A stretch of DNA of 64,000 nt from Nakamurella sp. PAMC28650. Lineage in GTDB: Bacteria > Actinomycetota > Actinomycetes > Mycobacteriales > Nakamurellaceae. This document shows, piece by piece, positions 1 to 64,000 of this stretch (positions are counted from its first letter, which is position 1; every line of letters begins with the position of its first letter). The notes beneath the pieces are model-generated. The model was not told the DNA's origin, did not search any database, and worked only from the letters and a program-made list of their open reading frames with translations. Position numbers and translations under genes: made by a program. Where the stretch lies: positions 62,001 to 126,000 of the forward strand of contig NZ_CP060298.1 of NCBI RefSeq assembly GCF_014303395.1, written 5' to 3'.

Positions 1-97
1 GGCCGGCCCACCCGATCAGCGCGGAGGCGACCGCCGGGGCCAGTTGATCGGAGCTGGCCGGTTTCAGTTCCAGCCTGCCGAGGGTGGGAGTGCTCAC
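1..97 (-). CDS. Partial N-terminus of a YbaK/EbsC-like protein (tentative)
   Basis: An open frame runs from a GTG at 97 off the left edge of the window, reading MSTPTLGRLELKPASSDQLA and then APAVASALIGW. Actinobacterial YbaK/EbsC (aminoacyl-tRNA deacylase-like) proteins commonly begin with a similar short strand followed by an Ala-rich helix, which is the basis for the name. Only about 32 residues are visible and no catalytic residue is included. A CACAGT hexamer lies 6 nt before the GTG, so the transcript could be leaderless. The gene is divergent from dusB. The call is low confidence, and an unrelated small protein is possible. Confidence 0.35.
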   Translation of the reverse strand, partial: MSTPTLGRLELKPASSDQLAPAVASALIGWAG

Positions 98-193
98 CAC
101 CCCACTGTGTCATTTCCGCCCTGTCATTTCCGCCCCAGGGTCTCTCCGCCGGGGCGTTTCCCGCCGCCATTACCCATCCCGTCCCGCGCACGG

Positions 194-199
194 GACAAT
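194..199 (+). promoter_or_regulatory. -10 hexamer of a leaderless dusB transcript
   Basis: GACAAT is followed by exactly 7 nt and then GTG at 207. The same hexamer, spacing and start codon precede the LmeA-like gene at 17177. This favours the GTG at 207 over the ATG at 198, which overlaps the hexamer. Confidence 0.5.
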
Positions 200-206
200 G
201 GGTCCC

Positions 207-1406
207 GTGAGTACCGCTACCACCCACCGCACCGCGCCCGTGGCGACCCCCGCCCGCGTGGTGCCGCCGCCCGGGGCCAAGGCCGACGTCCTGAACATCG
301 GGCCCTTCCAGGTCTGGCCCCCGGTCGTCCTGGCTCCGATGGCCGGCATCACGAACACATCCTTCCGGGGGCTGTGCCGCGAGTTCGGGGCCGGGCTGTA
401 CGTCTGCGAGATGGTGACCACCCGCGCGTTGGTGGCCCGCGACTGGAAGACCATGGAGATGATCCGGTTCGGACCGCAGGAGCAGCCCCGCTCGCTGCAG
501 CTCTACGGTGTCGACCCGGTCATCGTCGGGCAGGCCGTGAGGATGGTCGTCCAGGAGAACCTCGCCGACCACATCGATCTGAACTTCGGCTGCCCGGTGC
601 CCAAGGTCACCCGCAAGGGCGGTGGGTCGGCCCTTCCCTACAAGCGCAAGCTGTTCGAATCCATCGTCAGGGCCGCGGTCCGGGAGGCGGCCCCGGCCGG
701 GGTCCCGGTCACGGTCAAGATGCGGATCGGCATCGACGAGGACCACATCACCTTCACCGACGCCGGCCGGATCGCGCAGGATTCCGGAGTCGCTGCCGTC
801 GCGCTGCACGGGCGGACGGCGATCCAACACTACTCCGGCCACGCCGACTGGTCCGCGATCGCGAAGCTCAAGGAGATCGTCACCGACATCCCGGTGCTGG
901 GCAACGGCGACATCTTCCGGGCCTCCGACGCGCTGGACATGATGGCCCGGACCGGGTGCGACGGCGTGGTGGTCGGCCGGGGCTGCCAGGGGCGGCCCTG
1001 GCTGTTCGCCGAACTGGCCGCGGCCTTCGACGGCCGTCCGGCCCCGACCCCACCGGATTTGCGGACGGTCGCCGGCATCCTCCAGCGGCATGCCGAACTG
1101 CTCTGCGTCGAGATGGGCCCGGACCGCGGCATCCGAGATCTTCGCAAGCACATCGCCTGGTACCTCAAGGGTTTCGCTGCCGGTTCGGAGATCCGTCGCG
1201 AGCTCGGCATGGTGTCCGGCCTCGATCAGCTTGCGACGCTGCTGAGCCGGCTCGACCTGGATCAGCCGTTTCCGGACGCAGCCGAAGGCCCCCGCGGAAG
1301 GCAGGGATCCCCGCAGGGCCGCGTGATCCTGCCCTACGGCTGGCTCGACGACCCCGACGAGATGGTGGTGCCGGCCGACGCTGAACTCGACGCCGGCGGC
1401 GGCTGA
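207..1406 (+). CDS. dusB: tRNA-dihydrouridine synthase (DusB/NifR3 family)
   Basis: FMN-dependent enzyme that reduces uridine to dihydrouridine in tRNA; cytoplasmic. The TIM-barrel N-terminus shows the family opening PVVLAPMAGITNTSFR, then the catalytic-cysteine motif NFGCPVPKVTRKGGGSAL, the substrate/FMN segment VTVKMRIG, the ALHGRT motif and the C-terminal FMN-phosphate loop VVVGRGCQGRPW. Length is about 399 residues, in line with actinobacterial DusB. The GTG at 207 is chosen because a GACAAT hexamer lies 7 nt upstream; an ATG at 198 is the alternative. A lipoprotein gene starts 1 nt after the stop, so the two are probably cotranscribed. From memory, the M. tuberculosis counterpart is Rv0823c, which also lies beside an LCP gene and phoY2. 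Confidence 0.93.
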   Translation: MSTATTHRTAPVATPARVVPPPGAKADVLNIGPFQVWPPVVLAPMAGITNTSFRGLCREFGAGLYVCEMVTTRALVARDWKTMEMIRFGPQEQPRSLQLYGVDPVIVGQAVRMVVQENLADHIDLNFGCPVPKVTRKGGGSALPYKRKLFESIVRAAVREAAPAGVPVTVKMRIGIDEDHITFTDAGRIAQDSGVAAVALHGRTAIQHYSGHADWSAIAKLKEIVTDIPVLGNGDIFRASDALDMMARTGCDGVVVGRGCQGRPWLFAELAAAFDGRPAPTPPDLRTVAGILQRHAELLCVEMGPDRGIRDLRKHIAWYLKGFAAGSEIRRELGMVSGLDQLATLLSRLDLDQPFPDAAEGPRGRQGSPQGRVILPYGWLDDPDEMVVPADAELDAGGG

Positions 1407-1407
1407 G

Positions 1408-1884
1408 GTGCGCCCCCGCCCACCCGTCGGGGCTCTCGTCCTGATGACGGTCGCCGTCCTGGCCGGCGTCGTGGCCGGTTGCGGTGCGGGTGGGTCGACC
1501 CTTGCCGACCCGACCGCGACGAACGCAACGGCGGCCCAGGCGCACGCCGTGCAGACGGCGATCGACCACTTCAACGCGACCGCAGGCGGGTCCGTCGCCG
1601 CTCAGCAATCGGTCCTGCTCGGGCTGATCTCGGCCGGCCAGTCCACGGCCCAGAGCCGCTGCCCGGCGGTGACGGTCACCATCAGCATGCAACCGGTCTA
1701 TGCAAGGTTGGCGCCATCACCGGGATGGCGGCCGGCCACTGGATCGCTACCCGGCACCGTCTATGCCGTTCCGACGCTGCTCCGCATCTACACGGGCGAC
1801 CGCATCACCGGCACGGATCTGACCGATCTGCACCTGGCCATCGCAGACGGCCGGGTCACGTTTCCTGCCATCTGCCTGCGGTGA
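1408..1884 (+). CDS. Small secreted lipoprotein of unknown function
   Basis: The 158-residue product starts at a GTG one base after the dusB stop. The N-terminus has basic residues (MRPRPPVG), a hydrophobic stretch ALVLMTVAVLAGV and a lipobox VAGC, so it should be exported and lipid-anchored at about Cys 25. Beyond that are an Ala/Thr-rich helical segment and a small mixed C-terminal domain (about residues 65-158) with two further cysteines. I do not recognise a family. Tight spacing suggests cotranscription with dusB. Confidence 0.7.
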   Translation: MRPRPPVGALVLMTVAVLAGVVAGCGAGGSTLADPTATNATAAQAHAVQTAIDHFNATAGGSVAAQQSVLLGLISAGQSTAQSRCPAVTVTISMQPVYARLAPSPGWRPATGSLPGTVYAVPTLLRIYTGDRITGTDLTDLHLAIADGRVTFPAICLR

Positions 1885-2167
1885 CGCGGCCCAGCTGCCG
1901 GACAGCGCACAAACGACAGTCGCAGGCGCAACGGGTCGCCGTCCTGGGCGTCTTGAGCAGGGCGCTGCGCTCTGCACGATCTGAAGCGGTTTCATCTCAC
2001 GGTCAACACCCATCACATGGCGTCACCCTAGGATGGTCGAGGTTCCGACCCGAAGGGCCGAAGCGAGACGCTGACGGTCGTCAGCGGTGCCGATCAGTTG
2101 ATCTGACCGGACAGAATTCAGAAGGCTGGAACCGATCGATGAATGTGACGGAACAGAGGGAGGTCGC

Positions 2168-4747
2168 GTGAGCGACGAGCCGCGCGACGGCAGCGACGTC
2201 GACGGACGACCGGGAGAGACCGGTCGGACCGGTGACACCGCAGGACCGGCCGGGAGCGGGTCGGCAGCAGCAGACTCGTCCCACGTTCCGTCCGCTCCAT
2301 GGGAGCGTCCGCGCCGCTGGAACCAGGATGCCTTGGATGTGACCAGGGTCGATGACCTGCTGGCCAGGCTCGGGGCCGAGGACGAGGTGCCCAGTGGCCG
2401 CCGCCGACGACGTCAGGCCGATGCGGCAGAAGGCGCCGGCGTCTCGGCGAGCGAGCTGATCGCGGCCCTGTCAGTCGACGAGTCCGGCAATCCAGGGACC
2501 TCCGAGCCCCGGGCCGACCACCACATCACCGAGGAACCGACGGCCGTCACGACCGTGGCCCCGGCGGACCCCACCTCCGGCGATCCGGCGCAGACGTCTG
2601 CACCCCCGGCCGCAACCGTCCCGCCAACCTTCTCCGCGCCCGCACCCGCACCCGCACCCGCACCCGCACCCGCACCCGACGAGGCCACCACCCTCCTGGC
2701 CACACATACCGACTCAACGCAGATCCACGCCACACAGACCCAGGAATCGCCCTGGGCCCCGACCACCCCGGCCGGCGCGGAGGACCACACCGTCCTGCTC
2801 CCCCCGCGAATCGGCCCCGGCGACAAGGCGCCCATCAGGGATCTGGGAGAGGACCCCCGCACCGACTACATCCCCAAGATGACCGGGATCGTGGCCGACC
2901 GGGCGGAGGCCGACTCGATCCTGGCGTCGCTGCGGCGGCAGAGCCAGTCCGGAGCGCCGGCCGTCTACGGCACCGCGAGCGACGGGTACGTCAGTACGGC
3001 AGGTGCAGCCGCCTACGGCCCCGCGGCAGCGGCCGGTCACACCGGCGGCCCCCCGCCCTCCCCCCCGACCGGCGGCCACGGTGGCCACGGTGGCCACGGG
3101 CCCTCCGACCCTCCGCCCCGCCGACGACGCGGCCTGCTCTACGCCACGCGCGGGGTCGCCGCCGCGGTCGCTCTGATCACGCTGCTGGGCATGGGCGTGG
3201 AGTGGAAGATCAAAGATCGGGCGGACGCCGGTCTGCAGCGGAACTCCGTCTCGGGAGCCCTCAACACCAGTGACACCAATATCTCCTCGGCCAGGACGGC
3301 GCCACAGGTGGTGACCAATTCCAAGGGCGTCAAGTCCACCGAGGCGGCCCGACCGAAGGCGACCTACGCGCCGGAGAACATCCTGCTGCTGGGCTCCGAC
3401 ACCCGGGCGGGCAACAACGGCAACGCCGGCAACCAGGGCGCCGGTACCAGTGGCACCGCCAACTCCGACACCCTGATGGTCGCCCACATCTCGGGTGATC
3501 GGTCGCACGTGACGATCCTGTCGATCCCACGGGACACGCTGATCCCGGCTCCGAAGTGCAAGATCTGGAACGCCGTCACCGGCCAGGTCTCCGATCAGTA
3601 CCAGCCGATCACCCCCACCGAGGTCTACCACATCAACAGCGCCTACTCGGTGGGCGGACCGACGTGCACGGTGACCGCCGTGCAGAGCCTCACCCACCTC
3701 GGCATCACCCGGATGATCGGCATCGACTTCTCCGGCTTCCAGTCCATGGTCGATGCTCTTGGCGGCATCAACGTGAACATCTGCCGGCCCATCGTCGACA
3801 CGGTGCTCGGCACCGTCGTCCCACAGGGGGGTCTGCAGAAGATCCAGGGCGTGCAGGCCCTCAATCTGGTGCGTGCCCGCGACGTCATCGGTGACACCCT
3901 GTCGGACCTGGCCCGGATCAGGCGCCAGCAGGTCGTGTTGTCGGCGATCCTGCGGCAGGTCACCCAGGCCGGCACCCTGTTGAACCCGGCCAAGCTGGAC
4001 AAGTTCCTGCAGGCCTTCACCAAGAACACCTTCACCCAGAACGTGAAGGTGGAGGACCTGGTGACGCTGGCCGGTTCGCTCGGCAGCCTCGACCCGACGC
4101 ACGTCACCTTCTACACGCTGCCGACGGTGCCCAGCACGACCGTGGACGGAGCCCTGGACGTCGACAGGACCAAGGCGCCGATCATCTTCGACGACCTGAT
4201 CAACGACCTGCCGCTGCCGGGCGAGGTGACCACCGCGGCCGCCACGAAGGCGCCGGCCACGCCGACTCCCAGCCCGACCCCGGCGGCTCCCAGCCTGAAG
4301 CTCACCGCGGCACCGTCGACGGTGGATCTCGAGATCTACAACCTCACGGGTCAGGCGAACGTCGCCACCGCCGCCCAGCAAAAGCTCAACGCAGTCGGTT
4401 TCCACGTCTCCGACAGCCAGCTGTTCAAGCCGGACAGCGGAAGCCAGGCCGGTACCACCGTTTTGTACGCCGCGACGAATCGGGCGGCAGCCCTGACCGT
4501 CGCCTCGTCGGTGCCGGGCTCGACCCTGGTGGTGACGCCCGGGCTGGGCAACACCGTGCGGCTGAATCTCGGGTCGTCCTATGCCGGTGCGATCGTTGCG
4601 GCGAAGGTCGGGCAGAGCGCCCCGCCGTCGTTGGCGACGGTCAGCACCGGACCCGCCATCAGCGTGGCGGCAGCTGCCGGAGCCTCCGGCACGCTGGCCT
4701 CGACCGCCCTGTCGTCGGTGAACGCCGGAGCGGGCACCTGCGCCTAG
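2168..4747 (+). CDS. LytR-CpsA-Psr (LCP) family cell-wall ligase with LytR_C domain
   Basis: LCP proteins transfer undecaprenyl-linked glycopolymers to peptidoglycan outside the membrane. This 859-residue protein has a long Pro/Ala-rich cytoplasmic N-terminus (about 1-320) with an Ala-Pro dipeptide run near residue 157 and a GGHGGHGGHG stretch near 303. One membrane segment (about 324-345, VAAAVALITLLGMGV) follows. The LCP domain (about 403-660) has NILLLGSDTR, SDTLMVAHI, SIPRDT and DLARIRRQQ, which carry the pyrophosphate and Mg-binding Asp/Arg residues. A LytR_C domain (about 719-805, starting DLEIYNLTG) completes it. The GTG start has a GAGGGAGG ribosome-binding site. The N-terminal extension is unusually long. 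A paralogue follows 146 bp downstream. From memory, Rv0822c occupies the equivalent place. Confidence 0.9.
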   Translation: MSDEPRDGSDVDGRPGETGRTGDTAGPAGSGSAAADSSHVPSAPWERPRRWNQDALDVTRVDDLLARLGAEDEVPSGRRRRRQADAAEGAGVSASELIAALSVDESGNPGTSEPRADHHITEEPTAVTTVAPADPTSGDPAQTSAPPAATVPPTFSAPAPAPAPAPAPAPDEATTLLATHTDSTQIHATQTQESPWAPTTPAGAEDHTVLLPPRIGPGDKAPIRDLGEDPRTDYIPKMTGIVADRAEADSILASLRRQSQSGAPAVYGTASDGYVSTAGAAAYGPAAAAGHTGGPPPSPPTGGHGGHGGHGPSDPPPRRRRGLLYATRGVAAAVALITLLGMGVEWKIKDRADAGLQRNSVSGALNTSDTNISSARTAPQVVTNSKGVKSTEAARPKATYAPENILLLGSDTRAGNNGNAGNQGAGTSGTANSDTLMVAHISGDRSHVTILSIPRDTLIPAPKCKIWNAVTGQVSDQYQPITPTEVYHINSAYSVGGPTCTVTAVQSLTHLGITRMIGIDFSGFQSMVDALGGINVNICRPIVDTVLGTVVPQGGLQKIQGVQALNLVRARDVIGDTLSDLARIRRQQVVLSAILRQVTQAGTLLNPAKLDKFLQAFTKNTFTQNVKVEDLVTLAGSLGSLDPTHVTFYTLPTVPSTTVDGALDVDRTKAPIIFDDLINDLPLPGEVTTAAATKAPATPTPSPTPAAPSLKLTAAPSTVDLEIYNLTGQANVATAAQQKLNAVGFHVSDSQLFKPDSGSQAGTTVLYAATNRAAALTVASSVPGSTLVVTPGLGNTVRLNLGSSYAGAIVAAKVGQSAPPSLATVSTGPAISVAAAAGASGTLASTALSSVNAGAGTCA
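2639..2674 (+). repeat. Six tandem CCCGCA hexamers inside the LCP gene
   Basis: A perfect 6 x 6-bp array encodes alternating Pro-Ala. In-frame length change would only shorten or lengthen the cytoplasmic linker of the LCP protein. Confidence 0.9.
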
Positions 4748-4893
4748 ATCACCCGTCCGCCGAATCGGTCAGTACTGTCGAAAGCGGACCCGTCCACCGC
4801 GGCCCTCCGACCGGCGCTGCGTCATCACTCCGGTGATCGGATGCCGAGAGGCCGCGGACAACGGTCCGTCATCGACGAGACCGAGGGGTTCCC

Positions 4894-6372
4894 GTGACCG
4901 ACGCATCACCGCCGAGCGCAGGTCGGCTGTCGACCCGTCCGCGCTTCGGATGGCTCCTGAGAGCGGGGGTCACCGTGCTCTCGGTGATCACCCTGTTGGC
5001 CATGGGCCTGGAATGGCAGATCAAGCATCGCGCAGACGTGGGCATCGCCGCCAACCACGTCAATGCCCTGGTGGCAAGAACGCCGGCACCGCCCCTGACG
5101 ACCCGCATGACGACGGCAATCGGACCGACGACCGGGGCTGCGGCCACCGCCCGGGCGCTGATCGCCGCGAGCAGTCCAGCGGCGCCGACCACGCGCACCT
5201 CCTCCGCCACCACCTACCAGGCCGAGAACATCCTGCTGCTGGGTTCGGACACCCGCAGCGGCGGCAACGCAGTCGTCGGATCGGATCCGTCCACCAACGG
5301 GGTGGCAAATTCCGACGTGGTGATGATCGCGCACATCAGCGCCGACCGTCAGCACGTCACAGTGCTGTCCATCCCGCGCGACACGATGGTCCCCGCCCCC
5401 ACCACCTGTCACTTCTGGAACTCCACGACCGGGGTGGTGTCGAAGGAGATCTACCAGCCCTCGCCCGGGGAGCGTTTCCACTTCAACTCCGGCTACTCGG
5501 TGGGCGGACCGCAGTGCACCGTCACCGAGGTGCAGAACCTCACCGGCCTGCAGATCGACCGTTTCATCGGCATCGACTTCGTCGGTTTCCAGGCCATGGT
5601 GGATGCGCTGAACGGCGTCACCGTCGACATCTGCTCCCCGGTCGTCGACACCGTCCTGGGTACCGTGGTCCCGAGGGCCGGCGTACAGAGGATCAACGGG
5701 GGTCAGGCCCTGAACCTCGTCAGGGCCAGGGATGTCATCGGCGACAACCTGTCGGACCTGGCCAGGATCCGTCGTCAGCAGATCGTCCTGTCGGCGCTCC
5801 TCCGGCAGGTGACGACGGCCGGTACGCTGCTGAACCCGGCCAAGCTGGACAACTTCCTGCAGGCCTTCGTCAAGAACACCGTGACCGACAACGTCACCGT
5901 CGACGACCTCGTCACGCTGGCCGGGTCGCTCGGCAACCTGAGCCCCGGAATCGTCAACTTCTACACGCTCCCGACGTACCCCAGCACGATCACCGACGGC
6001 GCACTGGAGGTCGACACAGCGGCCGCGCCCCCGATTCTCATTGCGATGGCCCAGGACCGGCCGGTGTCCCCCACTTCTCCGACGACGACCGGGACCACCT
6101 CCCCGGCCGCAACCGCACCGGTGGGCAGCCCACCCGTCGGCAGCCCACCGGGCAGCACCAGAGGCGCACCCGCGACGTCGGCGCCCGGCATCCCGCAGTT
6201 CAGCCTGGCTTTCCCGACCACGCCGGCCTCGTCGGCCTCGTCGGCCTCGTCGGCCGGATCGGCCGGATCGGCCGGATCGGCCGGATCACGGCCTCCAGCC
6301 GCTGGTTCCACCTCCGCCGGGCAGGCCGTGAACGCGGCCACCGCGCAGTGTGCGGGTCCCGGCAATGAGTGA
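4894..6372 (+). CDS. Second LytR-CpsA-Psr (LCP) family protein
   Basis: This is a paralogue of the upstream LCP protein. It is 492 residues with a short cytoplasmic N-terminus, a membrane segment at about 16-40 (GVTVLSVITLLAMGLEW), and an LCP domain at about 108-385 with NILLLGSDTR, SIPRDT and DLARIRRQQ nearly identical to its neighbour. It lacks the LytR_C domain. After the LCP domain comes a Pro/Thr-rich tail and a run of ASS/AGS tripeptides (about residues 444-465), probably a wall-spanning linker. The GTG at 4894 fixes a short basic N-terminus. The shared VRARDVIGD and NPAKLDNFLQAF segments show recent tandem duplication. Confidence 0.9.
   Translation: MTDASPPSAGRLSTRPRFGWLLRAGVTVLSVITLLAMGLEWQIKHRADVGIAANHVNALVARTPAPPLTTRMTTAIGPTTGAAATARALIAASSPAAPTTRTSSATTYQAENILLLGSDTRSGGNAVVGSDPSTNGVANSDVVMIAHISADRQHVTVLSIPRDTMVPAPTTCHFWNSTTGVVSKEIYQPSPGERFHFNSGYSVGGPQCTVTEVQNLTGLQIDRFIGIDFVGFQAMVDALNGVTVDICSPVVDTVLGTVVPRAGVQRINGGQALNLVRARDVIGDNLSDLARIRRQQIVLSALLRQVTTAGTLLNPAKLDNFLQAFVKNTVTDNVTVDDLVTLAGSLGNLSPGIVNFYTLPTYPSTITDGALEVDTAAAPPILIAMAQDRPVSPTSPTTTGTTSPAATAPVGSPPVGSPPGSTRGAPATSAPGIPQFSLAFPTTPASSASSASSAGSAGSAGSAGSRPPAAGSTSAGQAVNAATAQCAGPGNE
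6226..6288 (+). repeat. 9-bp tandem repeats encoding ASS/AGS
   Basis: Three copies of GCCTCGTCG are followed by four copies of GCCGGATCG, the last ending in TCA, all in frame in the second LCP gene. Two repeat variants in blocks indicate expansion by slippage or unequal crossing over. Confidence 0.85.
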
Positions 6373-6442
6373 GCAGGGCACCTGACACCTGGCGTTCACC
6401 CGACGTCCACCCGCCGTCCGGCGGCGGCGCGTGCGATGGCTC

Positions 6443-6448
6443 TATCCT
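6443..6448 (+). promoter_or_regulatory. -10 hexamer of a leaderless phoU transcript
   Basis: TATCCT stands 6 nt before the phoU ATG at 6455, placing the transcription start at or next to the A of the start codon. No Shine-Dalgarno sequence is present. Confidence 0.6.
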
Positions 6449-6454
6449 GACGAC

Positions 6455-7138
6455 ATGCGCCAGGCCTACCAGATCCGACTCAACGACCTCGGCGACCACG
6501 GTGCACGAATGTGCCAGGTCGCCAGTGACGCCCTTCGCGATGCCACCAAATCGCTGCTGACCGCCGACCTCGCCCTGGCCGAGAAGGTGATCGCAACAGA
6601 CGTCCAGCTGGACGAGATGCGTTCCAGCGCGGAGACTGTCGCATTCGAGATACTGGCCCTGCAAGCCCCCGTCGCCTCCGATCTGCGGGCCGTCATCTCG
6701 GCTCTGTGGATCGTTGCGGACCTGCAGCGGATGGGCGCGCTGGCCATCCACGTCGCCAAGGCCGCGCGTCGCCGACATCCCGCCCAGGTGATCCCGGTCG
6801 AGGTGCGACCGATCTTCGAGCGGATGGGGAGGGTCGGTGTCCACCTGGCCGACCAGGCCGGCAAGGTCCTGCTGGAGCGCAATGTGGAGCTCGCCAGGGT
6901 GATGGAGTCCGAGGACGACCTGATGGACGACCTCCACCAGGAGATGTTCGCCGCTCTGCTGTCTCCGAACTGGTCCCACGGCGTCGAGCCGGCCGTCGAC
7001 CTGTCGCTGCTCGGCCGCTTCTACGAACGCTTCGCCGATCACGCTGTCGCGGTCGCCCGCCGGGTGGTCTTCCTGGTGACCGGCGAGAACGTCGGGGGCG
7101 ACACCACCCCGACGGCCTTCACCCCGCCCGAGCGATAG
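6455..7138 (+). CDS. phoU: Phosphate-signalling regulator PhoU
   Basis: PhoU links the Pst transporter to the phosphate-sensing kinase and represses the Pho response when phosphate is ample. The 227-residue product is all-helical with the two PhoU repeats: first half LADLALAEKVIATDVQLDEM and LQAPVASDLRAVISALWIVADLQRMG, second half beginning at PIFERMGRVGVHLADQAGK and ending RFYERFADHAVAVARRVVFLV. The ATG at 6455 is preferred over an in-frame GTG at 6431, because family members start M-R-x-x-(Y/F) and a -10 hexamer sits 6 nt upstream. It is convergent with the pst genes, from which it is separated by a nuclease element and a simple repeat. Confidence 0.93.
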   Translation: MRQAYQIRLNDLGDHGARMCQVASDALRDATKSLLTADLALAEKVIATDVQLDEMRSSAETVAFEILALQAPVASDLRAVISALWIVADLQRMGALAIHVAKAARRRHPAQVIPVEVRPIFERMGRVGVHLADQAGKVLLERNVELARVMESEDDLMDDLHQEMFAALLSPNWSHGVEPAVDLSLLGRFYERFADHAVAVARRVVFLVTGENVGGDTTPTAFTPPER

Positions 7139-7150
7139 CCCCCGCCAGTC

Positions 7151-7205
7151 CCGTCCCGTCCCGTCCCGTCCCGTCCCGTCCCGTCCCGTCCCGTCCCGTC
7201 CCGTC
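7151..7205. repeat. Eleven perfect tandem CCGTC pentamers
   Basis: The array begins 12 bp after the phoU stop and runs without interruption into the left palindrome of the adjacent nuclease element. A partial unit (GTC) precedes it. Confidence 0.95.
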
Positions 7206-7267
7206 ATCGACCGGAATGAGAACCCGCGTCATCAGGGCCCGAACTGCGGATCCCATTCCGGTCGATG
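7205..7267. repeat. Palindrome A, left copy (63 bp)
   Basis: The arms at 7205-7218 and 7254-7267 (CATCGACCGGAATG) are a perfect 14-bp inverted repeat, with partial pairing continuing inward. The copy is 63 bp and shares both arms and the internal GGGCCCG-A-TGCGGATC block with the copy at 8354-8416, in the same orientation. It lies between convergent phoU and the nuclease gene, so it could also terminate both transcripts. Confidence 0.9.
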
Positions 7268-7291
7268 CTCCCTGGCGTTCGCCACCCGCCC

Positions 7292-8257
7292 TCATGCTGA
7301 CGCCGAACGGCGGAGATCCAGGAACCGTGCGATGTCCTCGACCAGGCGGGGCCGCTCGTTCCAGACCATGTGACCGGTCACCCCGAGCATCAGCCAGCCG
7401 GCGCCGGCCAAGGCGTTGTACCGCTGGCGGTCCCTGGTCAGCGCTGCACCCGTGTGGAACTCGACGCCGTCGTACTCACAGCCCACCTTCTGCTCGGGCC
7501 AGCCCAGATCTACCCAGAATTCACCGACGGGCGTCCGCACCGGAATCTGCGTGGTCGGGGTCGGGAAGCCGGCGTCCAGGCACACCCAACGCAGCCACGA
7601 TTCCCCGGGGGAGGCCGCACCGGGGTCCGTCAGCGGAACCAGCCGACGCATCAGCCTCACCCCGCGAATGCTCATCCGCGCCGCCAGCAGGAGCAGGTCG
7701 GCCGATGTCGCGCCGGTGTGCCGGACGGCGGCATCCAGCACCGCCAGAGATTTGGCCGGATGAGGTTGGCGGGCGGCGATCCGAAGGGCAGTCTCGGTCA
7801 GATCGGTGACGGCCTGCCCGGCCACCCGTTGCAACGGCCGCAGCAGTTCCGGACGGTGGTGCACCAATCCATGTCGATGGCTCGGCCAGTCCTGCACGGC
7901 GAGGATGTGCGTGTCGGGGTCGCGGGCGACGTCGAACCCATGGAGCTCGGCCGCCGTGTCGAGGCAGGCCACCACCGGGCGACGGAGCGACAACGCTGCA
8001 GCCGCCAGCCTGGTGCCGGCACCGATGCGATGCTGCTCGGCATTGCGGAATCCGTGCGCCTCGAACAGCGGTGCGACGGTCGGACTGCTCAGCTCCGGCA
8101 CGACGAAAGTGTTGTACCACAGGCGGTTCAGGCCTCCCTCGCGCACCAGGGACAGAAGCCTGCGTTCGCCCAGGTGATCCGCGATCTGAGACCCGAGCAG
8201 GGCGCCGGACTGCTCCCGGGCGAGCGTCCAGAGCGCGGGCGGCAACGGTTTGATCAT
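7292..8257 (-). CDS. AbiEi-like N-terminal domain / DUF559 (Vsr-like) nuclease-domain protein A
   Basis: The protein is 321 residues. The N-terminal third resembles the winged-helix region found on actinobacterial proteins named after AbiEi antitoxins (about 1-60, ADHLGERRLLSLVREGGL). The middle is helical (EALRIAA, LDAAV). The C-terminal domain (about 205-315) has PD-(D/E)XK/Vsr features: an acidic ESWLR helix, then FWVDLGWPEQKVGCEYDG with the D...E-x-D arrangement, then FHTG and a conserved RDRQRYNAL helix. DNA cleavage is inferred from the family, and the substrate is unknown. The ATG at 8257 is chosen because homology begins there; longer in-frame starts exist. The same palindrome sits 25 bp after the stop and 97 bp before the start. 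A diverged relative with its own palindromes is at 20564-21538. Confidence 0.75.
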   Translation of the reverse strand: MIKPLPPALWTLAREQSGALLGSQIADHLGERRLLSLVREGGLNRLWYNTFVVPELSSPTVAPLFEAHGFRNAEQHRIGAGTRLAAAALSLRRPVVACLDTAAELHGFDVARDPDTHILAVQDWPSHRHGLVHHRPELLRPLQRVAGQAVTDLTETALRIAARQPHPAKSLAVLDAAVRHTGATSADLLLLAARMSIRGVRLMRRLVPLTDPGAASPGESWLRWVCLDAGFPTPTTQIPVRTPVGEFWVDLGWPEQKVGCEYDGVEFHTGAALTRDRQRYNALAGAGWLMLGVTGHMVWNERPRLVEDIARFLDLRRSASA

Positions 8258-8353
8258 CCCGACAGCCTCGTGACCAGGCACGCACCCGGCCAGCCCCGCC
8301 ACCAGAATGTGGATGGAATCAGCCCATGGGGATAACTCTCCCCTCCCGCCACG

Positions 8354-8416
8354 CATCGACCGGAATGAGATCCCTACTTCGAGGGGCCCGGAATGCGGAT
8401 CTCATTCCGGTCGACG
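8354..8416. repeat. Palindrome A, right copy (63 bp)
   Basis: 20-bp arms (8354-8373 and 8397-8416; left arm CATCGACCGGAATGAGATCC) match at 19 of 20 positions around a 23-nt loop. It is the better-preserved copy of the palindrome at 7205-7267. It lies 59 bp past the pstB stop and probably acts as the pst operon terminator. Confidence 0.92.
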
Positions 8417-8475
8417 GGGTTCCCGGGCCGAGCAACGCGGCAGAGGGCCCGCCTGGGATCCACCAGCGACAAAGA

Positions 8476-9255
8476 TCAGCCGAAGCGACCGGAGATGTAG
8501 TCCTCGGTGGCCTTCTGGCCCGGATTGGAGAAGATCTTCGCGGTCTCGTCGTACTCGACGAGCTTGCCGGCCTGGCCGACGCCGGCCAGGTTGAAGAACG
8601 CGGTGCGGTCCGAGACCCGCGCCGCCTGCTGCATGTTGTGGGTGACGATGACGATCGTGTAGCTGGCCTTCAGCTCGCTGATCAGGTCCTCGATCGCCAG
8701 GGTCGAGATGGGATCCAGTGCCGAGCACGGCTCGTCCATCAGCAGGACCTGCGGCTCGACGGCGATGGCCCGCGCGATGCAGAGCCGCTGCTGCTGACCG
8801 CCGGACAACCCGGCACCGGGCCGGTTCAACCGCTGCTTGACCTCTTCCCAGAGGTTGGCGCCGCGCAGGGAACGCTCGACGATGTCGTCGAAGGCGTTCT
8901 TGGACTTGCGCGTCCCGGCGATCTTGTAGCCGGCGATGACGTTGTCGTAGATGGACATCGTCGGGAACGGGTTCGCCTTCTGGAACACCATCCCGACGGT
9001 CCGCCGGACATTCACCGGGTCGACGCCGGGCCCGTAGAGATCCTCCCCGTCCAATTGCACGGAACCGGTCACCCGGCCGCCGGGGATCACCTCGTGCATG
9101 CGGTTCAGCGTGCGCAGGAAGGTCGACTTCCCGCAGCCGGACGGCCCGATCAAGGCGGTGACGGTCAACGGCGCGATGTTGATCGAGGCGCCCTCCACCG
9201 CCAGGAAGTCGGTGTAGTAGACATTGAGATCTTCGACGTCGATGCGCTTGGCCAT
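8476..9255 (-). CDS. pstB: Phosphate ABC transporter ATPase PstB
   Basis: The 259-residue ATPase energises high-affinity phosphate uptake by PstSCA. Visible motifs are Walker A GPSGCGKS (about residues 38-45), the Q-loop [10 protein letters not shown] typical of PstB, the signature [14 protein letters not shown], Walker [14 protein letters not shown] and the switch histidine VTHN. The C-terminus has the PstB tail ([18 protein letters not shown]). It is the last gene of pstS-pstC-pstA-pstB, 40 bp after pstA. Confidence 0.97.
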
Positions 9256-9295
9256 ACCGGCCCTTTCGTGATTGATGATGCGGGAGACGTTGCGC

Positions 9296-10369
9296 TCAAC
9301 GCGATTTCGGTCGTGCCAACCGGGCCAGCAGCCGCGCGGCCACGTTCAGGATGAGCACCAGCAGTACCAGGACCAGTGCGGCGCCCCAGGCTCGTGAATC
9401 ACCGAAAACCCCGCCGGCGCCGGTGCGCTTGCCGAGTTGATCCCAGACCATCATCGGCAGGGCGGCCTGGTCGCCGGAGAACGGCGTTCCGTTGATCAGG
9501 TCTGCGTATCCGACCAGCAGGATCAGCGGCGCGGTCTCGCCCGCCACCCTGGCGATGGCCAGCAGCGCCGAGGTGATCAGACCCGAGAGAGCCGTCGGCA
9601 GCACGATCTTCACGATGGTGCGCCAGCGGGGCACGCCCAGCGCGTAGCTCGCTTCCCGTAGGTCACGGGGGACGAGCTTGAGCATCTCCTCGGAGGACCG
9701 GACCACCACGGGCAGCATCAGGATGCCGAGCGCGATGGAGCCGGCCGCGCCGAAGGGACGGGAGTCGGTGCCCAGCAACAGGAACGTGTAGACGAACAGG
9801 CCGGCCACGATGGAGGGAACGCCCGTCATCACGTCGACGAAGAACGTCACCAGCCTGGCGAACACGCCCTTGCCGTACTCGACCAGGTAGATCGCGGTGA
9901 AGAGTCCGACGGGCAGGGCGACCACCGCGGCCAGGCCGACCTGCTCCAGGGTCCCGAGCAACGCGGCGTAGACCCCGCCGCCCGGATCGGACGCGGTGAC
10001 GCCGTTCATCGAATGCGTGAAGAAGGTGATGTTGAAGACCGGCAGGCCCTTGTAGACGATGTAGCTCAGGATCAGCACCAGCGGGACGACGGCCGCCACG
10101 AAGCTCGAGTAGATCAGCGTCGAGGCGAACCGGTCCTTGGCGCGGCGCTTGCCCTCCACCATGAAGGACCACCCCGACAGCAGGACGATGAACAGGAGGG
10201 CCGCGGTGAAGAAGGCGGTCAGCCACCCCGTCCAGCCCAGGGCTGCCTTCAGCGCCAGTGCCAGCAGGACCCCCGCCGCAGCGGCCACGTAGGGAGCGAA
10301 GTTCGGCAGCCTCGCGCCGACCAGCGCCGACGGTGTCGCCCGCGCCGCGGGCTTGGCGATGGTCGTCAT
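9296..10369 (-). CDS. pstA: Phosphate ABC transporter permease PstA
   Basis: 357-residue inner-membrane subunit with about seven hydrophobic segments. The first two ([33 protein letters not shown]) precede the conserved transporter core. The permease EAA-type loop reads [26 protein letters not shown], the coupling segment for PstB. The start codon overlaps the pstC stop by 4 bp (ATGA), indicating translational coupling. Confidence 0.96.
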
Positions 10370-11535
10370 GCCGTGAACTCCTTCTTGCGGGCAATCACCA
10401 GACGGGCGATCGAGTTCACGACCAGGGTGATGGCGAAGAGGAAAAGGCCGGCGGCGACCAGTGCCGGAATGCCCTGGTTGTTGGACGCGGCCTCACCGAA
10501 CTTCAGTGCGATGGTCGATGCGAAGGTGTCACCGCCCGGTTCGGTGATGTGCGCATTGATGGTGAATCCGGAGTTCAGCACCAGGGCCACCGCGATGGTC
10601 TCGCCGAGTGCGCGGCCGAGACCGAGCATGGCGGCCGAGATCATCCCGGCACGGCCGAACGGCAACACCGCGGTACGGACCATCTCCCACTTGGTGGCGC
10701 CCAGAGCCCAGGCGGCATCCATGGCTTCGCCCGGCACCTGCAGGAAGACCTCGCGGGTGACGGCCGAGACGGTCGGGATGATCATGATGGCCAGCACGAT
10801 GCCGGCGATCAGCAGGCTCTGCCCGAACTGGCTCGCCTGGGTGGCGGTCCGATTGTGCAGGAACGGCAGCCAGCCGAAGTACTCCGACAGCCAGCTCTGG
10901 AATCCGCGCGTGGACGGCACCAGGAAGTACAGCCCCCACATCCCGTAGACCAATGACGGGACCGCGGCCAACAGGTCGACGATCCCGCCCAGCACGGTGG
11001 CGATCCGCCGCTTGGCATAGTGCGCGATGAACAGCGCGATCCCGATCGCGATCGGCACACCGATGATGATGGCGATCACCGAGGAGACGACGGTCCCGAA
11101 GAACAGGGCGGCGATCCCGAAGGTGGGGATGTTGGTGGGGTCGTCGGAGGGGAAGTTCCAGGACTGGGTGGTGAAGATGTTGCCGTCGTTCGGGCCGGTG
11201 AAGGCCGGGACCGCCTTCCAGATCAGGAAGACCGCGATCGCCGCCATCACCACGAGCAGGAAGCCACCCGACCCGGCCGCGACGCCCTTGAAGATCTGGT
11301 CGCCGCGCCGTACGGACCGCCCGTTGATGCCAGGGCCGTGCGGAGAGGACGACACGTCGGGCCGCGGTGGGGCGTGGACCTGGGAGTTGGTCCTGGCCAG
11401 GCCGCTCAGCCGGCTCTTGGCCGCCTGACTGGCCGCCGTGGCAGCCTTCCGCTCGGCGAGCTCCTCGAGCGTTGCCGCGCCTTCGAGTGGTTCTGAGTCC
11501 TCGGTCACCGAACCGCCGCCTGGGTTGATCGACAT
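10366..11535 (-). CDS. pstC: Phosphate ABC transporter permease PstC
   Basis: 389-residue permease partner of PstA. It has a polar cytoplasmic N-terminus of about 85 residues, longer than in enteric PstC, then six or seven membrane helices starting at GSGGFLLVVMAAIAVFLIW. The EAA loop is MDAAWALGATKWEMVRTAVLPFGRAGM written here in two parts: MDAAWALGATKWEM and VRTAVLPFGRAGM. The signature LGRALGETIAVAL is present. A 114-bp gap with a stem-loop separates it from pstS. Confidence 0.96.
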   Translation of the reverse strand: MSINPGGGSVTEDSEPLEGAATLEELAERKAATAASQAAKSRLSGLARTNSQVHAPPRPDVSSSPHGPGINGRSVRRGDQIFKGVAAGSGGFLLVVMAAIAVFLIWKAVPAFTGPNDGNIFTTQSWNFPSDDPTNIPTFGIAALFFGTVVSSVIAIIIGVPIAIGIALFIAHYAKRRIATVLGGIVDLLAAVPSLVYGMWGLYFLVPSTRGFQSWLSEYFGWLPFLHNRTATQASQFGQSLLIAGIVLAIMIIPTVSAVTREVFLQVPGEAMDAAWALGATKWEMVRTAVLPFGRAGMISAAMLGLGRALGETIAVALVLNSGFTINAHITEPGGDTFASTIALKFGEAASNNQGIPALVAAGLFLFAITLVVNSIARLVIARKKEFTA

Positions 11536-11595
11536 GATGCCTCACTGCGGCGCAGCTGCCGCGAATACGTCATGGATGAATGGTGACCGATAGCA

Positions 11596-11643
11596 GCGAA
11601 CCGGCCAAGCCCCGTGTTCTCACCAGGGGCCCGACCGGTTCGC
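11596..11643 (-). terminator. Intercistronic stem-loop between pstS and pstC
   Basis: The 18-nt arms 11596-11613 and 11626-11643 pair except for three or four central positions around a 12-nt loop. It begins just past the pstS stop. Such hairpins usually stabilise or partly terminate transcripts so that the binding protein is made in excess over the permease. Confidence 0.6.
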
Positions 11644-11649
11644 ACTGGA

Positions 11650-12945
11650 TCAGGAAAGAGCCTTGACCGCGTCGACCACCTTCGACTGGATCGCGGCGGG
11701 CAGCGGGGCCGCGCCGAGGCCGACCAGCGCGGTCTGGCCATCGGTGGCGGTGTAGCCGAGGAAGGACTTCAGCAGGGCAGCCTTGCCCGCATTGCCCGCC
11801 GAGCAGACGATCTCGTACGTGACCAGGATGACCGGGTAGGCCCCGGCGGCCTTGGTGGCGTAGTCGATGGACAGCGACAGATCCTTGCCGGTGCCGACGA
11901 GCTTGGCCGAGGACACCGCGAGACCGGCACTGGCTGCGGTCAGGGCGACTGCGCCGCCGCCGTTGTCGATCTCGGCGTAGGTCAGCTTGTTGCTCTGGGC
12001 GAAGCCCCACTCGACGTAGCCGATGGAGCCCGTGGTCGAGCCGATGGCCTTGGCTACGCCGTCACTGCCCTGGGCGCCGGTGCCGCCCGGAGCGGTCCAC
12101 GACTTGCCACCGGTGAAGGTCCAGCCGCCGGCCTTGGTGAGGTACTTGGTGAAGTTGTCCGTGGTGCCCGAGCTGTCGCTGCGGTGCACGGTGGCGATGG
12201 CCAGGCTGGGCAGCGTGACGCCCGGGTTGACCGCCGCGATGGCCGGGTCGTTCCAGTTGGTGATCTTGCCGCCGAAGATGCCGACGAGCACGGTCGGGGT
12301 CAGGATCAGCTTGCTGACGCCGGACAGGTTGTAGCTCAGCGAGATCGGGCCGGTGACCATCGGCAGGTCGATCGCGTCATTGGTGGCGCAGCGCTTGGAC
12401 TTCGCGTCGGCGAACTGGGCCGTCTTGAGTGCGGAGTCCGAGCCGCCGAAGTCGGTCTGGTTGCTGATGAAGTCGGTGACACCCTTGCCGGAGCCGCCAC
12501 CGCCGTAGGCGTTGATGGTCGCGCTGCACTTGGTGTTGTAGGCCTTGATCCACTGCGCGATGACGGTGCCCTGCGCGGTCGAGCCGGAGGACCGCAGGCT
12601 GCCGGTGGCGCAGGTGAAACCTGCCCCGGCGAAGTTCGCGGCGACCATGCCCGGTTCGGAGGTCATGGCCGAGGTGGAGGCGCCGGAGGTCATCGCCCCG
12701 CCGGAGGTCATCGGGCCGCCCGACGTCATGGGCGAACCCGACGTCATGGCCGAGGCGGACGTCATCGGTGCGCTGGAGGCCATCGAGCCACTGGAAGCGG
12801 GTGCGGAAGCGGCGCTGGAGGCCGCCGCACTCGCCGAGCTGCTGCTCGCGGCGGCGGTCGTGTTGTTGTTGCTGCCACAGGCAGCCATGGTCAGTGCTCC
12901 GGCCACCACCAGGGCCAGCAAACCGGTCTTACGCGTGATATTCAC
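11650..12945 (-). CDS. pstS: Phosphate ABC transporter substrate-binding lipoprotein PstS
   Basis: 431-residue periplasmic-type phosphate receptor. The GTG at 12945 has a GGAGGA ribosome-binding site 6 nt upstream and begins a lipoprotein signal (KTGLLALVVAGALTMAAC, lipobox MAAC). A long Ser/Ala/Met linker with repeated MTSG units (about residues 35-100) follows. The binding domain shows GSTAQGTVIAQW, the SDSALK loop and HRSDSSGTTDNFTKYL, all PstS phosphate-contact motifs. The next ATG upstream is far beyond the ribosome-binding site and is rejected. An upstream PHO box predicts induction by phosphate limitation. Confidence 0.95.
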   Translation of the reverse strand: MNITRKTGLLALVVAGALTMAACGSNNNTTAAASSSSASAAASSAASAPASSGSMASSAPMTSASAMTSGSPMTSGGPMTSGGAMTSGASTSAMTSEPGMVAANFAGAGFTCATGSLRSSGSTAQGTVIAQWIKAYNTKCSATINAYGGGGSGKGVTDFISNQTDFGGSDSALKTAQFADAKSKRCATNDAIDLPMVTGPISLSYNLSGVSKLILTPTVLVGIFGGKITNWNDPAIAAVNPGVTLPSLAIATVHRSDSSGTTDNFTKYLTKAGGWTFTGGKSWTAPGGTGAQGSDGVAKAIGSTTGSIGYVEWGFAQSNKLTYAEIDNGGGAVALTAASAGLAVSSAKLVGTGKDLSLSIDYATKAAGAYPVILVTYEIVCSAGNAGKAALLKSFLGYTATDGQTALVGLGAAPLPAAIQSKVVDAVKALS

Positions 12946-13064
12946 GCCATTTCCTCCACAGGTTGTCGAATGCTCGGCCATCTCCCGACCGGGGATCCAT
13001 CTTCTGGACCCAGCCGGACGCGGTACACCGCTCAGGCGGTGCATCCCGGACGTTATGGGCATCG

Positions 13065-13104
13065 GGTGGACGCCTGGGCCACCTGAGGTGAACGGCTGAT
13101 GAAC
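13065..13104 (-). promoter_or_regulatory. PHO box: four 11-bp direct repeat units before pstS
   Basis: On the minus strand the 7-mers GTTCATC, GTTCACC, GTGGCCC and GTCCACC begin exactly 11 bp apart (plus-strand positions 13098-13104, 13087-13093, 13076-13082, 13065-13071). This matches the actinobacterial PhoP direct-repeat unit GTTCACC with 4-bp spacers. A weaker fifth unit (GCTTGCC) may lie at 13109-13115. A -10-like CATAAC lies just downstream near 13053. Confidence 0.75.
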
Positions 13105-13181
13105 GACGGGCAAGCGACGAGTGCAACTCTGCCCACCAGGGGCCGGACGGTGACACTGCGCTGGAGTACCCCGACGCAGCG

Positions 13182-14066
13182 TCAGACCCTGCGGCGATAC
13201 ACGACGTCCGTCGAGAAGGTCTCGAACCCGAGACGACGATAGAGCTTGAGGGCCTTCACATTGTCGCCCTCGACGTACAGCAGGACGGTCGCGCTGCGGT
13301 CGGCCAGGTAGGCCAGGCCGGCCGCGGTCAGCGGGGCGCCGAGCCCCCGTGGCGGCGCGCCGTTCAACGACCCGGCCGGGTCGACCCCGAGGACGTAGAC
13401 CTCGCCCAGCGGCTCCGGCCCGTCGAGGTGGACCTTGGTCCAGTGGAAGCCGAGCACCGTGTCGTCGGCGTCGACGGCGAGGAAGAAGCCCGCCGGGTCG
13501 AACCAGTCCTGGGACATCTCGACGCGCAGACCCGCCAGGTCGAGGCGGCCCTGCTCCGGGTGCCAGTCGAAGGCGCGGGCGTTGACCCCGAGGAACTGCT
13601 CCTCGTCACGGCCGGGCTCGAAGGTACGCAGCCGCACGCCGTCGGGAAGTTGCGCGGCGGCCACCTGCTGCGCCGCCCAGTCGGCCGTCAGCGCGCGTCG
13701 CATCTGGAGCAGTTCCCGGGTGCGGACCAGGCCCCGCTTCGCCGCCAGCCTGCGGGCCGAGAGCAGATCCCCGTGGGCCCAGACCGCTCCGCTGCGGTCC
13801 AGGGCGGTGTGCAGCAACTCGGTGCCCAGACCCTCGTGACGATGCAGGGGCGTGACGACGAGTTCGACCGGATCGTCCTGGTGGGAGACGGCGATGCCGA
13901 TCAGCTCCGACCCGAGCGAGGCCAGGATGTATTCGTCGTGGCCCGTCCCCAGTGCCTCGAGGATGTGCCCGGACAACGGCGCCACCCCGTCTGCGGCGAG
14001 CGCGCGCGCGTTGAGGTCCAGCACCGCGGCGACACCCCGCTCGTCCAGCCGGCCGATCCAGCTCAC
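13182..14066 (-). CDS. mshD: Mycothiol synthase (MshD)
   Basis: Last step of mycothiol synthesis: acetyl-CoA-dependent N-acetylation of Cys-GlcN-Ins. The 294-residue product contains two GNAT domains. The first (about 10-135) has VELVVTPLHRHEGLGTELLHTAL and the second (about 145-290) has GEVYVLGVDPAGSLNGAPPRGLG and LYVEGDNVKALKLYRRLGFE, the acetyl-CoA and substrate loops. The GTG at 14066 lies 8 bp after the glnR stop, with no clear ribosome-binding site, suggesting coupling. The glnR-mshD-pst order matches mycobacteria (Rv0818-Rv0820, from memory). Confidence 0.93.
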   Translation of the reverse strand: MSWIGRLDERGVAAVLDLNARALAADGVAPLSGHILEALGTGHDEYILASLGSELIGIAVSHQDDPVELVVTPLHRHEGLGTELLHTALDRSGAVWAHGDLLSARRLAAKRGLVRTRELLQMRRALTADWAAQQVAAAQLPDGVRLRTFEPGRDEEQFLGVNARAFDWHPEQGRLDLAGLRVEMSQDWFDPAGFFLAVDADDTVLGFHWTKVHLDGPEPLGEVYVLGVDPAGSLNGAPPRGLGAPLTAAGLAYLADRSATVLLYVEGDNVKALKLYRRLGFETFSTDVVYRRRV

Positions 14067-14074
14067 CGGACGGG

Positions 14075-14764
14075 TCAGCCGCTCGAACCGTCGCGCCCGG
14101 CCGACCGGGACGGCGGCACCATCTTGTAGCCGACGTTGCGCACGGTCCCGATCAGGGCTTCGTGCTCCGGCCCGAGCTTGGCCCGCAGACGACGGACGTG
14201 GACGTCCACCGTCCTGGTCCCGCCGAAGAAGTCGTAGCCCCAGACCTCGGTGACCAGTTGCTCGCGGGTGAACACCCGGCCGGGATGCTGCGCCAGGAAC
14301 TTCAGCAGCTCGAACTCCTTGTAGGTGAGTTCCAGCGGCCGTCCCCGCAGACGGGCCGTGTAGGTGTCCTCTTCGATGGTCAGTTCGCCCAGGCTGATCA
14401 TCCCGGAGTTGGCGGAGCTGTTGGTCCGTGATTCCAGCAGCCGCAACCGGGCGTGCACCTCGGCGGGTCCCGCACTGGCCAGCACGACGTCGGCGACCCC
14501 CCATTCGGGGCCGATCGCCACCATGCCACCCTCGGTGACGATGGCCAGGATGGAGACCGCCAGACCGTCTGATCCCAGCAGTCGGCACAGCGTCCTGGCC
14601 GCGGCGAGATCATGTCTGGCGTCCAGCAGGACCAGGTCATAGGGGCCGGACGTGACCAGGGAGGCGGCCTCGGGGGCCGCGGCACGAACCTTGATCGGGA
14701 GCAGATCCACCGCTGGGAGCACCGTCGTCGGTAGGGGATCAGCGGTGAGCAACAGCAGATCCAT
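14075..14764 (-). CDS. glnR: GlnR-type OmpR-family regulator of nitrogen metabolism
   Basis: 229-residue regulator. The N-terminal receiver-like domain (about 1-120) has VLLDARHDLAAARTLCRLL, the atypical-receiver segment of GlnR proteins. The C-terminal winged helix (about 130-220) has LTYKEFELLKFLAQHPGRVF, VWGYDFFGGTRTVDVHVRRL and GTVRNVGYKMV, nearly the GlnR consensus. GlnR is usually an orphan regulator of ammonium assimilation genes. The ATG has GAGGAAG upstream, and a TAGGAT hexamer at 14819-14824 (minus strand) could be its -10 with a leader of about 50 nt. Confidence 0.92.
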   Translation of the reverse strand: MDLLLLTADPLPTTVLPAVDLLPIKVRAAAPEAASLVTSGPYDLVLLDARHDLAAARTLCRLLGSDGLAVSILAIVTEGGMVAIGPEWGVADVVLASAGPAEVHARLRLLESRTNSSANSGMISLGELTIEEDTYTARLRGRPLELTYKEFELLKFLAQHPGRVFTREQLVTEVWGYDFFGGTRTVDVHVRRLRAKLGPEHEALIGTVRNVGYKMVPPSRSAGRDGSSG

Positions 14765-15255
14765 AGATCGCTTCCTCGCCTTCAGCCGGCACCGGTGTAC
14801 AGATCACCAATGCCAGTGATCCTAACGTCCGGACATGGGCCTTCCCACCATGGCCGGTAACCCCACCGAAATGCCGGCGCCCCCGGCGCCACCGGGCCGA
14901 CTCACCGACGACTCGCACCGGCCCACCACCGTCACCCGGCCGACCCGCGACGGACATGTCCGCTGCGCCGAGCCCGGGTCGCCCGACGGGGCCGGCTGGT
15001 TCAGACGGTCTCTATATCAACAACAATTGGATCTTGTGACGTCCGGGGCGCGACCCGGGCGGGACGGACACCCGCCGCCCGGGTCGAGACGATCGGTGAC
15101 GGGACCGACCGGCTGTCGATCACCGGGGTGAGGTACGGGTCACATCGGACACCGATGCCCGTCATCCGATCGCAGAGCGTGACCCGCGGAGCGCGGAAGC
15201 GGGCGCCCCGACCGTCCGGCAAGTCGAGGTCGCCGGACGGTCGGCATCGGAGGGG
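14765..15255. other. 490-bp intergenic region without a convincing gene
   Basis: It holds the glnR promoter and leader near 14765-14830 and a terminator hairpin at 15208-15244. It also holds a locally AT-rich patch (15011-15035) ending in GATCTTGTGACG, a 12-mer that recurs at 19610-19621. Open frames here lack ribosome-binding sites and recognisable protein character. Confidence 0.7.
15208..15244 (-). terminator. Hairpin terminator after the nitroreductase gene
   Basis: Perfect 13-bp arms (CCGACCGTCCGGC at 15208-15220 with 15232-15244) flank an 11-nt loop, 11 bp past the stop codon of the gene at 15256. Confidence 0.75.
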
Positions 15256-15879
15256 TCAGGCCCAGGCGATGACGTCGGACTCGTCCAGACGCGGCATCCG
15301 CGGACGGAAGGCGTCGTCACCGGGGTGGCCGATGTTGACGACCAGGATCGAGCGCCACCGGCCGTCCGGGAAGAATTCGGCGTCGACGCCGGCGGGGTCG
15401 AAGCCCTTCATTGGGCCGGCAGCCAGGCCGAGGGCCCGCACCGCGAGCACGAAGTAGCCGGCCTGCAGCGCCGAGTTGAACTCGGCCATCCCGGTGCGCA
15501 TGGCGTCGTCGGTCTCCAGGGTGCCGACCATGTCCGCCATGAACGGCATCACGGTGGGGATGTGCTCGTGGAAGCGGGAGTCGAGCGCGAGGACGGCGAT
15601 GGCCGGGCTGGCGGCGGTCTTCTCCTTGTTCCCTTCGCTCATGTGCTCGACCAGGCGGGCCCTGGCGTCACCGCGGACGAACAGCACCCGCAGGGGCTGG
15701 AAGTTGGCGGCGGTCGGCGCCCACTTGGCCAACTCCCAGATCTCGGTCAGCTCCGCGTCGGTCACCGGGACCGGGGCGAACGTGTTGGCGGTGCGGGCGT
15801 CGGTGAACAGGGCCGACCGGCCGGCGGAATCCAGACCGCCCAGGTGGACACGCGTCGGGTTGGCGACTACTTGCGTCAT
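15256..15879 (-). CDS. Nitroreductase-family FMN oxidoreductase (RutE-like)
   Basis: The 207-residue flavoprotein resembles malonic-semialdehyde reductase RutE and related nitroreductases. Visible family segments are FTDARTANTFAPVPV, WAPTAANFQPLRVLFVRG (FMN-binding Asn/Gln), FNSALQAGYFVLAVRALGLAAGPM and the C-terminal LVVNIGHPGDDAFRPRMPR. The ATG at 15879 has GGAAG 5 nt upstream, so the longer in-frame extension is rejected. It is divergent from an HxlR regulator that probably controls it. The other rut genes are absent here, so a role in uracil breakdown is not supported. Confidence 0.85.
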   Translation of the reverse strand: MTQVVANPTRVHLGGLDSAGRSALFTDARTANTFAPVPVTDAELTEIWELAKWAPTAANFQPLRVLFVRGDARARLVEHMSEGNKEKTAASPAIAVLALDSRFHEHIPTVMPFMADMVGTLETDDAMRTGMAEFNSALQAGYFVLAVRALGLAAGPMKGFDPAGVDAEFFPDGRWRSILVVNIGHPGDDAFRPRMPRLDESDVIAWA

Positions 15880-15943
15880 AGTGACTTCCATTCTGATGGC
15901 TACTAGTAAAAACAAAGCTACACCAGAGAACCTAGCACCGGAC

Positions 15944-15949
15944 TATGAT
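15944..15949 (+). promoter_or_regulatory. -10 hexamer of a leaderless HxlR-gene transcript
   Basis: TATGAT, one base off the sigma-70 consensus, stands 7 nt before the ATG at 15957. The AT-rich block 15898-15920 between the two divergent genes is the likely operator region. Confidence 0.65.
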
Positions 15950-15956
15950 GGGGACC

Positions 15957-16307
15957 ATGACGAGCCCGGGTGATCCCTGCCACGAACCACGGGCTTGTGA
16001 CGGCGCCCTGGCCCGCGCCTTCGGATTTCTCGGAAAACGTTGGAACGGCGTCATTCTCGGGACGCTCACGTCCGGGCCGGCGGGCTTCTCGGAGCTGCGC
16101 AGGGCGGTCAACGGGATCAGCGATTCGGTGTTGTCCGAACGGTTGACCGAACTGGCGAAGGCCGGCGTCGTCCAGCGCTCCGTCCACGAGGGGCCGCCGG
16201 TCGCGGTCGTCTACCAGCTCACCCCCGCCGGCCACGGGTTGCTGCCTGCCATGAACGAACTGACCACCTGGGCCCGGGACAACCTGCCGGCCGTCGCCGA
16301 ACTGTAG
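15957..16307 (+). CDS. HxlR-family winged-helix regulator
   Basis: 116-residue regulator with the HxlR layout: an N-terminal cysteine segment (PGDPCHEPRACDGALARA), then FLGKRWNGVILGTLTSGPAGF, the recognition helix region ELRRAVNGISDSVLSERL and the wing VVYQLTPAGHGLLP. HxlR proteins often sense electrophiles or oxidants through a cysteine and regulate divergent oxidoreductases, which fits the nitroreductase next door. The ATG at 15957 is chosen from the -10 hexamer 7 nt upstream. Confidence 0.88.
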   Translation: MTSPGDPCHEPRACDGALARAFGFLGKRWNGVILGTLTSGPAGFSELRRAVNGISDSVLSERLTELAKAGVVQRSVHEGPPVAVVYQLTPAGHGLLPAMNELTTWARDNLPAVAEL

Positions 16308-16310
16308 GTT
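16305..16310 (+). promoter_or_regulatory. -10 hexamer of a leaderless hydrolase transcript
   Basis: TAGGTT overlaps the stop codon of the HxlR gene and lies 6 nt before the ATG at 16317. Confidence 0.5.
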
Positions 16311-16316
16311 CGCCCC

Positions 16317-17135
16317 ATGTTCGCCCGCCGGGACACCCCCACGCCCGCCGCCCGCCCCCTGACGGTGCTGACGTCCGACGGCGTCGAACTTCAAGGGCTG
16401 CACCTGCCCGGCGCGGTCGGTGCCCCCGTCTTCGTCATCGGCCACGGCTTCACCAACTCGATCGCGAAGGCGTCCACCCGCGCCGTCATCGATCACTTCG
16501 CCGACTTCGGAGCCTTTGTCGCCCTAGACTTCCGGGGCCACGGCCGGTCGGGCGGGTCGGGTTCGGTTGGACGCGACGAGGTGCTCGACCTCGACGCCGC
16601 GGTGGCCTTCGCCTCCTCCCAGGGCTACGGCGCGATCCACAGCGTCGGCTTCAGCATGGGCGCCTCCATCGCCCTGCGCCACGCCGCCCTCGGCGCCCGG
16701 AGCGTCGACACGGTGGTCGCCGTGTCCAGCCCCTCGCGCTGGTACATCCGCGAGACGTCACCGATGCGCAGGGTGCACTGGCTGCTCGAGAATCCCCTCG
16801 GCCCCGCCGTCGGGCGCATGCTCGGCGTTCGACTGGGCGTGCCGTGGCCGGTGATCCCGCAGACGCCGCTGGAGGTGATCGACCGGATCACCCCGACACC
16901 GTTGCTGCTGGTCCACGGGACGGACGACCACTACTTCTCGCCCGCCCACGCGCTCGCCCTCCAGGCCGCCAGCCGAGGCCACGCGGAGCTCTGGATCGAG
17001 CCGGGAATGGGGCACGCGGAGTCTGCCAGCACCCCGGAGCTGATCGGCCGAATCGCGCAGTGGTCGATCGGGCCGCGGCCGGATCGCGCAGCGGTCGGAA
17101 ACTCTCAGCGCCCCGTCAGCTCCCACTCGGGCTGA
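16317..17135 (+). CDS. Alpha/beta-hydrolase
   Basis: 272-residue serine hydrolase. The oxyanion region is GHGFTNSIAK, a strand-loop reads ALDFRGHGRSGGSG, and the nucleophile elbow is GFSMG (Ser about 120). The acid-loop strand LLVHGTDDHYFSPAHA and the catalytic His in PGMGHAESAS complete the triad. No signal peptide is seen. The substrate cannot be told; esterase or lipase-like activity is the family expectation. It starts 9 bp after the HxlR stop but appears to have its own -10 element. Confidence 0.85.
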   Translation: MFARRDTPTPAARPLTVLTSDGVELQGLHLPGAVGAPVFVIGHGFTNSIAKASTRAVIDHFADFGAFVALDFRGHGRSGGSGSVGRDEVLDLDAAVAFASSQGYGAIHSVGFSMGASIALRHAALGARSVDTVVAVSSPSRWYIRETSPMRRVHWLLENPLGPAVGRMLGVRLGVPWPVIPQTPLEVIDRITPTPLLLVHGTDDHYFSPAHALALQAASRGHAELWIEPGMGHAESASTPELIGRIAQWSIGPRPDRAAVGNSQRPVSSHSG

Positions 17136-17163
17136 AGCGGCTCCGCGCGTCGACCGCGCAGGG

Positions 17164-17169
17164 GACAAT
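17164..17169 (+). promoter_or_regulatory. -10 hexamer of a leaderless LmeA-like transcript
   Basis: GACAAT is followed by 7 nt and GTG at 17177, the same arrangement as dusB at 194-207. Confidence 0.55.
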
Positions 17170-17176
17170 CGGCAGC

Positions 17177-17884
17177 GTGCGGAAACTGCTGATCTTCCTC
17201 GTCGTGCTGATCCTGTTGGTGGTCGGCGTCGACATCGGAGGTCGGGCGTTCGCCGAGTCCAAGGCCGGCGAGGCGATCGCCACCCAGACCGGCACCGTCG
17301 CACCGTCGGTGCACATCCACGGCTTCTCGTTCCTCGCCCAGGCACTGCCCGGCCACTACCAGAACATCACCCTGACCTCGCAGGACGTCGCCGCCGGACC
17401 CATCACCGGCATCGCCGCCACGATCGAGCTCTACGACGTCGACCTCCCGCTGGGCGACGCCCTCAACGGCACCGCCAGCAACCTGCGGGCTGCGCAGGTG
17501 AGGCTTCACGGCGAGATCCCGACCAGTCGGATCTCGGCAGCCATGACGCAGACGGGCGTCACGATCACTGCCGGACCGGGCGGCGCGATCCGGGTCGGCG
17601 CCACCGTGTCCGTTGCCGGGCAGCAGATCCCGGTGACGGCCGACCTGGTGGCCTCCTTCAGCTCGGGTGCCCTTCACCTGGATGCCAAAGGCCTCACCGC
17701 CGCGGGGATCTCGCTGCCGAGCATCGCGGGCCTGAACATCGCGGACCTGGCCAGGAACCTGTCGCTGGCGCTCCCCCTGCGGGATCTGCCGTTCACCGTC
17801 CAGGCCGCGACCCTCACCGCCTCGGGAACCAACCTCGTGCTCACCGCGATCGCCAACGACGTACGGATCGCCGCGAAGACCTGA
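17177..17884 (+). CDS. LmeA-like DUF2993 cell-envelope protein
   Basis: The 235-residue protein has an N-terminal membrane or signal segment (KLLIFLVVLILLVVGVDIGG) followed by a DUF2993 beta-rich domain: FSFLAQALPGHYQNITLTSQDV, ATIELYDVDLPLGDAL, VRLHGEIPTSRI, and a C-terminal LPLRDLPFTVQAATLTASGTNLVL. The mycobacterial LmeA protein at the equivalent locus is needed for mannan elongation of lipomannan (literature, from memory). The same role here is an inference from family and position. The GTG is set by the GACAAT hexamer 7 nt upstream. Confidence 0.8.
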   Translation: MRKLLIFLVVLILLVVGVDIGGRAFAESKAGEAIATQTGTVAPSVHIHGFSFLAQALPGHYQNITLTSQDVAAGPITGIAATIELYDVDLPLGDALNGTASNLRAAQVRLHGEIPTSRISAAMTQTGVTITAGPGGAIRVGATVSVAGQQIPVTADLVASFSSGALHLDAKGLTAAGISLPSIAGLNIADLARNLSLALPLRDLPFTVQAATLTASGTNLVLTAIANDVRIAAKT

Positions 17885-17969
17885 GCTACGCCGCAACCTG
17901 CGAGAAGGCTGCCGCCGCCGGCTGCCTTTCCGGATTCGGCAGCGGCACGCCCGGGGGACGCCCGGCTGC

Positions 17970-17975
17970 TAACGT
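17970..17975 (+). promoter_or_regulatory. -10 hexamer of the leaderless Cys leader peptide
   Basis: TAACGT stands 7 nt before the leader ATG at 17983, so translation can begin as soon as transcription does, as an attenuator needs. Confidence 0.65.
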
Positions 17976-17982
17976 GGTGTCC

Positions 17983-18078
17983 ATGGGCCCCCTGCTGACT
18001 TCCCGGCGAGCGGTCGACCTGGTTCGGGTCGGCAGCGCGCTGTGTTGCGTCACCGGGTGCCTCGACTGCGTGCGGTAG
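17983..18078 (+). CDS. Cysteine-rich leader peptide (putative attenuator)
   Basis: This 31-codon open frame is too short for most gene finders. The first half, MGPLLTSRRAVDLVRVGSAL, matches the conserved actinobacterial leader core with R-R-A-V-D-L. It is followed by ALCCVTGCLDCVR, with four Cys in nine residues, then TAG. Leaderless Cys-rich peptides upstream of sulfur operons in mycobacteria act as cysteine-responsive attenuators (published; from memory, including the operon with this same sulfurtransferase gene). Ribosome stalling at the Cys codons when cysteine is scarce would open the downstream sulfurtransferase mRNA. Confidence 0.8.
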   Translation: MGPLLTSRRAVDLVRVGSALCCVTGCLDCVR

Positions 18079-18271
18079 TCACTCCCCCGCACCGAGCAAC
18101 CGGACGACGACGCATAGGCGTTTCGTCGGCCCCTGCACCAATCCGCCTTCCGCCCGAGCAGGTCGCTTCCTGTCGCGGGCGCACCTGCACCAGATACCCA
18201 ACGGCGGGCTCCGTCCGCCTGGTCTTCGACACCGCCACGCAGTGGCTTCCCACAGGAACAAGGAGCATCAG
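18079..18271 (+). promoter_or_regulatory. Attenuator leader region before the sulfurtransferase gene
   Basis: 193 nt separate the leader peptide from the sulfurtransferase ATG. It contains an imperfect stem near 18103-18129 (arms around the ATAG loop, GACGACGACGC against GCGTTTCGTCG). A second short stem GGCGG/CCGCC lies near 18203-18221. These could be the alternative structures switched by stalled ribosomes, but I cannot fold them here. Confidence 0.45.
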
Positions 18272-19099
18272 ATGAGCCGCGAGGAGTCTCTCGTCACCAC
18301 CGAATGGGCAGAGCAGAACCTGTCCACCCCCGGCCTCGTCTTCGTCGAGGTCGACGAGGACACCACCGCCTACGACGGCGGTCACCTGGCCGGCGCCGTC
18401 AAGCTGAACTGGAAGACCGACCTGCAGGATCCGGTCCGTCGCGACTTCGTCGACCGGGCCGGCTTCGAGAAGCTCCTGTCCGGCAAGGGCATCAGCAATG
18501 GCGACACCGTCGTCCTCTACGGCGGCAACAACAACTGGTTCGCCGCGTACGCCTACTGGTACTTCAAGCTCTACGGCCATGACGCCGTCAAGCTCGTCGA
18601 CGGCGGCCGCAAGAAGTGGGAACTCGACGGTCGCCCGCTGACCACCGATCTCCCCGACCGGGTCGAGACCGTTTACGTGGCAAAGGATCAGGATCTGTCG
18701 ATCCGCGCCTTCCGCGACGAGGCGGTGGCCGCCATCGGCACCCAGAACCTCGTCGACGTCCGCTCGCCGGATGAGTTCTCCGGCAAGCTGCTGGCCCCGG
18801 CGCACCTGCCCCAGGAGCAGTCCCAGCGGGCCGGTCACATCCCGACCGCCGTCAACGTGCCGTGGTCCAAGGCCGCGAACGAGGACGGCACCTTCCGCAG
18901 CGATGCCGAATTGGCGTCGCTGTACAGCGGTGTCGACGACAGCAAGGACACCATCGCCTACTGCCGCATCGGCGAGCGTTCGAGCCACACCTGGTTCGTG
19001 CTGGCCGAACTGCTGGGCAAGAAGAACGTCAAGAACTACGACGGCTCCTGGACCGAGTACGGCTCGCTGATCGGCGTGCCGGTCGCCATCGGTTCCTGA
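18272..19099 (+). CDS. Thiosulfate sulfurtransferase, rhodanese family (CysA2/SseC locus type)
   Basis: 275-residue protein with two rhodanese domains. The inactive N-terminal domain carries FVEVDEDTTAYDGGHLAGAVKLNWKTDL in the 20-45 region, described here as FVEVDEDT and GHLAGAVKLNW. The catalytic C-terminal domain starts LVDVRSPDEFSG and has the active loop YCRIGERSSHTW with Cys about 233. It moves sulfane sulfur from thiosulfate to thiol acceptors. The ATG has AAGGAG upstream. It forms an operon with the DUF1416 gene and lies under a Cys leader peptide, so cysteine-responsive expression is likely. Confidence 0.92.
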   Translation: MSREESLVTTEWAEQNLSTPGLVFVEVDEDTTAYDGGHLAGAVKLNWKTDLQDPVRRDFVDRAGFEKLLSGKGISNGDTVVLYGGNNNWFAAYAYWYFKLYGHDAVKLVDGGRKKWELDGRPLTTDLPDRVETVYVAKDQDLSIRAFRDEAVAAIGTQNLVDVRSPDEFSGKLLAPAHLPQEQSQRAGHIPTAVNVPWSKAANEDGTFRSDAELASLYSGVDDSKDTIAYCRIGERSSHTWFVLAELLGKKNVKNYDGSWTEYGSLIGVPVAIGS

Positions 19100-19142
19100 C
19101 TCCTGCCCCCAGATCCATTCCCCAGCGCAAGGACTGAAGAAC

Positions 19143-19439
19143 ATGTGCGGATCCCCCGCCCAGACCGTGGAGATGCCCCCTGGCACCGACATCACCCACG
19201 CCTCGATCATCCAGGGCACCGTCTTCGCCGACAACGGTCCGGTGGCCGGCGCCTTCGTGCGGTTGCTGGACGGCACCGGCGAGTTCACCGCCGAGGTCGT
19301 CAGCTCGCCGGAGGGCTACTACCGGTTCTTCGCCGCCCCCGGTGACTGGACCGTGCGCGCGCTGTCCCGCTCCGGCAACGGTACCGAGACGGTGACCTCC
19401 GAGATCGGCATCCACCAGGTCGACGTCCAGGTCGCCTGA
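19143..19439 (+). CDS. DUF1416 (SseC-type) protein
   Basis: 98-residue protein with a beta-sandwich, carboxypeptidase-regulatory-like pattern: IQGTVFADNGPVAGAFVRLLD, SPEGYYRFFAAPGDWTVRAL and a final VDVQVA. It starts MCGSP, with the early Cys conserved in the SseC group. It follows the sulfurtransferase by 43 bp with AAGGA upstream. These two genes are consistently paired in actinobacteria; the biochemical role is not established. Confidence 0.9.
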   Translation: MCGSPAQTVEMPPGTDITHASIIQGTVFADNGPVAGAFVRLLDGTGEFTAEVVSSPEGYYRFFAAPGDWTVRALSRSGNGTETVTSEIGIHQVDVQVA

Positions 19440-19452
19440 CGGTCCCCACTCC

Positions 19453-19497
19453 CGGCCCCGTTCCCTCCAGCCAGTCTTGCGGGAGGGAACGGGGCCG
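19453..19497 (+). terminator. Strong hairpin terminator of the sulfurtransferase operon
   Basis: Perfect 16-bp arms (CGGCCCCGTTCCCTCC at 19453-19468 with 19482-19497) around a 13-nt loop, 13 bp past the DUF1416 stop. Confidence 0.85.
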
Positions 19498-19512
19498 TTC
19501 GGCTCTTCCGCC

Positions 19513-19578
19513 GGTCGCGCAGGCCCGGCCCGGTCGGGCAGGTCCGGCCCGGTCGCGCAGGTCCGGCCCGGTCGCGCT
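19513..19578. repeat. 19-bp tandem repeat, about 3.4 copies
   Basis: Units begin at 19513, 19532 and 19551 (GGTCGCGCAGGTCCGGCCC with one change each in the first two), followed by a partial fourth unit. Confidence 0.85.
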
Positions 19579-19655
19579 GATCAACATCGACGGCGCTCAT
19601 GAAGGTGGCGATCTTGTGACGCGTGGGGCTGGAATCGACTCGATCATGAGCGCGG
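19579..19655. repeat. Degenerate inverted repeat with GATCAACATCG
   Basis: GCGCTCATGA (19593-19602) and TCATGAGCGC (19644-19653) pair perfectly across a 41-nt loop that contains GATCTTGTGACG. It starts with GATCAACATCG, like the inverted repeat at 61581-61652. Function unknown. Confidence 0.5.
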
Positions 19656-19728
19656 ACCGGCACGTGTGATCCACGTCCGGCTCTGGCGTAGACCCTCTGC
19701 CTCGACCCTCTGGGAGGGTTCGCGACGA

Positions 19729-19734
19729 TAGGGT
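19729..19734 (+). promoter_or_regulatory. -10 hexamer of a leaderless small-membrane-protein/nitrobindin transcript
   Basis: TAGGGT is followed by 6 nt and GTG at 19741. Confidence 0.5.
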
Positions 19735-19740
19735 GGCGTC

Positions 19741-19842
19741 GTGCTGGAAATCTTCTACACCTCGCTGCTCGTCGTCGTCGGCCTGGTCATCACCTGGTTC
19801 GCGTTCTTCGTCGTCTTCCGACTGCTGCACGAGGATCGGTGA
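19741..19842 (+). CDS. 33-residue single-pass membrane protein
   Basis: The product is M-L-E-I-F-Y-T-S then LLVVVGLVITWFAFFVVF, ending RLLHEDR: one transmembrane helix with a basic C-terminal end. The GTG start lies 6 nt after a TAGGGT hexamer. Its stop overlaps the nitrobindin start by 4 bp (GTGA), which indicates translational coupling. I do not recognise a family. The hydrophobic pattern, promoter and overlap argue that it is a real gene. Confidence 0.6.
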   Translation: MLEIFYTSLLVVVGLVITWFAFFVVFRLLHEDR

Positions 19843-20504
19843 GCGGGCCGGCTGCGGACGAGCCGGGCCTGCCGGATCCGGTGGTCGTTCGGGGTAGCGG
19901 GGATGCCGCCGTCCAGGCGGCCGAGGCGCGCGCGGCCGTCACCCGCGGGCTGAACATCGACACCGTGGCCGCGCTGCCCATCCCTGCGGACACCGCGAAC
20001 GTGCGGCTGGGTCCGGAGATCGACCATGCCTGCCTGTCGCTGCTGCCTCTGGTCGGAGTCTGGCGCGGGACCGGCGTGTACGGCAACGATCCCGGCCTGC
20101 AGACACCGCAGTTCGGCCAGCAGATCACGATCTCGCACGACGGACGACCGTTCCTACGATTCGAATCGGTGACCTGGCATCTGGATTCCGAGGGGGCCGT
20201 CGGTGCTCCCGCGGCGCGCGAGGTCGGATTCTGGCGGCCGCAGCCGGACGGCTCGATCGAGTTGCTGGTGGCTCACGCGGAGGGCCGGATCGAGGTCTTC
20301 TACGGTCAGCCCCGCTCGCTGACGACCTGGGCGATGTCCACCGATGCCACGTGGCGCACCCCGACCGCACCGCCGGTCGTCGGCACCACCCGGCTCTACG
20401 GCATCACGCCCGACGGCCGCCTGGCCTACGTCGAGGAACGCGCGCACTCCGACATCGAGCTCGCGCCCCACGCCTCCGCTGCGCTGGAACGCCTGGCGGG
20501 TTGA
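19839..20504 (+). CDS. Nitrobindin-like heme-binding beta-barrel protein (FABP-like)
   Basis: 221 residues. An N-terminal extension of about 60 is followed by a ten-strand barrel signature: PLVGVWRGTGVYG (the GxWxGxG loop), PFLRFESVTWHL, EVGFWRPQPDGSIELLVAHAEGRIEVFYG and LAYVEERAH. Family members bind ferric heme and are implicated in reactive-nitrogen chemistry. The proximal-His region is at the C-terminal barrel strand, but I cannot assign it with certainty. The counterpart of M. tuberculosis Rv0813c lies beside the same sulfur genes. A palindrome starts 32 bp past its stop. Confidence 0.85.
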   Translation: MSGPAADEPGLPDPVVVRGSGDAAVQAAEARAAVTRGLNIDTVAALPIPADTANVRLGPEIDHACLSLLPLVGVWRGTGVYGNDPGLQTPQFGQQITISHDGRPFLRFESVTWHLDSEGAVGAPAAREVGFWRPQPDGSIELLVAHAEGRIEVFYGQPRSLTTWAMSTDATWRTPTAPPVVGTTRLYGITPDGRLAYVEERAHSDIELAPHASAALERLAG

Positions 20505-20535
20505 CGCGCGGCCACGCTTGCGGTTGACGTCGCGG

Positions 20536-20579
20536 ACGTCCTGCAGAGTGACGCCAATAGGCGTCACTGTGCAGGACGC
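20536..20579. repeat. Palindrome B, left copy (44 bp)
   Basis: 20-nt arms 20536-20555 and 20560-20579 pair at 18 of 20 positions around the loop AATA. It shares the outer sequence ACGTCCTGCA-AGTGA with the copy at 21605-21652. The stop codon and last four codons of the nuclease gene lie in its right arm. Confidence 0.9.
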
Positions 20580-21538
20580 AACGGGGTTCCCGACCAACCG
20601 GCCGACACCAGAACGCGGCGCAGCTGGTCCATGAACTCCTCGCCCCGCACGCGCAACCCGATCACCGGGACCCGCAGCACCCGATCGGCTCCGATCGTCA
20701 CCTCGTTCTGCCGGAGCGCATCGGCAATCCAGTTGTCCGGCTCGAGGTGATGAATCCCGTCGATCTCGACGACGACCCGATACCGATCGAACCGGCAATC
20801 CAGGTACGCCCGCCCGCCCGGGACGACCCGGACCGCCTGACGGTCGGGGGTGGGCAGTCCCGCCCGACGGCACATCCGGGCGAAGTCCAACTCCCCCAGT
20901 GATTCCGCGCCGATCAGCACATCCCGCGTGACGGAACGGATCAGACTGCGACGCCGATCCCGCCGCACCGATTCGACCGCATCCCACAGCGGTCCCGGTG
21001 TCGTCAGGCGCTGCTGCACGCACATCGCGATGACGAGCGCCGCCTGCCGGTCTGATCGAGCCCAGAGGGCGCCCCGCACCGCGGCGATCTCGGCCAGCAC
21101 CCTCGGAGGGCCGCCGGTGGCCAGATCGCCCGGATGACGACGCCGCGTCTCGTGGACGACGACCCCCGGCGACCTCCGGTAACGGGTGCCCTTGGACACG
21201 GACACGTGCACGACGTCCTCGAAGTGGCGCAGACCCGCCGCCACCAGGGCCGTCACACCGTCCAGGGCAGCATCGGCACCGACTTCCAGAACGGCTCGCC
21301 ACCACAGACCGAGCTCCGACCGGTCACCGATTCCGATCGTCTGACGACCGAGTCGTTGCCAGCGGCCCGACCTGAGCTCGGCCGTCACCTCCGCGCGGGT
21401 CAGACCGGCCCGATAGAGCTGGCGCCGCGAAATCGATCCACCCTGCAGCCGGGCGATCCGCGCGGCGAACAGTCTGCGGCGGACCCGGAAGAGCGAGCTT
21501 GCCTCCCGAGTCCACGGCAGCAGCACCGGGGTTCCCAT
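20564..21538 (-). CDS. AbiEi-like N-terminal domain / DUF559 (Vsr-like) nuclease-domain protein B
   Basis: 324-residue relative of the protein at 7292-8257. The N-terminal helix-turn-helix region (about 25-65) reads ISRRQLYRAGLTRAEVTAEL, then WQRLGRQTIGI. The centre is alpha-helical (VLAEIAAVRGALWARSDRQA). The C-terminal PD-(D/E)XK core (about 225-300) has GELDFARMCRRAGLPTPDRQ, then RAYLDCRFDRYRVVVEIDGIHH with the D...E-x-D arrangement, and RVPVIGLRV. Nuclease action is inferred. Its last codons (R-P-A-Q-stop) are encoded by the left palindrome, so the reading frame has grown into or been captured by the repeat. Confidence 0.75.
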   Translation of the reverse strand: MGTPVLLPWTREASSLFRVRRRLFAARIARLQGGSISRRQLYRAGLTRAEVTAELRSGRWQRLGRQTIGIGDRSELGLWWRAVLEVGADAALDGVTALVAAGLRHFEDVVHVSVSKGTRYRRSPGVVVHETRRRHPGDLATGGPPRVLAEIAAVRGALWARSDRQAALVIAMCVQQRLTTPGPLWDAVESVRRDRRRSLIRSVTRDVLIGAESLGELDFARMCRRAGLPTPDRQAVRVVPGGRAYLDCRFDRYRVVVEIDGIHHLEPDNWIADALRQNEVTIGADRVLRVPVIGLRVRGEEFMDQLRRVLVSAGWSGTPLRPAQ

Positions 21539-21600
21539 TCGATGATGATCGCCAATCCGGCGATTTCAGGTCGGCGCTGTCCACAATCCCCGCGCTCGCC

Positions 21601-22650
21601 TCACTGACGTCCTGCAAAGTGATGGCTATCGCCATCGCTTTGCAGGACGTCAGCGGGTTTGCGTGCCTCGCCGAACGCGACGCGAATGCGCTGCTCCGTC
21701 TCCTCGTCCACCGGCGCGCCATCGGCCAGATGCTCGAGGCCCAGGAGCACCGACCCGACGATCGGCGTGATCCGGGGAATCGTCACCCTGGTGTGCGGCG
21801 CCGATCGGCCCAACGCCGCAAGGATCGGATCCAGCAGCACCGGTTCCTGCGCGGCCAGCACACCACCCCCGAGCACCACCTCGGTTTCGGTATCGAGCAG
21901 GCCGAGTCGGGTGAGAGCGGCCATCACGAAGGCGATCACCTCGTCGGCCTGTCGCCGCACCACCGACAACGCGACCTCGTCACCGGCGGACGCCACCGCG
22001 AACAGGACCGGGACCAGTTCGTGCAGTCGGTGCCCGTCGATCTCACCCAGGTGCAGAGCCTCGGCAACGGCAGCGGTGCTCGGATACCCGAAGTGTGCGG
22101 GCAACGCTGTCGACAGCTCCGTCCGTGCTCCCCGCCCGTCCTCGTCACGCATGGCGAAGAACATCGCCTGCGTTCCCAGCGTTCCGCCGCCACCCCAGTC
22201 ACCGGTGAAGGTGCCCAACGCGAGGAACCTGACCACTGACCCGTCCGGCGCGACGCCGACGCAGTTCATCCCGGCGCCGCAGACCACCGTCACCGCCGCC
22301 CGAGCGCGAGTTCCACTGCGCAGCAACGCGAACACGTCGTTCGTGACCTCGACGCGCTCGGCCAACTGCTGGCCGGTGAACCACGTGGCGAACTCCTCGT
22401 CCTCGCGAGGGAGGTCGGAGTTGGCCAGGCAGGCGGAGAGGAGCGTCGCCCGCTGCAGGCCGGCCTCGACCAGGACCGACCTGGCCAGCTCGCCGAGTCC
22501 GGCCAGCGCCTCGTCCTTGCCCAGGTGTGGACGAAATCCGCGACCGCGGCCCCTGGCCAGCACCTCGCCGGCCGAGGTGACGACGGCGGCATCGGTCTTG
22601 CTGTTCCCGCCGTCCAGAGCCAGCACGGTCCGGCCCGTATCGAATGTCAT
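21601..22650 (-). CDS. BadF/BadG-type ATPase domain kinase (N-acetylglucosamine kinase-like)
   Basis: 349-residue ASKHA-fold protein. The phosphate-1 loop is VLALDGGNSKTDAAVV, phosphate-2/connect motifs include VCGAGMNCVGVAPDG, GDWGGGGTLG carries a sugar-kinase glycine loop, and adenosine motif VVLGGGVLAAQEP is near the C-terminus. Sequence features fit the eukaryotic-type GlcNAc kinase/BadF family; the sugar is not proven. The ATG at 22650 has AAGGGG upstream and overlaps the IclR stop by 4 bp. The final 17 or so codons (DVLQSDGDSHHFAGRQ) are supplied by palindrome B and do not look like native protein. Confidence 0.82.
   Translation of the reverse strand: MTFDTGRTVLALDGGNSKTDAAVVTSAGEVLARGRGRGFRPHLGKDEALAGLGELARSVLVEAGLQRATLLSACLANSDLPREDEEFATWFTGQQLAERVEVTNDVFALLRSGTRARAAVTVVCGAGMNCVGVAPDGSVVRFLALGTFTGDWGGGGTLGTQAMFFAMRDEDGRGARTELSTALPAHFGYPSTAAVAEALHLGEIDGHRLHELVPVLFAVASAGDEVALSVVRRQADEVIAFVMAALTRLGLLDTETEVVLGGGVLAAQEPVLLDPILAALGRSAPHTRVTIPRITPIVGSVLLGLEHLADGAPVDEETEQRIRVAFGEARKPADVLQSDGDSHHFAGRQ
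21605..21652. repeat. Palindrome B, right copy (48 bp)
   Basis: 22-nt arms 21605-21626 and 21631-21652 match at 21 of 22 positions around the loop TATC. The right copy lies wholly inside the last codons of the kinase gene that ends at 21601. Confidence 0.92.
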
Positions 22651-23450
22651 CGAGTGGTCCCCTTCTGGAAGGCGGATCCGACCCGCGGCGCACCGAGTCG
22701 TCCGGAAAGCGAATCTGCGCAGGTACGGACGGCGTCCCCGATGGACTCCAGGCTGCTCCGCGGGTCGTCCGCGCCGGCCGGATGAAGGCACATCACCGAC
22801 TGAAGGGAGGACTCGACAGCGGCCACGACACGGGATCGGTGATCCACCACCGGCGCGGCCACCGAGCCGTCGCCCGTGTCCCCGTCGCTGATCTCGGCCC
22901 ACCAGCCTCGCTCCCGCAGCGACGCCGCGATGCGAATGTCCCGGTCTGCGACTTCCTCTACCGGGGTACCGACGGCGAGTAGCACCGCTGCTCCTGCCCT
23001 CTGACGGTGGGAATCGTCGCCGCTGCCGGGGACCACCAGGGTCGCCGACCGGCCTGACCGCCTGGCCAGCTCGCGGAGCAGGTCACCGGCCAGCACGTCC
23101 AGGTCCACCCGTTCGACGAAGGCCGCACCGAGCCGAACGGCCGCCGGACCGAGTCGATACCGCCCCGAGTCCCGATCCTGGTGGATCAGTTCCTCGTCCC
23201 GGAGCGGACCGATCAGCCGGAGCACTGTCGACTTGGACATCTCCAGCGAGACCGCCAGCGAGGTCAGACTGATCCCGCAGGGCCGCCCTCGGTAGCCCGA
23301 CACCGCATCGAGGACGCGAAGTGCTCTCCGTAGCGAGGTGGAGTTGTTGCGCTGCGGCATTTCTGGGCCCGAGGTAGTCGGCCCGAAACGCGGCCCCATC
23401 GGTTCCGCCGACTCCCGGGGACAGGGGACAGAGTGGACAGACGTGGTCAC
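22647..23450 (-). CDS. IclR-family transcriptional regulator
   Basis: 267-residue regulator with an N-terminal winged helix (about 35-100: SLRRALRVLDAVSGYRGRPC, LTSLAVSLEMSKSTVLRLIG, RYRLGPAAVRLG) and a C-terminal IclR effector domain of the usual size. The GTG at 23450 has AAGGAG 5 nt upstream and is preferred to the ATG at 23360. It overlaps the kinase start by 4 bp, so the pair is an operon and the ligand is probably the kinase substrate. Divergent from a ROK repressor. Confidence 0.85.
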   Translation of the reverse strand: MTTSVHSVPCPRESAEPMGPRFGPTTSGPEMPQRNNSTSLRRALRVLDAVSGYRGRPCGISLTSLAVSLEMSKSTVLRLIGPLRDEELIHQDRDSGRYRLGPAAVRLGAAFVERVDLDVLAGDLLRELARRSGRSATLVVPGSGDDSHRQRAGAAVLLAVGTPVEEVADRDIRIAASLRERGWWAEISDGDTGDGSVAAPVVDHRSRVVAAVESSLQSVMCLHPAGADDPRSSLESIGDAVRTCADSLSGRLGAPRVGSAFQKGTTR

Positions 23451-23624
23451 GCGCGCTCCTTCTCGTCGGGTTGAGACCCGGTACCGGGTTCCGGCTCGCT
23501 ACCGGGCCCCGACTTGTCGCCGGACGCCCGGCCGATCTCCCGCTCGGGCCCTCCGCCGATGCGCTGCTGCACTGCAGCACATCCGACGCGGGACGTTGCC
23601 AGGGTGACCGTCGCTGAAATAGAA

Positions 23625-23637
23625 AGGAAACTTACCT
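23625..23637. promoter_or_regulatory. ROK-type operator (site 1)
   Basis: AGGAAACTTACCT is a near-palindrome 33 bp before the ROK repressor ATG. It matches the minus-strand site at 27566-27578 (AGGAAAGTAACCT) at 11 of 13 positions. AGGAAA-n-TTTCCT-type palindromes are typical of actinobacterial ROK repressors. Confidence 0.65.
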
Positions 23638-23641
23638 GTTA

Positions 23642-23655
23642 GATGGTAGACCATC
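23642..23655. promoter_or_regulatory. Small palindrome GATGGT-AG-ACCATC
   Basis: Perfect 6-bp arms separated by 2 bp, between the IclR and ROK genes and just after the ROK-type site. It may be the IclR operator; no second copy was found. Confidence 0.35.
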
Positions 23656-23669
23656 GACGAGGAGGTGTC

Positions 23670-24941
23670 ATGATTCAGTTCCCGGCCGGCGACCAGGGCC
23701 TGCTGCGCTCGATCAACGAGCGTGCGGTGCTCGAGCAGATCGACCGCGGCGGCAGCGCCACCCGCGCCGACATCGCTTCCCACACCGGCCTTTCCAAGCC
23801 CACCGTCGGGGTCGCGCTGGCTACCCTGACCCGACGCGGCTGGATCCAGGAGACCGGCGCCGTGACCGGTCGCAAGGGGCCGGTGGCTGCGCTCTACAGC
23901 GTGCGACCCGAAGCCGCCTTCGCCGTCGGCGTCGACATCGGTCACGACTGGATCAAGGTCGACGTCGCCGACATCACCGGCCTCGTGCGGGCCCATCGCC
24001 GCACCGCCCTGGACCGGAAAGTCGGCCACGTGGCCGAGCAGGTCGTCGGCCTGATCGGCGAGACGGCACGGGACATCGGGATCTCCGAACACGACATCGC
24101 CGAGACCGTGGTGGCCGTCCCCGGATCGGTCGCCAGGGACGGCCGCTCGCTCGCGTACTCCGACGGGATCCCCGACGAGGGAGGCACTCTCGGTCACACC
24201 CTGGCCGCAGCGATGCCGAACTCGCTGACCTTGGAGAACGACGTCAACCTCGCCGCGCTGGCCGAGCGGTCCGGTGGCCTGACCGACGACGTGGACGATT
24301 TCGTCCTGCTCGCGCTCGGTCACGGTGTCGGTCTCGGCATCGTCATCGGCGGAGCACTCCATCGGGGATTCGGGGGCGCGGCGGGCGAGGTGGGATACCT
24401 GCCCACCACCCGCCCGAGCCCACACGGCAGCGCCCATCCTGCACTGGACGAACACATCGGATCCGCCTACATCCACGCGCGCGCGGTGGAGGCCGGCCTC
24501 GCCGGGGATCTCAGTCCCCGCGCCGTTTTCGCAGCGGCCAGGGCCGGATCCGCGGCCGCCCTGCAGATCGTCCGGGACACCGCCGACTCCATCGCCTACA
24601 CGATCGCCTGTCTGACACCCATCCTGGACCCACCGTTGGTCATCCTCGGCGGTGCGATCGGCTCGAACCGGGACCTCCTGCAGGACCGGGTCATCGCGCA
24701 TCTGGCCGAGCTCACGCCTCTCCGTCCGCGGATCGAGACCTCCCTGCTGGGGGCCGATGCCGTGCTGATCGGCGCCACCGCCATGGCCGTCGAGCGGGCC
24801 AGGGCCGCCGCCTTCGACCGACCACACGGTTCCGACCGGCTGCGACGGGGACCACGAGAAGGACACCGGGTCGACAACCATCGGCGCCTGCCCACCCTGA
24901 CGGGCACCGCCACGAAATCCTCAGAAGGAGAAAGACCTTGA
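23670..24941 (+). CDS. ROK-family repressor
   Basis: 423 residues: N-terminal MarR-like winged helix (about 8-75: LLRSINERAVLEQIDRGG, HTGLSKPTVGVALATLTRRG) and a ROK sugar-kinase-like domain (VGVDIGHDWIKVDV, VAVPGSVARDG, ENDVNLAALAER, LGHGVGLGIVIGGALHRG, VILGGAIGSNRDL). The usual cysteine zinc motif of ROK proteins is missing after GAAGEVGYLP. The ATG at 23670 has GAGGAGGTG upstream. Its stop overlaps the GH4 start by 4 bp, so it probably controls the glycosidase and itself through the operator 33 bp upstream. Confidence 0.88.
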   Translation: MIQFPAGDQGLLRSINERAVLEQIDRGGSATRADIASHTGLSKPTVGVALATLTRRGWIQETGAVTGRKGPVAALYSVRPEAAFAVGVDIGHDWIKVDVADITGLVRAHRRTALDRKVGHVAEQVVGLIGETARDIGISEHDIAETVVAVPGSVARDGRSLAYSDGIPDEGGTLGHTLAAAMPNSLTLENDVNLAALAERSGGLTDDVDDFVLLALGHGVGLGIVIGGALHRGFGGAAGEVGYLPTTRPSPHGSAHPALDEHIGSAYIHARAVEAGLAGDLSPRAVFAAARAGSAAALQIVRDTADSIAYTIACLTPILDPPLVILGGAIGSNRDLLQDRVIAHLAELTPLRPRIETSLLGADAVLIGATAMAVERARAAAFDRPHGSDRLRRGPREGHRVDNHRRLPTLTGTATKSSEGERP

Positions 24942-26212
24942 AGATCACCGTGATCGGCGGAGGTAGTACCTATACCCCTGAACTGGTCGAAGGTTTCGCC
25001 CGTCGGGCGGACGTGCTGGGCCTGACGGAGTTGGTGCTCTACGACGTCGACAGCACCAGGCTGGGGATCGTCGGGGGCCTCGCCGGTCGAATTCTGGCGC
25101 GGACCGGATTCAGCGGCAAGCTCCTCCTGTCCACGGATCTCGATACCGCCGTCACGGGCGCCGCCGCCGTCCTGATCCAACTGCGGATCGGCGGGCAGGC
25201 CGCGAGGCTGACCGACGAGACCATTCCCAACAAGTACGGCATCATCGGGCAGGAGACGACCGGCCCCGGGGGGTTCGCCAAGGCCCTGCGGACGGTGCCG
25301 GTGGTTCTGGGCATCGCCGATCGCATCCGCGAACTGGCCGGGCCGGACACCTGGATCCTGGACTTCACCAATCCGGTGGGCATCGTCACGCGCGCCCTGC
25401 AACATGCCGGTCATCGCGCGGTGGGTCTGTGCAACGTCGCCATCGGATTCCAGCGTCGCCTGGCGAAGGGCTTCGGGGTGGAGCCGGACCGGGTAAGGCT
25501 GGGACATGCAGGCCTTAACCATCTTTCGTGGATCCGGTCGGTGCAGGTGGACGGCGAGGAACGGCTACCGGCGATGCTGGAGGGCGATTCGCTCGCCGAC
25601 CTGGCGGCCGAGGTCAGGATGCCGGCCCCACTGCTCGCGACCCTCCGCTCGATTCCCTCGTACTACCTGCACTACTTCTACTGCACCGACGAGGAATTCC
25701 GGAGCCAGCAGCGAACCGGCGGGCACCGCGCCGGAGAGGTCCAGGCCATCGAGAACCAACTGCTGGAGATGTATCGCGACCCGGCGCTGGACCACAAGCC
25801 GGCACTGCTGGAACAGCGGGGCGGCGCCTACTACAGCGAAGCTGCGGCGGCCCTGGTCACCAGCCTGCTCACCGGTGACGGCGCCCACCACTACGTAGAC
25901 GTCCGCAACGACGGGGTCATCTCCGGTCTGCCGGATGACGCCGTGGTCGAGGTCCCTGCCTTCGTCGACCGGGACGGTGTCCACCCGGTGCAGGTGCCCG
26001 ACCTACCGCCGGAGATGCTGGGCCTGGTCCAGTCGGTGACGGCCTACGAGATCCTGGCCGTCGAGGCCGCGGTCACCGGGGATCGGAACGTGGCCCGGCG
26101 AGCGCTGCTGACGCACCCGCTGGTGCGCCAGTGGGAGATCGCCGAGCCCCTGTTGGAGGAGCTGCTGACCGTCAACCGGGGATTTCTGCCGGCCTTCTTC
26201 CCACATGACTGA
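24938..26212 (+). CDS. Glycoside hydrolase family 4 (6-phospho-beta-glucosidase-like)
   Basis: 424-residue GH4 enzyme; the family uses NAD+ and a divalent metal to cleave glycosides, mostly 6-phosphates, by redox elimination. The N-terminal Rossmann motif is ITVIGGGSTYTPELVEG. Then come QLRIGGQAARLTDETIPNKYG, GQETTGPGGFAKALRTVPV, DFTNPVGIVTRAL, and the metal-binding Cys and His in VGLCNVAIGFQ and GHAGLNHLSW. The TTG start has AAGGAG 9 nt upstream and overlaps the ROK stop. Substrate could be phospho- or free beta-glucosides. The neighbouring ABC importer, which does not phosphorylate, and the sugar kinases keep both options open. Confidence 0.88.
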   Translation: MKITVIGGGSTYTPELVEGFARRADVLGLTELVLYDVDSTRLGIVGGLAGRILARTGFSGKLLLSTDLDTAVTGAAAVLIQLRIGGQAARLTDETIPNKYGIIGQETTGPGGFAKALRTVPVVLGIADRIRELAGPDTWILDFTNPVGIVTRALQHAGHRAVGLCNVAIGFQRRLAKGFGVEPDRVRLGHAGLNHLSWIRSVQVDGEERLPAMLEGDSLADLAAEVRMPAPLLATLRSIPSYYLHYFYCTDEEFRSQQRTGGHRAGEVQAIENQLLEMYRDPALDHKPALLEQRGGAYYSEAAAALVTSLLTGDGAHHYVDVRNDGVISGLPDDAVVEVPAFVDRDGVHPVQVPDLPPEMLGLVQSVTAYEILAVEAAVTGDRNVARRALLTHPLVRQWEIAEPLLEELLTVNRGFLPAFFPHD

Positions 26213-26282
26213 GCGGTCCTGTTGCACTGGTCGTTCCTGTTGCGGTGCAGAGGGTTCCGCTCCCGGATCCGGCGTCGCCGGT

Positions 26283-27476
26283 TCAGGTCGGATCGGACAG
26301 GCCCTTGTTGACGACCTGCCAGACCCGGTCCGTCCCGGCGGCCAGGCAGCCGTCGACGACCGCGTCGTCACCCAGGGCGCTGGCCTTGAGTTCCGGCTGG
26401 ACGGGCGCGATCCGGGCGAGCTGGGACCGCACGACGTCGACGAACCCGGCGGCCCGACCCACGCCGCCACCCAGCACGATCAATCCGGGATCGACCACGG
26501 TGACCACCGCGCAGATCGCTTTGGCCACCAGGACGGCCTCCTCGGCGACCACCTGCGCGGCCCGCGGGTCACCCTTCGCCGCAGCGTCGAACACCCGGCG
26601 CGCAGAGATCGGGCCGCCCATGCCCGCCCGGCGCGCAGACCGGACGATACCGGCCGCCGAGGCCGCCGCCTCGAGACTGCCGCGCTTTCTCGCGTCACGC
26701 GCATCGGAACTGCGCTCGTGCTCCAGCGGCAGATAGCCGATCTCCCCGGCGGCCCCATGGTTCCCGCGGTGCAACTTCCCGTCGAGCACCAGCCCCATCC
26801 CGATACCGGTGCCGACCGAGACGAAGCCGAAGCTGTCCACCCCTCGGCCGTGCCCGTGTTCCTGCTCGGCAAGGGCGGCCGCGTCCACGTCGTTGAAGAA
26901 CATCAGCGACGGGCCGAACACGTGGCGGAGCTCGTTCATCACCGGCGCGTCCCAACCGGTCAACGTCCCGGCCAGCGCGAGCACATCCCGGCGCTGATCG
27001 TGCACTCCGGGACTCCCGATCACCGTCTGGCTGATCTGCCGGGTATCCAGACCCGCGGTGGCACGGAGGCTTTCCGACAGGGCGATCAGTTCACCGACCA
27101 GTGCGTGTGCACCCTTGACGCGGACACGGACCGAGGTCCGGGCGCGCACCGCGCCGGAGAAATCACTGACCGCGCCCCGCAGATATTGACGACCGACGTC
27201 CAGCGCCATCACGAAGCCCGCTTCGGGCAGCAATTCGTACAGGACGGCCGCCGGCCCGGGCAGACCCGTCCGCACCCCCGACGGGCGGATCAATTTCGCC
27301 CGCTCGAGATTGGACAGCGCCAGCGACACCGTCGGTTTGGACAGACGACACATCCGGGCCAGATCCGCGCGCGACACGGTGACCTGATCGTGGATCTGAC
27401 CGAGCAGCAGGATCTCGTTCATGGCGCGGATGGATTGCGGCCGCGCCGGCAGCTGACCCGGCGTCATCCCTCTCAC
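26283..27476 (-). CDS. Second ROK-family repressor
   Basis: 397 residues with a winged helix (about 15-85: MNEILLLGQIHDQVTVSRAD, MCRLSKPTVSLALSNLERAK) and a ROK domain (FVMALDVGRQYLRGAVSD, IGSPGVHDQRRD, FFNDVDAAALAEQ, VGTGIGMGLVLDGKLHRG, GLIVLGGGVG). It too lacks the CxCGxxGC zinc motif after GAAGEIGYLP. GTG at 27476 with GGAGG 7 nt upstream is preferred to the ATG three codons later. It is divergent from a ROK kinase across a 156-bp region with an operator, and convergent with the GH4 gene. Confidence 0.87.
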   Translation of the reverse strand: MRGMTPGQLPARPQSIRAMNEILLLGQIHDQVTVSRADLARMCRLSKPTVSLALSNLERAKLIRPSGVRTGLPGPAAVLYELLPEAGFVMALDVGRQYLRGAVSDFSGAVRARTSVRVRVKGAHALVGELIALSESLRATAGLDTRQISQTVIGSPGVHDQRRDVLALAGTLTGWDAPVMNELRHVFGPSLMFFNDVDAAALAEQEHGHGRGVDSFGFVSVGTGIGMGLVLDGKLHRGNHGAAGEIGYLPLEHERSSDARDARKRGSLEAAASAAGIVRSARRAGMGGPISARRVFDAAAKGDPRAAQVVAEEAVLVAKAICAVVTVVDPGLIVLGGGVGRAAGFVDVVRSQLARIAPVQPELKASALGDDAVVDGCLAAGTDRVWQVVNKGLSDPT

Positions 27477-27565
27477 GTTGCGGCCTCCTCGTCGAGATCG
27501 TCTGCGGACGGGACGGACGATTTCCCCGTCGCGCCCCCTTTGGCCCTTGTCAGCCGCTGGTTGGT

Positions 27566-27578
27566 AGGTTACTTTCCT
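27566..27578. promoter_or_regulatory. ROK-type operator (site 2)
   Basis: Plus strand AGGTTACTTTCCT; the wider TAGGTTACTTTCCTAAC is palindromic. It matches site 1 at 23625-23637. It lies between the divergent ROK repressor and the kinase-transport operon, so one or both ROK proteins probably repress from here. Confidence 0.65.
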
Positions 27579-27632
27579 AACAATCTCACGTACAGACCGC
27601 TGAACGATAGCCCGCAGGGAGGATCGCCGCGC

Positions 27633-28589
27633 ATGCAGGTGGTACTGGGTCTCGACTTCGGTGGAACCAAGATCGCTGTGGCGCTCTGCGATCTCGACGG
27701 TCGGCGGCTGGCCGGGACCGTGGTCCCGACCACTCCTTCGGCCGGGGCACGGATCAATCTGCAGTACGGCGTCGACGCCGCCCACGTCCTCCTGGAAAAG
27801 CTGGACGGCGCCGAGCTGCTCGCCGTCGGTGCGAGTACCTTCGGCATTCCCGGTGACGACGGGGTGCAGCTGGCCCCGGCCATTCCGGGGTGGGAGAACC
27901 TCCGCCTGGCGAGGGAACTCGGCCTGGCCTTCGTCGGGGCGGCGATCAGGGTGGTCACCGACGTCAAGGCCGCCGCGCACGCCGAATACGAGGACGGCGC
28001 GCTTGCCGGGTGCGACCCCGGCCTCTTCCTGAACCTCGGCACCGGTCTCGCCGTTGCGATCGTGGCGAACGGCAGGGTGATGGCCGGACACCACGGCGCC
28101 TCCGGCGAGATCGGTTACAACCTGCGGAGCCCGGCGGACGTCGACCGCCCGATCGGGACTCGCGACCTGCTCGAGGAGACCGTCAGCGGAATGGGTCTCG
28201 CCCGCTCGGCATCCGCCAGACCGGCCGCGGTCGGCCCCGGGCGGCAGATCACGGCCGAGCAGGTCTTCACCTCCGCGTCGGTCGACCTCGGATCCGCGCA
28301 CCTGATCGACGAATTCACCAGCGAACTGGCCTTCCACCTCGTCAACCTGACCATCGCCGTCGACCCGGCTCGCATCGTGGTCGGCGGGGGCATGACGGCA
28401 TCCTGGGACCAGCTGTACGAGCGCCTGCGCCGCGCCCTCGACGCCGGTGTCCCCTATCCGCCCGAGCTGGTGCTCGCACGCTATCCGTTCGACGCACCGT
28501 TGCGTGGAGCGCTCTTGCTGGCGCGGGCCGCCGCAGGAAGCCGGGCCGAGCCGGCCGGCGCTCAGGCCGGCCCCACCTTCGGAACCTGA
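27633..28589 (+). CDS. ROK-family sugar kinase
   Basis: 318 residues without a DNA-binding domain. The phosphate-1 motif GLDFGGTKIAVALCDLDG is intact, as are FGIPGDDG, TDVKAAAHAEYEDG, LNLGTGLAVAIVANG and the adenosine motif RIVVGGGMTASWDQL. The expected His/Cys zinc motif after GASGEIGYNL is absent, as in both ROK repressors here. ATG with GGGAGGA upstream. It heads an apparent operon with the family-5 ABC importer 71 bp downstream, so it should phosphorylate the imported sugar. Confidence 0.83.
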   Translation: MQVVLGLDFGGTKIAVALCDLDGRRLAGTVVPTTPSAGARINLQYGVDAAHVLLEKLDGAELLAVGASTFGIPGDDGVQLAPAIPGWENLRLARELGLAFVGAAIRVVTDVKAAAHAEYEDGALAGCDPGLFLNLGTGLAVAIVANGRVMAGHHGASGEIGYNLRSPADVDRPIGTRDLLEETVSGMGLARSASARPAAVGPGRQITAEQVFTSASVDLGSAHLIDEFTSELAFHLVNLTIAVDPARIVVGGGMTASWDQLYERLRRALDAGVPYPPELVLARYPFDAPLRGALLLARAAAGSRAEPAGAQAGPTFGT

Positions 28590-28659
28590 AGCCTCAGTGG
28601 TGCCGCTGATTTCGCCGAGATCGGGACACCGTCAACTCGATGGGAAGGGAACACTCCGG

Positions 28660-30429
28660 ATGAAACGTGGCAAAGCGATCGCAGTACTCCTGGCGGTCAG
28701 TCTCGGCGCGGCCGCATGTTCGAGTGCCTCGACGACAGCGACGACAGCAGCAACATCGGCGTCGTCCGCCTCGTCGGCCGCGGGCGGAAGCGCTGCGGCC
28801 TCTGCCGGTGCCTCCACGACGGGCGGTGGTACGGCGACGGGGCCAACGACGGCGGCAACCCACAAGAAGGGCGGCGAGATCACCATCGCCAACGTCGGCG
28901 GTCAGACCTGGTCGTGCCAGTTCAACCCGTTCAACCCGGCCGTGTTCCAGGAGTCCGTCGGCTTCGTGTACGAGCCGCTCGTGTTCGTCAACATCTTGAA
29001 GGACCAGGCCGAGACCCCGATGCTCGCCTCGTCCTACAAGTGGAGCTCGGACAAGAAGTCGATCGTCTTCGACATCCGGCAGGGCGTGAAATGGAGTGAC
29101 GGACAGGCCTTCACCGCCAAGGATGTCGCCTTCACCTTCAACCTGCTCAAGAAGTTCCCCGGAACGGACCTCTACTCGCTCTGGACCGGAGCCGGCCTGC
29201 AGAGCGCGGTGGCGGCGGGCAGCCAGGTGACGTTGAAATTCGCCGGCCCGGCCAGCAGTTATTTCTTCAGCTTCGCCAACCAGACCCCGATGGTCCCGGA
29301 GCACATCTTCGGTGGCAGCGGTCCGGGAGCCGCCCACCCGGACACCTGGGCCGACCCCAACCCGGTCGGTACCGGGCCCTTCACCGTCAGCCCCTGCTCG
29401 GCCAACAACATCCAGTACCTCGCCAACCCGACCTACTGGCAGACCGGGAAGCCGTACATCCAGAAGGTCCAGTACCCGGCCTATCTCGACAACGGCCCGG
29501 CCAACCTCGACCTGGCGAACGGCAAGGCCCAGTGGGGCAGCCAGTTCATCCCCAGCATCAAGACGTTCTACCTGGCCAAGTCGCCGGACAACCACACCTG
29601 GTCCCCGCCGGTGAGCAACGTCGCCCTGTACCCCAACCTGGATCCGTCGCACGCCGCCACCAGCAAACTGGCCGTACGCCAGGCGATCGCCGCGGCGATC
29701 GATCGCAGCCAGGTGGCACTGATCGGTGAGGGCGGACAGCAGCCGGCCGCCAACCAGACCGGCGTCGTACTACCGACCTTCCAGAAGTACTACGACGCCG
29801 CTGCCGTCACGGCCTCGGGCTACGACAAGCCGGACACCGCGAAAGCGACGTCACTGCTGGCCTCGGCCGGGTACTCACCCGCCAATCCGCTCAAGCTCTC
29901 GGTGATCACCGTGACCGGCTACACCGACTGGGACGCCTCGCTCGCCGTCATCAAGCAGCAGCTGGCCCCGATCGGCATCAACATCACCGTCTCCGATCTC
30001 GCGCAGCAGAGCTACAACTCCAAGCTCTACACCGGTGACTTCGACCTGGCCTACTACGGCGATGTAGGCGGCCCGACCCCCTACCAGGAACTCCGCGGCG
30101 TCATGTACTCCAAGAACACCGCACCGATCGGCAAGTCCGCCACCACCAACTTCGAGCGCTACATCAACCCGGCCGTCGACAAGCTGTTCGACGCCTACCC
30201 CGCCGCCGACGAGGCCACCCAGACATCGATCGTCAAGCAGCTCGGCGCAGCGATGATCAAGGACGTCCCGATCATCCCGATGACCGAGAGCGTCGACTGG
30301 TTCCAGTACAACACCAAAGACATCGACGGCTGGCCGACCCCGGACAACCCCTACGCGCAGCCGGCCGCCTTCACCGTTCCCGACGCCGGACAGTTGTTGG
30401 CGAACATCTACTCCAAGTCGGCCCAGTGA
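28660..30429 (+). CDS. ABC transporter substrate-binding lipoprotein, family 5
   Basis: 589-residue receptor. Lipoprotein signal KAIAVLLAVSLGAAACSS (lipobox AAAC) is followed by a Ser/Ala/Thr linker of about 60 residues. The SBP_bac_5 domain shows FVYEPLVFVN, DIRQGVKWSDGQAFTAKDVAFTFNLL split here as DIRQGVKWSDGQ and FTAKDVAFTFNLL, NPVGTGPFTV and AVRQAIAAAIDRSQVA. Family 5 proteins bind peptides but also cello- and other oligosaccharides. The GH4 and ROK neighbours favour a sugar. Start set by GGGAAGGGA upstream. Confidence 0.9.
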   Translation: MKRGKAIAVLLAVSLGAAACSSASTTATTAATSASSASSAAGGSAAASAGASTTGGGTATGPTTAATHKKGGEITIANVGGQTWSCQFNPFNPAVFQESVGFVYEPLVFVNILKDQAETPMLASSYKWSSDKKSIVFDIRQGVKWSDGQAFTAKDVAFTFNLLKKFPGTDLYSLWTGAGLQSAVAAGSQVTLKFAGPASSYFFSFANQTPMVPEHIFGGSGPGAAHPDTWADPNPVGTGPFTVSPCSANNIQYLANPTYWQTGKPYIQKVQYPAYLDNGPANLDLANGKAQWGSQFIPSIKTFYLAKSPDNHTWSPPVSNVALYPNLDPSHAATSKLAVRQAIAAAIDRSQVALIGEGGQQPAANQTGVVLPTFQKYYDAAAVTASGYDKPDTAKATSLLASAGYSPANPLKLSVITVTGYTDWDASLAVIKQQLAPIGINITVSDLAQQSYNSKLYTGDFDLAYYGDVGGPTPYQELRGVMYSKNTAPIGKSATTNFERYINPAVDKLFDAYPAADEATQTSIVKQLGAAMIKDVPIIPMTESVDWFQYNTKDIDGWPTPDNPYAQPAAFTVPDAGQLLANIYSKSAQ

Positions 30430-30515
30430 AGGCTCGGCCGACCGGGCCCCGGCCGCTCAGCGGAAACAGGTAGAGCAGTGGCGGCCCGGACCACGAGCGA
30501 GAGGAAGCGATCGTC

Positions 30516-31505
30516 ATGAGATATGTGCTGCAACGCCTCGGCTTCTTCCTGATCACCCTCTGGGCCGCCCTGACCCTCAATTTCTTCATCCCGCGCTTCA
30601 TGCCCGGCAGTCCGGTGGATGCCCTGCGGGTCAGGACCAGGGACAAGCTCTCCCCGGCCGCCCTCCAGGACATGCTCACCTCGTTCGGTTTCAAGCCCAA
30701 CCAGAACATCTTCGTCCAGTACCGGGACTACCTCGGCAACATGCTGACCGGGAAGTGGGGTATCTCGATCGGCGGCTCTCTCGGGCAACCGGTCAGCCAG
30801 ATCGTCCTGCACGCCCTGCCGTGGACCGTCGGACTGGTCGGCGTCGTCACGGTCATCGCCTTCCTGATCGGCTCGCTCGTGGGCGTGGTCGCCGGCTGGA
30901 AGCGCGGTGGCAAACTGGATTCGATCCTGCCGCCGATCTTCGTCGTCACCTCGGCGCTACCGTATTTCTGGGTCGGTCTGCTGCTGATCCTGGTGTTCTC
31001 GGTGTGGACCAACGGCTTCCTGCCCAGCGACTTCAACTACGACACCAGCCTGCAGCCGAGCTTCACCTGGCCCTTCATCGGGAGCGTCCTGCAGCACGCC
31101 GTCCTACCGGCGGCCACCATTCTGATCACTTCGGTCGGCGGTTGGATCCTGACGATGCGCAACAACATGATCACCACGCTGGCCGAGGACTACGTGCGGA
31201 TGGGCCGGGCCAAGGGCCTGTCCGGCTGGCGGGTGATGACCACGTATGCGGGACGGAACGCGTTCCTGCCCAACCTGTCCGGATTCGCGATGTCGCTCGG
31301 GTTCGTCATCTCCGGGTCGATCCTGGTGGAGTACGTCTTCAACTACCCGGGGCTCGGTTACCTGCTCTACAACGCGGTGCAGAACACCGACTACCCGGTC
31401 ATGCAGGTACTTTTCATGTTGTTCACGGTCGCGGTGCTGGTCGCGCTGATCCTCTGCGACTTCGCCATCGCGTGGCTGGACCCGCGCGCACGGACGAAGG
31501 GCTGA
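30516..31505 (+). CDS. ABC transporter permease, DppB/OppB type
   Basis: 329-residue inner-membrane subunit. It starts YVLQRLGFFLITLWAALTLNFF, the typical OppB N-terminal helix, then PGSPVDALR. Six hydrophobic segments are visible and the coupling loop EDYVRMGRAKGLSGWRVM has the EAA-loop pattern. It follows the binding protein by 86 bp and precedes the second permease by 7 bp. Confidence 0.92.
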   Translation: MRYVLQRLGFFLITLWAALTLNFFIPRFMPGSPVDALRVRTRDKLSPAALQDMLTSFGFKPNQNIFVQYRDYLGNMLTGKWGISIGGSLGQPVSQIVLHALPWTVGLVGVVTVIAFLIGSLVGVVAGWKRGGKLDSILPPIFVVTSALPYFWVGLLLILVFSVWTNGFLPSDFNYDTSLQPSFTWPFIGSVLQHAVLPAATILITSVGGWILTMRNNMITTLAEDYVRMGRAKGLSGWRVMTTYAGRNAFLPNLSGFAMSLGFVISGSILVEYVFNYPGLGYLLYNAVQNTDYPVMQVLFMLFTVAVLVALILCDFAIAWLDPRARTKG

Positions 31506-31512
31506 TGACGAG

Positions 31513-32442
31513 ATGACTGCTCTGCTGGGAACTGTCGCCGTCGTGGACACCGGAGAACCCAGACGGCGACGTGGCGGACTGCTGAGCTCGATCCTGCACA
31601 GTCGGAAGGCGATCGTCGGCTTCGTCATCTTCCTGGTGTTCACGGTGGCGGCGATCGCCCCGCAACTGTTCACCTCGGTCAGGGACCCCAATGCCCTCCA
31701 GTTCGTCCCCGCGCTACCGCCGTCCGGCCAACACCTGTTGGGCACCACCGCCCTGGGACAGGACATCTGGGCCCAGCTGGTGTACGGCACGAGGGAGTCC
31801 TTGATCATCGCGGTGGTGGCCGGCCTCTTCGCCACCGTGCTGAGCGTGCTGGTCGGTGTCACCGGTGCGTATCTCGGCGGTGTCGCAGATGACATCCTGT
31901 CGATGATCACGAACATCTTCCTGGTGATCCCGACCTTTCCGCTGATCATCATCTTCGCCACCTACGCAGGCAAGGGCACCCTGCTGGTGGTCCTGATCGT
32001 GCTGGTCGTCACGGGCTGGTCCTACGGGGCGAACCAGCTACGGGCGCAGACCCTCTCGCTGCGCAACCGGGACTTCCTGGAGTCGGCACGGGTGCGCGGG
32101 GAACGGCGGTCGTACATCATCGTCGCCGAGGTCCTGCCGACGATGATCTCGCTGATCGTGGCGAACTTCCTCGGAGCGGCGCTGTATTCGGTGCTGACGG
32201 CGGCCGGTCTGCAGTTCCTGGGCCTGGGAAATCCCAATTCGATCAGCTGGGGCACGATGCTCTACTGGTCGCAGAACCAGCAGGCCCTGCAGACCGGAAT
32301 GCCGCTGTGGTCGATCGCCCCCGGGCTGTGCGTCGCCCTGCTGGGTACCTCCTTCGCCCTGATGAACTACGCCTTCGACGAGATCAGCAACCCGGCCCTG
32401 CGACCCGTCAGGAGGCGACGTGTCAAGCGCACCCGTGGCTGA
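31513..32442 (+). CDS. ABC transporter permease, DppC/OppC type
   Basis: 309-residue permease with the OppC N-terminal helix (KAIVGFVIFLVFTVAAIAPQ), HLLGTTALGQDIWAQLVYGTRESL, and the EAA loop RDFLESARVRGERRSYIIVAE. C-terminus GLCVALLGTSFALMNYAFDE. The next gene starts inside its last codons (23-bp overlap), implying tight coupling. Confidence 0.92.
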   Translation: MTALLGTVAVVDTGEPRRRRGGLLSSILHSRKAIVGFVIFLVFTVAAIAPQLFTSVRDPNALQFVPALPPSGQHLLGTTALGQDIWAQLVYGTRESLIIAVVAGLFATVLSVLVGVTGAYLGGVADDILSMITNIFLVIPTFPLIIIFATYAGKGTLLVVLIVLVVTGWSYGANQLRAQTLSLRNRDFLESARVRGERRSYIIVAEVLPTMISLIVANFLGAALYSVLTAAGLQFLGLGNPNSISWGTMLYWSQNQQALQTGMPLWSIAPGLCVALLGTSFALMNYAFDEISNPALRPVRRRRVKRTRG

Positions 32443-33454
32443 GGACATGACGACGGGAGTTGCGGACCTGCAGACCCCGATCCTGCGCGTGCGGGACCTG
32501 ACGGTCGAGTACGCCACCGGCGGGATGGGTATCCGCGCGGTGGACCGGGTCGACCTGACCGTGCACAAGGGTGAGTTCGTCGGTGTCGTCGGGGAATCCG
32601 GCTGCGGCAAGTCCACGATGCTCTTCGCCATCGCCCAGTTGCTCAGCCCACCGGCGTCGATCACCGGCGGCGAGGTGATCTTCAACGGCTCCAATCTGGT
32701 GACGATGACCGAGAAGCAGCTGAACGTGCTGCGGTGGCGCGATTATTCGGTGGTCATGCAGAGCGCGATGAACGCCCTCAGCCCGGTCAGCAGCATCGGC
32801 GCGCAGTTCAAGGATGCGCTGGAAGCCCACGGCAAGTTCTCCCGGAGGCAACTGACGGAGCGGGCTACCGAGGTGCTCGCCCTGGTCGGCATCGACCCCA
32901 TCCACCTGAAGAGCTATCCGCACCAACTCAGCGGCGGTATGCGGCAGCGGGCGATGATCGCCATGGCCCTGCTGTTCACCCCCGACCTGGTGATCATGGA
33001 CGAGCCGACCTCGGCCCTGGACGTGGTCGCGCAGCGCTCCCTGATGATCCAGATCCGTGAACTGCAGCGGAAACTGGGTTTCGCCGTCATCTTCGTGACG
33101 CATGACATGTCGCTGGTCAGCCACTTCTCGGACCAACTGCTGGTGATGTATGCCGGCCAGGTCGTCGAGGTCGGGCCGACGCGCACCGTCTTCGACAGTC
33201 CGGCCCACCCCTACAGCCGTGGGCTGCTGGACGCCTTCCCGTCCATCCGTGGAAAGCGCGTCCGGTTGACCGGAATCCCTGGTAGCCCGCCGGATCTCGG
33301 CCGACCACCTGGTGGCTGCCGATTCCACGCGCGCTGCCCGGTGGCGATGGCCGAGTGCACCGGGACCGAGCCCGATCTCTATCCGGTCGGCTCCGTCAGC
33401 AGCAGGTGCCTGCTGCACCGCCCCCCGTCCGGCTCCCAGGGGGCGACCGAGTGA
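32420..33454 (+). CDS. ABC transporter ATPase, DppD type
   Basis: 344-residue ATPase: Walker A GESGCGKST, Q-loop VMQSAMNALSPV, signature LSGGMRQRAMIAMAL, Walker B LVIMDEPTSALD, switch His VTHD. The C-terminal oligopeptide-transporter extension has RFHARCPVAMAECTG, a cysteine-containing Fe-S-like motif typical of DppD. The GTG at 32420 has AGGAGG upstream. It overlaps the following ATPase gene by 4 bp. Confidence 0.93.
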   Translation: MSSAPVAEDMTTGVADLQTPILRVRDLTVEYATGGMGIRAVDRVDLTVHKGEFVGVVGESGCGKSTMLFAIAQLLSPPASITGGEVIFNGSNLVTMTEKQLNVLRWRDYSVVMQSAMNALSPVSSIGAQFKDALEAHGKFSRRQLTERATEVLALVGIDPIHLKSYPHQLSGGMRQRAMIAMALLFTPDLVIMDEPTSALDVVAQRSLMIQIRELQRKLGFAVIFVTHDMSLVSHFSDQLLVMYAGQVVEVGPTRTVFDSPAHPYSRGLLDAFPSIRGKRVRLTGIPGSPPDLGRPPGGCRFHARCPVAMAECTGTEPDLYPVGSVSSRCLLHRPPSGSQGATE

Positions 33455-34467
33455 CCACCGAAGAACGTGTGCCGCTACTCCAGACCGTCGGTCTCACCAA
33501 GCATTTCAAGGTGGGCGGCAACTTCTCGCGCAAGACGCTGCACGCGGTGGACGACGCGAACATCGTGATCAACCGCAAGGAGATCGTCGCCCTGGTGGGT
33601 GAGAGCGGCAGCGGCAAGAGCACCATCGCGCGCCTGCTCGCGCGGGTCTACCCACCGACGTCCGGCAACATCTTATACCAGGGAAAGTCGTTGCAGTCCA
33701 TGCGGACCCGCAAGCAGTCGCTCGCCTACCGCAGCGACGTCCCGATGGTCTTCCAGGACCCCTTCTCCTCGCTCAATCCCGCGTACCCGGTGTCGCACGG
33801 GATCATGCGCGGGTTGACGCTCCATCGTCCGGAGCTGGGTCGCACAGAGCGCCGCGAGGAGGCGATCCGGGTCGTCGAGACGGTGGGGCTGACACCGGCG
33901 GCCGAGATGCTGGACCGCTACCCCTACGAGCTCAGCGGTGGCCAGCGTCAGCGGATCGGTTTCGCGCAGGCACTGGCCTACCGGCCGACGTTGATCCTGG
34001 CCGACGAGCCGGTGTCGATGCTCGACGTGTCGATCCGTATCGGACTGCTCAACGTGATGGCCGACCTCCGGGAGCAGGAGGACGTGTCGTTCCTCTACAT
34101 CACTCACGACATCGCCAGCGCCCGTTACGTTTCCGACCGGATCATGGTGATGTATGCGGGGCACATCGTGGAATCGGGTGCCACCGAGGAGGTGCTGACG
34201 AACCCGAAGCACCCCTATACGCAGCTGCTGTTGTCGGCCGTTCCGGATCCGCGCGCCCCGCTGGACGTCGAGGCGGACACCGACCGGGGCGAGCCGCCAC
34301 GCGTCATCAACCCCGGCGCCGGATGCCGGTTCCGCTGGCGCTGCCCGATCGCCATCGGCGAATGCGCGGAATCCACGCCGCCCCTGCTCGAACTCGCCCC
34401 GGCCCACTCCGCCGCCTGCCACGTCGCAGCCGCCGACACCAGCAGCACCGTCCGCGCATACAAATAG
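33451..34467 (+). CDS. ABC transporter ATPase, DppF type
   Basis: 338-residue partner ATPase: Walker A GESGSGKST, MVFQDPFSSLNPAYPV, signature LSGGQRQRIGFAQAL, Walker B LILADEPVSMLD, THD switch, and C-terminal CRFRWRCPIAIGEC cysteine motif. The GTG at 33451 overlaps the preceding stop (GTGA). Last gene of the operon; a long palindrome begins 2 bp after its stop. Confidence 0.93.
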   Translation: MTTEERVPLLQTVGLTKHFKVGGNFSRKTLHAVDDANIVINRKEIVALVGESGSGKSTIARLLARVYPPTSGNILYQGKSLQSMRTRKQSLAYRSDVPMVFQDPFSSLNPAYPVSHGIMRGLTLHRPELGRTERREEAIRVVETVGLTPAAEMLDRYPYELSGGQRQRIGFAQALAYRPTLILADEPVSMLDVSIRIGLLNVMADLREQEDVSFLYITHDIASARYVSDRIMVMYAGHIVESGATEEVLTNPKHPYTQLLLSAVPDPRAPLDVEADTDRGEPPRVINPGAGCRFRWRCPIAIGECAESTPPLLELAPAHSAACHVAAADTSSTVRAYK

Positions 34468-34468
34468 T

Positions 34469-34538
34469 CCCGGCGCGTCGCAAACTGCCCGTTCACCGCC
34501 GAAAGAGCGGCTGAACGGGCAGTTTGGGACGCGCCGGG
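34469..34538. repeat. Long palindrome at a convergent junction (27-bp arms)
   Basis: Arms 34469-34495 and 34512-34538 match at 26 of 27 positions, and the 16-nt loop contains a further CCGC/GCGG pair. It starts 2 bp past the ATPase stop and lies 82 bp before the pgm stop. It can end both transcripts. Size and arm quality resemble palindromes A and B, but no gene is attached. Confidence 0.88.
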
Positions 34539-34619
34539 CAGAACTGTATGCGCGGCGAGGATGGGCGGGTGGAGGGGAGAGCCGGGGGAATGGCCGGTGT
34601 CGGGACCCGGGGGCGGGGT

Positions 34620-36260
34620 TCAGGCGCCGCCGAGGGCGGCGGAGACCACCTCTCGGGCCTCGGACTGCACCTGCGCGAGGTGCTCCGGACCCCGGAAGGA
34701 CTCCGCATAGATCTTGTACACGTCCTCGGTGCCGGACGGCCGGGCGGCGAACCAGGCGTTCTCGGTGGTGACCTTGAGTCCGCCGATGGCCGCCCCGTTG
34801 CCCGGAGCGGTGACGAGACGACCGGTGATCTTCTCCCCGGCCAGCGTGTCGGCCTTCACATCGGAGGGAGAGAGCTTGCCCAGCTTGGCTTTCTGGGCCT
34901 TGGTCGCCGGTGCGTCCACCCGTGCGTAGGCCGGATCTCCGAACTGCTCCGTGAGTTCCGCGTACCGCTGGGACGGCGACCTGCCCGTCACGGCCTGGAT
35001 CTCCGAGGCCAGCAATGCCAGCAGGATGCCGTCCTTGTCGGTGGTCCAGACCGTACCGCGCTTGCGCAGGAACGACGCCCCGGCCGACTCCTCCCCGCCG
35101 AAACCGATCGAGCCGTCGATCAGGCCGGGGACGAACCACTTGAACCCGACGGGTACCTCGACCAGGGTGCGACCCAGGTCACCCACCACCCGGTCGATCA
35201 TCGACGAGGAGACCAGGGTCTTGCCGACGCCGGCGTCCGGCGACCATTCGGTGCGGTTCCGGTAGAGGTAGTCGATCGCGACGGCCAGATAGTGATTCGG
35301 GTTCATCAGGCCGGCGTCCGGGGTCACGATGCCGTGGCGGTCGGCGTCGGCGTCGTTGCCCGTGGCGATGTCGAATTCGCCGGCCCGCTTGACCAGGGAG
35401 GCCATCGCGTAGGGCGAACTGCAGTCCATCCGGATCTTGCCATCCCAGTCCAGCGTCATGAAAGCCCATTGCGGGTCGACCTTCTCGTTCACCACGGTCA
35501 GGTCGAGGTGCAGTCGCTCGGCGATGGCCGCCCAGTACGCCACGGAAGCACCGCCCAGCGGATCTGCGCCGATCTTCACGCCGGCGTCGCGGATGGCGTC
35601 GATGTCGATGACGTTCTCCAGATCGCCGACGTACGACGCGGTGAAATCGTAGAAGCCGGTGGAATCCGCATCGCGCGCCTGGGCGTAGGGCATGCGCCGG
35701 ACCCCGACCAGGCCGGCCGCCAGCAGTTCGTTGGCGCGGCCCGCGATGATCGAGGTGGCGTCGGAGTCGGCCGGGCCGCCATTGGGCGGGTTGTACTTGA
35801 AACCACCGTCGCGGGGCGGGTTGTGGCTGGGGGTGACGACGATGCCGTCGGCCAGCCTGCTGGTGCGCCCGCGGTTCGCCTTGAGGATGGCGTGCGAGAC
35901 GGCCGGGGTCGGCGTGAAACCGTCTGCGACGTCGAGCATGACGGTGACGCCGTTGGCCGCGAGCACCTCCAACGCCGTCGACGTGGCTGGACCGGACAGG
36001 GCGTGGGTGTCCGCGCCCAGGAAGAGCGGCCCGTCCGTCCCCTGCGACGCGCGGTATTCGCAGATGGCCTGCGTGATGGCCAGGATGTGATCGCGGTTGA
36101 ACGCCACATCCAGGCTCGAACCCCGATGGCCGGACGTCCCGAAGACGACCATCTGGGCCGGGTCGGACACATCCGGATGGAGGTCCTCGTAGGCACCCAG
36201 GAGGGTATCGACGTCGATGAGATCTGCGGGAAGGGCAGGTAGGCCTGCGCGCGCGTCCAT
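34620..36260 (-). CDS. pgm: Phosphoglucomutase, alpha-D-glucose-specific
   Basis: 546 residues, the same length as E. coli Pgm. It interconverts glucose 1- and 6-phosphate. Active-site serine loop [17 protein letters not shown], metal loop [10 protein letters not shown], sugar-binding loop [10 protein letters not shown] and phosphate-binding loop [11 protein letters not shown] are all intact. The ATG at 36260 gives the usual N-terminus ([20 protein letters not shown]); longer frames upstream are non-coding. It would feed glucose released by the neighbouring sugar systems into glycolysis or glycogen. Confidence 0.95.
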
Positions 36261-36399
36261 GGACGAATTGAACCGCACTCCTGGTCGTCCGGCAGCACGG
36301 GGCACCGTGCGGCCAGGACGACGAGCGCGCCGTGGAACGGTACCCGGCCCGTGACCCGGTCGGAGGGAACGCCGACGTGTCGGCGGTCGATGCCACGTC

Positions 36400-36435
36400 G
36401 ATGTATCAGCAGATGTGTCAGCTGATGTATCAACA
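36400..36435. repeat. Three 12-bp tandem repeats upstream of pgm
   Basis: Units GATGTATCAGCA, GATGTGTCAGCT and GATGTATCAACA are contiguous. TGATGTATCA within the last is a dyad. They lie about 140 bp upstream of the pgm start, suitable for clustered regulator binding. Confidence 0.7.
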
Positions 36436-36453
36436 GAGCCTCTGGGAGCCCCC

Positions 36454-37769
36454 TTAGGGCCCGCCCGCGAATTATTTGGGTGTGTCCGGGCGTGTCGCGG
36501 GGTGCAGGCTGTAGTTCCAGTCGCCGTGGAAGTCATGGCGGTGTAGCTGGCTGCTTTCAAGTTCTTTGATCTGGCGGTCGCTGATCTTGATTCCCCTCTC
36601 GTAGATGCCCAGGTCCAGTTCGGCGTGGACGCTGAGCCCGGTGGTGGTGGTTGTGGCTTTGATGGTTTCGATGACGACTTCGTGGGAGGTCAGGGGTCGG
36701 GCCCGCCAGCTACGGCTGATCGCGGAGAAGAGGCGATGCTCGATCTTGTTCCATTTCGAGGTGCCCGGCGGAAGGTGGCACACGGTGATCGCCAGTCCGG
36801 TTTCGGTGGCCAGCGCGGCGAGTTCGGTTTTCCACAACCGTAGCCGGGAGCCGTTGGACCCGCCGGAATCAGCGGTGATCATCAACCTTGTTGCGCTTGG
36901 ATAAGTGTTGGTGCCCACAGTGTTCCACCATCGGCGGATGGATTCCACGGCGAACTGCCCGGTGTCGGCGTCGGTGCCGACGTTGATCCATCCGGTGTTC
37001 GCGGCGATGTCGTACACCCCGTACGGGGCGACCTTGCCCAGGGTTTTGTCCATGAAGTCGTGGACGCTGGTCCGGGTGGGTTCACCCTGGGGTTCCCATT
37101 CCTTGCCGCCGATGCTGAAATTCCCGATCAGCTCCTTTTTCTTGGTGTCGACGCTGATGACCGGTTCACCGGCGGCGCTGAACGCGGTGGCCTGATCGTT
37201 GAGATAGTTGAACTGGGCGTCGCGGTCGGGGTGTTGGTTGCCCTCGAGGGTCTTGACGTTGGCTTGCAGGCTGTATCCGTTGGCCTTCAACAAGTTTCCC
37301 ACTGTGGATGCCGACACCGGGTGGCCGTTGGTGGTCAGCGTGGCGGCTAGTTTCGACGTCGATTTCGTTGTCCACCGCAGCATCGACATCGGATCGCCGC
37401 GGGTCACCGGATCCACCAGGGCATCCAACGCTTCCCACAGGGTGGGGTCGGTCACCGCCGCGCTGGGCCGGCCGGCGCCGGGGCGCCGGACCCGGCCCGG
37501 GATCTGGTCGGGGTAGTCCAATTCGCGGACTCCTTGGGCCACGGTGTCCGGGTGCGCACCGATCGCCCCGGCGACCACTTTGATCCCGCCCCGGCCCAGC
37601 GCCTTGGCTTCCCAGCCGAGCAACAACCGCCAGGCCCGCTCATCCAGATGGGGTCTGATCAGCAACAACCGTGACGTGAGGACTTCCACATCGGTGGTGG
37701 GTAGGGGCATAGCACAATTCTAGCGAAAAGAACCAGTCAAACCTACGTAATTACCCGGCATGTCCTTAG
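36454..37769 (-). mobile_element. ISAzo13-like insertion sequence
   Basis: About 1.3 kb containing one intact transposase gene. The outer 30 nt at the two ends (36454-36483 and, inverted, about 37740-37769) match at roughly two thirds of positions around a shared AATTA core, giving candidate terminal inverted repeats. Exact ends and target duplication could not be fixed by eye. Confidence 0.7.
36472..37710 (-). CDS. ISAzo13-family DDE transposase
   Basis: 412 residues, full length for the family. N-terminal helix-turn-helix regions ([20 protein letters not shown], then [18 protein letters not shown]) precede an RNase-H-like core with Asp in [15 protein letters not shown], Asp in [14 protein letters not shown] and a downstream Glu in [15 protein letters not shown]. 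No frameshift or stop, so the element may be active. It lies just upstream of pgm and could affect its promoter. Confidence 0.9.
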
Positions 37770-37827
37770 CCGGACAGAGCAAGTCCCAGTCCCGCTCGCG
37801 CTCACCCGAACCGAAGGGCCATTTCCG

Positions 37828-38727
37828 ATGACCACCTCGCCATCTCGTCCCCGTTTCGCCCGGATCCGACTGCGCGCCGGCCTGGTGATCCCCGCCGCCA
37901 TGGCACTCACCCTGCTGACCGCCTGCAGTCCGACCACTTCGGGTCAGGGCGCAGCCGCGACGAACGTCCACCCGTCGTCCGCAGCCGCCGGTTCCACCAC
38001 GGCCCCGGCTCCCGTTTCGGCCCCGGCCCCCTCCGCACCGGCTCCCGTTTCGACCGCGCCCGCCTCCGCCTCCGCCGGCCCCGCTTCCTCCGCACCGGTC
38101 TCCGCTGCAGCCCCGGCCGCGCCCCCCTCCGCCGCTCCGGGCGCTCCGTCCTCCGCCACCTCGGCCGAGTCCCCCACGACCGCCGCGGCACCCGCCGCGG
38201 TCACGCCCGTCACGGTCACGGCCGTGACGGTCACCGAGACCGCAACAGCCACCGTGACCCAGGGATCTACTGCGACACATGCTGGTTCGAGCTCCACAGA
38301 CGCGAAGAACATCCTCGGCCCCGACGGCTACCTGGGCCTGTCGCTGGGCCAGAGCCAGGCGACCGCAAGGCAGGACGCCGTTTTCGTCAGCACGCCGGCC
38401 GTGACGGTTTCGTGCAAGGCGTGGGAAACGATCGCGGCGGCGCGGATCAGTTCCGTGCTGATCAGCGCGAAGTTGGGTATCGCCGCCATCTCGCCGCGCA
38501 GCGCCTCGGTCATGCAGACCCCGGAGGGCATGACCGCGGGCTGGACGGCGACCCAGGTCCACGCGGCCTACCCGAGTTTCAGCTTGAGCGACACGCACCA
38601 GCAGGACGGCGGACCGCAGATCTCAGTTCCGCAGAATTCCCGGGCCGTCTACAAGGTGCGATTCGACAGCCAGGACAAGGTGGTCGGCTTCAGCCTCCTC
38701 CTGCGCAACCAGGACTGCTTCGGATGA
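37828..38727 (+). CDS. Lipoprotein with Ala/Pro/Ser linker and small C-terminal domain
   Basis: 299 residues: basic N-terminus, hydrophobic LVIPAAMALTLLTAC with lipobox LTAC, then about 100 residues of Ala/Pro/Ser/Thr (wall-spanning linker), a VTVTAVTVTETATATV run, and a C-terminal domain (about 165-299) with LGLSLGQSQATAR and two cysteines (VSCKAWE and the final QDCFG) likely to form a disulfide. The domain layout recalls mycobacterial LppP/LprE-type lipoproteins, but no function is known. Confidence 0.65.
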   Translation: MTTSPSRPRFARIRLRAGLVIPAAMALTLLTACSPTTSGQGAAATNVHPSSAAAGSTTAPAPVSAPAPSAPAPVSTAPASASAGPASSAPVSAAAPAAPPSAAPGAPSSATSAESPTTAAAPAAVTPVTVTAVTVTETATATVTQGSTATHAGSSSTDAKNILGPDGYLGLSLGQSQATARQDAVFVSTPAVTVSCKAWETIAAARISSVLISAKLGIAAISPRSASVMQTPEGMTAGWTATQVHAAYPSFSLSDTHQQDGGPQISVPQNSRAVYKVRFDSQDKVVGFSLLLRNQDCFG

Positions 38728-38775
38728 CGTCGGAACACCGGCCGACCGGCCACCGGCCGAGCATTCGGCGCCGCG

Positions 38776-38781
38776 CATACT
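38776..38781 (+). promoter_or_regulatory. Possible -10 hexamer of a leaderless glutamate decarboxylase transcript
   Basis: CATACT precedes the ATG at 38788 by 6 nt. No Shine-Dalgarno sequence is present. Confidence 0.4.
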
Positions 38782-38787
38782 GATGCG

Positions 38788-40200
38788 ATGGCCCTCCATC
38801 ACGGTTCTGAACCGCATTCGTCCGCGGCAGCCGGCCCGCAACCGCGCCGGGTGTCCAATGCCCTCATGACGGAGGCCAACCCGGCACTGTCCCAGCGGTT
38901 GGAGCCGCCCCGGAGCAGGTTGGCCCCGGATCCCGTCCCGGCCGACATCGCCTATCAGTTGATCAAGGACGAACTGCTCCTGGACGGCAGCGCCCGGCTG
39001 AACCTGGCCACCTTCGTCACGACCTGGATGGAACCGCAGGCCAAGCAACTGATGTCGGACACCGTCGACAAGAACATGATCGACAAGGACGAGTACCCGC
39101 AGACTGCGGAACTGGAGCGCCGGTGCGTCGCCATCCTGGCCGATCTCTGGCATGCCCCGCACGCCGAGTCGGCGACCGGATGCTCGACGACCGGTTCGAG
39201 CGAGGCATGCATGCTGGCGGGCATGGCGCTGAGGCGGAGATGGTCGGCCCGGGTGGACGACCGGACCAGGCGTCCCAACCTGGTGATGGGCGCCAACGTC
39301 CAGGTCTGCTGGGAGAAGTTCTGCCGTTACTGGGATGTCGAGCCGCGTATCGTGCCGATGGAGGGTGACCGCTACCATCTCGACGCCGCCACGGCCGTCT
39401 CGCGGTGCGACGAGGACACCATCGGGGTGGTGGCGATTCTCGGTTCGACGTTCGACGGCAGCTACGAGCCGATCGCCGAGATCGCCTCAGCGCTGGATGC
39501 TCTCGCTGCCGGGGGTGGCCCGGATGTGCCGATCCACGTCGACGGCGCTTCCGGCGGGATGATCGCCCCGTTCCTGGACGGCGATCTGGTCTGGGACTTC
39601 CGGCTGCCGAGGGTGGCGTCGATCAACACCTCTGGCCACAAGTACGGTCTCGTGTATCCGGGTGTCGGTTGGGTGCTCTGGAGGGACGCAGAGGCGTTGC
39701 CCGAGGAACTCATCTTCAACGTCAACTACCTCGGCGGCAACATGCCGACCTTCGCGTTGAATTTCTCCCGTCCGGGCTCGGAAGTCGTTGCGCAGTACTA
39801 CAACTTCTTCCGACTGGGCTTCGCCGGGTACCGGCAGGTGCAGCAGGCGGCACGTGACGTCGCCACCTTCCTCGCGCAGCGCCTGGAGGCCATGCCGCAG
39901 TTCCGGCTGCTGTCCCACGGCGACCAGCTCCCGGTGTTCGCCTTCACCACCAGCGGATCCGTCGCCGGGTGGGACGTCTTCGCCCTGTCCAGGACCCTGC
40001 GGGAACGGGGTTGGCAGGTGCCGGCCTATGCCTTCCCGGAGAACCGGCAGGATCTCTCGGTCATGCGGATCGTCTGCCGCAATGGTTTCAGCCATGACCT
40101 GGCCGAGTCGTTCCTGACGGACCTGACGTCGGCCGTCGCCCAGCTCGACGCCGACACGCGGCCCGGGACCGCCAGCGGTCCATCAGGTTTCCGTCACTGA
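38788..40200 (+). CDS. gadB: Glutamate decarboxylase
   Basis: 470-residue PLP enzyme converting glutamate to GABA with proton consumption. Motifs include GCSTTGSSEACMLAGMALRR, PIHVDGASGGMIAPF, and the PLP-lysine segment SINTSGHKYGLVYPGVGW (Lys about 288). Then FNVNYLGGNMPTFALNFSRP and a C-terminus of normal length. It has an N-terminal extension of about 35 residues compared with enteric Gad. No antiporter gene is adjacent. Convergent with the debranching-enzyme gene, 33 bp apart. Confidence 0.93.
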   Translation: MALHHGSEPHSSAAAGPQPRRVSNALMTEANPALSQRLEPPRSRLAPDPVPADIAYQLIKDELLLDGSARLNLATFVTTWMEPQAKQLMSDTVDKNMIDKDEYPQTAELERRCVAILADLWHAPHAESATGCSTTGSSEACMLAGMALRRRWSARVDDRTRRPNLVMGANVQVCWEKFCRYWDVEPRIVPMEGDRYHLDAATAVSRCDEDTIGVVAILGSTFDGSYEPIAEIASALDALAAGGGPDVPIHVDGASGGMIAPFLDGDLVWDFRLPRVASINTSGHKYGLVYPGVGWVLWRDAEALPEELIFNVNYLGGNMPTFALNFSRPGSEVVAQYYNFFRLGFAGYRQVQQAARDVATFLAQRLEAMPQFRLLSHGDQLPVFAFTTSGSVAGWDVFALSRTLRERGWQVPAYAFPENRQDLSVMRIVCRNGFSHDLAESFLTDLTSAVAQLDADTRPGTASGPSGFRH

Positions 40201-40233
40201 CCCGGGGCGCGAGCTGGTCCGACCCGCCCGGTG

Positions 40234-42324
40234 TCAGCCGAAATGAATGCGGACCCCGGCGTCGGTACCGGCAGTGACCGACCCCCGGTCGGCCCGCACC
40301 TCGACGTCGAGATTGGAGCCGGCGATCTGCAGACCGGAGACCGACAACGCCCCGATCCCGTCCGCCGGGGAGATCCGCACGGTTCCGGCCGGCACGTCCG
40401 CTTCCAGACCCAGGTAGGTCTGCAGCAGCACCACGGCGGAGGCGGCCGACCACGCCTGGGGTCGACACGAGGCCGGATACGGGACAGGGACAGGGCTCTC
40501 CTGCCGGGAGAATCCACCGTAGAGCTCAGGCAGCCGTCCACCGAACGCTGCGCCGGCCGCCAGCAGCCCCTCGGCCAGCACCATGGCCTCGACGGCGAAC
40601 CCGGCACGCATCAAACCGTGGATGGCGATCGCGGTGTCGTGCGGCCAGACCGACCCGCAGTGATAGCTCAGCGCCGAGTAGCCGCCGGTGGAACTCGACA
40701 TGGTGCGAAGGCCGAAGCCGCTGGACATGCTCGGGTGGACCAGCCTGGCCGCGACGGCCGCCGCCTCCGTGTCGGAGAGGATGCCAGTGGCCAGCAGATG
40801 CCCCATGTTCGAGGCGGGAGCATCGACCTGGCGCTTCCGCCCGTCCAGAGCCAGCACCGGATAGTCGCCGAGATCATCAGTGGCCCAGTATTTCTCGCGG
40901 AATCGCTGCTTGAGGCTCGCAGCGTGGTCACGCCACCTCCGGGCACCGGGTCGCCCGAAGGCCTCCAGCAGGTCAGCGCCGGACATCGCCGCCTCGTAGG
41001 CATAGCCCTGCACCTCGGCGAGCGCCACCGGACCGACGGCCAGCGTTCCGTCGGCGAACCGCACCGAGTCGCCGGAGTCCTTCCAACCCTGGTTCGCCAA
41101 CCCGGCCCCGGATTTGTCGATGTACTCCAGGAACCCGTCGTCATCGCTGTCGCCGTAGTCGACCATCCAGGCCAGTGCCGCCTCGGCCGCCGGCAGCAGA
41201 GCACGAACTTCGTCCGGGTCCATCCCCCAGCGCCAGGCGTCGGCCAGCAGGCACACCCACAGCGGCGTCGCGTCGACCGTCCCGTAGTAGACCGGTGGCA
41301 GGAAGGAGTCAGCGAGAGCGCCTGGCAGACGGCGGATCTCATGCAGGATCTTGCCCGGCTCCTCGGCGGTCACCGGGTTCTCGCCGGTACCCTGCCGCCG
41401 CGCAAGGGTGCGGAGAGTGCCGGCGGCCAAGGTGGTTCCCAGCGGGAGCATCATCCTCGCCGCCCAGATCGAGTCCCGGCCGAAAAGCGTGAGATACCAG
41501 GGACTACCGGCTGCCAGAAACTCGTCGACGGGTGAGAGCGGAGTACTCATCCGCAGGGCCCGGAGATCGGCCACCGACTGGGCGAGCAGTTGGGTGAGTC
41601 GACGCTCGTTCGCCACCACCACCGGTGCCCGGAATCCTCGGTCCGGGTCCGCAGCGGACACGACAGCGGCGGGGTCCAGGACCTGCAGCGACCAACCGAC
41701 CACGGCGGAGGAACGTGACCCCGCGGAGACCGACCAGCGCACCACTGCGCCGTGATCGGCGACCTCGACCTCCGCCCCGGGGCAGGTCATGGTGGCGCAG
41801 AGGTTTCCGGCTGCGAATCGAAGGCCTTCGTCCACCCGGATCGGACGCACACCATGGCCGAGGCAACCACTCTTGACGGACTCCATGTCCAGCAGGTCCG
41901 CCGCCACCCTCAGCTCCACCAGCACCCCGACGTCCGAGGCCGAGTTGTTCACCAGTTCCAACACCTCGTCCACACCGGCCGGACCTGCGGTCCGGCGGCG
42001 ACGAATCCACACGTCGGGGTCGGGGTTGTCCTGCACGGACCGCAGAAGCGAACGGAACTCAGCCGTATCCGCGCCGATCAGCGCGCTGCTGATCGGTTCG
42101 AGCACACGACCCCTGACGGTCAGTTCGGCTCGGCTGAGCACGCGGATGTCGGCACTGAACACGCCCTGGGCACCTGTCGCGTGAATCTGACCGTCGGACG
42201 CCGACAGGATCACGGTGGGCGAGCTGACACAGGTCATCAGATCGTGCAGCAGTGGCTGCAGGGCGTAGGACCCGACGGACACCGGATCAGTCGTGGACAA
42301 CGGAACGGTGGACACGGGACTCAT
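40234..42324 (-). CDS. Amylo-alpha-1,6-glucosidase / glycogen-debranching-type protein
   Basis: 696 residues. An N-terminal glycogen-debranching beta domain (about 30-260, ILSASDGQIHATGAQGVFSA, RVLSRAELTVRGR) leads into an (alpha/alpha)6 glucosidase domain (about 290-640). That domain has WYLTLFGRDSIWAARMMLP, DATPLWVCLLADAWRW, DGFLEYIDKSGAGLANQGWKDS written here in two parts (DGFLEYIDKSG, LANQGWKDS), and HCGSVWPHDTAIAIHGLMR. It should release glucose from branched or short alpha-glucans or related glycosides; exact substrate unproven. Divergent from the LacI gene and next to its operators. Confidence 0.85.
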   Translation of the reverse strand: MSPVSTVPLSTTDPVSVGSYALQPLLHDLMTCVSSPTVILSASDGQIHATGAQGVFSADIRVLSRAELTVRGRVLEPISSALIGADTAEFRSLLRSVQDNPDPDVWIRRRRTAGPAGVDEVLELVNNSASDVGVLVELRVAADLLDMESVKSGCLGHGVRPIRVDEGLRFAAGNLCATMTCPGAEVEVADHGAVVRWSVSAGSRSSAVVGWSLQVLDPAAVVSAADPDRGFRAPVVVANERRLTQLLAQSVADLRALRMSTPLSPVDEFLAAGSPWYLTLFGRDSIWAARMMLPLGTTLAAGTLRTLARRQGTGENPVTAEEPGKILHEIRRLPGALADSFLPPVYYGTVDATPLWVCLLADAWRWGMDPDEVRALLPAAEAALAWMVDYGDSDDDGFLEYIDKSGAGLANQGWKDSGDSVRFADGTLAVGPVALAEVQGYAYEAAMSGADLLEAFGRPGARRWRDHAASLKQRFREKYWATDDLGDYPVLALDGRKRQVDAPASNMGHLLATGILSDTEAAAVAARLVHPSMSSGFGLRTMSSSTGGYSALSYHCGSVWPHDTAIAIHGLMRAGFAVEAMVLAEGLLAAGAAFGGRLPELYGGFSRQESPVPVPYPASCRPQAWSAASAVVLLQTYLGLEADVPAGTVRISPADGIGALSVSGLQIAGSNLDVEVRADRGSVTAGTDAGVRIHFG

Positions 42325-42507
42325 CGTGCCTTTCTGGGTCGACGTACCGGAGGCCTCCTACCCTGATCGGGGAGAAACACCCTGTGGCAGAGCCGGAACG
42401 GAAATCCGCCGCCCCCGGCGGCAGGCGCCCGCACCGGACCGCCGGGAACTTTCGCCTGGCCCCACACTTGACAGGCGCTACCACTGCCGCAACACTAGCT
42501 TCATTCC

Positions 42508-42554
42508 TTGGATCGATCCAATTCCACCATTGAAGTTTTTTTGGATCGATCCAA
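42508..42554. promoter_or_regulatory. Two identical LacI-type operators
   Basis: TTGGATCGATCCAA, a perfect 14-bp palindrome with a central CG, occurs at 42508-42521 and 42541-42554, 33 bp centre to centre (about three helical turns, same DNA face). They lie between the divergent debranching-type gene and lacI, 45 bp before the LacI ATG. Confidence 0.85.
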
Positions 42555-42598
42555 GGAGCCCGGGACACCACGTTCGGGGCTCTCTACGAGGAGATGCC

Positions 42599-43687
42599 AT
42601 GACCGACTTCAGCGAGCCGCCGGGCGCGGGGGCAGCGCCGGCGTCCCGTCGGCCCGCTGCCGGCGCTGTGGGCCGCAGCGCCGCCCCCCGGGCCACTCTC
42701 GGTTCGGTGGCGGCCTTGGCCGGGGTGTCCAAGCAGACGGTGTCCAACGTGATCAACGCTCCCCAGATGGTCCGCGGGAACACTGCCAGCCGGGTGAACG
42801 CCGCGATCACCCAGCTCGGCTATCGACCCCACCGAGCCGCCGCCCAGCTACGCACGCGCCGTTCACGCGTACTGGGCCTGCGCATCCCCAACCGCTACAC
42901 CGACGCTGTCTTCGACCGGTTCCTGCATGCACTGACCGATGCGGCCGGTGCACTGGACTACCGGATCATGCTGTACACGGCCGACGACGACACTGCCGAG
43001 ATCCGCGCTTACGACGAACTTCTCGACGGGTGGGACATCGACGGGTTCGTGCTGACCGGTACCCATCCCGGCGACGAGCGGACCTCCTACCTGTCCGGGG
43101 CCGCAGTACCGTGCGTGACGTTCGGCCGCCCGTGGGACGACTCGGGTCATCACCCCTGGGTCGACGTGGACGGGGCCGCCGGCACCCGCGCCGCCACCGA
43201 ACATCTGATCTCCCACGGTCACCGCCGGATCGGGTTCCTGGGCTGGCCGGACAGCTCCGGGGTCGGCGGCGACAGGCTTGCCGGCTGGGCCGGTGCCATC
43301 AGTGCGGCAGGCCTGCCCGCTCTGGAGCCGTCGAGGGCGGTCAACGACGCGCACCAGGGACGCGCTGCGGCCGCCGCGCTGCTGGACCACACGCAGCCGA
43401 CCGCCATCGTCTGCGCCTCCGATGTGCTCGCCCTCGGCGCCATCTCCGAGATCACCGCTCGCGGCATGGAAGTCGGCCGGCAGATCGCGGTGGTCGGCTT
43501 CGACGACACGGACATCAGCGAGGTCAGCGGCCTGTCCTCGCTGGCCCAACCACTCGTCGAGGTGGCGCTACAGTCAGCGCGATTGATCGCAGCCCTGTTG
43601 GAAAAGCCGGCGGACGGGCCACCGGAGCACGTTCTGCTGCCTCCCACGCTCGTGACCAGAGCATCCTCCGCGGCCTTTCTCCCCTGA
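42599..43687 (+). CDS. LacI-family repressor
   Basis: 362 residues. After an Ala/Pro-rich lead of about 32 residues comes the LacI helix-turn-helix (ATLGSVAALAGVSKQTVSNV, INAPQMVRGNTASRVNAAI, LGYRPHRAAAQL). A periplasmic-binding-like effector domain follows (LGLRIPNRYTDAVFDRFL, GFVLTGTHPGDERTSYLSG, HGHRRIGFLGWP, VVGFDDTDISEV). ATG with GAGGAG upstream. It probably represses itself, the transporter downstream and the divergent glucosidase through the paired operators. Confidence 0.92.
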   Translation: MTDFSEPPGAGAAPASRRPAAGAVGRSAAPRATLGSVAALAGVSKQTVSNVINAPQMVRGNTASRVNAAITQLGYRPHRAAAQLRTRRSRVLGLRIPNRYTDAVFDRFLHALTDAAGALDYRIMLYTADDDTAEIRAYDELLDGWDIDGFVLTGTHPGDERTSYLSGAAVPCVTFGRPWDDSGHHPWVDVDGAAGTRAATEHLISHGHRRIGFLGWPDSSGVGGDRLAGWAGAISAAGLPALEPSRAVNDAHQGRAAAAALLDHTQPTAIVCASDVLALGAISEITARGMEVGRQIAVVGFDDTDISEVSGLSSLAQPLVEVALQSARLIAALLEKPADGPPEHVLLPPTLVTRASSAAFLP

Positions 43688-43809
43688 CGGCAGTCCGCAC
43701 CGGACCCGGCACGTCCCAGCGAACCGCCACCGGGACCACCTCGCGAGACCTTCCCCCCTCCCATCCCACCACCCGAAAGCTGTACACCAACCACTTCGAG
43801 GAGAAGTCA

Positions 43810-45171
43810 ATGAGGACAAAACATCTCGGGCGAACCGCGTTCGCCGCCGCAGGATTGGCCGTGCTGCTGATCAGTACCGCCTGCAGCAGTACCACCGCGG
43901 CATCGTCCGGTACGTCCGGTGCCGCCGACAGTTCCAGCTCTGCCGCAGTCGGTTCCTCGACATCCTCCGGTCCGGCCGCGTCCTCGCCCGCGGGGTCGGC
44001 GGTTTCGGCATCGGTCCCGGCCGGGGGCGGAGCGCCCCTCCCCGCCGCGCAGCTGAGCGTCCTGATCGGGTCCTCCGGACAGGCCGAGACGGACTCGGTC
44101 GATGCCGCCGCGGCCGCCTGGGGCAAGTCCTCCGGTTCCACGGCCACCGTGACGGTGGCCCAGGATCTGACCCAGCAACTCGCCCAGGGCTTCTCGTCCG
44201 GCAAGGCACCGGACATCTTCTACCTCGGGGCCGAGCAGGTGGCCAACTACGCCAAGGCGGGCAACCTGCTGGCCTACGCCGACAAGCTGCCCGATGCGGC
44301 TGATTTCTACCCGGCGTTGAAGACCTCGTTCACCTACGGCGGCAAGTTCTACTGTGCCCCGAAGGACTTCTCGACCCTGGCCCTGTTCATCAACACCGCC
44401 CTGTGGACGAAAGCCGGCCTGACCGACGCCGACATCCCGAAGAACTGGGACCAGCTCGAGGCGGTGTCCAAGAAGCTGACCGCCGGCAAGGTCGCCGGCA
44501 TCTCCCTCTCGCCAGAGCGTGATCGCCTCGACGCCTTCATGGTGCAGAGCGGTTCCTACCTGGTGGACGCCGCCGGGAAGCCGACGGTCAACAGCGACCA
44601 GAACGTCACCGCACTGACCTACGTCAAGAAGCTCTACAGCGACGGCTCGCTGAAGTTCCCGAAAGACCTCGGGGCCGGTTGGGCCGGCGAGGCCTTCGGC
44701 AAGGGCGAGGCTGCGATGACCATCGAGGGCAACTGGCTGCTCGGATCGATGTCGAAGGACTACCCGGGCGTCAAGTACAAGGTGGCCGAGCTTCCCACCG
44801 GTCCGAGCGGCGCCAAGGGCACGTTGTCCTTCACCAACTGCTGGGGCATCTCGGCCATTACCAAGAACGCAGCCCAGGCCGAAGCTTTCGTCGCCTACCT
44901 CACCAGCACGGCGCAGCAGCTCGCCTTCGCCAAGGCCTTCGGCGTGATCCCGTCGGTGAAGTCGGCGGCATCGGCCTACCTCGCGCAGAATCCGACCAAT
45001 GCACCGTTCGTCAACGGCGTCGCCTACGCGAAGGGCGTGGTGAACGCCCCCGGCATCACCGATGTGATGACGGACTTCAATTCACAGTTGCAGGGGCTGC
45101 CCAACAGCGACCCCAAGAGCATCCTCGACTCGGTCCAGAGCAACCTGCAGACGGCGCTGGGCGGTAGTTGA
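43810..45171 (+). CDS. ABC transporter sugar-binding lipoprotein, family 1
   Basis: 453 residues. Lipoprotein signal (AFAAAGLAVLLISTAC, lipobox STAC) and a Ser/Ala linker of about 65 residues precede an SBP_bac_1 domain: FSSGKAPDIFYLGAEQVANY, YCAPKDFSTLALFINTALW, WAGEAFGKGEAAMTIEGNWL, TSTAQQLAFAKAFGVIPSV. Family 1 receptors take mono- or oligosaccharides. ATG with GAGGAGA upstream, 122 bp after lacI. Confidence 0.92.
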   Translation: MRTKHLGRTAFAAAGLAVLLISTACSSTTAASSGTSGAADSSSSAAVGSSTSSGPAASSPAGSAVSASVPAGGGAPLPAAQLSVLIGSSGQAETDSVDAAAAAWGKSSGSTATVTVAQDLTQQLAQGFSSGKAPDIFYLGAEQVANYAKAGNLLAYADKLPDAADFYPALKTSFTYGGKFYCAPKDFSTLALFINTALWTKAGLTDADIPKNWDQLEAVSKKLTAGKVAGISLSPERDRLDAFMVQSGSYLVDAAGKPTVNSDQNVTALTYVKKLYSDGSLKFPKDLGAGWAGEAFGKGEAAMTIEGNWLLGSMSKDYPGVKYKVAELPTGPSGAKGTLSFTNCWGISAITKNAAQAEAFVAYLTSTAQQLAFAKAFGVIPSVKSAASAYLAQNPTNAPFVNGVAYAKGVVNAPGITDVMTDFNSQLQGLPNSDPKSILDSVQSNLQTALGGS

Positions 45172-45185
45172 AGCTGATCGTCGAC

Positions 45186-45218
45186 GGGCCGGTGGGGCGC
45201 CATCGCCCCACCGGGCCC
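45186..45218 (+). terminator. Stem-loop after the sugar-binding protein gene
   Basis: Perfect arms CCGGTGGGGCG (45189-45199) and 45204-45214 around CCAT, extended outward with one bulge. It lies 14 bp past the stop and probably reduces read-through into the permease genes. Confidence 0.7.
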
Positions 45219-45354
45219 GGAGCCGATTCCTGCCTTTCGTAGCCGAACCCACTGTGCTGCATACTCTTCCGGCGGCATGACGAGCTGGTCCATCACTACC
45301 GAGCAGTCCTCGCGTCCACCCCCGGCCGTCCATCCCTGCATTCCAGGAGCAGTC

Positions 45355-46485
45355 ATGTCGATCGATTTCACCCCGAAGATCGAGAACATCCCACCCACCG
45401 AACAGATCTCGACGGCGCCCCCCGCAGGCCGACGCGGCGGCTCGCCCTCCAGGAACCAGGGACGCGCCGGCTGGATGTTCGTGGCGCCGTCGCTGATCAT
45501 CATCCTGCTGTTCCTGATCCTGCCGGTGATCGCCTCGCTCTGGGTCTCGGTGTCGGACTGGTCGGGCAAGGGTTCACCGCTCAGCGCCAATTTCGTCGGC
45601 TTCAGGAACTACGACGCACTGCTCGGCAAGGAGGGCCTCTCCCAGAAGAACATGGGCACCGCCTACCGGAACATCTTCTACTACGTGCTGCTGGTGGTTC
45701 CGCTGCAGACCGTGCTCGCGTTGGTCCTTGCCCTGGTCTTGAATCGACGTAGGTTGCGCGGCAAAGGTTTCTTCCGCACCACCTTCTATTTCCCGTCCGT
45801 CACCAGCTCCGTCGCCATCGCCCTGGTGTTCATGTTCATGTTCCAGGCCAGCGGAGCGATCAACGCGATCCTGGCCTGGTTCGGCATCAACGGTCCCAAC
45901 TGGTTCGCCGATCCGCGCGGCGTCGGCCACCTTCTGCTCGGGGCGGTGGGCGTCGACACGGCACCCGGCTGGCTCTCGGCGCACAAGTTCCTCAGCGTGA
46001 CCTTCTGGGACTGGCTCTCCGGCCCTTCCATCGCGATGTGCACGATCATCGTGCTGGCGATCTGGACCACCGGTGGGACGTTCATGTTGATGTTCCTGGC
46101 CGCCCTGCAGGACATCCCGGAGGACATGATGGAGGCGGCCAAGGTCGATGGAGCGAGCGACTGGCAGGCTTTCCGCCGGGTGGTGGTGCCGGCCCTGAAG
46201 CCGACCTTCTTCCTGGTCATCACGCTGGGCCTGATCGGCTCCTGGCAGATGTTCGACCAGGTCTTCATCATCAGCCAGGGCTCGCCGCAGAACACCACGA
46301 TGACGCCGGCCTTCCTTTCTTACCAGACGTCGTTCACCAACGGGAAATGGGGCCAGGGCGCTGCGATCTCGTTCATCCTGTTCGCCGTCATCATCGTGTT
46401 CTCCCTCGTCCAGCGCCTGGTGATGCGCGATCGCAAGAACGTTCCCCGGAGCCACCGCATCGCAACATGGGAGAAGTCCAGATGA
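45355..46485 (+). CDS. Sugar ABC transporter permease (MalF type)
   Basis: 376 residues. The ATG at 45355 has CAGGAG upstream and is preferred to an in-frame ATG at 45277. A polar N-terminus is followed by helices WMFVAPSLIIILLFLILPVI and others; the MalF-like periplasmic insert is near residues 175-230. The EAA loop is EDMMEAAKVDGASDWQAFRR. It overlaps the next permease by 4 bp. Confidence 0.92.
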   Translation: MSIDFTPKIENIPPTEQISTAPPAGRRGGSPSRNQGRAGWMFVAPSLIIILLFLILPVIASLWVSVSDWSGKGSPLSANFVGFRNYDALLGKEGLSQKNMGTAYRNIFYYVLLVVPLQTVLALVLALVLNRRRLRGKGFFRTTFYFPSVTSSVAIALVFMFMFQASGAINAILAWFGINGPNWFADPRGVGHLLLGAVGVDTAPGWLSAHKFLSVTFWDWLSGPSIAMCTIIVLAIWTTGGTFMLMFLAALQDIPEDMMEAAKVDGASDWQAFRRVVVPALKPTFFLVITLGLIGSWQMFDQVFIISQGSPQNTTMTPAFLSYQTSFTNGKWGQGAAISFILFAVIIVFSLVQRLVMRDRKNVPRSHRIATWEKSR

Positions 46486-47366
46486 GCACCACACTCACCG
46501 GCCGCAAGTTCACCGGCGCCCCTTCGGCGCCGAGCACGCGCCGGGGGGTGAAGACCGCGTGGATCTTCTACCTCGCCCTGATCGTGTTCGCGATGATCTA
46601 CCTGTTCCCGTTCATCCTGCAGATCGGTACGTCGTTCAAGGCCGACGCGGACGCCAGCGCGAACTCGCTCAACCCGATCCCGACGAACTGGACGCTCGAT
46701 GCGTTCCGCAAGCTCTCGCAGGCGGACTTCCCACGCTGGTTCCTCAACTCCGTGGTGGTCACCGTCTGCGTGACGGCCGGCAGGGTGTTCTTCGATTCCC
46801 TGGCCGGATATGCGCTGGCCCGATTGCACTTCCGCGGGCGGTCCGCGATCGCCGGTGCTTTCATCGCGATCATGGCGGTGCCGGGTGTGGTGCTGCTGAT
46901 CCCCAAGTACCTGGTGCTGGTGCAACTGCACATGTACGACACCTACTTCGGGATGATCGTCCCGTTGCTCGCCGATGCCGCCGGCATCTTCATCATGCGG
47001 CAGTTCTTCATCAACATCCCGGTCGAGGTGGAAGAGGCCGCCCGGATCGACGGGGCATCGGTGTTCCGCACCTTCTGGTCGGTCGTGCTCCCGATGGCCC
47101 GACCCGCGGTGATCACCCTCACCATCCTGTCGTTCCAAGGGTCCTGGAACGAGCTGTCGCACTTCATCGTCTCGACGCAGAACCCGAAGCTGGACACCCT
47201 GACCAAGGGCGTCGCAAGTCTGGCGTCCGGGCAGTTGGGTTCGGGAAACCAGTTCCCGCTGAAGATGGCCGCCGCACTGCTGATGACGATCCCGGTCGCC
47301 ATCGTGTTCTTCCTCTTCCAGAGGCAGTTCGTCCGGGGTGCCGGGGCCGGGGCCGTCAAGGGCTGA
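46482..47366 (+). CDS. Sugar ABC transporter permease (MalG type)
   Basis: 294 residues with six membrane segments beginning AWIFYLALIVFAMIYLFPFI. EAA loop VEVEEAARIDGASVFRTFWS. C-terminal LLMTIPVAIVFFLFQRQFVRG is typical of MalG-type subunits. No ATPase gene follows, so the importer probably uses a shared MsiK-like ATPase encoded elsewhere. Confidence 0.93.
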   Translation: MSTTLTGRKFTGAPSAPSTRRGVKTAWIFYLALIVFAMIYLFPFILQIGTSFKADADASANSLNPIPTNWTLDAFRKLSQADFPRWFLNSVVVTVCVTAGRVFFDSLAGYALARLHFRGRSAIAGAFIAIMAVPGVVLLIPKYLVLVQLHMYDTYFGMIVPLLADAAGIFIMRQFFINIPVEVEEAARIDGASVFRTFWSVVLPMARPAVITLTILSFQGSWNELSHFIVSTQNPKLDTLTKGVASLASGQLGSGNQFPLKMAAALLMTIPVAIVFFLFQRQFVRGAGAGAVKG

Positions 47367-47556
47367 GGTCGTCGAGAGCGGAGCAGTGACCGAACCGACG
47401 AGCCGTCAAAGACTCGTCAAGATCCGGTGCTGAGGCGTACAGATGTGGTCCGCAGATCTCGGGTGTCTGCTGAACCGACCTAGCGTGACGTTGTCGGCGC
47501 GGCCACTCGCGTTGACCGCAGCCACATCTGACAGCAGAAGAAGGATCGCCAGCACC

Positions 47557-47928
47557 ATGTACGACAGGCCGGACACTCTCTTCGTTCCGATCCACCCGAC
47601 CCGGCTGGCCGATGTGGTCAGCATCTGCACGGCACTCCTGCCGCCGGGCGACCGGACGGGCCTGGCCTTCACCAGTGCCGCCCGTCTGGCCGGTGCGATG
47701 GGGGTCGGTCAGGTCTGGACGACCATGTCTGAAATGGCTCTACGGGCCGCACTGGCCCCGATCGGGATCAGCCGGATCCAGGTCGACGCCGACTTCGTCG
47801 GTCCGGCGGTCGCCACCCTGAAGCCCGATTCTCGCAGGGTGGTCCGGACGGACAGCGATCCGCGGGTTGCCTCCGCCGTCGTCGCCGCGCGCGGATCCGC
47901 CTGGACCCGTACGCCTGCGGTGGCCTGA
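47557..47928 (+). CDS. SAV_915-like small protein
   Basis: 123 residues from the ATG at 47557: DTLFVPIHPTRLADVVSICT, DRTGLAFTSAARLAGAMG, then LRAALAPIGISRIQVDADFV. The layout (short domain with FVP, an R-x-x-x-AFT strand and a final I/V-x-x-D-x-x-x-V) recalls the SAV_915/SseB-like proteins of Streptomyces, of unknown role. A longer frame to 47443 lacks supporting features. Assignment is tentative. Confidence 0.5.
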   Translation: MYDRPDTLFVPIHPTRLADVVSICTALLPPGDRTGLAFTSAARLAGAMGVGQVWTTMSEMALRAALAPIGISRIQVDADFVGPAVATLKPDSRRVVRTDSDPRVASAVVAARGSAWTRTPAVA

Positions 47929-48078
47929 GATGACCAGTTCTGCACATGGGCGTTTGCCGTCGAGGACGATACCGACCGCCCGTCAACCCGGGGCGTCGCC
48001 CTGCGGCCGGTCGTCGACCACCGATCAACGGCCGACCACCGGCTGGAGGCGGTCGACGAACAACTGCTGGCGCTGCTC

Positions 48079-48468
48079 GTGCAGGACGGCCGGGCGTCGA
48101 TCACTCTGCTGGCCCAGAAGGTCGGGCTCAGCGTGAGCGCCACCGCGGCCCGCGTCCACCGACTGTGCGATCACGGTGTCATCACCGGCTTCCACGCAAG
48201 CCTGGATCCCGCGATGCTCGGCGGGGTCCTGTCCGCGACCGTCAGGGTCAGGTTGAGTACGTCCGGCCGATGCGCCGCGTTCGAGGAATGGCTGGAAGGA
48301 CGACCGGAGATCACCGAGGTCTTCCGCTGCACCGGCAACTTCGACTACGAACTGCGGGTGACGTGTCGGGATGCTCGGCGAATCCACGCCGTCATCTCGG
48401 CGATTCGCCACGCCGGGGGCGCCGCCGAGACCGAGACCACTCTGCTGTCCGGGCGGGTGGGGGTATGA
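48079..48468 (+). CDS. AsnC/Lrp-family regulator with unclear start
   Basis: The Lrp helix-turn-helix reads DGRASITLLAQKVGLSVSATAARVHRL and is followed by the RAM-like effector domain (VLSATVRVRLS, FEEWLEGRPEITEVFRCTGN, DYELRVTC). The recognisable domain begins before the first available GTG at 48079: codons from 48043 read LEAVDEQLLALLVQ, the normal first helix. No ATG, GTG or TTG exists in this frame between 48079 and the previous gene's stop at 47928. Either an unusual start (CTG at 48043 or 48001) is used, or a frameshift separates it from an ATG at 47930. The stop overlaps the decarboxylase start by 4 bp, so it probably regulates that gene. Confidence 0.65.
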   Translation: MQDGRASITLLAQKVGLSVSATAARVHRLCDHGVITGFHASLDPAMLGGVLSATVRVRLSTSGRCAAFEEWLEGRPEITEVFRCTGNFDYELRVTCRDARRIHAVISAIRHAGGAAETETTLLSGRVGV

Positions 48469-49829
48469 CCGCCGTGTCGATCCACCAGAACCACAGCCTG
48501 GTAGGAGATTTCGCAGACGGGACGCCATGGCCGCTGCTGACCGGGTACGGGCACGAGCATGAGGTCCTCCTGGACGGCGTCGGCCTGGTCGCACTCGCGC
48601 AGGAATTCGGAACACCGCTGCAGGTGATCAGCGAGTCCGAGGTGCGCGAACGCGCGGCCGAGTACCGGCGGGCGTTCGCCGGCGGTGCTGTCGCCTACGC
48701 CTCTAAGGCGTTCCTCACCAGCACGATGGCCAGATGGATGATGGACGAGGGCCTCGATCTGGATGTGTGCTCGGGCGGCGAACTGGCTCTCGCGGGCGCA
48801 GCCGGAGTGCCGATGGACCGGATCCTCATGCACGGCAACGCCAAGAGCCCCCAGGAACTGTCCGACGCCCACCGGTCGGGCGTCGGGCGAATCGTGGTCG
48901 ATTCCCGGACGGAGATCAGCCAACTGGCTGCTCTTGGTCACTCCGGCGATGGACATCGCCGGCAGAAGGTGCTGCTGCGGGTACTTCCCGGTGTCAGCGG
49001 GCACACCCATCGATCGGTGGACACCGGCCGCGAGGATCAGCAGTTCGGCTTCTCGCTGTCCTCCGGGGCTGCGCTGGAGGCCGTCCGGCGGGTGCTGAGC
49101 CACTCGGAACTGGAACTGGCCGGTCTGCACTGCCACATCGGATCCCAGATCGCCGACCCGGAAGCCTATCTCGAGGCTGCCCGCCGGATGATCGCGCTCA
49201 TGGCACACATCCGGGATGTCACCGGGGTCGTGCTGCCCGAGCTCGATCTGGGCGGCGGCCACGCCGTCGCCTACCGCGCCGGGGATCCAGAACTGGCACC
49301 GGGCCCGCTCGCGGCGGCGCTGCGGGAGACCATCGACCGGGCCTGCCTGGTGAACCGATTTCCGTTGCCGCGCATGACGATCGAACCCGGACGAGCGATC
49401 GTGGCACGCGCCGGCGTCACCCTCTACCGGGTCATCACGGTGAAGCGGACCGCTGACGGAGCCCTGTTCGTCGCCGTGGACGGTGGGATGAGCGACAACC
49501 CCCGGCCCAGCCTCTACCACGCCAGCTACACGGTCCGCCTGATCGGCCGGGCGACCCATCAGGGCGCCGTGCCGGCCACCGTCGTCGGCCGGCACTGCGA
49601 AGCCGGCGACGTACTGGTCCAGGACGCCGAACTACCGGCTGACATCCGGCCCGGTGACCTGCTGGTGATGCTCTGCACGGGCGCCTACCAACACTCGATG
49701 GCCTCCAACTACAACATGGTCCGCCGATCTCCGGTGGTCTCGGTCAGGGGCGGGCGGGCCCAGGTCCTGATCAGACGCGAAACCGATGACGATCTGATGC
49801 GACGCGATCTGGGTCTGGCCGGAAACTAG
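48465..49829 (+). CDS. lysA: Diaminopimelate-decarboxylase-like group IV PLP decarboxylase
   Basis: 454 residues with an alanine-racemase-type barrel: AGGAVAYASKAFLTSTMARW (PLP lysine), CSGGELALAGAAGVP, GLHCHIGSQI, ELDLGGGHAVAY. The C-terminal domain has MTIEPGRAIVARAG, EAGDVLVQDAELP and LLVMLCTGAYQHSMASNYNM, close to LysA. The final step of lysine synthesis is the best call. The accessory-block location and the coupled AsnC/Lrp regulator allow a paralogue acting on another basic amino acid. ATGA overlap with the upstream gene fixes the start. Confidence 0.8.
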   Translation: MTAVSIHQNHSLVGDFADGTPWPLLTGYGHEHEVLLDGVGLVALAQEFGTPLQVISESEVRERAAEYRRAFAGGAVAYASKAFLTSTMARWMMDEGLDLDVCSGGELALAGAAGVPMDRILMHGNAKSPQELSDAHRSGVGRIVVDSRTEISQLAALGHSGDGHRRQKVLLRVLPGVSGHTHRSVDTGREDQQFGFSLSSGAALEAVRRVLSHSELELAGLHCHIGSQIADPEAYLEAARRMIALMAHIRDVTGVVLPELDLGGGHAVAYRAGDPELAPGPLAAALRETIDRACLVNRFPLPRMTIEPGRAIVARAGVTLYRVITVKRTADGALFVAVDGGMSDNPRPSLYHASYTVRLIGRATHQGAVPATVVGRHCEAGDVLVQDAELPADIRPGDLLVMLCTGAYQHSMASNYNMVRRSPVVSVRGGRAQVLIRRETDDDLMRRDLGLAGN

Positions 49830-49909
49830 TCCCTGTCGGGATTCTCGACCGGTCCTACGGAGTCGGACCAGTGGTTCTGCCCTCGACACGAAGAAGAGAG
49901 GTACGGGCG

Positions 49910-50485
49910 ATGATGGGGGAGCCGCCGAAGAGGGTCGTGGTCGGCGTCAGTGGAAGTCTGGCCAATTCGGCTGCTCTGCACGTCGCGGTGGCGCAGGCCC
50001 GGCAACAGCGGGCCGAGCTGCTCGCGGTCCGGGCCTGGACGCCGGTCGGCGGGGAGATCACCTATCGACGAGGCCCGTGCCCGCCGTTGATGGAAGTGTG
50101 GCGGGCACAGGCCGGGACAGCGCTGCTCGACGCCTTCGCCGAGGCGATGGGCGGCCTGCCTCCGGACCTCTCGGTGCGCTGTCTGATCAGCCGTTCCGAC
50201 ACCGGCCCCGCACTGGTCGACGCGGCGGACCGTCCCGGAGACCTCCTGGTGGTCGGCGTTGGACGTCAGGGACCGCTGGCCCGGCTGCAGCGGCGGTCGG
50301 TCAGCCGCTTCTGTCTGCAACATTCCCGCTGTCCGGTGCTGGCCGTACCGCCGCCGGCCATGCTGCGGGACCTGCGCCCGGATGGACTTCCTGCGCGGCG
50401 ATCCGAGCATCGGACCGGCCCGGGCTCGAGAGCTGCACCCTGGTCACCGCAATCGCCGTCGGCCCGGAAACGCGACGAGCCGTGA
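49910..50485 (+). CDS. Universal stress protein family (UspA-like)
   Basis: 191 residues. One Usp domain (about 8-145): RVVVGVSGSLANSAALHVAV, LLAVRAWTPVGG, PGDLLVVGVGRQGPLARL and SRFCLQHSRCPVLAVP. The G-2x-G-9x-G-(S/T) nucleotide pattern is only partly kept, and the tail after residue 150 is polar and basic with no domain. ATG at 49910 (or 49913) with AGAGAGG upstream. Role in stress is a family inference. Confidence 0.72.
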   Translation: MMGEPPKRVVVGVSGSLANSAALHVAVAQARQQRAELLAVRAWTPVGGEITYRRGPCPPLMEVWRAQAGTALLDAFAEAMGGLPPDLSVRCLISRSDTGPALVDAADRPGDLLVVGVGRQGPLARLQRRSVSRFCLQHSRCPVLAVPPPAMLRDLRPDGLPARRSEHRTGPGSRAAPWSPQSPSARKRDEP

Positions 50486-50962
50486 TCTGGCGACCGGCAG
50501 ACCTCGAAGTCCTCGTCCTCTCCGGCGCCGGCCACCCGGGCGGACCCGCCGCCGGGCGTTGATCCGTCGGTGGCGCCGGTCACGACAACGGCCGACCGAT
50601 CCGGGCAGCGACGGGCCAACCGGCCCAGGCGTGCAAGCTCTCCTCAGCCGCAAATCATCGGCCTGGTCCTGCAAATTCGGGGAATAATGCGGCCGATCGC
50701 TCTTCTGACCGAATTGTCCGGATATAGTAATGAGTTCGTTAGGGTGTTTCGAAGGGTCAGCCGAATGGGTGATTAGGTAAGCAAATTACGTTCGTTCGGC
50801 CCACAGCCGTGCGTGATCCGAGGGCCTCTGGGCCCACGAATGGTGAGGAAGCCTGAAGGCCCTTGACGGTGACGGGGCCGTGGGTATCGGCTGTCGGAGG
50901 CAGTCTCGGCGACCCGTGACCCTCCCGGCCGCGGGGCCGATCATCGTCCGAAGGGATAGCGC
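50486..50962. other. 477-bp region upstream of the protease gene
   Basis: No convincing gene. It contains an unusually AT-rich stretch (about 50680-50800) in an otherwise GC-rich region, with a TATAGT hexamer at 50723-50728. About 235 nt of GC-rich potential leader follow before the protease ATG, including GGGCCTCTGGGCCC. I could not match the leader to a known riboswitch. Confidence 0.6.
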
Positions 50963-52900
50963 ATGCATTTGCGTGGACGTATTACCGTGTTCGCCGCGGC
51001 CAGCGCGCTGGCGGTTGCGGCACTCGGTCAGGGGGGTGTGGCCACCGCGGCCACCGCGACACCCAGTGCAGCCGGCCATCATCCGGTCCCGAACAGCACG
51101 CCCCAGTGGCTGGGCAGTGCGAAACATCTGGGCGCCGTCAGCACCGCGAGCGCGGTCGACTTCAGGGTCTACCTCACCCCGCGCGGCGGTACGGCCGCCG
51201 TGCAGAAGGCTGTCGCGGCAGTGTCCACTCCTGGTTCCGCGAACTACCGGAAGTTCCTGACCCCGGCCACTTATCACAGCACCTACGACCCGAGCGCCTC
51301 GACGGTCGCCTCGGTCCGGAGCTGGCTCGCCAGTGATGGCCTCAAGGTCCGGTCGGTCGCCGAATACAACTCCTACCTCCAGGTCAGCGGCACGGCCGCC
51401 CAGGCCCAGAAGGCATTCAGCACGACGATCGCCAGGTACACCCACAACGGAATGACGGTCCAGGCGAACACCACGCCGCTGACGGTCCCCGCCGCCGTCG
51501 CCGCCTCCGTGCTCACCGTGACCGGCATCGACACCACGCCGTCGCTCATGAAGGCGCAGGCGGTGGCCCCCGCCCCGCCGCCCACCGGTTTCAACAACGC
51601 CCGCCCGTGCTCCCAGTCCTACGGGCAGCTGACGGCCAAGTTCCAGGCCGACTACAAGACCCCACTGCCCAAGTTCAATGGCAAGTACCTGCCGTTCGCG
51701 GTGTGCGGCTACACCGGTCCACAGTTACGGGCGGCCTATGAAGGCAGCACCGTGCTCGACGGAACCGGCGTCACCGTCGGCATCGTCGATGCCTACCAGT
51801 CGCCGACGCTGGCTGCCGACGCCAACCAGTACGCCACCGGACACGGCGACGGCTCCTACCTCAAGGGACAGCTGAAGCAGGTCGTTCCCAAGACGTTCAC
51901 CAACCAGGACCTCTGCGATGCGTCCGGCTGGTACGGCGAGCAGTCCCTCGACGTGGAAGCCGTGCACGCCATGGCTCCCGCCGCCAACATCCGCTACTAC
52001 GGCGCGGCCAGCTGCCTGGACAGCGATTTCCTGACCACCATCACCAAGGTGGTCAACCAGAACCAGGTCCAGGTCGTCAGCAACTCCTACGGTGAGCCGG
52101 ACGGCGCGCTGAGCACCGGCTCGATCGTCGCCAACGAGGCGGTCTTCATGCAGGGTGCGCTGCAGGGCATCAGCTTCCTCTTCTCCTCGGGGGACAACGG
52201 CGACGAACTGGCCAACACCGGGATCAAGCAGTCGGACTCCTCCGCGTCCGATCCGTACGTCACGGCAGTGGGCGGAACGTCCACGGCCATCGACGCGAGT
52301 GGCTCGCTGGCGTTCCAGACCGGCTGGGGCACCAACAAGTACTCGCTGTCCTCCACCAACACCTGGACCTCGCGCGGCTTCTCCTACGGTGCAGGCGGCG
52401 GCTTCTCGACCCTGTTCAACCGCCCGGCCTACCAGAATGGCGTCGTGCCGGCGTCAGCTCCCCCCGGCCGCGCCGTTCCGGACGTCGCGATGGATGCCGA
52501 TCCCACCACCGGCATGCTGATCGGCGAGACCCAGACGTTCCCGGACGGCGTGCACTACGGCGAGTACCGCATCGGCGGCACCAGCCTGGCCTCGCCGTTG
52601 TTCGCGGGTATGACGGCCCTGCTGATCCAGCACGCCGGAGGTGGTCTCGGCTTCCTCAACCCGATCATCTACGGCCAGGTCAAGGCCGGGACCTTCACCG
52701 ACGTGGCGGGCAAGCCGAAGGACGTGGGCAACGTCCGGGTCGACTTCGCCAATGGCACCGACGCGAGCGGTGGCCTGCTCTACTCCATCCGGACCTTCAA
52801 CCAGGACTCGAGCCTGACCACGGTCCCCGGCTGGGACGACGTCACCGGCGTCGGCGTGCCGAACACCGGCTGGCTGACGAGCATCTCGCCGACCGGCTGA
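50963..52900 (+). CDS. Secreted sedolisin-type (S53) serine-carboxyl protease
   Basis: 645 residues. Sec signal with cleavage expected after about residue 30 (LAVAALGQGGVATAATA). Activation propeptide (about 45-200: FRVYLTPRGGTAAVQKAVAA, PGSANYRKFLTPATYHSTY) is followed by the S53 catalytic domain. The Glu-Asp pair is in GEQSLDVEAVHAMAP, the oxyanion Asp in FLFSSGDNGDE, the nucleophile Ser in RIGGTSLASPLFAGMTAL, and calcium-site residues near FTDVAGKPKDVG. Acid-active extracellular proteolysis is the family expectation. Confidence 0.93.
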   Translation: MHLRGRITVFAAASALAVAALGQGGVATAATATPSAAGHHPVPNSTPQWLGSAKHLGAVSTASAVDFRVYLTPRGGTAAVQKAVAAVSTPGSANYRKFLTPATYHSTYDPSASTVASVRSWLASDGLKVRSVAEYNSYLQVSGTAAQAQKAFSTTIARYTHNGMTVQANTTPLTVPAAVAASVLTVTGIDTTPSLMKAQAVAPAPPPTGFNNARPCSQSYGQLTAKFQADYKTPLPKFNGKYLPFAVCGYTGPQLRAAYEGSTVLDGTGVTVGIVDAYQSPTLAADANQYATGHGDGSYLKGQLKQVVPKTFTNQDLCDASGWYGEQSLDVEAVHAMAPAANIRYYGAASCLDSDFLTTITKVVNQNQVQVVSNSYGEPDGALSTGSIVANEAVFMQGALQGISFLFSSGDNGDELANTGIKQSDSSASDPYVTAVGGTSTAIDASGSLAFQTGWGTNKYSLSSTNTWTSRGFSYGAGGGFSTLFNRPAYQNGVVPASAPPGRAVPDVAMDADPTTGMLIGETQTFPDGVHYGEYRIGGTSLASPLFAGMTALLIQHAGGGLGFLNPIIYGQVKAGTFTDVAGKPKDVGNVRVDFANGTDASGGLLYSIRTFNQDSSLTTVPGWDDVTGVGVPNTGWLTSISPTG

Positions 52901-52970
52901 CCGCCGACCAGCTGATCGTGGCCGGCTGACCGCCGACCGGCTGACCGCCGACCAGCTGATCGTGGCCGGG
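52891..52970. repeat. 45-bp-period direct repeat overlapping the protease stop
   Basis: Two identical 35-bp blocks (52891-52925 and 52936-52970) with an internal GACCGGCTGACCGCC subrepeat. The first covers the last three codons and stop of the protease gene. Confidence 0.9.
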
Positions 52971-52997
52971 ACGACCCGGTGACCGCTGCACTGGAAC

Positions 52998-53040
52998 CCG
53001 CTGGGGTGACGGTCCTCTCCCAGGACCGTCACCCCAGCGG
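52998..53040. repeat. Perfect palindrome at a convergent junction (19-bp arms)
   Basis: CCGCTGGGGTGACGGTCCT (52998-53016) pairs fully with 53022-53040 around CTCCC. It lies 27 bp before the stop of the aminotransferase gene and after the protease, a bidirectional terminator by position. Confidence 0.88.
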
Positions 53041-53067
53041 CGTTTCCGGCGCACTGCCGGCCCCGGT

Positions 53068-53985
53068 TCAGGGGCAGTCCAGCAGCCCCTGCAGTTCGCT
53101 CGATCGCCAGCTGTCACCGCGGGGTGATCCGTCGATGCTCGTCACCTGCGTCAGCAACCGAATGCTGGAGGCCAGGAACACCCCGTCCGCCCCCAGCAGG
53201 TCGTCGCGCGTCAGCGCTCGGTAGGCGGTGGACCATCCGGCGTCCTGTGCGGCTCGGAACAGGCGAACGACGGTGATCCCGTCCAACACGCCCTCCAGCG
53301 GGGGGGTCAGCAGGGTGCGGCCCCGCAGGAGCACCACGGTGGCCGTCGGCGCCTCCAGCACGCCCCCGTCGGAGCCGATGAAGATGACGTCGTCCGCGTC
53401 GTGAGCCGAGGCATATCGCAGCGCCGCCATGTTGATCGCATAGGAGAGCGTCTTGGCGCCGGCCAGCAACCATGGAGCGGCGGCCGCGGCGGGCCCGCTG
53501 AATCCACGGTCCAGGAGCAGTACCCGGACACCGGTCACCCGTTGCCGCACAGCGGTTTCCGAGACTGCACTTCCGGTGACGTAGCAGGTGGGAACGCCAT
53601 GTTCCGGTCCGCGCGTGGCGATCAGTCGGAGCACCATGTCGCCGCCGGACCAGGAATCGAGGACCGCGTCGATGCCGCGCTGCCAGTCCATCGGATCCGG
53701 GAGGACCAGGTCGGTCATCCTGGCCGAGATGGCCATCCGGGCAAGGTGTTCCTCGAGATCCCGAGGTGTGCCGGCATGGACCAGCGTGGTTTCGAAGACG
53801 CCGTCCCCTCTGGTGACGCCGGCATCGTCCGGGCGCAGGAGCGGCACGGTCGAGGGCACCAGGCGCCCGTCCAGCAGGCCGACCACCATCGTCGGCGTCC
53901 GGCCCGCGAAGCCGGGCCGCGGCGCGCCGGAGGGGGAATCGTTGCTCTGCTGGTCGGCGGCGGTGGTCACCATCTGTTCTGTCAC
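53068..53985 (-). CDS. Aminotransferase class IV (aminodeoxychorismate lyase-like)
   Basis: 305-residue PLP fold type IV protein. Motifs: LLRPDDAGVTRGDGVFETTLVH, RMAISARMTDL, LAGAKTLSYAINMAALRYAS (PLP-lysine region), SDGGVLEAPTATVVLLRG (the E-x-P-T turn) and LEGVLDGITV. These fit PabC/branched-chain-like class IV enzymes. PabC (4-aminobenzoate synthesis) is the commonest annotation for the mycobacterial counterpart Rv0812. The GTG at 53985 lies 7 nt after TACGCT, so the transcript is probably leaderless. Confidence 0.8.
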   Translation of the reverse strand: MTEQMVTTAADQQSNDSPSGAPRPGFAGRTPTMVVGLLDGRLVPSTVPLLRPDDAGVTRGDGVFETTLVHAGTPRDLEEHLARMAISARMTDLVLPDPMDWQRGIDAVLDSWSGGDMVLRLIATRGPEHGVPTCYVTGSAVSETAVRQRVTGVRVLLLDRGFSGPAAAAAPWLLAGAKTLSYAINMAALRYASAHDADDVIFIGSDGGVLEAPTATVVLLRGRTLLTPPLEGVLDGITVVRLFRAAQDAGWSTAYRALTRDDLLGADGVFLASSIRLLTQVTSIDGSPRGDSWRSSELQGLLDCP

Positions 53986-53992
53986 GCAGACC

Positions 53993-53998
53993 AGCGTA
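53993..53998 (-). promoter_or_regulatory. -10 hexamer of the leaderless aminotransferase transcript
   Basis: TACGCT on the minus strand, 7 nt before the GTG at 53985. Confidence 0.6.
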
Positions 53999-54123
53999 TT
54001 GGTGAGGTCAACCACCGGGTCCGGACCTGAGGTCCGGGTAGAGATCTGCGTCGCACAGTGCGGCTCGCCCGCGGGGCGTACCGGGCTCCGTCGGGTCCGG
54101 CTCGCAGGAGCAGGTTCGAGTGG

Positions 54124-55266
54124 TCAGGGCGGCTCGGTACCCGGGCGCGCCACTGCTGACTCCAGAGGTGTTGGCAGCGACCACTTCTCCTCGACCCGGG
54201 CGAGCTTCCAGTAGGCGATCGCGGCCCCCCAGACCATCACGAACAGCCCGACCACGATGAAGCCCACGTTGCCCAGATCGATACCGGCGATCCAGTCGAC
54301 CACCGGGTTGCTGATCTCGAACCGGTGGTGCAGCACCCCGATCAGCTCGATGCTGCCGATCAGCAGCGCCACCGCCACCGAGAGCCCCGTGATGGTGAGG
54401 TTGTAGTAGACCTTCCTGATCGGATTGGCGAACGCCCAGCGGTAGGCCACGTTCATGAAGGCGCCGTCCAAGGTGTCGAACAGACTCATGCCTGCCGTGA
54501 ACAGCAGGGGCAGCACGAGGACGGCGTACCACGGCAGTCCGGCGGCGGCACCGCTGCCGGCGAGCACCAGCAGGGTGATCTCGGTGGCCGTGTCGAAACC
54601 GATGCCGAAAAGCAGCCCGATCGGATACATCTGCGCCGGATGCCTGATCGAGGACATCAGCGGCCGCAGGATGCGGGTGATGAAGCCGCGATCGTCCAGT
54701 GCGGCGTCAAGGGCGTGCGCGTCGTAGCCCTCGGACCTGGCCCGCCGGTACACCCGGACGATGCCCAACAGGGCGAGGAGGTTGATGAAACCGATCAGCA
54801 GCAGGAACAATCCCGACACCGAGGTGCTGACCAGCCCGAGAATCTGGTGCGCCTCGGAACTCTCGCTGCCCAGGCCGGCCACCGCACGGACGCCGAACGC
54901 CACCAGCGCAGCGAGCACGAAGACCACCGTGGAATGTCCGAGGGCGAACCAGAACCCAACGGACACCGGCCGTTTCCCGTCGGCGAGCAGCTTCCGGGTG
55001 GTGTTGTCGATCGCCGCGATGTGGTCGGCATCGAAGGCATGTCGCATCCCGAGCGTGAAGGCCGTGACACCCAGCCCGACACCGAACACCTGCTCACCCA
55101 GCTTGAGATGCTGCGGGGCAACCACTCCGAGCAGGACGACCCAGGCCACCGCGTTCATGGCCAGGATGACGACCATGATCACTGCGGAGCTCCGCCACTC
55201 CGCACGTGACAACCGGCCCGGCGGGGGCACAACGGGACGGGCGGATCCGTCAGGGGAGACAGGCAT
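54124..55266 (-). CDS. NiCoT-family nickel/cobalt transporter (HoxN/NixA type)
   Basis: 380 residues with about eight membrane helices. The NiCoT metal signature TLGMRHAFDADHIAAIDNTTR is present in helix 2 (core RHAFDADHIAAIDNT), with VGFWFALGHSTVVFVLAAL, LLFGIGFDTATEITLLVL and LFTAGMSLFDTLDGAFM. The ATG at 55266 is chosen because a longer frame would start inside the B12 box. The cobalamin riboswitch immediately upstream indicates that cobalt for B12 is the transported ion. Confidence 0.93.
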   Translation of the reverse strand: MPVSPDGSARPVVPPPGRLSRAEWRSSAVIMVVILAMNAVAWVVLLGVVAPQHLKLGEQVFGVGLGVTAFTLGMRHAFDADHIAAIDNTTRKLLADGKRPVSVGFWFALGHSTVVFVLAALVAFGVRAVAGLGSESSEAHQILGLVSTSVSGLFLLLIGFINLLALLGIVRVYRRARSEGYDAHALDAALDDRGFITRILRPLMSSIRHPAQMYPIGLLFGIGFDTATEITLLVLAGSGAAAGLPWYAVLVLPLLFTAGMSLFDTLDGAFMNVAYRWAFANPIRKVYYNLTITGLSVAVALLIGSIELIGVLHHRFEISNPVVDWIAGIDLGNVGFIVVGLFVMVWGAAIAYWKLARVEEKWSLPTPLESAVARPGTEPP

Positions 55267-55315
55267 AGCGGGAAATCCCTCTTCCAACACCTCGTGGACA
55301 GGACACAGCAGCGTC

Positions 55316-55515
55316 ATGGCCGGTCTCCTGGCTCGCAGACCCCGGACGAGGACCGGGGCTGGGTTCGCCTTCCCGGACCGTGAGATCCAGTGGCGAGAAG
55401 AACCCAACTTGCTTCTGCTGACAGTGGCGAGGGCCGCTCCGGTTTCACACCGGATTCCCGAACACCGTGACGGGGAAACCGTAGTCGGCTCCTCCGGGCT
55501 GCGGCAAGCCACCCC
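55316..55515 (-). ncRNA. Cobalamin (B12) riboswitch
   Basis: On the minus strand the core reads GGAATCCGGTGTGAAACCGG then AGCGGCCCTCGCCACTGT (55421-55460 plus strand), and the B12 box GCCAGGAGACCGGCC lies at 55318-55332. Arrangement and spacing are those of cobalamin riboswitches. It lies 50 nt before the NiCoT start and should lower expression when adenosylcobalamin is abundant. Outer boundaries are approximate. Confidence 0.92.
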
Positions 55516-55536
55516 GTACCGACCGGCCCCCCCGCT

Positions 55537-55567
55537 GGGTCGGCGCGGGGTCGGCGCGGGGTCGATC
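55537..55567. repeat. 11-bp tandem repeat between coaA and the riboswitch
   Basis: GGGTCGGCGCG at 55537-55547 and 55548-55558, then a partial third unit that runs into the coaA stop codon. Confidence 0.8.
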
Positions 55568-56588
55568 AGAGCTTGCGCAGACGAACCTTCGTCACCGCGT
55601 GATCCGGGCCCTTGGTCAGCACCAGGTTGGCGCGGCCACGGGTGGGAAGAATGTTCTCCACCAGGTTGGGTGCATTGATGCTGTCCCAGAACTGACCGGC
55701 CAGCTCCACGGCCTTCTCGTCGCTCACCACCGCGAAACGCGCGAAGAACGAGTCCGGATCGGAGAACGCGCCGTGCCGGAAGCTCAGGAATCGATCGGTG
55801 TACCAGCGCTTGATGTCCGGCGTCTCGGCATCCACGTAGATGGAGAAGTCGAAGAAGTCGCTGACGGCGAGCGCGCTGCGGCCCTCGTCATCCAGGCGCG
55901 CCGGCTGCAGCACGTTGAGGCCCTCGACGATCAGCACGTCCGGCCGGTGCACGACGACCTCGTCGTCGGTGAGGATGTCGTAGGTCAGGTGGTCGTACTT
56001 CGGGGCACGCACCTCGGCGGCTCCCGACTTGACCTCGGCCACGAACCGAAGCAGCGCCCGCCGGTCGTACGACTCGGGAAAACCCTTGCGCGCCATCAGG
56101 CCCCGCTCCTCGAGCACCGCGTTGGGGTAGAGGAATCCGTCGGTGGTGACCAGCTCCACCCGCGGCGTGTCCGGCCAGCGGGCGAGCATCTCGCGCAGCA
56201 CCCTGGCGGTGGTCGACTTGCCCACGGCGACCGACCCGGCCACGCCGATGACGAACGGTGTCCGCGACGCCTGCTCGCCCAGGAAGGTGGAGGTGACCTT
56301 GTGCAGCTCGCCCGTCCCGGCCACGTAGAGGTTGAGCAGCCGGGACAGCGGGCGGTAGATCGTGTCGACCTCGGCGAGGTCGATCGGGTCGCCGAGGCCG
56401 GAAATCCGCTCCAGTTCCTGCTCCGTCATCGGGAGAGGAGTCGCCTTCGCCAGCGACGCCCACTGGTCGCGGTCCAGCTCCACGTACGGCGTGATACCCG
56501 AACCGTTGAAGACGGGAGGGCTCTGCAGCGCCGTGAGGGCGCCCGCCCAGGCTCGATCCCGATGGTTGACTTCGTCGTCACCTGCCAT
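55566..56588 (-). CDS. coaA: Pantothenate kinase type I
   Basis: 340-residue P-loop kinase for the first step of coenzyme A synthesis. N-terminal [14 protein letters not shown], then LLNLYVAG, Walker [73 protein letters not shown] and a C-terminal [12 protein letters not shown]. All substrate and CoA-binding segments of CoaA are intact. The ATG at 56588 gives about 25 residues more than E. coli CoaA. Divergent from ygfZ. Confidence 0.95.
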
Positions 56589-56684
56589 GATCTGCAGATC
56601 ATGCCGCCCCGAACGGCTCAGCGCGCAATCAGCAGGGTGTGACCTGGGCCGCACCGGCGAGAATCGGCCGCGGGGAAGCGCGCC

Positions 56685-56690
56685 TACGAT
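56685..56690 (+). promoter_or_regulatory. -10 hexamer of the leaderless ygfZ transcript
   Basis: TACGAT is followed by 6 nt and GTG at 56697. Confidence 0.6.
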
Positions 56691-56696
56691 GGGTGG

Positions 56697-57803
56697 GTGG
56701 CGACTTCCTACCGATCTCCCCTGCTCTCCTTCCCCGATGCGGTCGCGAGCGGCGACGCCGAGGCACCGGATGCGGGTGTGGCCTGGCACTACGGCGATCC
56801 GGTCGGGGAACAGCGCGCCGCCGTGCGTGGCACGGCCCTTTTCGACCTGTCCCACCGCGGCGTCATCGCCGTCTCCGGTCCTGACCGGCTGACCTGGCTG
56901 AACACGTTGACCAGCCAGCTGCTCACCGATCTACCCGCCGGCGGGGTCACCCAGGCGTTGGTGCTCTCCCCCAACGGTCACGTCGAACACCACATGGGCG
57001 TCACCGAGCTGGCCGAGGTCACCTACCTCGACACCGAACCGATGACCGCCGAGGCCCTGCTGAAGTACCTGCAGATGATGATCTTCTGGTCGGAGGTCGA
57101 GGTGGCCAGGGTCGACCTGGCCCAGGTCGGCCTGCTCGGTCCGACCACGGTCGACGTCCTCTCGGCGGCCGGTCTGCCCGGGGCGGATCTGACGGCCGGG
57201 ACCGCTGCCCCCCTTCCCGGGGGCGGGTTCGTCAGGCGCGTCGACGACCGGGTCGATCTGTTCCTCCCGCGGCCGGAGCTGGCTGACGTCGCCGCGACCC
57301 TGATGGCGGCCGGAGCCCGTCCGGCGGGCAGCTGGGCCCACGAGGCGTTGCGCATCCCCGCCCACCGGCCGCGGCTCGGCGTCGACACCGACGACCGGAC
57401 GATCCCGAACGAGGTCAGCTGGCTGCTCTCGGCCGTTCACCTGAACAAGGGCTGCTACCGCGGCCAGGAAACCGTCGCCAGGGTCAACAACCTCGGTCGG
57501 CCGCCGCGCAAGCTGGTGATGCTCCACCTGGACGGCTCGGCCGACCGGCTGCCGGAGACCGGTGCGCCGGTGACGACCGCCGACGGGCGGGTCGTCGGGC
57601 GCGTCGGGACGGTGGCCCATCACCACGAAGACGGACCGATCGCACTGGCGATGATCAAGCGCTCCCTCCCGCCGGGCACCCCGCTGCTGGCCGACGGGGT
57701 CGACGCCGCCGTCGATCCGGATGACCTGGCGGAGGATGCTCCGGCCGGCCCCCCGCAGTCGGCCGTCGACCGCCGCACGTTCACCGATATCCGGCGCCGT
57801 TGA
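56697..57803 (+). CDS. ygfZ: Folate-binding YgfZ-family protein
   Basis: 368-residue GcvT-fold protein needed for repair or assembly of some Fe-S enzymes. N-terminal [31 protein letters not shown] and the YgfZ signature [19 protein letters not shown] with the conserved Cys at about 260. C-terminal [26 protein letters not shown]. The start follows a -10 hexamer by 6 nt. It overlaps the next gene by the TGATG arrangement. From memory Rv0811c is the counterpart. Confidence 0.92.
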
Positions 57804-58750
57804 TGCAGCTGGTCTCGATCGACGAAATCACCGACGCCGCAACGAGGATCGCCGGAGTCGCCGTCCGCACTCCCCTGCTGGCATCGCCGTGGCCGGGACT
57901 CTGGCTGAAACCCGAAGGACTGCAACCCATCGGAGCCTTCAAGATCCGTGGAGCCATGACGGCGATGTCCCGCCTTGCGCCGGACGTCAGATCGCGGGGC
58001 GTGATCGCGCACTCCTCCGGCAACCATGCCCAGGCGGTGGCGTACGCGGCCAGGATGTTCGGGGTCGACGCCCACATCGTCATCCCCGAGAACGCACCGG
58101 CGCGCAAGATCGAGGCGACCCGCGCTCTCGGGGCGACCGTGGAACTGGTGCCGGTGGAGCGGCGATTCAGCCGCCCGGCCGAACTGGTCGCCGAGACCGG
58201 AAAGGCGATGATCGCCCCGTTCGACGACCGCAACGTCATCTCCGGGCAGGGCACCATCGGGTTGGAGATAGCCGCCGACTTCACCGGGCCGTTGACGACG
58301 GTGCTGGTGCCGATCTCCGGAGGGGGACTGATCTCGGGCATCGCGGCGGCCCTGGCTGCGTTGCGTCCGGACGTGAAGGTGATCGGTGTCGAGCCCGAAC
58401 TCGCCGGTGACGCCGCCGACTCCTTCCGCAGCGGTGAACGAAAGGCCTGGGCCCCGGCCGACACGGCCCGGACCATCGCCGACGGCCTCCGGACGTTCAG
58501 CGTCGGCGAGCTGCCCTGGGAGCACATCCGCAACCAGGTCCACGACATCATCACGGTGAGCGAGGACGAGATCATCGACGCCACCAGACGACTCGCGTTC
58601 GAAGCGCGGCTGGTCGCGGAGCCCTCCGGCGCGGTTCCGGTCGCCGCCTGGTTGCACCACCGGTCCCGACTGCCCGACGGGAACGCCGTCGCGGTGGTGT
58701 CCGGCGGCAACATCGATCCCGATGTGTTCCGGATGGTGCTGGGTGCCTGA
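57803..58750 (+). CDS. Threonine/serine dehydratase-like PLP enzyme
   Basis: 315-residue fold type II PLP enzyme. PLP lysine in GLQPIGAFKIRGAMTAM, substrate loop SSGNHAQAVAYAARMFG, phosphate loop PISGGGLISGIAAAL and C-terminal VVSGGNIDPDVF. It lacks the ACT-like regulatory domain of biosynthetic IlvA, so a catabolic threonine/serine dehydratase or serine racemase role fits. ATG overlaps the ygfZ stop. Confidence 0.88.
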   Translation: MQLVSIDEITDAATRIAGVAVRTPLLASPWPGLWLKPEGLQPIGAFKIRGAMTAMSRLAPDVRSRGVIAHSSGNHAQAVAYAARMFGVDAHIVIPENAPARKIEATRALGATVELVPVERRFSRPAELVAETGKAMIAPFDDRNVISGQGTIGLEIAADFTGPLTTVLVPISGGGLISGIAAALAALRPDVKVIGVEPELAGDAADSFRSGERKAWAPADTARTIADGLRTFSVGELPWEHIRNQVHDIITVSEDEIIDATRRLAFEARLVAEPSGAVPVAAWLHHRSRLPDGNAVAVVSGGNIDPDVFRMVLGA

Positions 58751-59285
58751 GGTACCCGCTCCGCCTGGGACGCCTGCTCCGCCTGCTCCGGCCGGGACGC
58801 TGATCACCGTCGCGCCGGCGGCCGGCCCGATCGGCCACCTGCTCCGGACGGCCATCGACGCCGAACAGGTCGGGGCCACCCGCCTGCACCTTCCGGCGGA
58901 CCAGCTCGATCTCGACGTGGCCGTCTCGGCGCTGCGCGAGCAGACGACCCTGATCGTCACCTGCGATGCGCACGTGGCGGGACTGGACGTCATCGGCACG
59001 GATTTTGCCGACGTCGATCTGGAGCAGACGACGGACCTACCCGCCCTGGTCGCCGAGGTGGCCAGGGTGGTGGCCATGCATCCGGCCGGCGTCAGCATCT
59101 GCGGCGCCGGTCCCGCGGCCCTGCCGGTCCTGCTCGCGACGCTGGCCGCCGGCGGCCACGTCAGGGTCGCCGCCGCGGTCAAGGACCACGCCGCGCTGGT
59201 CGCGCGGGCCAGCGGGCTGGCCCGGATCGCCGGCCGCGCCCCACTGGACTCCGCGGCGGCCCGACGGCTTCTGGGCACCCCATGA
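58743..59285 (+). CDS. Short BKACE-like (DUF849-related) protein, tentative
   Basis: 180 residues from a GTG that overlaps the dehydratase stop by 8 bp. A Pro/Ala-rich N-terminus leads to an alpha/beta region (LITVAPAAGPIGHLLRTAID, AGATRLHLPADQLDL-like segments) and a C-terminus GGHVRVAAAVKDHAALVARA, then SGLARIAGRAPLDSAAARRLLG. This resembles the end of beta-keto-acid cleavage enzymes (GGHVRVG-L-D, then an LV-x-x-A helix and a terminal LLG). At about 60 percent of normal length, without the zinc His pair, it may be a degenerate or specialised relative. Confidence 0.45.
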   Translation: MPEVPAPPGTPAPPAPAGTLITVAPAAGPIGHLLRTAIDAEQVGATRLHLPADQLDLDVAVSALREQTTLIVTCDAHVAGLDVIGTDFADVDLEQTTDLPALVAEVARVVAMHPAGVSICGAGPAALPVLLATLAAGGHVRVAAAVKDHAALVARASGLARIAGRAPLDSAAARRLLGTP

Positions 59286-59319
59286 CAGCACTGGAACCAA
59301 CGAGAGGTCGACAGCACTG

Positions 59320-60273
59320 ATGAGCACACCGGTCGAACTGGTGCGGGTGATCCGCTCCGGTTTTCACGAGGGCAGCCACTACGGATCCGTAGTGGTGGTG
59401 GACACCGACGGCTCGGTCCTGCACGCCCGGGGTCCGGTCGACGCGCCGGTCTTCCCCCGCTCGTCGAACAAGCCATTCCAGGCGGTGGCCATGCTGGCGG
59501 CCGGCGCGCAGCTCGACGGCGCCGATCTGGCCCTGTCGGCCGCCTCCCATTCCGGCGAGGCGATACACACGTCCAGGGTGCGTTCGATGCTGGAGCGCGT
59601 GTCGCTCGGCGAGTCGGATCTGGGCTGCCCCGACGCGCTGCCCATGAACGAGACGGCGCGCAACCAGGTGCTCGCGGCCGGCGGGGCCCCGAGCAAGATC
59701 TACATGAACTGCTCCGGCAAGCACGCGGGCATGTTGACTGCGTGCGTGGAGCACGGCTGGGACACGGCCACCTACCTGGCCACCGACCACCCGCTCCAGC
59801 TGTCGGTCCGCGATCAGGTGGCACGCCTGGCGGAGGAGGAGCCGTCCGCGGTGGGGATCGACGGGTGCGGCGCCCCGCTGTTCGCGATCTCGCTGACCGG
59901 CCTGGCCAGGGCCTTCGGCCGGGTCAACGCCGCTGCGCCCGGGACGGCGGAACACGCTGTTGCACATGCCATGCGGGAGTTTCCGGAGATGGTCGGCGGT
60001 ACCGGCCGCGAGGACACACGTCTGATGCAGGCTCATCGCGGACTGCTGGTCAAGGGTGGGGCGGAGGGCGTGCACTGCGCAGCGCTGCCCGACGGCCGGA
60101 CGGTCGCGGTCAAGATCATCGACGGCAGCGATCGGGGCCGCATGCCGGTGCTGGTCGCCGGCCTGCGGATGCTGGGCCTGGAGTCCGCTCTGCTGGACGA
60201 ACTGGGGACCGGCGTCGTTCTCGGCGGCGGCCGCCAGGTCGGCACCAGCGAACTCGCAGCCGGGGTCTTCTGA
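59320..60273 (+). CDS. L-asparaginase II-type (thermolabile/RXR family) asparaginase
   Basis: 317 residues. Features of the AnsA-unrelated asparaginase II family: VVVVDTDGSVLHARG, FPRSSNKPFQAVAMLAAG (catalytic Ser and Lys), SAASHSGEAIHTSRV, MNCSGKHAGMLTAC and GIDGCGAPLFAISLTGLARA. It converts asparagine to aspartate and ammonia. ATG with GAGAGG upstream, 34 bp after the BKACE-like gene. Confidence 0.88.
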   Translation: MSTPVELVRVIRSGFHEGSHYGSVVVVDTDGSVLHARGPVDAPVFPRSSNKPFQAVAMLAAGAQLDGADLALSAASHSGEAIHTSRVRSMLERVSLGESDLGCPDALPMNETARNQVLAAGGAPSKIYMNCSGKHAGMLTACVEHGWDTATYLATDHPLQLSVRDQVARLAEEEPSAVGIDGCGAPLFAISLTGLARAFGRVNAAAPGTAEHAVAHAMREFPEMVGGTGREDTRLMQAHRGLLVKGGAEGVHCAALPDGRTVAVKIIDGSDRGRMPVLVAGLRMLGLESALLDELGTGVVLGGGRQVGTSELAAGVF

Positions 60274-60414
60274 CCCTGCCGCCACGAGACCCATCTGTCG
60301 CGGCCGCGTGGGTGGGAGCGGGAGCAGCGAACCTGTACGATCGAGCTACGACTGACAACAGATGCCGGGGCCGCCGACAGGCCGCCCCGCTTTAACGTGC
60401 AAGGGGGTCCGCTC

Positions 60415-60663
60415 ATGGGGCGAGGCCGTCAGAAGGCAAAGCAAACGAAGGTTGCCCGGGATTTGAAGTATCACGAATCCTCTTTCGACCCGAATGCTTT
60501 GACTCAGGAACTTCGCGGGATCCCGGTTCACCGACCGGCTCCTGTTGTCCAGGACGAGAGCGAGGAAGACGAGTCCTCGTTGTATGCCAAGTACATCGTG
60601 GATGACGACGACGATGACGAAGGCCCGGCGACCTCGTACGCCAACGGCTCTGCACGTCGCTGA
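60415..60663 (+). CDS. DUF3073 protein
   Basis: 82 residues: basic start MGRGRQKAKQTKVARDLKYH, then SSFDPNALTQELRG, an acidic middle with SEEDESSLYAKYIVDDDDDDE and a polar end. This is the conserved small actinobacterial DUF3073 protein found beside purM (Rv0810c from memory). Function unknown; nucleic-acid binding is plausible from the basic N-terminus. ATG has AAGGGGG upstream. Confidence 0.92.
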   Translation: MGRGRQKAKQTKVARDLKYHESSFDPNALTQELRGIPVHRPAPVVQDESEEDESSLYAKYIVDDDDDDEGPATSYANGSARR

Positions 60664-60799
60664 TCTGCTTCTCCCGCTTGATCTTTCCAGCAGTGACCAG
60701 GCTGGCTGACGACTGCCCGCCTGATGATCTGACGGCCGGGTGGGCTGGTATCCGGGTTGACTGATGGCCGGGTCGCCCGAGGGTGTGGTCGCCAACTGT

Positions 60800-60853
60800 C
60801 GTTACTGCAGTCGTTCGGTGCCTGTACTCGGGCACCGAACTACTGCAGTAACG
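60800..60853. repeat. Long palindrome at a convergent junction (23-bp arms)
   Basis: Arms 60800-60822 and 60831-60853 match at 22 of 23 positions around an 8-nt loop. It lies between the DUF3073 gene and the convergent membrane-protein gene and includes the dyad ACTGCAGT in each arm. Confidence 0.88.
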
Positions 60854-60885
60854 GTGTTTGCGGGATCGCGCGCCGGGAGTGAGCG

Positions 60886-61545
60886 TCAGACGTCGGCGGT
60901 TTCGACGGACCTGCTCCTGGCCCCCACCAACACCCGGTCGAGGGCGTTCGCGCCGGCTCCGAGCCCGATGAACAGCAGCGTGATCCAGAGGGCGTTGACC
61001 GCCACCCGCAGGTATCCGAGGTCGTGCACGTTGGCGAACGGATAGGGGTACCAGTCCGAGGCCAATGGGCCCCGCACAGCCGTGAAGACCATGTACAGCA
61101 GCGGGAAGGCGACGGTCCAGCGCACCACGAATCCGGACGTCAGGCCCCTCGGCCCGAACGTCAGCCACCCGACCAACGCCAGGATCGGCACCACCGTGTG
61201 CAGGAACTGGTTGGCGACCTGGGCCCAGGTGTCCAGGTCCAGCAACCCGCTGAGCACGACGTGGAAGACGATGCCCGTCACGGTGATCGCGACGACGCCG
61301 ATCAGCCTGAACACCTTGAAGACGGTCGAACTGCGATCGACGCGGATGGCCAGCATCAGGCACGTCACCCCGACGATGACGTTCGACTGCACCGTGAAGA
61401 ACGCGAAGATGTTGAAGGCCCGACCCGCTGCGCTTCCGCCGAACACCGATTCGTCGTTGGCCGAGACGATCAGCTGCACCACGACCCCGATCAGGACGCA
61501 GGCGGCGGTGAGGGCGAAGAACGGCCGGGCCCAGCGTGGATTCAT
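60886..61545 (-). CDS. Pr6Pr-family membrane protein
   Basis: 219 residues with six predicted helices: FFALTAACVLIGVVVQLIVS, FNIFAFFTVQSNVIVGVTCL, VFRLIGVVAITVTGIVFHVV, FLHTVVPILALVGWLTFGP, WTVAFPLLYMVFTAVRG and LWITLLFIGLGAGANAL. The FFTVQSN and LHTVVP motifs mark the Pr6Pr family of unknown function. ATG 7 nt after a TAGGTT hexamer. Confidence 0.85.
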   Translation of the reverse strand: MNPRWARPFFALTAACVLIGVVVQLIVSANDESVFGGSAAGRAFNIFAFFTVQSNVIVGVTCLMLAIRVDRSSTVFKVFRLIGVVAITVTGIVFHVVLSGLLDLDTWAQVANQFLHTVVPILALVGWLTFGPRGLTSGFVVRWTVAFPLLYMVFTAVRGPLASDWYPYPFANVHDLGYLRVAVNALWITLLFIGLGAGANALDRVLVGARSRSVETADV

Positions 61546-61552
61546 GGACCAG

Positions 61553-61558
61553 AACCTA
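61553..61558 (-). promoter_or_regulatory. -10 hexamer of the leaderless Pr6Pr transcript
   Basis: TAGGTT on the minus strand, 7 nt before the ATG at 61545. Confidence 0.6.
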
Positions 61559-61580
61559 GCCGATCAGCACGATCCTGCAT

Positions 61581-61652
61581 GGATCAACATTGCGCATTTG
61601 GGATCGGTGGGACAGAAGTCGTCAACTTCGTCCATGCGTGCGATGTTGATCC
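61581..61652. repeat. Inverted repeat GGATCAACAT / ATGTTGATCC
   Basis: Perfect 10-bp ends (61581-61590 and 61643-61652) with further imperfect pairing (GCGCAT against ATGCGTGC). GTTGATCCAC recurs directly at 61663. The end sequence resembles the degenerate repeat at 19579. Confidence 0.65.
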
Positions 61653-61696
61653 ACGCCAAGGACGTTGATCCACACCGAGCCGGGGCCCGGGACGCG

Positions 61697-62812
61697 TCAG
61701 AAGCGGGGGTGATCGCCGCTCAGGGTGGCGCGGGGCTGGTCGTGGCCGGTGCGCTCGACCGTGCCGAGCACCTTCGACGGCACATGACGGGCCGTGAGCA
61801 CGGCCATCGCACGGTCCACGTCGTCGGCGCCGATCACCGCGACCATGCCGATCCCCATGTTGAACGCCTTCTCCATCTCCTCGCGCTGCACCCGGCCGTG
61901 GCCGGCGATGTAGCCGAAGACCGGCGACGGGTTCCAGGTGCGGCGGTCCATGGCTGCCGTCAGGCCGGGCGGGATGATCCGGGCGACGTTGCCGGCCAGC
62001 CCGCCTCCGGTGATGTGGGCGTAGGCGTGGACGTCGGCCTCGCGGGCCAGCCGGAGGCAGTCGAGCGCGTAGATCCGGGTCGGCTCCAGCAGCTCCTCGC
62101 CCAGCGTTCGGCCGAACTCCTCGACATGGCCCTCCAGCGACAGCCGCGCGATGTCCAGCAGCACGTGTCGCACCATGGAGTAGCCGTTGGAGTGCACGCC
62201 GGAGGACTCCATGCCGACCAGCACGTCGCCGGGCCGCACGCGGTCGGGACCGAGGATGTCGTCCGCCTCCACGATGCCGACCGCAGTCGCCGCCAGGTCG
62301 TAGTCCTGCGGAGCCATCAACCCGGGATGCTCCGCGGTCTCGCCGCCGACCAGCGCGCAACCGGCCTTGACGCAGCCGTCGGCGATGCCGGAGACGATGG
62401 CGGCGATCCGCTCCGGTTCGAGCTGGCCACAGGCGATGTAGTCCTGCAGGAACAGCGGTTCCGCGCCGCAGGCGACCAGATCGTCGACGACCATGGCCAC
62501 CAGGTCGATGCCGATGGTGTTGTGCACGTCGAGCGCCTGCGCGATGGCGGACTTGGTGCCCACCCCGTCGGAGGACGACGCCAGAACCGGCTCCCGGTAA
62601 CGATTGATCGGGAGACGGAACAAGGAGGCGAATCCACCGATGCCGCCCATCACCTCGGGGCGATGCGTCTTCTCGGTGAAGGGCTTCATCAGGTCGACGG
62701 CTTCCTCACCGGCGGCGATCGAGACTCCGGACCCGGCGTAGGTGGCTCCGGAACCGATCGGATGACGATGATGCCCGGGCGCTTCGTTACTCACAGTTCT
62801 AGAAGTCTCCAC
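61697..62812 (-). CDS. purM: Phosphoribosylformylglycinamidine cyclo-ligase
   Basis: 371-residue enzyme of purine synthesis (AIR synthetase). ATYAGSGVSIAAGEEAVDLM is the normal N-terminus. SSSDGVGTKSAIAQAL, GIDLVAMVVDDLVACGAEPL (with the ATP-loop Asp residues), GCALVGGETAEHPGLM and HITGGGLAGNVARIIP are intact. Start is uncertain between GTG 62812 and GTG 62794; the latter has GGAG upstream. It follows purF by about 97 bp on the same strand. Confidence 0.95.
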   Translation of the reverse strand: METSRTVSNEAPGHHRHPIGSGATYAGSGVSIAAGEEAVDLMKPFTEKTHRPEVMGGIGGFASLFRLPINRYREPVLASSSDGVGTKSAIAQALDVHNTIGIDLVAMVVDDLVACGAEPLFLQDYIACGQLEPERIAAIVSGIADGCVKAGCALVGGETAEHPGLMAPQDYDLAATAVGIVEADDILGPDRVRPGDVLVGMESSGVHSNGYSMVRHVLLDIARLSLEGHVEEFGRTLGEELLEPTRIYALDCLRLAREADVHAYAHITGGGLAGNVARIIPPGLTAAMDRRTWNPSPVFGYIAGHGRVQREEMEKAFNMGIGMVAVIGADDVDRAMAVLTARHVPSKVLGTVERTGHDQPRATLSGDHPRF

Positions 62813-62909
62813 TTCAGTTCAGTTCAATCAGGTCCGATCAGGATCCGCGAACGGACACCGGGTCGGGACGGCACCGGGGTCGGCACCCGGGTCAGGGACG
62901 GCACCCGGG

Positions 62910-64000
62910 TCAGGGACGACTCAGTGCACCCTGGGATCCGTTGACGTGCCCGTTCACGGCGTGCTCGCCGACGACGCCCCTGGCGATGCCCTCCAGGACG
63001 TGCTTGCCGACCTGATCGGGGATGTCGATCGGGTACTCACCGGAGAAGCAGGCCGTGCAGAGCCGGTTGCGCGGCTGCTCGGAAGCCGCGACGAGCGATT
63101 CGAGGGAGATGTAGCCGAGGGTGTCGGCGCCGATCGAGCGACGCACGTCCTCGACCTCGCCGGAACTGGCGATGAGTTCGGCGCGGGTGCCGAAGTCCAG
63201 CCCGTAGAAGCACGGCCAGCGCACCGGCGGCGACGCGATCCGGACGTGCACCTCGAGGGCGCCGGCCTCGCGCAGCATCCGGACGAGGGCGCGCTGCGTG
63301 TTGCCGCGGACGATCGAATCGTCGACGACGATCAGGCGCTTGCCGCGGATCACGTCGCGCAGCGGATTGAGCTTGAGCCGGATGCCGAGCTGCCGGATCG
63401 TCTGGGAGGGCTGGATGAAGGTCCGGCCGACGTAGGCGTTCTTCACCAGGCCCTGTCCGTAGGGGATCCCGGACTCCTGGGCGTACCCGATGGCCGCCGG
63501 GGTGCCGGACTCGGGTGTCGGGATGACCAGGTCGGCCTCGATCGGCGACTCCTGGGCCAGCCGGCGGCCGATGTCCACCCGGGTGGCGTGCACGCCGCGG
63601 CCGGAGATGCTGGTGTCCGGACGGGCCAGGTAGACGTACTCGAAGACGCAACCCTTGGGCTCGGCGGAGGCGAACCGCTCGCTGCGGATGCCGTCCTCGT
63701 CGATGGCCAGCAGCTCGCCAGGCTCGACCTCGCGCACGTAGGACGCGCCGACGATGTCCAGGGCGGCGGTCTCGGACGCGACGACCCAGCCGCGGTCCAG
63801 GCGGCCGAGCACCAATGGGTGGATGCCGTGCGCGTCGCGCGCGGCGTAGAGGGTGTGTTCGTCGCAGAAGACGAAGTTGAAGGCCCCGCGGAGCGTCGGG
63901 AACAGCTTGAGCGCAGCAGCTTCGATGCCGATGTCGGTGGCCGCCTCGGCGAGCAACCGCGTGACGATGTCCGAGTCGGTGGTGGACTTGGACTTCGCGG
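62910..64000 (-). CDS. purF: Amidophosphoribosyltransferase (partial, runs off the right edge)
   Basis: C-terminal about 363 residues of PurF, which makes phosphoribosylamine from PRPP and glutamine. The visible part begins in the glutaminase domain (SKSTTDSDIVTRLLAEA at the edge, FNFVFCDEHTLYAARDAHGI, VVASETAALDIVGA). It then includes PTPESGTPAAIGYAQESGIP, the PRPP loop LIVVDDSIVRGNT and cysteines in LCTACFSGEYPID. The catalytic N-terminal Cys lies beyond the window. Confidence 0.96.
   Translation of the reverse strand, partial: AKSKSTTDSDIVTRLLAEAATDIGIEAAALKLFPTLRGAFNFVFCDEHTLYAARDAHGIHPLVLGRLDRGWVVASETAALDIVGASYVREVEPGELLAIDEDGIRSERFASAEPKGCVFEYVYLARPDTSISGRGVHATRVDIGRRLAQESPIEADLVIPTPESGTPAAIGYAQESGIPYGQGLVKNAYVGRTFIQPSQTIRQLGIRLKLNPLRDVIRGKRLIVVDDSIVRGNTQRALVRMLREAGALEVHVRIASPPVRWPCFYGLDFGTRAELIASSGEVEDVRRSIGADTLGYISLESLVAASEQPRNRLCTACFSGEYPIDIPDQVGKHVLEGIARGVVGEHAVNGHVNGSQGALSRP

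Follow-up and report, generated by a model that had tools for sequence, protein, structure and literature searches.

Two genes of one kind, here called W1 and W2, lie on the minus strand of the window (the whole stretch of DNA that was analysed, 64,000 nucleotides), each accompanied by a pair of palindromes, and a dispersed copy of another palindrome is found further on. The features, with positions in the window, are as follows.

20564..21538, minus strand: W2, gene for a two-domain protein, AbiEi-like and DUF559/Vsr-like (open reading frame, 324 aa)
20975..21481, minus strand: AbiEi-like DNA-binding part of W2, residues 20-188 (PADLOC PDLC02228, E 2.7e-7)
20633..20920, minus strand: nuclease-like domain of W2, residues about 207-302 (profile match; borders approximate, as the match is counted in profile positions)
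20537..20578, no strand: family-A palindrome at the 3' end of W2 (19-bp arms, 95% complementary, loop AATA)
21604..21653, no strand: family-A palindrome on the 5' side of W2 (23-bp arms, 96% complementary, loop TATC)
7292..8356, minus strand: W1, second gene of the W2 kind (start codon uncertain, overlaps the palindrome)
7205..7267, no strand: family-B palindrome on the 3' side of W1
8356..8414, no strand: family-B palindrome on the 5' side of W1
60800..60853, no strand: dispersed copy of the family-D palindrome, whose partner gene is at genome 737486-738379

The W2 protein alone gave no Pfam match at E≤0.01, and it was called DUF559-like because its homologs match PF04480 and because three PF04480-positive paralogs in its own genome are 29% identical to it; the first-pass annotation had described W2 as a diverged DUF559 protein, and on this evidence the description holds. 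In the two alignments of W2 homologs, A1 and A3 (10 sequences each with W2 in both, 19 sequences in all), PF04480 was matched by 5/10 and 7/10 sequences and PF13338 (AbiEi_4) by 2/10 and 6/10, respectively, and the only Pfam families matched among aligned family members were DUF559, MTES_1575, AbiEi_4 and AbiEi_1. The profile of A1 matched the PDB entry 3hrl, an 'endonuclease-like protein' (E 1e-5), and PvuRts1I (0.003). The residues E216, D247, E258-x-D260-G, H264, D273, R276 and R289 were invariant in 10/10 sequences of both alignments. By sequence, the C-terminal part of W2 is Vsr/PD-(D/E)XK-type nuclease-like and the predicted active-site residues are kept. The scanned neighbours of W2 encode a rhodanese, a THAP4-like heme-binding protein and a BadF-type ATPase. 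W1, which sits between phoU-like and pstB-like genes (names given from the translations as read, without a search), matched PF18741 (MTES_1575, E 1.9e-5) and PF04480 (E 0.0014), in neither case reaching the curated cut-off.

The bracketing of W2 by two palindromes with a common outer arm, as first reported, was found at 20537-20578 and 21604-21653, the common arm being ACGTCCTGCANAGTGA. The stop codon of W2 (complement of 20564-20566) falls within the left palindrome and the right palindrome starts 65 nt upstream of the start codon. The element at 7.2-8.4 kb, which had been described as having the same architecture with unrelated arms, was likewise real, with W1 (7292-8356, minus strand) accompanied by two palindromes whose arms are unrelated to those of W2.

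The first-pass annotation had also claimed that two bracketed cases were unlikely to be due to chance and had proposed a comparison of DUF559 flanks with those of control genes. In this comparison a palindrome pair with shared arms was found at 39/93 homologous loci and at 0/208 control genes (Fisher's exact test, p = 1.4e-23, a value that ignores shared ancestry), and any hairpin at a gene end was found at 82/93 and 31/208, respectively. Since none of the 208 control genes has a shared-arm pair, chance is very unlikely, in agreement with that claim. By the rule used, 11/93 loci were without a hairpin and 54/93 without a pair; the pair rule overlooked palindromes present on both sides in L158 at least. 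The control genes were of 250-430 aa and were scored with the same shared-arm cut-off as the test loci; the cut-off, 9, was set while the first loci were being viewed, and the same value was used for the later sets and for all 208 controls. The 93 loci are those among the best matches of each search, and W1, four Nocardioides loci present under other ids, L167 (whose gene runs off the contig), two loci that were too short, four gene fragments and 29 phylum-wide loci (20 long, 9 short) were left out. The flank windows vary slightly, so that the same 30 loci gave 17 pairs in one count and 16 in the 93-locus count. In host stretches chosen round the palindromes of the W genes, pairs were found at 5/198 genes, three of which are genes studied here, and at 0.15% of 4000 random places in the same stretches.

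Among 20 long DUF559 genes sampled across the phylum the signal was weaker, with 2 pairs and 10 genes with any hairpin. Among short stand-alone DUF559 loci, 8/9 were without a palindrome pair, and the sequence of the one pair found is what we take to be the ParB site parS. The palindrome association belongs to the long AbiEi+nuclease proteins. At many loci about 30-150 nt separate the 5' palindrome from the start codon downstream of it, and at several the 3' palindrome overlaps the stop codon; six called genes, including W2, end with a palindrome-encoded RPA[QKE], in five of these directly before the stop.

In the genome of W2 six genes of this kind were found together with six different multi-copy palindrome families, one per gene, and only one gene was found per family. 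In a 1.22-Mb sample every one of the six families was represented by one or more copies located away from its gene, and a reversed-reference control gave 0. The idea that the palindromes are private to DUF559 genes was rejected, given that copies are dispersed through the genome. For family F the second palindrome was recovered as a degenerate copy at genome 131788 (0/200 shuffles as good), and for families D and E, with a palindrome on one side only, a second copy was looked for and not recovered. The first-pass annotation had missed both the dispersal of the palindromes as repeat families and the link of each palindrome to one protein lineage.

Family A comprised 46 copies across the host genome stretches sampled, and a 40-bp symmetric core was present in 43 of these. 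Fourteen copies lay between convergent genes and 23 between genes in tandem, and only 3/40 intergenic copies were located between divergent genes compared with 70/314 background gaps; the gene calls behind these settings, like those for the 208 controls and the RPA[QKE] ends, came from a crude caller of our own based on open frames and GC content at third positions. No offset was prominent as a target-site duplication at the 46 sites (best z 1.3). The exact family-A pattern occurred in 2/61 genomes only, the host (26 copies) and the genome carrying the closest W2 ortholog (58% identity, 6 copies), and was absent from 16 genomes of the same genus (backward control, 0).

Across genomes, the palindrome arms matched in 2.4% of pairs with less than 30% protein identity, in 30% at 50-60% and in 91% above 75%, a trend as high as which was seen in 0/999 permutations. 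Two further palindromes were found only in genomes with the matching gene type (4/9 and 3/9). As judged by these sequence comparisons, each protein lineage has its own palindrome. Among 147 Nocardioides-group genomes, the 68 with the gene had a median of 9 palindrome copies and none had zero, whereas the 79 without it (absence defined at E≤1e-30) had a median of 1 copy and 26 had zero; at least 4 copies were present in 59/68 and 17/79 genomes, respectively (Fisher's exact test, p = 5.7e-16, ignoring shared ancestry), the initial palindrome scoring covering at most 15 candidates per genome. When 8 of these 17 gene-less genomes were rechecked at E≤1e-5, seven had diverged homologs only and one (G250) had none. 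None of the diverged homologs examined had this palindrome at its ends, and L306 had a copy elsewhere.

The symmetry of the palindromes is kept while their sequence drifts (covariation 0.231 versus 0.093, sd 0.011; 0/500 shuffles), in a set that was picked by its 7-bp ends and in which those seven pairs are invariant by construction. Neighbouring palindromes are spaced at about 53, 63, 73 and 84 bp, that is, helical turns apart. In 36 arrays (one counted twice), 10 of which were drawn from among the matches listed in the Nocardioides-group survey, the spacing fitted a 10.5-bp repeat (R 0.86, approximate p = 2.5e-12, which ignores shared ancestry); 10.5 bp is the helical value, and repeats of 10 to 11 bp fitted equally well and 13 bp far less (p = 2e-4). 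A constant array period of 63 bp was ruled out by the several spacings that differ by helical turns. Helical-turn spacing is expected for a protein bound to duplex DNA.

Covarying stems and hairpins near gene ends, as in the 14 convergent and 23 tandem settings, would also be seen if the repeats were ordinary transcription terminators or RNA hairpins unlinked to the protein, but this is very improbable considering that the palindrome arms track the protein lineage from genome to genome, that copy number follows gene presence, that the spacing of neighbouring copies keeps to turns of the DNA helix, that no control gene has a shared pair and that the window hairpins gave no Rfam match at gathering score.

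The phasing fits binding and does not need cutting, and could thus also be produced by a regulator with many operators. The protein would then be an AbiEi-type autoregulator with a nuclease half that is structural or acts elsewhere, and the palindromes would be operator, chromosome-organising or 3'-end regulatory sites spread by recombination or selection and not by the protein. According to the available part of the source, AbiEi and Rv2827c are autoregulating antitoxins of type IV toxin-antitoxin systems, with 23-bp inverted repeats in their own promoters as binding sites (PMC7319586). W2 resembles them in its AbiEi-like N-terminal part, and the position of the 5' palindrome before the start codon and of the dispersed copies mainly at gene ends would suit such a role. 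W2 differs from them in its C-terminal nuclease-like domain, in putative sites that are genome-wide and in that no AbiEii nucleotidyltransferase toxin was found among the scanned neighbours. Moreover, none of the nuclease residues varies among the 19 aligned sequences, an operator does not need a 3' palindrome over the stop codon, and few dispersed copies lie between divergent genes, the expected place for operators. We therefore consider a pure regulator unlikely.

At orthologous sites in three Nocardioides species the palindromes were present in some and absent in others, with empty sites that were not clean, and the gene of the W2 kind was at the same place in all three. No clear target-site duplication was found at 14 solitary Nocardioides sites (best z 2.5); a 23-bp offset (z 9.5) was rejected as a duplication, as it appears only when array palindromes are included. 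A search for plasmid carriage gave no match, and for phage carriage one unannotated phage-labelled record (50% identity). The gene bracketed by two copies, the many solitary copies and the genomes that hold palindromes without a cognate gene could be explained by a selfish palindrome-gene-palindrome unit that moves by homing or in a transposon-like manner, with solitary palindromes as solo-LTR-like scars left after recombination between the flanking copies removed the gene. Such a unit seems improbable, however, with one gene per palindrome family in the host genome, no W2 homolog within the other close family-A pairs there, the shared position in the three Nocardioides species and the scarcity of plasmid and phage matches.

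The combination of bracketing, a lineage-specific palindrome and scattered copies suggests that an enzyme and a repeated DNA element work as partners. We propose that the AbiEi-like + Vsr/PD-(D/E)XK-type protein and its cognate dispersed palindrome are probably a two-part, REP/RAYT-like system, in which the protein would bind, cleave and mobilise the palindrome. Two protein monomers would bind the two half-sites of about 20 bp in one palindrome, and the paired nuclease domains would nick or cut there. Repair might then copy palindromes to new places, multiply them in tandem or keep their arms matched; the flanking copies could mark the ends of the unit and at the same time provide an operator through which the gene regulates itself, with further copies placed mostly at the ends of other genes. 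Tentatively, and with our own opinion just short of evenly divided, we suggest that the AbiEi-Vsr fusions are enzymes dedicated to their own 40-48-bp palindromes, which they would spread, amplify and hold symmetric. They would form a second, independently evolved enzyme-repeat partnership in bacteria besides REP/RAYT, acting via a restriction-type nuclease and double-strand repair and not single-strand transposition, with helically phased arrays and many orthogonal pairs across actinobacteria, six of them in one genome. No description of such a gene-palindrome partnership was found in the literature searched.

On this proposal a large family of DUF proteins gains a concrete candidate partner in the specific DNA sequence that lies next to each gene. 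Provided that the pairs are orthogonal, they would amount to a naturally occurring collection of DNA binders or nucleases with long sites, and to a new example of enzyme-target coevolution.

REPs are, in the part of the source available, dispersed extragenic palindromic repeats with tens of copies, mostly downstream of genes (PMC3733652), and in the REP/RAYT (TnpA-REP) system, as here, a dispersed palindromic repeat has copies flanking a gene. The partner here is AbiEi-like plus Vsr-like nuclease and not a Y1 HUH tyrosine transposase, and the repeat is a symmetric palindrome of about 40-48 bp without an unpaired GTAG/CGTC tag. One class of dispersed bacterial palindromes would also gain candidate enzymes in these proteins, a class distinct from the CGTC-tagged REPs without a known transposase as the available part of the 2013 survey presents them (Di Nocera 2013). 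Those are also dispersed palindromes, and several here begin with (A/G)CGTC, but they have 8-9-bp stems with an unpaired tag whereas the stems here are about 18-20 bp and symmetric; the phyla listed in that part of the survey do not include actinobacteria.

W2 joins a DNA-binding part to a nuclease-like core, and in this it resembles the homing endonuclease I-Bth0305I. The fold of I-Bth0305I is Vsr-like. In this EDxHD enzyme, as far as the available text describes it, a DNA-binding part is tethered to a type II restriction-like nuclease core, and the enzyme dimerises on target DNA nearly 60 bp long (PMC3943268). Unlike for EDxHD homing endonucleases, no intron, intein or single-site homing was seen here, and there are many palindromic copies per genome. 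Caulobacter VsrA has been proposed to be a mismatch-repair-type endonuclease, and the part of its description available makes no mention of an AbiEi part (PMC12907096). According to the same source, its predicted active-site residues come in the order E, D, D, H, D as in W2, with two of the four steps between residues equal (13 and 4) and two different (31 in W2 versus 29, and 9 versus 5).

W2, the gene under study in Nakamurella sp. PAMC28650, encodes an AbiEi-like and DUF559/Vsr-like two-domain protein and lies between two palindromes of one family (family A). The positions in the window are:

20564-21538, minus strand: W2 gene, product 324 aa
20537-20578, no strand: left family-A palindrome, with the W2 stop codon inside
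21604-21653, no strand: right family-A palindrome, starting 65 nt upstream of the W2 start codon

The arm ACGTCCTGCANAGTGA is common to both palindromes, one at each gene end. Of the genes around W2, those scanned encode a rhodanese, a THAP4-like heme-binding protein and a BadF-type ATPase. A second gene of this kind, W1 (7292-8356, minus strand), has the same plan with palindromes (family B) unrelated to those of W2. A 5-bp tandem repeat, CCCGT, occupies 7140-7205, directly before a family-B palindrome and just after a phoU-like gene.

W2 alone had no Pfam match at E≤0.01, and its DUF559 label therefore rests on its family. In two alignments of ten family members each, both including W2, PF04480 (DUF559) was matched by 5/10 and 7/10 sequences and PF13338 (AbiEi_4) by 2/10 and 6/10, respectively. 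AbiEi antitoxins match the N-terminal part of W2 (residues 20-188; PADLOC, E 2.7e-7), and the profile of the first alignment matched, over the C-terminal part, PDB 3hrl, an 'endonuclease-like protein' (E 1e-5), and PvuRts1I (E 0.003). All 19 sequences of the two alignments share residues E216, D247, E258, D260, H264 and D273 without change. For VsrA, a DUF559 protein of Caulobacter, the active site predicted in the relevant passages of PMC12907096 runs E, D, D, H, D; the invariant residues come in this order, and we read them, from sequence, as a putative nuclease centre kept by the W2 family.

Of 61 genomes, 34 (counting the host) had a W2 homolog; ten named ones were found in Nocardioides, Terrabacter, Intrasporangium and other records, metagenome assemblies among them. 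Most homologs had gene-end hairpins. Ahead of the gene these stood, at many loci, some 30-150 nt from the start; behind it, in the first set of relatives, the distance to the stop was mostly no more than about 50 nt. The first-pass annotation had judged the bracketing of two such genes unlikely to be chance, and the comparison with control genes agrees with this: under one rule, an end hairpin was found at 82/93 counted loci and a shared-arm pair at 39/93, versus 31/208 and 0/208 for controls (gene products of 250-430 aa; 95 taken from relatives and 113 from host stretches away from the first ones). The rule misses some cases, such as locus L158, which was scored bare and has CGTCAT palindromes on both sides. 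In host stretches chosen around family-A copies, 5/198 genes had a shared-arm pair, three of these being the studied genes. Short stand-alone DUF559 genes had a pair at only 1/9 loci, and this pair lies in a sequence which we take to be the ParB site parS. The signal was also rarer among long DUF559 genes sampled phylum-wide (n = 20; 2 pairs, 10 with any hairpin). Three homologs from one genus (L088, L089 and L090 in G030, G042 and G059) contain in-frame TGA stops, and yet the shared palindromes on either side (GATCTTGGARG..) persist, as if the genes had decayed and the palindromes had stayed intact.

The host genome has six known genes of this kind, W1, W2 and four more; W1 escaped both genome searches, so further ones may exist. 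No two of them share a palindrome family (A-F): A, B and C flank their genes on both sides, F does so with a degenerate second copy, and D and E stand on the 5' side alone. In 1.22 Mb of the genome, a sample enriched for family A, families A to F had 44, 6, 4, 2, 3 and 6 copies (for B and for F, one copy each is a match just at about the cut-off), and the reversed-reference control gave 0 copies for every family. A solitary family-D palindrome lies at window 60800-60853, its gene partner being at genome 737486-738379. At window 34469-34538 and at genome 463435 are long hairpins alike in their CCCGGCGCG ends and CTGCCC inner arms, perhaps a further dispersed family without a known gene.

The family-A arm pattern (≤2 mismatches) had 102 matches in the host genome versus 9 for the pattern read backwards. 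Most of the 102 are paired, one match on each strand, at a distance of 28 nt. Among the 46 palindromes counted in host stretches fetched around arm matches, the core was exactly 40 bp in 43. The inner stem is variable yet paired: 92.6% of cells pair versus 83.5 when shuffled, both sides are changed in 68 cells versus 31.3, and no slid register approaches the true one. According to a crude gene caller, 23 copies are located between tandem, 14 between convergent and 3 between divergent genes, and 6 within called frames; background gaps of at least 60 bp numbered 187, 57 and 70, respectively. The stop codon lies within a family-A copy in seven called genes, including W2; six of the seven have palindrome-encoded RPA[QKE], immediately followed by the stop in 5/6. 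Either the palindromes landed in gene ends or the reading frames became extended into the palindromes.

Palindrome sequence follows the protein. The family-A pattern, with one position left open to T or G so that both versions are included, had exact matches in 2/61 genomes, the host (26) and G054 (6), and in 0 of 16 same-genus genomes; G054, of a different family from the host, has the closest W2 ortholog among the 61 (58%, the next 45%). Similarly, a Nocardioides palindrome (GTCATNCG..) had 5, 19, 2 and 7 copies in four Nocardioides genomes and none in five other genomes searched, and a Terrabacter/Intrasporangium one (GGTTCGATGT..) had 4, 14 and 1 in its three genomes and none in six others searched. 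Across 82 loci, arms matched in 2.4% of pairs with protein identity <30% or no alignment, 4-6% at 30-50%, 30% at 50-60%, 53% at 60-75% and 91% at >75% (0/999 permutations as high).

In the Nocardioides group (147 genomes) the gene was found in 68 at E≤1e-30, and the median number of palindromes was 9 in these versus 1 in the other 79; at least 4 copies were present in 59/68 versus 17/79, and since the genomes are akin the p-values overstate independence. Eight of the 17 exceptions were searched again under a looser threshold, which gave diverged homologs only in seven and none in one; the palindrome was at the ends of 0 homologs examined. Gene loss, a missed gene or palindromes retained without the gene would explain the exceptions. 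Eight genomes (G317, G300, G247, G268, G250, G215, G294 and G216) carry 10-71 CGTCAT palindromes each with no close cognate gene found, possibly orphan repeats after gene loss.

Comparison of orthologous sites in three Nocardioides species revealed one palindrome site occupied in two and absent in one, two further sites occupied in one species only, and an array of seven palindromes versus one intact and one degenerate. The empty alleles differ beyond the palindrome itself, so that the joints can be placed only approximately; a further site (L204) aligned on one side only, and no target-site duplication was found at solitary palindromes. Neighbouring palindromes are mostly 50-53, 62-65, 73-75 or 83-84 bp apart (single cases of 61, 90 and 97 bp), with spacers that differ in sequence from locus to locus. 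With one value per array, the spacings agree with a 10.5-bp repeat (R 0.86, n = 36 arrays, L163 and L216 being the same place counted twice), the approximate p of 2.5e-12 being too small because some arrays share descent. The set includes spacings of five, six, seven and eight helical turns. One such array is:

L199:2797-3215 (N. pini G206:C1:1140797-1141214): tandem palindrome array spaced in helical turns

Other helically spaced tandem palindromes are in L158, L162, L253, L255, L261-L265 and genomes G266 and G291. Such phasing puts copies on the same face of the helix, an arrangement that would suit proteins bound next to one another on duplex DNA; it is not predicted from a role as RNA.

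Monomers of AbiEi and of Rv2827c bind 23-bp inverted repeats, as described in the relevant passages of PMC7319586, and a 40-48-bp palindrome is therefore sized for two monomers. These could place two nuclease domains on one site; if a nick or cut made there were then repaired with another copy as template, palindromes would spread, and fold-back copying would keep the arms matched. The main rival explanation makes the protein a DNA-binding regulator with numerous sites and gives its nuclease half another purpose. If cutting by the putative nuclease were shown, the gene-palindrome pairing would merit a class of its own. Searches covering DUF559 with palindromes or mobile repeats, REP/RAYT in actinobacteria, REP with Vsr/nuclease and Nocardioides intergenic repeats gave, among the matches listed, no open-access title or abstract describing a link of a DUF559-type gene to cognate palindromes. 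The closest working analogue is REP/RAYT; as far as the relevant passages of PMC3733652 describe it, its enzyme is unrelated to that of W2 and its repeats are tagged, whereas W2-type palindromes have no tag, which places the pairing outside REP/RAYT. We group it with the known cases in which a dispersed palindrome has a dedicated partner gene, the enzyme here being of a different class. The window also contains a cobalamin riboswitch (55301-55484, minus strand; Rfam RF00174, 96.5 bits).
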